Part shown: positions 1-12,885 of the stretch, one piece after another | Position numbering within the stretch: position 1 is the first letter of the stretch | How the letters are laid out: each line of letters starts with the position of its first letter | From: Thermoflexales bacterium | Lineage (GTDB): Bacteria; Chloroflexota; Anaerolineae; Fen-1058 | DNA length: 12,885 nt | Direction of reading: 5' to 3' | NCBI GenBank assembly: GCA_030834835.1 | Contig: JAUQXD010000108.1 | Coordinates: 1 to 12,885 of the forward strand | Notes under the pieces: model-generated | Seen by the model: only the letters and a program-made list of their open reading frames with translations | Told to the model about the DNA's origin: nothing | The model's database searches: none | Translations under genes and position numbers: made by a program

Positions 1-1227
1 CCGGACGGGGCGCTGGACTTCTTCCGGCGCGGTCAGCGAGGCATTGCTGCCGGGCGGCAGGCGGAACCGTTCGTAGGCGGCGCGATTGCCGGTAATGACG
101 TGGCACATTTGATCGTGCGCAATCCACACGGCCGCCGGCACAGCGTCCATGATCGTTTGCAGCTCGGCCGCGCGTGCGCGATAGCGGCTTTCGCTCTCAC
201 GCAGGTCGTCTTCCGCCTGCTTGCGCTCGGTGATGTCTTCTTTGACCGCCACGTAATGCGTAATCTGGCCATGCTCGTCGGTGATGGGCGAGATGGACGC
301 CAGTTCCCAGTAGAGCTCGCCGTTCTTTTTCTTGTTGTGAAACTCGCCGTGCCACGTACGGCCAGCGCTGATGGTCTGCCACAACTGACTGTATTCGGCC
401 GGCTGCGTGTAGCCGGACTTCAACACACGCGGATTTTGACCGATGGCTTCTTCCAGTGTATAGCCCGTCAATTGCGAGAACCACGGATTGACGTACTGGA
501 TGCGGCCGGTCAGATCCGTAATCACGATCGAGACGGGGCTGTGCTCGACAGCCCGTGATAACTGGCGCAGCTGCTCTTCGGCCTGCTTGCGCTCGGTGAT
601 GTCGTGGCCGATGCCCAGCAGGCCCGTGATCTGCCCGGCCTCATCCCGCAGCGGGACTTTGGAGGTGAGCAGCCAGCGCCGCACGCCGTGGGCATCCACG
701 AAGTCTTCTTCGATATTGAGCAGCGGTTTACCGGACTGCAACAAGGCCACATCGTCGGCATAGCCGCGCGCACCCGCTTCATTGGGGAACAACTCCAGAT
801 CGGTTTTTCCCAGCACGTCGGCTTCCGACGCGGCGCCGATGAGCTCTACATCCACGCGATTGGCGATGAGCTTGCGACCGGCGGCGTCCTTGATGTACAC
901 GCCATCCGGCAAATTGTCGATCAGCGTATGCAGCAGCCGGCGCTCGCGCTGCACGGCTTCTTCCGCCTGTTCGCGTTCGGCTGTCTCGGCGGCAAACGGC
1001 CGGAAGACCAGCAGGTAGAGCGCCGGCAGTGCCAGCCCGCTTAAAATGGCGGCGCCCAGCAGGGCTTTGACGAACGGCGGCAGCGTAGGCGGCAAGGCGT
1101 AGAAAACCGCCATCGCCAGCATCTCGGCGATAAAGATCAAGCCGATCACGCTGAGCAGCAGACGCCGCGGCGTGACGCGCCACGGCAGTCTGGCTGGCAT
1201 GGTCGGGGAATCCGGCCCGGTTGTCAT
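1..1227 (-). CDS. Membrane-anchored multi-PAS sensor protein (3' part off the window)
   Basis: The frame is open from an ATG at 1227 to the left edge (409 codons, no stop), so the C-terminus and output domain are missing. A strong Shine-Dalgarno (GAGGAGGA, 1235-1242) lies 7 nt before the ATG. A basic N-terminus is followed by two hydrophobic helices, about residues 22-45 and 52-75, joined by a short loop, so there is little extracytoplasmic domain. A charged linker (about 80-98) leads to PAS 1 (about 97-215, with LLHTLIDNLPDGVYIKD and ending GHDITERKQAEEQL). PAS 2 follows (about 222-340, RAVEHSPVSIVITD to KEDITERKQAEDDL), then the start of PAS 3 (about 350 on, LQTIMDAVPAAVWIA). PAS/PAC units of this kind normally precede a histidine kinase or GGDEF/EAL output, but nothing here shows which. 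It is divergent from the glycan operon and probably senses an intracellular redox or ligand signal. The PAS calls are secure; the output type is unknown. Confidence 0.9.
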   Translation of the reverse strand, partial: MTTGPDSPTMPARLPWRVTPRRLLLSVIGLIFIAEMLAMAVFYALPPTLPPFVKALLGAAILSGLALPALYLLVFRPFAAETAEREQAEEAVQRERRLLHTLIDNLPDGVYIKDAAGRKLIANRVDVELIGAASEADVLGKTDLELFPNEAGARGYADDVALLQSGKPLLNIEEDFVDAHGVRRWLLTSKVPLRDEAGQITGLLGIGHDITERKQAEEQLRQLSRAVEHSPVSIVITDLTGRIQYVNPWFSQLTGYTLEEAIGQNPRVLKSGYTQPAEYSQLWQTISAGRTWHGEFHNKKKNGELYWELASISPITDEHGQITHYVAVKEDITERKQAEDDLRESESRYRARAAELQTIMDAVPAAVWIAHDQMCHVITGNRAAYERFRLPPGSNASLTAPEEVQRPVR

Positions 1228-1322
1228 ATTGGCTTCCTCCTCAGTGCCACGAACTGTCCTTGTGCCCGGTCGCGCACTGATCCGGATGGTTGGTGGACGT
1301 TAGCGTAGAGCGTCACCCAAAT

Positions 1323-1328
1323 AGTATA
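1323..1328 (-). promoter_or_regulatory. Candidate -10 (TATACT) for the PAS sensor gene
   Basis: Read on the minus strand, TATACT is a 5/6 match to a sigma-70 -10 box, about 95 nt upstream of the sensor ATG. No good -35 hexamer sits at 16-18 bp. Instead, the 11-bp TTGC repeat array begins 22 bp upstream, where an activator could substitute for a -35. ATAGGCG occurs twice nearby (1326-1332 and 1344-1350). This is weak evidence, based on one hexamer in a non-coding gap. Confidence 0.3.
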
Positions 1329-1350
1329 GGCGGGATCACGCCCATAGGCG

Positions 1351-1388
1351 TTGCAATTCCATTGCAGCTCTATTGCCCTTGCATTGCA
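1351..1388. promoter_or_regulatory. Array of four TTGC(A/C) direct repeats at 11-bp spacing
   Basis: TTGCA starts at 1351, 1362 and 1384, and TTGCC starts at 1373. This gives four copies spaced by exactly 11 bp, one per helical turn, in the gap between the divergent PAS-sensor and UDP-xylose synthase genes. Direct repeats with 11-bp spacing are the known binding pattern of OmpR/PhoB-family response regulators. The array lies just upstream of a candidate minus-strand -10 and about 90 bp upstream of the rightward promoter. The spacing is directly visible; the type of binder is an inference. Confidence 0.5.
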
Positions 1389-1472
1389 AGGCCAGAGCGG
1401 CCTCAGGGCAAGCTGTTAGGCGTGACCAGACTTACAGCCGGACTCGCCGGCCGACTGACGCGACCCGGTATT

Positions 1473-1490
1473 CGCTATGGTACAATAGCG
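1473..1490 (+). promoter_or_regulatory. Extended -10 promoter inside an 18-bp palindrome, start of the glycan operon
   Basis: TGG followed by TACAAT (1478-1486) is a perfect extended -10 motif, 35 bp before the UDP-xylose synthase ATG. No convincing -35 is present, as expected for extended -10 promoters. The box lies inside CGCTAT-GGTACA-ATAGCG (1473-1490), whose 6-bp arms are perfect. It could therefore also be a repressor operator covering the -10. A matching extended -10 with the same TACAAT hexamer precedes the gene at 6945. The operator role is an inference. Confidence 0.55.
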
Positions 1491-1520
1491 CCGCGATATT
1501 CTACGTCTATGGAGACAACT

Positions 1521-2456
1521 ATGCGGGTTTTGATCACGGGCGGGGCGGGCTTTTTAGGCTCGCATTTGTGCGATAAATTTCTGGCCGAGGGCCATTCGGT
1601 CATCGCCATGGACAACCTCATCACCGGCAGCACGCGCAACATCGAGCATCTGGCCGGGCGCGATGATTTCCTCTTTATCAAGCAGGATGTGACCAACTAC
1701 ATTTACATCGAAGGGCCGGTCGATGCAGTGCTGCATTTTGCGTCCCCGGCCAGCCCGATCGACTACATGAACCTCCCGATTCAAACGCTGAAGGTCGGCG
1801 CGTTGGGCACGCACAAGGTGCTTGGTTTAGCCAAAGCCAAAGGCGCGCGCTTCCTGCAAGCCTCCACCAGTGAAGTGTATGGCGATCCGCAGATCCATCC
1901 GCAGCCGGAAAGTTACTGGGGCCACGTCAACCCGATCGGGCCGCGCGGCGTCTACGATGAAGCGAAGCGCTTCGCCGAAGCGATGACCATGGCCTATCAC
2001 CGCTATCACGGCGTCGATACCAAGATCGTCCGCATCTTCAACACCTACGGCCCACGCATGCGGCTGGAAGACGGGCGTGTCGTTCCGAACTTCATACCGC
2101 AAGCGCTGCGCGGCGAGCCGTTGACGGTCTTTGGCGACGGGTTGCAGACGCGCTCGTTCTGCTACTGCTCCGATCTGATCGACGGCATTTACAAACTGCT
2201 GATGAGTGACGAACACGAGCCGGTCAACATTGGCAACCCCACCGAACTGACCATCCGTGAATTCGCCGAGACGATCAATCGGTTGACGGGCAACACGGCG
2301 GGCATCGTGGTCCAGCCGGAGAAGCGCATCAAAGATGATCCGCAGACGCGCCGGCCCGACATCACCAAAGCCCACACGCTGCTGGGCTGGGAGCCGAAAG
2401 TCTCGCTGGAAGAAGGCCTGACGAAGACAATTGAGTATTTCAGGCACAGAATCTAG
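1521..2456 (+). CDS. uxs: UDP-glucuronate decarboxylase (UDP-xylose synthase), SDR family
   Basis: A 311-residue cytosolic enzyme that would convert UDP-glucuronate to UDP-xylose and CO2 using bound NAD+ (EC 4.1.1.35), supplying a pentose donor for surface glycan. An N-terminal Rossmann fold carries GGAGFLG at residues 7-13. The catalytic region has STSEVYGDP (115-123) and the YxxxK pair Y145/K149 in YDEAKR. VNPIGPR (136-142), IFNTYGPRM (172-180) and GDGLQTRSF (205-213) are hallmark UXS segments that separate it from GalE or RmlB. Length is typical for bacterial UXS. The ATG at 1521 has GGAG 6 nt upstream and begins directly with MRVLITGG. An in-frame ATG at 1509 overlaps that ribosome site and is less likely. 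It is the first gene of the operon, 25 nt before the ligase gene. No UDP-glucose dehydrogenase accompanies it. A related nucleotide-sugar epimerase is the only alternative. Confidence 0.9.
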
Positions 2457-2483
2457 GGATCAGTAATCGGGGATCGGTCAAGT
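2456..2483 (+). repeat. Heptamer array between uxs and the ligase gene
   Basis: Four 7-bp units are visible: GGGATCA, GTAATCG, GGGATCG and GTCAAGT. The array begins at the last base of the uxs stop codon and runs into the GTG start of the next gene. The likely ribosome-binding sequence of that gene (GGGGAT, 2469-2474) is therefore made of repeat sequence. It is short and degenerate, but shares its 7-bp period with the other arrays in the window. Confidence 0.5.
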
Positions 2484-3981
2484 GGTCGTAAGCGCCTCAT
2501 TTTCAACGCTGCGCCTTCCATCGACGATCATTGTCTTGACGGCAATGATCGTTGGTGCGTTTGGCATCAGCACCCTGCCCCTGTCCGTTCTCATCGTTAC
2601 GGTCGGCGTGTTAACGATTGTGATCGGCGCGTTGATCGAGCCGGGTATCGGCCTGATCGTGACGCTGCTGGTCGGGCCGTGGGCGGCATGGATGAATGTG
2701 TACACTCCCGGCGTGCTGCCCATTGACCTGGGGCAGATCATGGTCGGTTTCACGCTGGCGGTGTGGGTGCTGCACGGCCTGGCGAAACGCGACCTGACTT
2801 TGCCGAAATCGCCGTTGTTGATTCCACTGCTGTTGTTTGTAGGCTGGGCGGCCATGACGATGCTGTGGGCACCCGATCTGTCATTCGGTCTGCCCGAGGT
2901 CATGAAGTGGATCGAGGTCGTCGCGCTGATGTGGTTCTCGATCGACCTTGCGCGACGGCGAAGCATCAAGTGGATCATCGTCGCCGTGCTGCTAACGATG
3001 ATCATCCAGGCGCTGATCGGTATCTACGAAGCGCGTCTGCGCGGCGCGGGACCGCTCGGTTTTCAGTTGAGCGAAGGCGTTTATCGCGCCTACGGCACGT
3101 TTGAGCAGCCCAATCCGTTTGGCGGTTTCATCGGGATTGGCTTGACGATTGCAGTCGCGTTGGCGGCGTATTACGTACTGCGTACTGCGTACTGCGTAAT
3201 CAATCGACACAAATTACGCATTACGCATTACGCATTAACCGTTGTTTGCGGCGCAACGGCTGTCCTGCTCGCCCTCGCGCTTTATCTCTCTTTCTCGCGT
3301 GGCGCGTGGTTGGGGGCGGCGGCCGCCGTCGGGGCGATGATTGTCTTTGCGCCGCGACGGTTGTGGATCGGGCTGGGGCTGGCGGGCGTAGCCGCGGTCG
3401 CGCTGATCGGCCTGTCGAGTGCGGGGCTACTCCCGGCGACGATCAGCGATCGGCTGGCCGACGCCACCGACCTGCTGAACATCCGCGATGTGCGCGGCGT
3501 ACCCATCAACGATGCGAATTATGCGCTGATCGAGCGGCAGGCGCACTGGCAGGCGGCGCTGAACATGCTGAGCGATCGACCGTGGACGGGCGTGGGTTTC
3601 AGCAACTATCAGCCGCTGTATGAGCAATATCGCTTGCTGAACTGGCCGATGCCGCTGGGTCATGCGCACAACATCTATCTGAACTTCGCGGCCGAGACGG
3701 GCCTGCCGGGTCTGGTGGCGTATCTGGTGCTATGGGGCGCGGTGTTCGCCACTACGTTTCGCACCATTCGCCGCACTGACGGCCTTGAACGCGCGCTGGC
3801 GATCGGCCTGATGGGCACGTGGGTGCATCTCTCAACGCATATGCTGGTGGATAATCTCTACGTCAACAATACCCACCTGATCATCGGCGTGTTGTTTGGG
3901 TTGCTCGTCACGCTTAACCCATCACGCAGTACGCATTACTCATTACTCGTTATCGCGAAGCATCCCGTTGGGACTCATTAG
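2482..3981 (+). CDS. O-antigen ligase / polymerase-like membrane protein (Wzy_C family)
   Basis: A 499-residue polytopic inner-membrane protein with roughly 10-12 hydrophobic segments from residue 15 to 475. Members join or polymerise undecaprenyl-linked glycans on the outer face of the membrane. The Wzy_C signature is clear: SLSRG-like FSRGAWLG (271-278), the large external loop with DRPWTGVGFSNYQPLY (365-380), and GHAHNIYLNFAAETGLPG (393-410) with the conserved His and Asn. NPFGGF at 211-216 is another family landmark. The start is GTG at 2482 with GGGGAT just upstream. Two stretches derive from heptamer repeats: residues 229-253 in the loop before the FSRG helix, and the C-terminal tail from about 480. 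It ends 6 nt before gtrA1, so co-translation is likely. Sequence alone cannot separate ligase (WaaL) from polymerase (Wzy) or a protein O-glycosyltransferase. Confidence 0.85.
   Translation: MVVSASFSTLRLPSTIIVLTAMIVGAFGISTLPLSVLIVTVGVLTIVIGALIEPGIGLIVTLLVGPWAAWMNVYTPGVLPIDLGQIMVGFTLAVWVLHGLAKRDLTLPKSPLLIPLLLFVGWAAMTMLWAPDLSFGLPEVMKWIEVVALMWFSIDLARRRSIKWIIVAVLLTMIIQALIGIYEARLRGAGPLGFQLSEGVYRAYGTFEQPNPFGGFIGIGLTIAVALAAYYVLRTAYCVINRHKLRITHYALTVVCGATAVLLALALYLSFSRGAWLGAAAAVGAMIVFAPRRLWIGLGLAGVAAVALIGLSSAGLLPATISDRLADATDLLNIRDVRGVPINDANYALIERQAHWQAALNMLSDRPWTGVGFSNYQPLYEQYRLLNWPMPLGHAHNIYLNFAAETGLPGLVAYLVLWGAVFATTFRTIRRTDGLERALAIGLMGTWVHLSTHMLVDNLYVNNTHLIIGVLFGLLVTLNPSRSTHYSLLVIAKHPVGTH
3166..3240 (+). 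repeat. In-frame inverted heptamer element inside the ligase gene
   Basis: The left arm has five 7-bp units (GCGTATT, ACGTACT, GCGTACT twice, GCGTAAT; 3166-3200). A 12-nt spacer follows (3201-3212). The right arm has ATTACGC three times and ATTAACC (3213-3240). Bases 3180-3200 can pair with 3213-3233 at 19 of 21 positions. The 75-bp element is exactly 25 codons and encodes residues 229-253, including YVLRTAYCV and LRITHYAL. These lie between two membrane helices. Confidence 0.8.
3923..3957 (+). repeat. Heptamer array forming the C-terminal tail of the ligase
   Basis: Five units of 7 bp are visible: CACGCAG, TACGCAT, TACTCAT, TACTCGT and TATCGCG. They encode the polar end of the protein (STHYSLLVIA and flanking residues) after the last membrane helix. 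The units resemble the ATTACGC/GCGTACT units of the internal element, so the native C-terminus may have been extended by repeat DNA. Confidence 0.6.
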
Positions 3982-3987
3982 CCAATC

Positions 3988-4464
3988 ATGTCACGAATCA
4001 TTACTTTCGCAAAACGCAATCGCAAAGAACTCAAGCGCTTCATCAAGTTCATGTTTGTGGGCAGCGTCGGCGCCGTCATCGATTTCGGCGCACTGAACAT
4101 TCTGGCACACGTGCTCAATATTGACCTGCGCATCGCGGGCACGATCTCGTTTGCCATGGCCGTCACCAGCAATTTTCTATGGAATCGCTACTGGACGTAT
4201 CCCGAATCACGGGCTTTTCCGGCGCTCCCGCAGTACCTGCAGTTCTTCGTCATCAACGCGATGGCGCTGGTCATCCGGCTGCCGATCTTGACGCTGCTGC
4301 CCGGGCCGATTGGCGGCCTGCTGGAATCGCTGGGGTTGAATGCCAACACCGCTGAAGTGCTGGGCAACAACGCGGCCTTAGCCGTCGCCGTAGGCATTGC
4401 GATGTTCTGGAATTTTTTCATCAATCGGTTCGTTACGTATCGACATATCAAGGTCGGGCAGTAG
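3988..4464 (+). CDS. GtrA-family membrane protein, first of a tandem pair
   Basis: A 158-residue protein with four predicted membrane helices (about 20-43, 50-66, 83-105, 125-146). GtrA proteins act with glycosyltransferases in surface-glycan assembly and are thought to move or bind polyprenyl-linked sugars; the substrate here is unknown. Family marks are KFMFVGSVGAVIDFG (20-34) and SNFLWNRYWTYPES (61-74). MFWNFFINRFVTY (139-151) echoes the earlier WNRYWTY, giving a visible internal two-fold repeat. The ATG lies 6 nt after the ligase stop with no strong ribosome site, suggesting translational coupling. The next gene is its close paralogue, with the same MSR(I/L)IT..AK.NRKE.KRF.KF start and about half identity by eye. 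Confidence 0.88.
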   Translation: MSRIITFAKRNRKELKRFIKFMFVGSVGAVIDFGALNILAHVLNIDLRIAGTISFAMAVTSNFLWNRYWTYPESRAFPALPQYLQFFVINAMALVIRLPILTLLPGPIGGLLESLGLNANTAEVLGNNAALAVAVGIAMFWNFFINRFVTYRHIKVGQ

Positions 4465-4474
4465 GGCACGCGCT

Positions 4475-4990
4475 ATGTCTCGATTGATTACGCTCGCTAA
4501 AACCAACCGCAAGGAATTCAAACGCTTTGCCAAGTTTCTGGTCGTCGGTGCAACGGGCTTCATTGTCGATTTTGGCGTGTTCAACCTGCTGCTCCGCGCG
4601 CTGCAATTTCCGCCGATTCCAGCCCAGGCGATCTCATTCACTTCGGCGGCCACCAACAACTTCTTGTGGAATCGATACTGGACTTACCCTGACTCGCGTT
4701 CAAAACCGATCCTCAGACAGTTCACGCAGTTTTTTATCTTGAGCGTGATCGGACTGGTGGTTCGCACTCTGCTCTATAGCGTGTTCGACGATCCGGCGAT
4801 CGCCATCGTGGATTCGATGCAATATGGACCGTTCGCCGGGCTGTTGAGCTTTGCCGTCAATACACTGCATCTCACGCTGAGCCAAATCGCCGCCAACGCT
4901 GCCTTAGCTGCCGCCGTCTTCATCATGCTGTTCTGGAATTTCTTCTCCAACCGCTTCATTACGTACGGGGATGTGAAACTGGGTCATTAG
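4475..4990 (+). CDS. GtrA-family membrane protein, second of a tandem pair
   Basis: A 171-residue paralogue of the preceding gene, starting 10 nt after its stop. The ATG at 4475 is chosen because it aligns with the start of the first copy (MSRLITLAKTNRKEFKRFAKF). The open frame continues upstream only as an overlap inside the first gene. AGGG in the stop-codon region gives a weak ribosome site. Landmarks are VVGATGFIVDFG (23-34), NNFLWNRYWTYPDS (61-74) and FWNFFSNRFITY (153-164). Four membrane helices are predicted. The loop before helix 4 (about 105-128) is longer and more acidic than in the first copy, which may reflect a different partner or substrate. It sits between the ligase/first GtrA and a GT4 enzyme, fitting a role in the same glycan pathway. 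The heptamer hairpin region follows directly. Confidence 0.88.
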   Translation: MSRLITLAKTNRKEFKRFAKFLVVGATGFIVDFGVFNLLLRALQFPPIPAQAISFTSAATNNFLWNRYWTYPDSRSKPILRQFTQFFILSVIGLVVRTLLYSVFDDPAIAIVDSMQYGPFAGLLSFAVNTLHLTLSQIAANAALAAAVFIMLFWNFFSNRFITYGDVKLGH

Positions 4991-4993
4991 ATG

Positions 4994-5085
4994 TTGGAGG
5001 TTAGAAGTTGGAGATTGGAGTGAGTCACCGCCCACGATCTAGCCTCCAACTTCCAATTTCCAATTTCCACTCTCCAATTTCCAAT
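4994..5085 (+). repeat. Inverted heptamer arrays abutting the GT4 start codon
   Basis: The left arm has TTGGAGG, TTAGAAG, TTGGAGA and TTGGAGT (4994-5021). The right arm has CTCCAAC, TTCCAAT twice, TTCCACT, CTCCAAT and TTCCAAT (5044-5085). The last right-arm unit ends in the A and T of the GT4 ATG (5084-5086). Two competing mRNA helices can be drawn: 5004-5013 with 5044-5053 (10 perfect pairs), or 5007-5020 with 5072-5085 (14 pairs, two of them G-U). The second would bury the start codon. No Shine-Dalgarno is visible before this gene. Confidence 0.8.
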
Positions 5086-6349
5086 GCGCATCGGCATCGA
5101 TTACACCTCAGCCGCCACTCAGGGCGCGGGCATTGGCCGCTACACGCGCGAGCTGATGCGCGCACTGTTGGCAATGCCCGCGCCGCATACCTACTCATTG
5201 TTCTACGCGCGCCGCCAGCGCATCGATCACTCTAATTTCCAACTTCCAACTTCCAATCTCCATCATCTGCCCTTCCACGACAAATGGCTGATGCGCCTGT
5301 GGCAGCGCTTCCGCCTGCCGATCCCGGTTGAACTCATCGTCGGCAAGGTCGATTTGTTCCACTCGCCGGATTTCACGCTGCCCCCCACCCTGCCCGGTGT
5401 GCCGACGCTGTTGACCGTGCACGATCTATCCTTTGTGCGCGATCCCGATTCGGCCTGGCCGAGCCTGCGCGCCTTCCTGAACAAGGCCGTGCCCCGATCG
5501 GTGCAGCGCGCCACGCATGTGCTGGCGGACTCGCTGGCGACGAAGAATGATCTGATCGAGTTATTCGGCACGCCTGCCGAGAAGATCACGGTGTTGTACA
5601 GCGGCGTCGAGGCGCGCTTCGCACCCGTGCGCGATCAAGTCGAGATCGATCGGGTGTGTGCGAAGTATCATCTGCCGAGGCCGTTTATTCTGTCCGTGGG
5701 CACGCTGCAACCACGTAAGAACTATGCGCGGTTGATCGAGGCGTTTGCGGAGTTGATCAAGCACCCTGAGCGAAGCCCCTCAGGGGCGAAGTCGAAGGAT
5801 GCGAGTGTGGGCGATGGCGCGTCCTTCGACTCCACTTCGTTCCGCTCAGGACGCTTGACGTCCGATTACTATCTCGTCATCACTGGCGGCAAAGGCTGGA
5901 TGTATGAGTCCATTTTTGAGCAAGTGAAATCACTCGGTCTGGAGAATCGCGTCCACTTTCCGGGCTTCGTGGACGATGCTGATTTGCCGACGTTGTATTC
6001 CGCCGCCAATCTCTTCGCCTACGTCTCGCTCTACGAAGGCTTTGGCTTGCCCTTGCTGGAAGCGATGGCCTGCGGCACACCCGTCATCGCGTCGAATGTC
6101 TCTTCACTGCCGGAAGTGGTGGGCGACGTGGGACTGCAAGTCGATCCGCGCGATGTGGCCGACGTCACGCGCGCACTGCGAACGATGATCGAGCAATCGG
6201 ATGTGAGAGCGACCTCGATCGCCGCCGGGCTTGATCGGGCGCGAACGTTTACGTGGGAGAAGGCGGCGCGTGAACTGCTGGCGATCTACGATCACATCAG
6301 TGTGCCAAAGAAGAAAGATAGAAAGAATCCTGGTGAGAACAGAGGCTAG
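5084..6349 (+). CDS. Glycosyltransferase family 4 (GT-B fold)
   Basis: A 421-residue cytoplasmic or membrane-peripheral enzyme that transfers a sugar from a nucleotide donor to a growing glycan, retaining type. The N-terminal domain begins [21 protein letters not shown] with the acceptor-side glycine-rich loop (14-18) and has [12 protein letters not shown] (89-100) and LLTVHDLSF (109-117). The C-terminal domain has [10 protein letters not shown] (204-213), the phosphate-binding R/K pair, LVITGGKGW (264-272) and the EX7E motif as EGFGLPLLE (318-326) with MACGTPV. The start is set by this N-terminus although no ribosome site is visible. Two repeat-derived insertions are read in frame: residues about 49-60 ([12 protein letters not shown]) and about 227-256 (ERSPSGAKS to SFRSG). 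The last 15-20 residues ([15 protein letters not shown]) are lysine-rich and AT-rich, unlike the rest. The exact sugar cannot be told; mannosyl- and glucosyl-transferases share these motifs. Confidence 0.9.
5230..5264 (+). repeat. Heptamer array inside the GT4 coding sequence
   Basis: Five 7-bp units are visible: CTCTAAT, TTCCAAC twice, TTCCAAT and CTCCATC. They match the right-arm units that precede this gene, which lie about 145 bp upstream. They encode [12 protein letters not shown] in the variable region of the N-terminal GT-B domain, between the first beta-alpha unit and the FHDKW segment. Confidence 0.75.
5765..5850 (+). repeat. 86-bp REP-like hairpin element inside the GT4 gene
   Basis: CCTGAGCG (5765-5772) and CGCTCAGG (5843-5850) are perfect inverted ends. 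An inner pair, 5791-5803 with 5818-5830, matches at 12 of 13 positions, the exception being a G-U pair in RNA. CCCCTCAGGGG (5776-5786) is a further internal palindrome. The element encodes residues about 228-256 and lies between the FAEL helix and the YLVITGG strand of the GT-B C-terminal domain, where GT4 proteins usually have only a short loop. It has no transposase gene and looks like a non-autonomous palindromic element. Confidence 0.75.
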
Positions 6350-6386
6350 TTTTCTAAATCAATGCTTGGGCAGAAGGCAGGTTCGA

Positions 6387-6827
6387 ATGCAGCGAGAAAC
6401 CAAACTGATTTATGACAAAGAAGAACTAACGGGAACAGACTACTTCGAGTTTCTTCCTGGCAAATACCACGATCAATGCTGGTGTGACGGATCGGTATTT
6501 TTAGACGAGGAGACTTTCACATTACTAGAGCCAGCCTTCGCAATGAATATTCGGCACTACGATCATTATGCCTTCACAGAGGTAAGCAAGGATGAATGGC
6601 CGGGAGTTCTCAGCGCCCTAAGAGAATTGGGAGACCATCTCAACATCGCAACCCAAACTAATGACCTCGAGGGCCGACTCGGTATGATGTTTACAACGAC
6701 AGAGTCTGACTTCAACCAGAATTTCGAGATAAACAAAAACAAATTGATCGATGTTGCAGACAGGTTGAGAGTCTGGATCATGGAAGCACTTGCCCAAAAC
6801 GAATGTGTCACGATTCTAGGAATGTGA
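6387..6827 (+). CDS. Hypothetical protein, AT-richer orphan gene
   Basis: A 146-residue soluble, acidic protein of no family I recognise. It has no signal peptide or membrane helix. Visible features are FLPGKYHDQCWCDGS (about 18-32, two Cys and two Trp), a central HYDHYAFTEVSKDEWPGVL stretch, and a C-terminal helix ending in VTILGM. The ATG at 6387 follows AAGGCAGG (6374-6381), the nearest purine-rich site; the frame is open further upstream but overlaps the GT4 gene. Base composition is visibly lower in GC than the neighbours, with TTA, CTA, ATA and AGA codons that they avoid. This suggests recent transfer. Single small cargo genes of this size are often immunity or accessory proteins, but nothing here shows that function. 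It sits in the same direction 37 nt after the GT4 stop and may be transcribed with it. Confidence 0.65.
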   Translation: MQRETKLIYDKEELTGTDYFEFLPGKYHDQCWCDGSVFLDEETFTLLEPAFAMNIRHYDHYAFTEVSKDEWPGVLSALRELGDHLNIATQTNDLEGRLGMMFTTTESDFNQNFEINKNKLIDVADRLRVWIMEALAQNECVTILGM

Positions 6828-6850
6828 TTGATCGGCTAGTGTCATCGCAG

Positions 6851-6900
6851 TTGTCTATTTGTTGGCTTGTCTACTTGTTTCCTTGTTTCCTCATCTACTT
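6851..6900 (+). repeat. Octamer array upstream of the C39/SH3/glycosidase gene
   Basis: The stretch has an 8-bp period: TTGTCTAT, TTGTTGGC, TTGTCTAC, TTGTTTCC twice, TCATCTAC, and a trailing TT. It is a longer-period relative of the heptamer arrays elsewhere. It sits just before the extended -10 box of the following gene, so its promoter region is largely repeat sequence. Confidence 0.6.
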
Positions 6901-6908
6901 TAGTCCCG

Positions 6909-6917
6909 TGCTACAAT
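6909..6917 (+). promoter_or_regulatory. Extended -10 promoter (TGC-TACAAT)
   Basis: TGC followed by TACAAT lies 27 bp upstream of the ATG at 6945, after the octamer array. It has the same TACAAT hexamer and TGn extension as the promoter before uxs. No -35 hexamer stands at the usual spacing. It suggests that the following gene has its own promoter rather than relying on the glycan operon. Confidence 0.5.
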
Positions 6918-6944
6918 CACATCATCCTCAACCAGGAGCGAAGC

Positions 6945-9407
6945 ATGAGCAGCAGAATCCTCAACGTTCCGTACAAGACGCAGTGGGAGCCGGATGCCAA
7001 TCAAAAGAAGACCGATTGCGGGCCGTGCTGTGTGGCGATGATCCTGGCCGGCATGGGTCAGCCCGTCGCTACCAACGATGTGGTCAATGCGGCCGGCGGT
7101 ATGTCCGGCGACAGCGGCCTGCTGCAATGGGAAGTCGCCGCCAGAGCCGCTGCGTTTGGCCTGGACATGACGACCGGCAGCGGCTTCACGCTGGAGAACC
7201 TGAAGAGTTTTATCGACAACGGCCAGCCGCTCATTGCACTGGTGAAGTATGCGAACCTGCCAGACCGCGTAGACAAAAACTCGGTGAACGGGCACTACGT
7301 CGTCGTCGTCGGTTACGATGACGCACGCGGCGTGGCGTACATCAACGACCCCGATTATTTTTCTGGCACGACCGACGGCAGCCAGAAAGCCTATGCCTAT
7401 GAAACGTGGCTGTCGGCGTGGCGCGGCGACAACGCCACCGATCAGACCTACAATTGCAGCGCGATTGTGCCGACGAAGCAAAACATTGTCGGCGGCACGG
7501 GCGTGGCGACGCAGCCGATCGATCAGCCGACCCGCGACGTGTTCGTGATCGCGCCGTTGGGCTTGCAACTTCGCGCGCAGCCCAGCGTCACCGTCGGCGC
7601 CCCGAACGGCGCGCTGTTCGGCCAGCACCTCACGGCGGTCGGCAGCGAAAGCGCCGCCGATGCTTCAGGCTACACCTGGCAGAAAGTGCGCACCGATGCG
7701 GGGGTGAGCGCCTTTGTCGCCGCCTCGCTCAAAGGCGAGCGCTATTTGACTGACACCAGGCCCGATGATCCCTTCACTGCCACCGTGCTCGACGTGCCCG
7801 CCGTGCGTAACGCCAATGGTCTGGCGATTCGCGATCAACCTAATCCCGCGCTGAACGCACTCTGCCGCGTACAGCCCGGCGAGCGCCTGACGGTCTATCG
7901 TCAACTGGAGAGCAATGGCCTGCCGTGGCTGTGGGCCAAAGCACCCAACGGTACCATCGGTTACGCGCGCGAATCAGACGCCGGCCAGGTGTTTGTGAGC
8001 CGCGACGTCCCGGTCGTGATCGATACGTCGAACTCCGGCGCGGTGTCGGGCGACATCTGGGTGACAGTCGCCAGCGGACTCTTCGTGCGGCAACAACCCG
8101 ATCGGGATGCTCTGCTCGTCGATCCCGGTAAGCCGGGCGTCAGCATCGGCGCGCATCTCACTATCATCGGACCGAGCAAAGCCGTCGCCAACGATGTGTG
8201 GCAGCAGATCAAGACCGACGATGGTCGCCAGGGTTGGGTGGCAGTCAAGATCGATGGCGTCGAATCAGTCACGCCTGTTAAGTCCACCGGCGAAGTCTGG
8301 ATCAGCACGGACGGCGGATTGTTCCTGCGCCCGCAGCCCGATAAGAATTCGGGCACGGTGGTGAAAGACCCCCTGCCCAAAGGCACGCACTTAAACGTGC
8401 TGGGGCCAAAGCAGGGGCCGGATGCGCTCAACCTGACCTGGCAGCCCGTGAAAACCGACGATGGCCGCCAGGGTTGGGTGGCGGTGCTGAGCGGCACCGA
8501 AGCACTTGTCTCCACCAGCGCTCCGATTCAAATTCCGCCCGTGAGCATTGTGCCGTGGGGCAAGTGTCTGGCGGGGCTGGGCATGGGCAATCCACAACCG
8601 CTGTCGCCGATTGAGTTGGGCGTGATTCGCAAGGCCAATCTGGAAGCATTCAAGATGCTGACGCTGCCCGATCCCGGCGAGAACAAGACGCTGATCAGAC
8701 AGCTGCAACAGATCAATCCGAATATGTTCATCGTGGCGCGCCTGTTCTTCAAGCCCGACGTGGATAACAGGCGGCCGTTTTCGCCACAGGAGTTTGTCAA
8801 AGTGATTGAGGGGGGCATGACCGCGTGTTTTGAAGCGGGCGTGCGCTACTTCGAAGTCCACAACGAACCGAATCTCCCCGACGAAGGCGACACCTGGAAT
8901 TGGAACGGCGGCGCGGGGTTCGGCCAATGGTTGACGCAAGTGCTGGGCATTCTTCGCGGCAAATTCCCGGGCGTGAAGTTGGGCTATCCGGGCCTGTCGC
9001 CCAACGACGCGATGCGGTCGTTCATCGACGGCTCGACCGGTGCCATCGCGCAGTGCGATTGGATCGCCGCGCATAGCTACTGGCAGCATCCCACGCAGCC
9101 GCCCTTCCCGATGAATGCCGAAAACTCCGGCCTGAAGTGGCGCGTATTCCGCACTCTGTTTCCCGACAAGTTGATCATGGTCACGGAGTTCAGCAACAAT
9201 CGGGCGCAATTCAACAACGTGCCCACCACCGACGAAGACAAAGGCCGGCAGTATGTGGACTACTACAAACTGCTGCGCAATGAGCCTAACGTCGGCGCGG
9301 CCTTTGCCTTTGCCCTGACCTGGCCCGGCCAGGACATCAACCGCGAAGGCTGGGTGTTCAAGGGCGGTGAAACGAAGATCGCGGGGATTGTGGGGGCGAG
9401 AGCGTAA
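6945..9407 (+). CDS. C39-like peptidase domain + four SH3b modules + clan GH-A glycosidase domain
   Basis: An 820-residue modular protein. Residues 5-175 form a papain-like C39-family fold: DCGPCCVAM (24-32) with likely nucleophile C25, GHYVVVVGYDD (116-126) with H117, and INDPDYF (133-139) with D135, a complete Cys-His-Asp triad. Four bacterial SH3 modules follow at about 197-268, 276-352, 368-440 and 448-522. The last two share TDDGRQGWVAV and are a recent duplication. Residues about 530-820 resemble a GH5/GH39-type TIM barrel, with acid/base candidate E641 in EVHNEPNLP and nucleophile candidate E748 in VTEFSN. The ATG at 6945 has AGGAG 6 nt upstream. No signal peptide, lipobox or membrane helix is present, so the location is puzzling for a presumed cell-wall or glycan-binding protein; non-classical export or use on intracellular glycan are options. 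The C39 and SH3b calls are strong, the glycosidase call is good, and the substrate is unknown. Confidence 0.85.
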   Translation: MSSRILNVPYKTQWEPDANQKKTDCGPCCVAMILAGMGQPVATNDVVNAAGGMSGDSGLLQWEVAARAAAFGLDMTTGSGFTLENLKSFIDNGQPLIALVKYANLPDRVDKNSVNGHYVVVVGYDDARGVAYINDPDYFSGTTDGSQKAYAYETWLSAWRGDNATDQTYNCSAIVPTKQNIVGGTGVATQPIDQPTRDVFVIAPLGLQLRAQPSVTVGAPNGALFGQHLTAVGSESAADASGYTWQKVRTDAGVSAFVAASLKGERYLTDTRPDDPFTATVLDVPAVRNANGLAIRDQPNPALNALCRVQPGERLTVYRQLESNGLPWLWAKAPNGTIGYARESDAGQVFVSRDVPVVIDTSNSGAVSGDIWVTVASGLFVRQQPDRDALLVDPGKPGVSIGAHLTIIGPSKAVANDVWQQIKTDDGRQGWVAVKIDGVESVTPVKSTGEVWISTDGGLFLRPQPDKNSGTVVKDPLPKGTHLNVLGPKQGPDALNLTWQPVKTDDGRQGWVAVLSGTEALVSTSAPIQIPPVSIVPWGKCLAGLGMGNPQPLSPIELGVIRKANLEAFKMLTLPDPGENKTLIRQLQQINPNMFIVARLFFKPDVDNRRPFSPQEFVKVIEGGMTACFEAGVRYFEVHNEPNLPDEGDTWNWNGGAGFGQWLTQVLGILRGKFPGVKLGYPGLSPNDAMRSFIDGSTGAIAQCDWIAAHSYWQHPTQPPFPMNAENSGLKWRVFRTLFPDKLIMVTEFSNNRAQFNNVPTTDEDKGRQYVDYYKLLRNEPNVGAAFAFALTWPGQDINREGWVFKGGETKIAGIVGARA

Positions 9408-9526
9408 CGAGTGACGAGTGATGAGTGAATGGTAATCGGTCAATTGGTAATCAGTCAATTGGTAACTGGTTGACCGATTACGAGTTATCGCTTGACCATT
9501 TACCAATTACCGATCGACCAGTTGAC
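9404..9526. repeat. Heptamer and 15-bp repeat arrays with inverted copies after the modular gene
   Basis: GTAACGA, GTGACGA, GTGATGA and GTGAATG (9404-9431) start inside the stop codon of the preceding gene. Then come 15-bp units that read as 7+8: GGTAATCGGTCAATT (9431-9445), GGTAATCAGTCAATT (9446-9460) and GGTAACTGGTTGACC (9461-9475). Complementary TTACCAATTACC and GACCAGTTGACC segments (about 9500-9526) allow the block to fold back. This occupies much of the 299-bp convergent gap 9408-9706, in which I find no convincing gene. Confidence 0.7.
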
Positions 9527-9581
9527 CAAGAAGGAGGGACGGAGTGAAAGATTCGGCCCTCCGTTTGCGTTGTGCGACGAA

Positions 9582-9646
9582 AGACCTGACAGGTGGGCGA
9601 ACGGCGGCTTGCACGATCAAGATCAACTCGCCCACCTGTCAGGTCT
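9582..9646. repeat. Perfect 19-bp inverted repeat in the convergent gap
   Basis: The arms at 9582-9600 and 9628-9646 are exact reverse complements over 19 bp, separated by 27 nt. Within each arm ACCTG-A-CAGGT (or its complement) is a smaller palindrome. The repeat lies between the ends of two converging genes and could act as a two-way transcription terminator, although no T-run follows on either strand. It could equally be a small interspersed palindromic element. Confidence 0.75.
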
Positions 9647-9670
9647 CAAACCAATCCGCAATCGACTTCC

Positions 9671-9711
9671 GCATTATGCACTAAGCATTGAGCATTGTGC
9701 ATTGCATTACG
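9671..9711. repeat. Heptamer array overlapping the stop codon of the Eis-like gene
   Basis: The 7-bp units are GCATTAT, GCACTAA, GCATTGA, GCATTGT, a shortened GCATTG, and CATTACG (9671-9711). The minus-strand stop codon of the adjacent acetyltransferase gene (9707-9709) falls in the last unit. This is the rightmost clear array in the window. Confidence 0.65.
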
Positions 9712-11038
9712 CCATCGGCAGCACGTGCGACGGTCGTCTGGGGAACAGCGTCTCCAACACCGGCTCGAATTCCGGTTCAACTCCGCAGTCGGGGAACATG
9801 TAGCGCAGATCGCTCAACGATCGCCGCCCGAACAACAGTTGATTGAACGTGTACGGCGGAAACATCACGTTGTCGTGATCATCGGGCGTCCACGGTTCCG
9901 ATCGGATCTTGCCCGCCTCCACGATCAACTTGAAGCCGCGCACGCATTCACTCACCTTCATTTCGCCGCCGTAGCCCGCCAGACTCGATCGGGCCAATCT
10001 CGCTTCCAAAACCGGTGCGATGGTGTTGATGAACCTGGGCACATCGGGCACGCGCACATACCACGCATAGGACGGCGTAATCTTGTGGAATAGCTCAGGC
10101 GCGGCTTCAAAGACCGGATGCTGCTCCCCCAACTCAAAGTGCAACGTCGGCAACGGCTTCTCGTGCGCAGCCGCGACGAGCTCAGCCTCTGATTTCAGCC
10201 AACGCAGCGCAGCCGGCAGCAACGCGCGCAGCGATTGTCCTTCGATTACCGCGAATATCCGCACCGGGAACATGCCGCGCCACGACAGCGTGCGCGAAGT
10301 TCGGATCACCCCCACGGCGTGACCGTCACTCGTCTCGATGATGTGCAAGGCGTGATAGCCCGCCGATTGTGGTGCGACCTCGAATGCGATACGCGTCCAT
10401 TCCGCCGCCGATCGCGGACACGCGACCGACGATCGAGCACAATCCCGATCGTACAACTCCATTACCAAAGGCAGATCGTCCGGTGTCGCCAACCGGAAAC
10501 GATAGGCCTCGGTCTCGTCGGCCTGCAGCGGCGAGACCAAGGACGGATACACGCAGCGGCCGCCATCCAGATCGATCGCATATTCATAGCCGAACTGGCG
10601 GTAATACCACGGAATACCGGTGATGCCTTGCGCCAGTTGACCTTCGGCGTCGCCTTTGGCGTGAAACACGTCGAACTGCGCGCGGATCAGCCCGCGCCGC
10701 CGATAAGCCGGATCGGTCCCCACGGCCTCGGGGCGGCCTACCAGAAACGGCACGCCGTCATACGTCCACGTCTGTGGGATCGAGCACATCGACGAGACGA
10801 TGTGCCCCGTGCGCGTGTCTTCGACGATCGTCACATTACCCGGCCCGCAGGTGGGATGAGTGGGCGAGGTAAACTCGCGCGTCCACTGCGCGATGTACGG
10901 GTTGAACTTGCCGTCGTCGCCGTGAATGCGCCCGTTAAACTGCGCCAGCGGCTCGATGTCGTCGAGCGTGGCGAAACGCAAGATCAGGTTGTCGTCCAGG
11001 TTATAGACCGTTGTCGTGTTGGATCGTTCAAGCAGCAT
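9707..11038 (-). CDS. Eis-like GNAT N-acetyltransferase
   Basis: A 443-residue cytosolic protein that would transfer acetyl from acetyl-CoA to an amine; the substrate is unknown. An N-terminal GNAT domain (about 18-155) has the acetyl-CoA loop in VGTDPAYRRRGLIRAQF (106-122), then GIPWYYRQFGYEYA (141-154). A second GNAT-like half (about 180-330) follows, then a C-terminal SCP2-like domain ending FNQLLFGRRSLSDL and a short tail. That three-part plan and length fit the Eis family, known for acetylating aminoglycosides and other polyamines in mycobacteria; resistance here is not shown. The ATG at 11038 has GGAG 8 nt upstream. It lies 51 nt after the preceding acetyltransferase gene in the same direction and is probably the last gene of that unit. 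Its stop codon lies in a heptamer array. Confidence 0.85.
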   Translation of the reverse strand: MLLERSNTTTVYNLDDNLILRFATLDDIEPLAQFNGRIHGDDGKFNPYIAQWTREFTSPTHPTCGPGNVTIVEDTRTGHIVSSMCSIPQTWTYDGVPFLVGRPEAVGTDPAYRRRGLIRAQFDVFHAKGDAEGQLAQGITGIPWYYRQFGYEYAIDLDGGRCVYPSLVSPLQADETEAYRFRLATPDDLPLVMELYDRDCARSSVACPRSAAEWTRIAFEVAPQSAGYHALHIIETSDGHAVGVIRTSRTLSWRGMFPVRIFAVIEGQSLRALLPAALRWLKSEAELVAAAHEKPLPTLHFELGEQHPVFEAAPELFHKITPSYAWYVRVPDVPRFINTIAPVLEARLARSSLAGYGGEMKVSECVRGFKLIVEAGKIRSEPWTPDDHDNVMFPPYTFNQLLFGRRSLSDLRYMFPDCGVEPEFEPVLETLFPRRPSHVLPMA

Positions 11039-11089
11039 GGCTTTCTCCGTTGATGAGAACCCGTAACGAGCAAAGTCGACGAGTGCCCA

Positions 11090-12061
11090 TTACACTTTGC
11101 GCAGTATTTTCTGATACACCAACGATCGCAGAATGATTGACATGCCGGCTTTCAGATACAGCCGCTCTGCGCCAGTCAGGCTGGTGCCATCTACGCCCAG
11201 CCCCACTTTGTGTCGTCCCCGCCGGTAAAACTCGCCGAAGCCGTGCAGCAACAGCGCCAATCCCAGGCCGCGCCGTCGCCAGGCCGGCCGCACGGCCAGG
11301 TAACGGACGTGTCCCTCGTCTTCCTGGCCGGGGCGCCGCCAGCGGCTCAGGATCAAGCCCGCGATCTCATGGCCCTCAACCGCGAGAAACCAGTATGGCA
11401 CATCCTCGTCATCAGCGCGATCGATAAAATAGTGACGCCACTTATCGTAGGTCAGCCTGGTATGCCCCCACTCATCGGCCATGGCCTCTTCCCAGGCTTC
11501 ATACAAAGCGCGATCATCTTCGCCCAGGCGAAAGGCTCGAATCACGATCTCGGCGGGGACAGCCGGTTCCGGCGGAGGCTGCGTCATCTCGATTTGCAGG
11601 CGCAGCCACGTGCGGATGTGGCAATAGCCAGACTGCTCGATCCGCTGGCGCAGAGCGGTGCTCTGTTCGTAAACCCAGCCATGCTCCATGGTGACCGGCA
11701 CAGCCTGCGGCGCATGTGCCAGGGCTTGCCGGGCGCGCTCGTCGAGGCACTGCAACAGATATTCGCCCAGGCCGGTCTCGACCAAATCAGGGCGCACCCA
11801 CGAGGTTACTTCATAAGGATCGGGCGGCGTTTCTTCGTAGAAATCCGCATAGCCTGCCACGTGCCCGTTGGCGTCGAGCACCAGCCACGCATCAGTGTCG
11901 AGGTGAAAGTCGTCATCCCCCCACTGCCGATTGATCGACTCAAACGAGTAGTTGCGCAGGCCAATCTCGGCTTGCGAACAGGCATTCATCAAGTCCAGCA
12001 CGCCCATCAGATCAGAAGCCGTGGGACGTCGGACGGAAAAACCATCAGGCAATTTGTTCAT
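11090..12061 (-). CDS. Two-domain GNAT acetyltransferase, tandem paralogue 1
   Basis: A 323-residue protein with two GNAT halves. The N-terminal half (about 8-160) is degenerate, lacking a clear acetyl-CoA loop. The C-terminal half (about 170-315) is complete, with VRYLAVRPAWRRRGLGLALLL (252-272), GLGVDGTSLTGAERLYLKAGM (287-307) and an aromatic tail. This layout resembles mycothiol-synthase-like (MshD-like) double GNATs, with catalysis in the C-terminal half; the substrate is unknown. The ATG at 12061 follows AAAGGG 7 nt upstream and begins MNKLPDGFSVRRP. The frame is open upstream, but that sequence lies inside the preceding gene. It is separated by 37 nt from its paralogue and by 51 nt from the Eis-like gene, so a three-gene transcript is likely. 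Confidence 0.85.
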   Translation of the reverse strand: MNKLPDGFSVRRPTASDLMGVLDLMNACSQAEIGLRNYSFESINRQWGDDDFHLDTDAWLVLDANGHVAGYADFYEETPPDPYEVTSWVRPDLVETGLGEYLLQCLDERARQALAHAPQAVPVTMEHGWVYEQSTALRQRIEQSGYCHIRTWLRLQIEMTQPPPEPAVPAEIVIRAFRLGEDDRALYEAWEEAMADEWGHTRLTYDKWRHYFIDRADDEDVPYWFLAVEGHEIAGLILSRWRRPGQEDEGHVRYLAVRPAWRRRGLGLALLLHGFGEFYRRGRHKVGLGVDGTSLTGAERLYLKAGMSIILRSLVYQKILRKV

Positions 12062-12098
12062 GATTAACCCTTTCACAGTGACCGCGTGAAGCGATTCC

Positions 12099-12885
12099 TC
12101 AGGCTTCGCGCAACATTTTCCGATAGCGCAACGTCTCCGCCGCCACATGCATCCCGGCGCGCAGGTACAACCGATCGGCCCCGGTATAACTCGTGGCATC
12201 GACGCCGAGGCCCGCGCCTTTATAGCCGCGCCGCTGCATCTCGCCGAAGGCCGCGTGCAGCAGGGCCAGCGCGATGCCGCGCTTGCGCCACGCGCGCCGC
12301 ACCGCCAGATAGCGCACCGTGCAGTGGCCGGGCTGACCCGCGCGCGTCCAGCGGCACAACGCGTACCCGACGATGGTGTCGCCCTCGACGGCCAGAAACC
12401 ACGAACCGGGATCGAAGTCGGGTTCGGCTTCGATGAAGTAGTAGCACCACTTATCGAAAGGCAGCGGATCTTCCTGTCCCCACTCGTCGGCTTGCGCCTC
12501 CGCGAACGCGTCGTACACGGCGCGCTCCTCTTCACCGCGCCGAAACGATCGGATGGTGATACCGTCCGCCAGTTGTGGTTCAGGCAACGTGCCGTTGAAA
12601 TCGATCTGCATGCGATGGAATACCCGCTGACGGTGATAGCCGAACTTCTCCAATCGACGCTGCAAACCGACGTTGGTCGAATAGATGTAAACGTGTTCGA
12701 TCGAGACCGGCACGCCCGCCGGAGCCGACGTCATCGGCTGCGCGGCGCGTTCGTCGATCCACTGCAACAGCGCTTCGCCCACACCGCTGTCGGCGAAGTC
12801 GGGATGCGTCCACGTGTCGATGTCATACGGCGTCGGCGGCGCCTCAGTCATAAACTGGGCAAAGCCAACCAGTCGCCCGTCAGGC
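12099..12885 (-). CDS. Two-domain GNAT acetyltransferase, tandem paralogue 2 (5' end off the window)
   Basis: The frame stays open through the right edge (residues PDGRLVGFAQF precede the internal Met at 12851), so the true start is outside. The visible 262 residues align end to end with the neighbouring 323-residue protein: GVGEALLQWIDERA, MQIDF, DEWGQEDPLPFDKW, WFLAVEGDTIVGYALCRW, VRYLAVRRAWRKRGIALALL and GLGVDATSYTGADRLYLRAGM. About 60 N-terminal residues are missing by comparison. It is a cytosolic acyltransferase of unknown substrate, with the acetyl-CoA loop (RAWRKRG) in the C-terminal half. The pair clearly arose by tandem duplication and has diverged, especially in the N-terminal half and the tail. 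Confidence 0.85.
   Translation of the reverse strand, partial: PDGRLVGFAQFMTEAPPTPYDIDTWTHPDFADSGVGEALLQWIDERAAQPMTSAPAGVPVSIEHVYIYSTNVGLQRRLEKFGYHRQRVFHRMQIDFNGTLPEPQLADGITIRSFRRGEEERAVYDAFAEAQADEWGQEDPLPFDKWCYYFIEAEPDFDPGSWFLAVEGDTIVGYALCRWTRAGQPGHCTVRYLAVRRAWRKRGIALALLHAAFGEMQRRGYKGAGLGVDATSYTGADRLYLRAGMHVAAETLRYRKMLREA

Follow-up and report, generated by a model that had tools for sequence, protein, structure and literature searches.

Tandem arrays of 7-bp units occur at dispersed sites in the window (the whole 12,885-nucleotide stretch of Thermoflexales DNA analyzed here), elsewhere in its genome (G000) and in related genomes. Many arrays fold back on themselves, many lie in gaps between genes, and orthologous places can carry arrays of different units, which suggests that repeat length and fold can outlast sequence, since related genomes use different words at some of the same places. 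We infer that they belong with the heptameric tandem repeats of cyanobacteria, here dispersed and often arranged as hairpins, with units that turn over in concert.

Heptamer arrays touch gene ends and coding sequence

A lag-7 scan of the window, with a threshold of at least 17 equal positions among 21 comparisons, returned seven arrays (3165-3204, 3207-3244, 3920-3953, 5038-5085, 5229-5264, 9401-9429 and 9675-9705), and a like scan at lag 8 returned one (6866-6894). None of 100 dinucleotide shuffles of the window contained a lag-7 or lag-8 array, and TRF recovered broadly the same arrays as the scan. By these measures seven of the eight period-7 or period-8 places listed in an earlier, sequence-only reading are real, the exception being the one at 2456, which stays below threshold at all three lag-7 settings used. 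That reading gave no start for the array at 5038-5085 or for the repeats at 9430-9530, to which TRF assigns period 15. Its statement that arrays saturate the gaps is too strong, because lag-7 arrays take up 256 of the 12,885 bases (~2% of the window). Even so, arrays are denser here than in a random sample of the genome, from which 0.6 would be expected where the window has seven (Poisson 3e-6, for a window picked for its striking look).

Except for the first, the features that follow are given on the plus strand. The claimed array at 2457..2481 (no strand assigned), in the gap between the epimerase and ligase genes, is sub-threshold at lag 7 and may be the relic of an array, because its neighborhood aligns by eye with a gap in the relative G004 that bears recognizable GGATCGG/TTAATCA/GGGATTA-like units. 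Within the O-antigen ligase gene, identified by a Pfam Wzy_C match, an in-frame array of ACTGCGT units (3165..3204) and an array of ATTACGC units that reads RITHYAL (3207..3244), both seen by lag scan and TRF, provide the left (5′) and right (3′) arms, respectively, of a foldback at 3176-3237. The corresponding ligase loop is longer and array-coded in G004/L139, L148 and L152-L154, and short in L175. The final codons of the ligase gene hold an array of ATTACTC/ATTACGC units (3920..3953, lag scan), and none was seen at the matching gene end in G004. Downstream, a dyad (4985-5086) occupies the whole gap from the gtrA stop to the glycosyltransferase start; its left arm (4986..5021, TTGGAGA/TTGGAAG) is found by TRF and, in the lag-7 scan, only at slightly looser settings, and its right arm (5038..5085, CCAATTT/CCAACTT, lag-7 scan) overlaps the ATG at 5084 with its final unit. 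The counterpart of this gap in G004 measures about 9 bp between aligned flanks.

The glycosyltransferase gene itself contains an array of TTCCAAC units (5229..5264, lag scan). Upstream of the C39 peptidase/SH3 gene lies a pyrimidine-rich array of period 8 (6851..6894, TRF and lag-8 scan), and the same gap holds other pyrimidine-rich repeats in G003 and G004 (by eye). Between convergent genes, a GAGTGAT array followed by a GGTAATT-type dyad spans 9399..9530 (lag scan, TRF, foldback), with the stop codon TAA (9405-9407) inside the GAGTGAT array, and an array of GCATTGA units (9670..9706, lag-7 scan, also at looser settings) lies directly against the stop codon (9707-9709) of the GNAT gene on the minus strand; at its site G001 has TTCATTG-like repeats (by eye). 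Inverted pairing, which the sequence-only reading had reported, is present at 3176-3237, 4985-5086 and about 9438-9527, and of the placement at gene ends that it had described, the stop and start contacts (9405-9407, 5084 and 9707-9709) were confirmed by direct reading. The arrays of the window touch gene products, with a stop codon inside one array, a start codon overlapped by another and three array clusters in frame within genes.

Period-7 arrays are widespread and mainly intergenic

Sixty random contigs of G000, of which 39 were readable (259,871 bases), contained 12 arrays of period 7, with three each at periods 8 and 9, two at period 10, none at periods 5, 6 and 11, and nine at the multiple 14; a looser setting gave 23 at period 7 versus 7 at period 6 and 7 at period 9. 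The arrays therefore extend beyond the contig of the window, at 46 period-7 arrays per Mb of sample and with fewer at neighboring periods, and close relatives differ in the presence or absence of arrays; both points support the sequence-only reading. Eighty loci, mostly from Chloroflexota, carried 69 arrays of period 7, 25 of period 8, 12 of period 6 and none of periods 5 and 11, and one shuffle of these loci yielded two arrays.

Of the 16 array clusters in the window and the random contigs together, 11 were intergenic, although our own crude gene caller called 88% of bases coding, and several arrays occupy an entire intergenic gap. Among the 49 clusters of contigs selected for a hit, 20 were intergenic, 25 lay in called genes and four at contig edges. 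Intergenic arrays track gene-pair types roughly as intergenic bases do, and convergent pairs are not favored. Array G+C was 46% against 58% for the host, with no positive correlation. In their degenerate 7-bp units above chance, their many dispersed copies and their mainly intergenic location, the arrays match repeats of heptameric STRR type.

Foldbacks have a preferred polarity with exceptions, and units a restricted vocabulary

Against the null, 41 of 91 arrays paired in a foldback at the 99th percentile or higher, and by this null-percentile test the other 50 lacked a partner. This figure and the count of unit types both leave out 26 arrays from hit-selected contigs. RNA folds of three window dyads, on both strands, gave z from -2.5 to -5.3. 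Units fell into 56 classes among 83 contig-by-class cases, compared to about 80 expected at random, and one array, L042, passes through several unit types with intermediates between them.

The dyads have a preferred polarity, with exceptions and one failing word. TGCGTAA..TTACGCA takes this orientation 44 times versus three in G000 and 179:0 in G081. Reverse-polarity array dyads do occur (for example, G000 contig C56 and G004 contig C105), TGCGTAA scored zero or one forward versus four reverse matches in G073, G147, G150 and G171, and in G069 it scored zero forward and 16 reverse, the latter looking like another repeat (TTACGCAGATT..AATCTGCGTAA). Of 199 genomes, 21 matched CCGTAAT forward and 24 in reverse, with asymmetry only in G081 (13:0) and G178 (5:2), and this word therefore counts against a general polarity rule. 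GAGATTG had reverse matches in 121 of the 199 genomes and forward matches in 103, with two forward versus 23 reverse in G000 and reverse matches also leading in G001-G004. Twelve of the 23 reverse places in G000 were inspected by eye, and all 12 lie within another palindromic element (gaagCAATCTC..GAGATTG inside cgtcattgcgag..ctcgcaatgac), with a heptamer array beside none of them; one further reverse match, from L157, looks fortuitous. In a small unbiased local sample, with too few sites, polarity reached p<1e-3 for none of the 103 words in G000 and for one of the 821 in relatives; a local table of word pairs looks striking, but it counts pairs rather than sites and includes contigs fetched for a matching dyad. 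Three of 50 foldbacks (W 9585, L171 16267 and L174 13059), with arms that lack heptamer units, were dropped from the polarity counts. A purine-rich 5′ arm was rejected as a rule: it prevailed 34 to 12 in array foldbacks, yet 20 to 10 in control hairpins, and is not array-specific because the controls lean likewise.

The sequence-only reading had taken one period with many units as the sign of a common generating mechanism rather than of descent from one sequence. The data fit a process better than one conserved sequence, but the units are not independent inventions: the restricted vocabulary, the several unit types within L042 and the preferred polarity argue that descent or copying is involved besides a common mechanism. 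Seven-base repeats dominate the long simple repeats of many bacteria, and independent neutral slippage of any sequence by a polymerase favoring period 7, with dyads and shared words arising by chance, would accord with the finding reported by Mrazek 2007, as related in PMC4679880, that heptanucleotides outnumber other long simple repeats in most of the genomes examined, and with the polymerase-contact idea given there. We nevertheless consider this account highly improbable here: dyads far above the null already disfavor it, as do vocabulary, polarity and the low array G+C that does not rise with that of the host.

Polarity and location could also reflect selection of the hairpins in gaps as RNA or translation signals, be they terminators, processing sites or two-way stop cassettes, the last because a stop trinucleotide every 7 bp reaches all three frames. 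The intergenic majority and the filled gaps fit such a role. In 35 of 47 dyads, moreover, the 5′ arm holds more stop trinucleotides than its reverse complement does, against three dyads with the opposite bias and nine ties (23:3 and eight ties without hit-selected contigs, n=34; 21:2 and four ties with one dyad per unit class, n=27). Control hairpins, however, lean the same way, if less strongly (52:30, 117 ties, n=199), and units of GGAGATT type lack a stop, yet all eight dyads of that class share polarity. Five of the 16 clusters, and 25 of the 49 in hit-selected contigs, lie in genes, intergenic arrays are not concentrated at convergent pairs, and an Rfam search of four sources matched two tRNAs only and nothing at arrays. 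We judge selection as a signal unlikely. More doubtful still is a combined version, in which period and fold are inherited, both arms are rewritten together and 5′-arm stops on both strands provide a two-way, three-frame stop; if true, it would explain a period coprime to three and the intergenic position.

Orthologous sites carry different units

The glycosyltransferase loop carries arrays in all five family genomes compared, with four unit types: the codons matching 5229..5264 have a TTCCAAC-type unit in G001 and other units in G002, G003 and G004 (7 of 80 loci were left out of the loop alignment and 18 of 80 out of the junction reading). A quartet of genomes was compared at sites whose flanks are 76-98% identical: arrays are present at site A in 4/4 genomes and at site D in 3/3 syntenic genomes, the units differing at each. 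At site G, three close genomes have dyads of the 7-bp unit GATTGGA, the 8-bp GAGATTAG and the 8-bp GGGTAATT, both arms having changed together between aligned flanks. These site G units are so unlike one another that they could just as well stem from the reinsertion of a different element. Turnover of units is not universal, because the arrays present at sites C and E are all of one unit type per site. In G081, some copies with a common flank on at least one side have different unit words in both arms.

A proposed model for concerted turnover

The account to which we give an even chance is that of foldback heptamer arrays evolving in concert through slippage and arm-to-arm template switching. 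The full form would be a foldback, 5′-(unit)n, a short loop and (reverse-complement unit)n-3′, with units of 7, sometimes 8 bp, occupying DNA tolerant of extra bases, such as stop-to-start gaps and variable protein loops. Slippage would spread a unit variant along one arm and template switching would carry it to the opposite arm, so that period and hairpin persist while the sequence is replaced, presumably in place rather than by reinsertion. In the parts of two reports cited, template switching homogenizes the arms of inverted repeats (PMC8604942, PMC7202029). The evidence for concerted turnover is entirely comparative, and the genomes compared are mostly metagenome assemblies, with array copy numbers taken from assemblies, not reads. 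Arm-to-arm copying alone does not predict a preferred polarity.

Less probable, but ahead of the other alternatives, is that the dyads are MITE- or REPIN-like mobile elements moved by a transposase in trans, unit differences being reinsertions and polarity that of the recognized hairpin. REPIN/RAYT elements are dispersed palindromes between genes, and the MITEs described in excerpts of PMC4853749 are likewise palindromes dispersed between genes. The polarity of TGCGTAA..TTACGCA would be expected of such elements, L148 compared to L152 and L153 reveals a clean insertion of ~75 bp (S1), similar copies are dispersed within one locus, and in G081 a longer dispersed element that surrounds a dyad of this kind is represented by 19 segments, of which about 15 look whole. 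However, S1 has no target duplication by eye, and a conserved element body was found only in G081: the arms of the listed G000 dyads share words but their loops differ by eye, except for C153 and C993, which share one. No linked transposase was found when Y1 (PF01797) was compared; Y1 transposases are present in 140 of 199 genomes, with two copies in G000 and none found in G001, a genome 73% complete with 36 dyad matches. As a driver, a Y1/RAYT transposase was set aside, as a comparison by eye gave no useful association with dyads.

Comparison with known heptamer repeats

Heptameric STRR sequences are short tandemly repeated repetitive sequences of filamentous cyanobacteria. The sequence-only reading had named this precedent correctly: plasmid A of Trichormus variabilis contains 12 period-7 arrays in 350 kb, or 34 per Mb versus 46 per Mb in our G000 sample. 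The arrays here resemble STRRs in their degenerate 7-bp units and several unit types per genome (for Calothrix, three heptanucleotides are mentioned in the passages cited of PMC4692102) and differ in their host, a Chloroflexota bacterium, in their unit words and in their foldbacks, which the Trichormus plasmid offers as one close dyad (2 of 12 arrays) plus one inverted pair ~140 bp apart (by eye).

The same report (PMC4692102) describes the heptamers GGGAATC in Xanthomonas and GGGGA(C/T)T in Nostoc. In two Xanthomonas species the former occurs as 186 and 183 dispersed repeat patterns, most of which have the same neighboring genes in each; length and sequence vary extensively, and inverted arrangements are noted. 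Unlike the arrays here, these repeats have a single G-rich unit type, and they were investigated for their ability to form quadruplexes. The Beggiatoaceae have TAACTGA repeats (PMC4679880), and Geobacter metallireducens has elements built from four or five heptamers (PMC2700814). Both are likewise dispersed near starts, in gaps and in some cases within genes, but have one consensus unit per family, and the passages cited describe no replacement of one unit type by another at orthologous places. According to these passages, heptamer arrays occupy matching positions in two Cyanothece strains, where most indels come in steps of 7 nt.

The P6b stem of the Nostoc tRNA-Leu intron also carries 7-nt repeats, of class I (TDNGATT) and class II (NNTGAGT; PMC4476775). 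According to the portions cited, its units pair in a hairpin, repeat motifs are gained or lost as indels and one unit class has been swapped for the other repeatedly and independently at one site. Complementary heptamers in both arms are present at the arrays here too, whereas the location differs: a single intron position there, dispersed gap and gene sites here, outside any tRNA-Leu group I intron, the window having no Rfam match and its sites being gaps and protein genes. Orthologous sites that keep an array despite a different unit, in one case with a different period as well, make slippage with template switching, reinsertion and hairpin selection testable against one another as what maintains the arrays.

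Period-7 arrays in the window and beyond

The sequence-only reading of the window had claimed eight arrays of tandem units, and lag scans of the 12,885 bases bear most of this out: seven arrays were recovered at lag 7 and one at lag 8, and another at 4986-5021 was gained under looser scan settings, but the array claimed at 2456 went undetected by the lag-7 scans. Dinucleotide shuffles of the window (n=100) yielded no array at either lag. Lag-7 array bases total 256 of the 12,885. Pfam families matched in the window are PAS, epimerase, Wzy_C ligase, GtrA (two matches), glycosyltransferase groups 1 and 4, C39_2 peptidase with SH3, and GNAT. The small gene at 6387-6824 matched no Pfam family, and in three relatives (G001, G003 and G004) the glycosyltransferase-C39 gap leaves no room for it.

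From the source assembly, G000 (6.48 Mb in 1452 contigs; completeness 90.7%, contamination 7%), 60 contigs were drawn at random, of which 39 (259,871 bases) were readable and 21, each below 3 kb, were masked. This sample holds 12 period-7 arrays on 10 contigs, compared to a mean of 0.3 in three shuffles; 3, 3 and 2 arrays occur at periods 8, 9 and 10, none at 5, 6 and 11, and 9 at period 14, a multiple of 7. Within this random sample of the genome, neither outcome named as refuting in the sequence-only reading (no period-7 excess over shuffles, or confinement to this contig) occurred. Array density is higher in the window than in the sample (Poisson 3e-6), the window having been picked out for its richness. 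Among 80 loci (1.21 Mb) gathered via the glycosyltransferase, mostly Chloroflexota by record title and including four contigs of the nearest relatives G001-G004, we found 69 period-7 arrays in 25 loci, 25 arrays at period 8, 12 at period 6 and none at periods 5 and 11. The distribution across genomes is patchy: sampled stretches of G014 and G036 have no arrays, that of G030 only weak ones, and that of G033 five of different composition. G033 also carries long GGGGTTG arrays that resemble telomeres and vary in spacing (L133, 3048-3138 and 4600-4729). Mean G+C is 46% in arrays versus 58% in their hosts, and no positive correlation between the two was seen across 51 loci.

Unit vocabulary is restricted, with 83 contig-by-class cases falling into 56 classes where random heptamers would give about 80 (never fewer than 74 across 300 simulations), and kinship among the genomes adds to this restriction.

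Hairpin formation and polarity

With hit-selected contigs (those fetched for matching a dyad) omitted, 41 of 91 arrays have an inverted partner, at most 120 bp away or within the array, scoring no lower than the 99th percentile in a null of 2,340 comparisons. Folds of either strand of the three window dyads have energies between -30.9 and -45.4 kcal/mol and z values between -2.5 and -5.3, and one of the six was equalled by 4 of 200 shuffles. The ligase dyad has at least nine matching places in G000, on both strands (plain DNA search, by eye).

The TGCGTAA..TTACGCA order gave 44 matches in G000, or 35 separate places, and the opposite order 3 matches, or 2 places. Genomes with at least 10 forward matches show forward:reverse counts of 44:3 (G000), 36:2 (G001), 10:0 (G002), 14:0 (G003), 16:4 (G059), 179:0 (G081), 25:0 (G125), 29:0 (G141), 21:0 (G149) and 24:0 (G159). 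G004 has 4 forward and 3 reverse, and G069 has 0 and 16, from what looks like a different repeat. Overall, 62 of 199 genomes have a forward and 29 a reverse match, part of the forward matches being a different palindrome, TGCGTAAGTCCT... A dispersed palindrome of another kind, reading TGCGTAAGTCCT..CTCACCTTACGCA or ..ATGTTACGCA, occurs in genomes of several families (G189, G129, G124 and G178). A general polarity rule is counted against by the CCGTAAT dyad (forward in 21 genomes, reverse in 24) and the GAGATTG dyad (103 and 121). Of 23 GAGATTG reverse places in G000, 12 were inspected, and all 12 (L281-L292) are a different element, the palindromic family cgtcattgcgag..gaagCAATCTC..GAGATTG..ctcgcaatgac.

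An asymmetry noticed post hoc, with no prior prediction, concerns TAA, TAG and TGA, whose count is higher in the 5' arm than in its reverse complement in 35 of 47 array dyads, lower in 3 and equal in 9. The ratio is 23:3 (8 ties) without hit-selected contigs and 21:2 (4 ties) with a single dyad per unit class, compared to 52:30 (117 ties) in 199 control hairpins and 11:10 in 54 intergenic ones.

Location relative to genes

Using our own crude gene caller (88% coding across 80 contigs), we placed 11 of 16 array clusters from the random G000 contigs and the window between genes, several spanning the entire stop-to-start gap. Of 49 clusters on hit-selected contigs, 20 are intergenic, 4 at contig edges and 25 within called genes, 12 of these lying at most 4% from a gene end (by eye). 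A perfect 19-bp inverted repeat, AGACCTGACAGGTGGGCGA (9582-9600 and 9628-9646, 27 bp between arms), is unrelated to the heptamers and shares a convergent-gene gap with heptamer arrays.

The gtrA-glycosyltransferase junction was inspected by eye in 63 sequences, window included. A heptamer dyad lies between stop and start in the window, L140, L148, L150, L153, L162 and L178; L152 retains mostly one arm, L154 a hairpin with eroded period and L175 a long array, and in many others stop and start are no more than some tens of bases apart. For G004, the aligned flanks are separated by about 9 bp.

Different units at the same sites

At 5228, glycosyltransferase codons are built from TTCCAAC in the window; G001 has TTCCAAT/C there, G002 CAGCAAT-like units, G003 CAGCATT and CAGCGAT, and G004 CCGCATT. 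We aligned 73 orthologues to the window, 69 of them from beyond these five family genomes. Since the linker measures 31-38 residues in the family versus 26-41 elsewhere (except L174, with 72 residues and its own array), the array has replaced a variable loop without greatly extending it. Because some units at 5228 are one or two letters apart in the same register (by eye), the sequences favour replacement in place at this site. The same gene contains a second foreign-looking palindromic stretch (5789-5866), whose G001 counterpart aligns reversed; alignments of many relatives split in two at residues ~226-260. The ligase loop (3164-3245) is array-coded in the window, G004, L148, L152, L153 and L154; in L175 this loop is short. 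The GNAT 3' end carries GCATTGA in the window and, by eye, TTCATTG-like units in G001. The repeats in the gap at 6851 are pyrimidine-rich, with period 8 in the window, and by eye those of G003 and G004 differ from them.

Four close genomes (L148, L152, L153 and L154) were compared at seven sites. Sites A and B have arrays in all four, with unit types shared in part; site C, the gtrA junction, has AATCTCC in three and a sub-threshold hairpin in L154; site D has AAGCCGT, AATCCGT and ACGCATC in three syntenic genomes. Site E has an array of a single unit type in two genomes and none in the other two, and at site F L148 alone among three syntenic genomes has an array, an insertion of ~75 bp. Site G carries a dyad of 7-bp GATTGGA units in L148, of 8-bp GAGATTAG units in L152 and of 8-bp GGGTAATT units in L153, with matching arms within each and alignable flanks; either replacement in place or reinsertion may account for these dyads, as they may for unit differences at other orthologous sites.

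G081 has a dispersed element, roughly 170 bp long, that contains a heptamer dyad (L267-L275, L277-L279) and has a conserved right part ending in a promoter-like TTGC..CTATTTTC. Nineteen segments were aligned; by eye, about 15 of them are whole, and three with GTCAAA-/GTGAAA-type arms have flanking sequence, on at least one side, in common with copies that have GCGTAAT-type arms; the core word has 179 matches genome-wide.

Relation to known heptamer repeats

Heptamer arrays as such are already well known. Searches of an open-access library, with little coverage of subscription papers, turned up no account of hairpins built from heptamers in Thermoflexales/Anaerolineae, nor of a unit-type change in both arms at orthologous sites genome-wide. 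GATAGRA heptamers of Chloroflexus aurantiacus are listed in 'Satellites in the prokaryote world' (PMC6749651). There are two nearest precedents. One is a Nostoc intron stem, a single hairpin in which two heptamer classes replace each other (PMC4476775); the other is the set of heptamers in Xanthomonas, which mostly occupy corresponding places in two species but vary there in length and sequence (PMC4692102).
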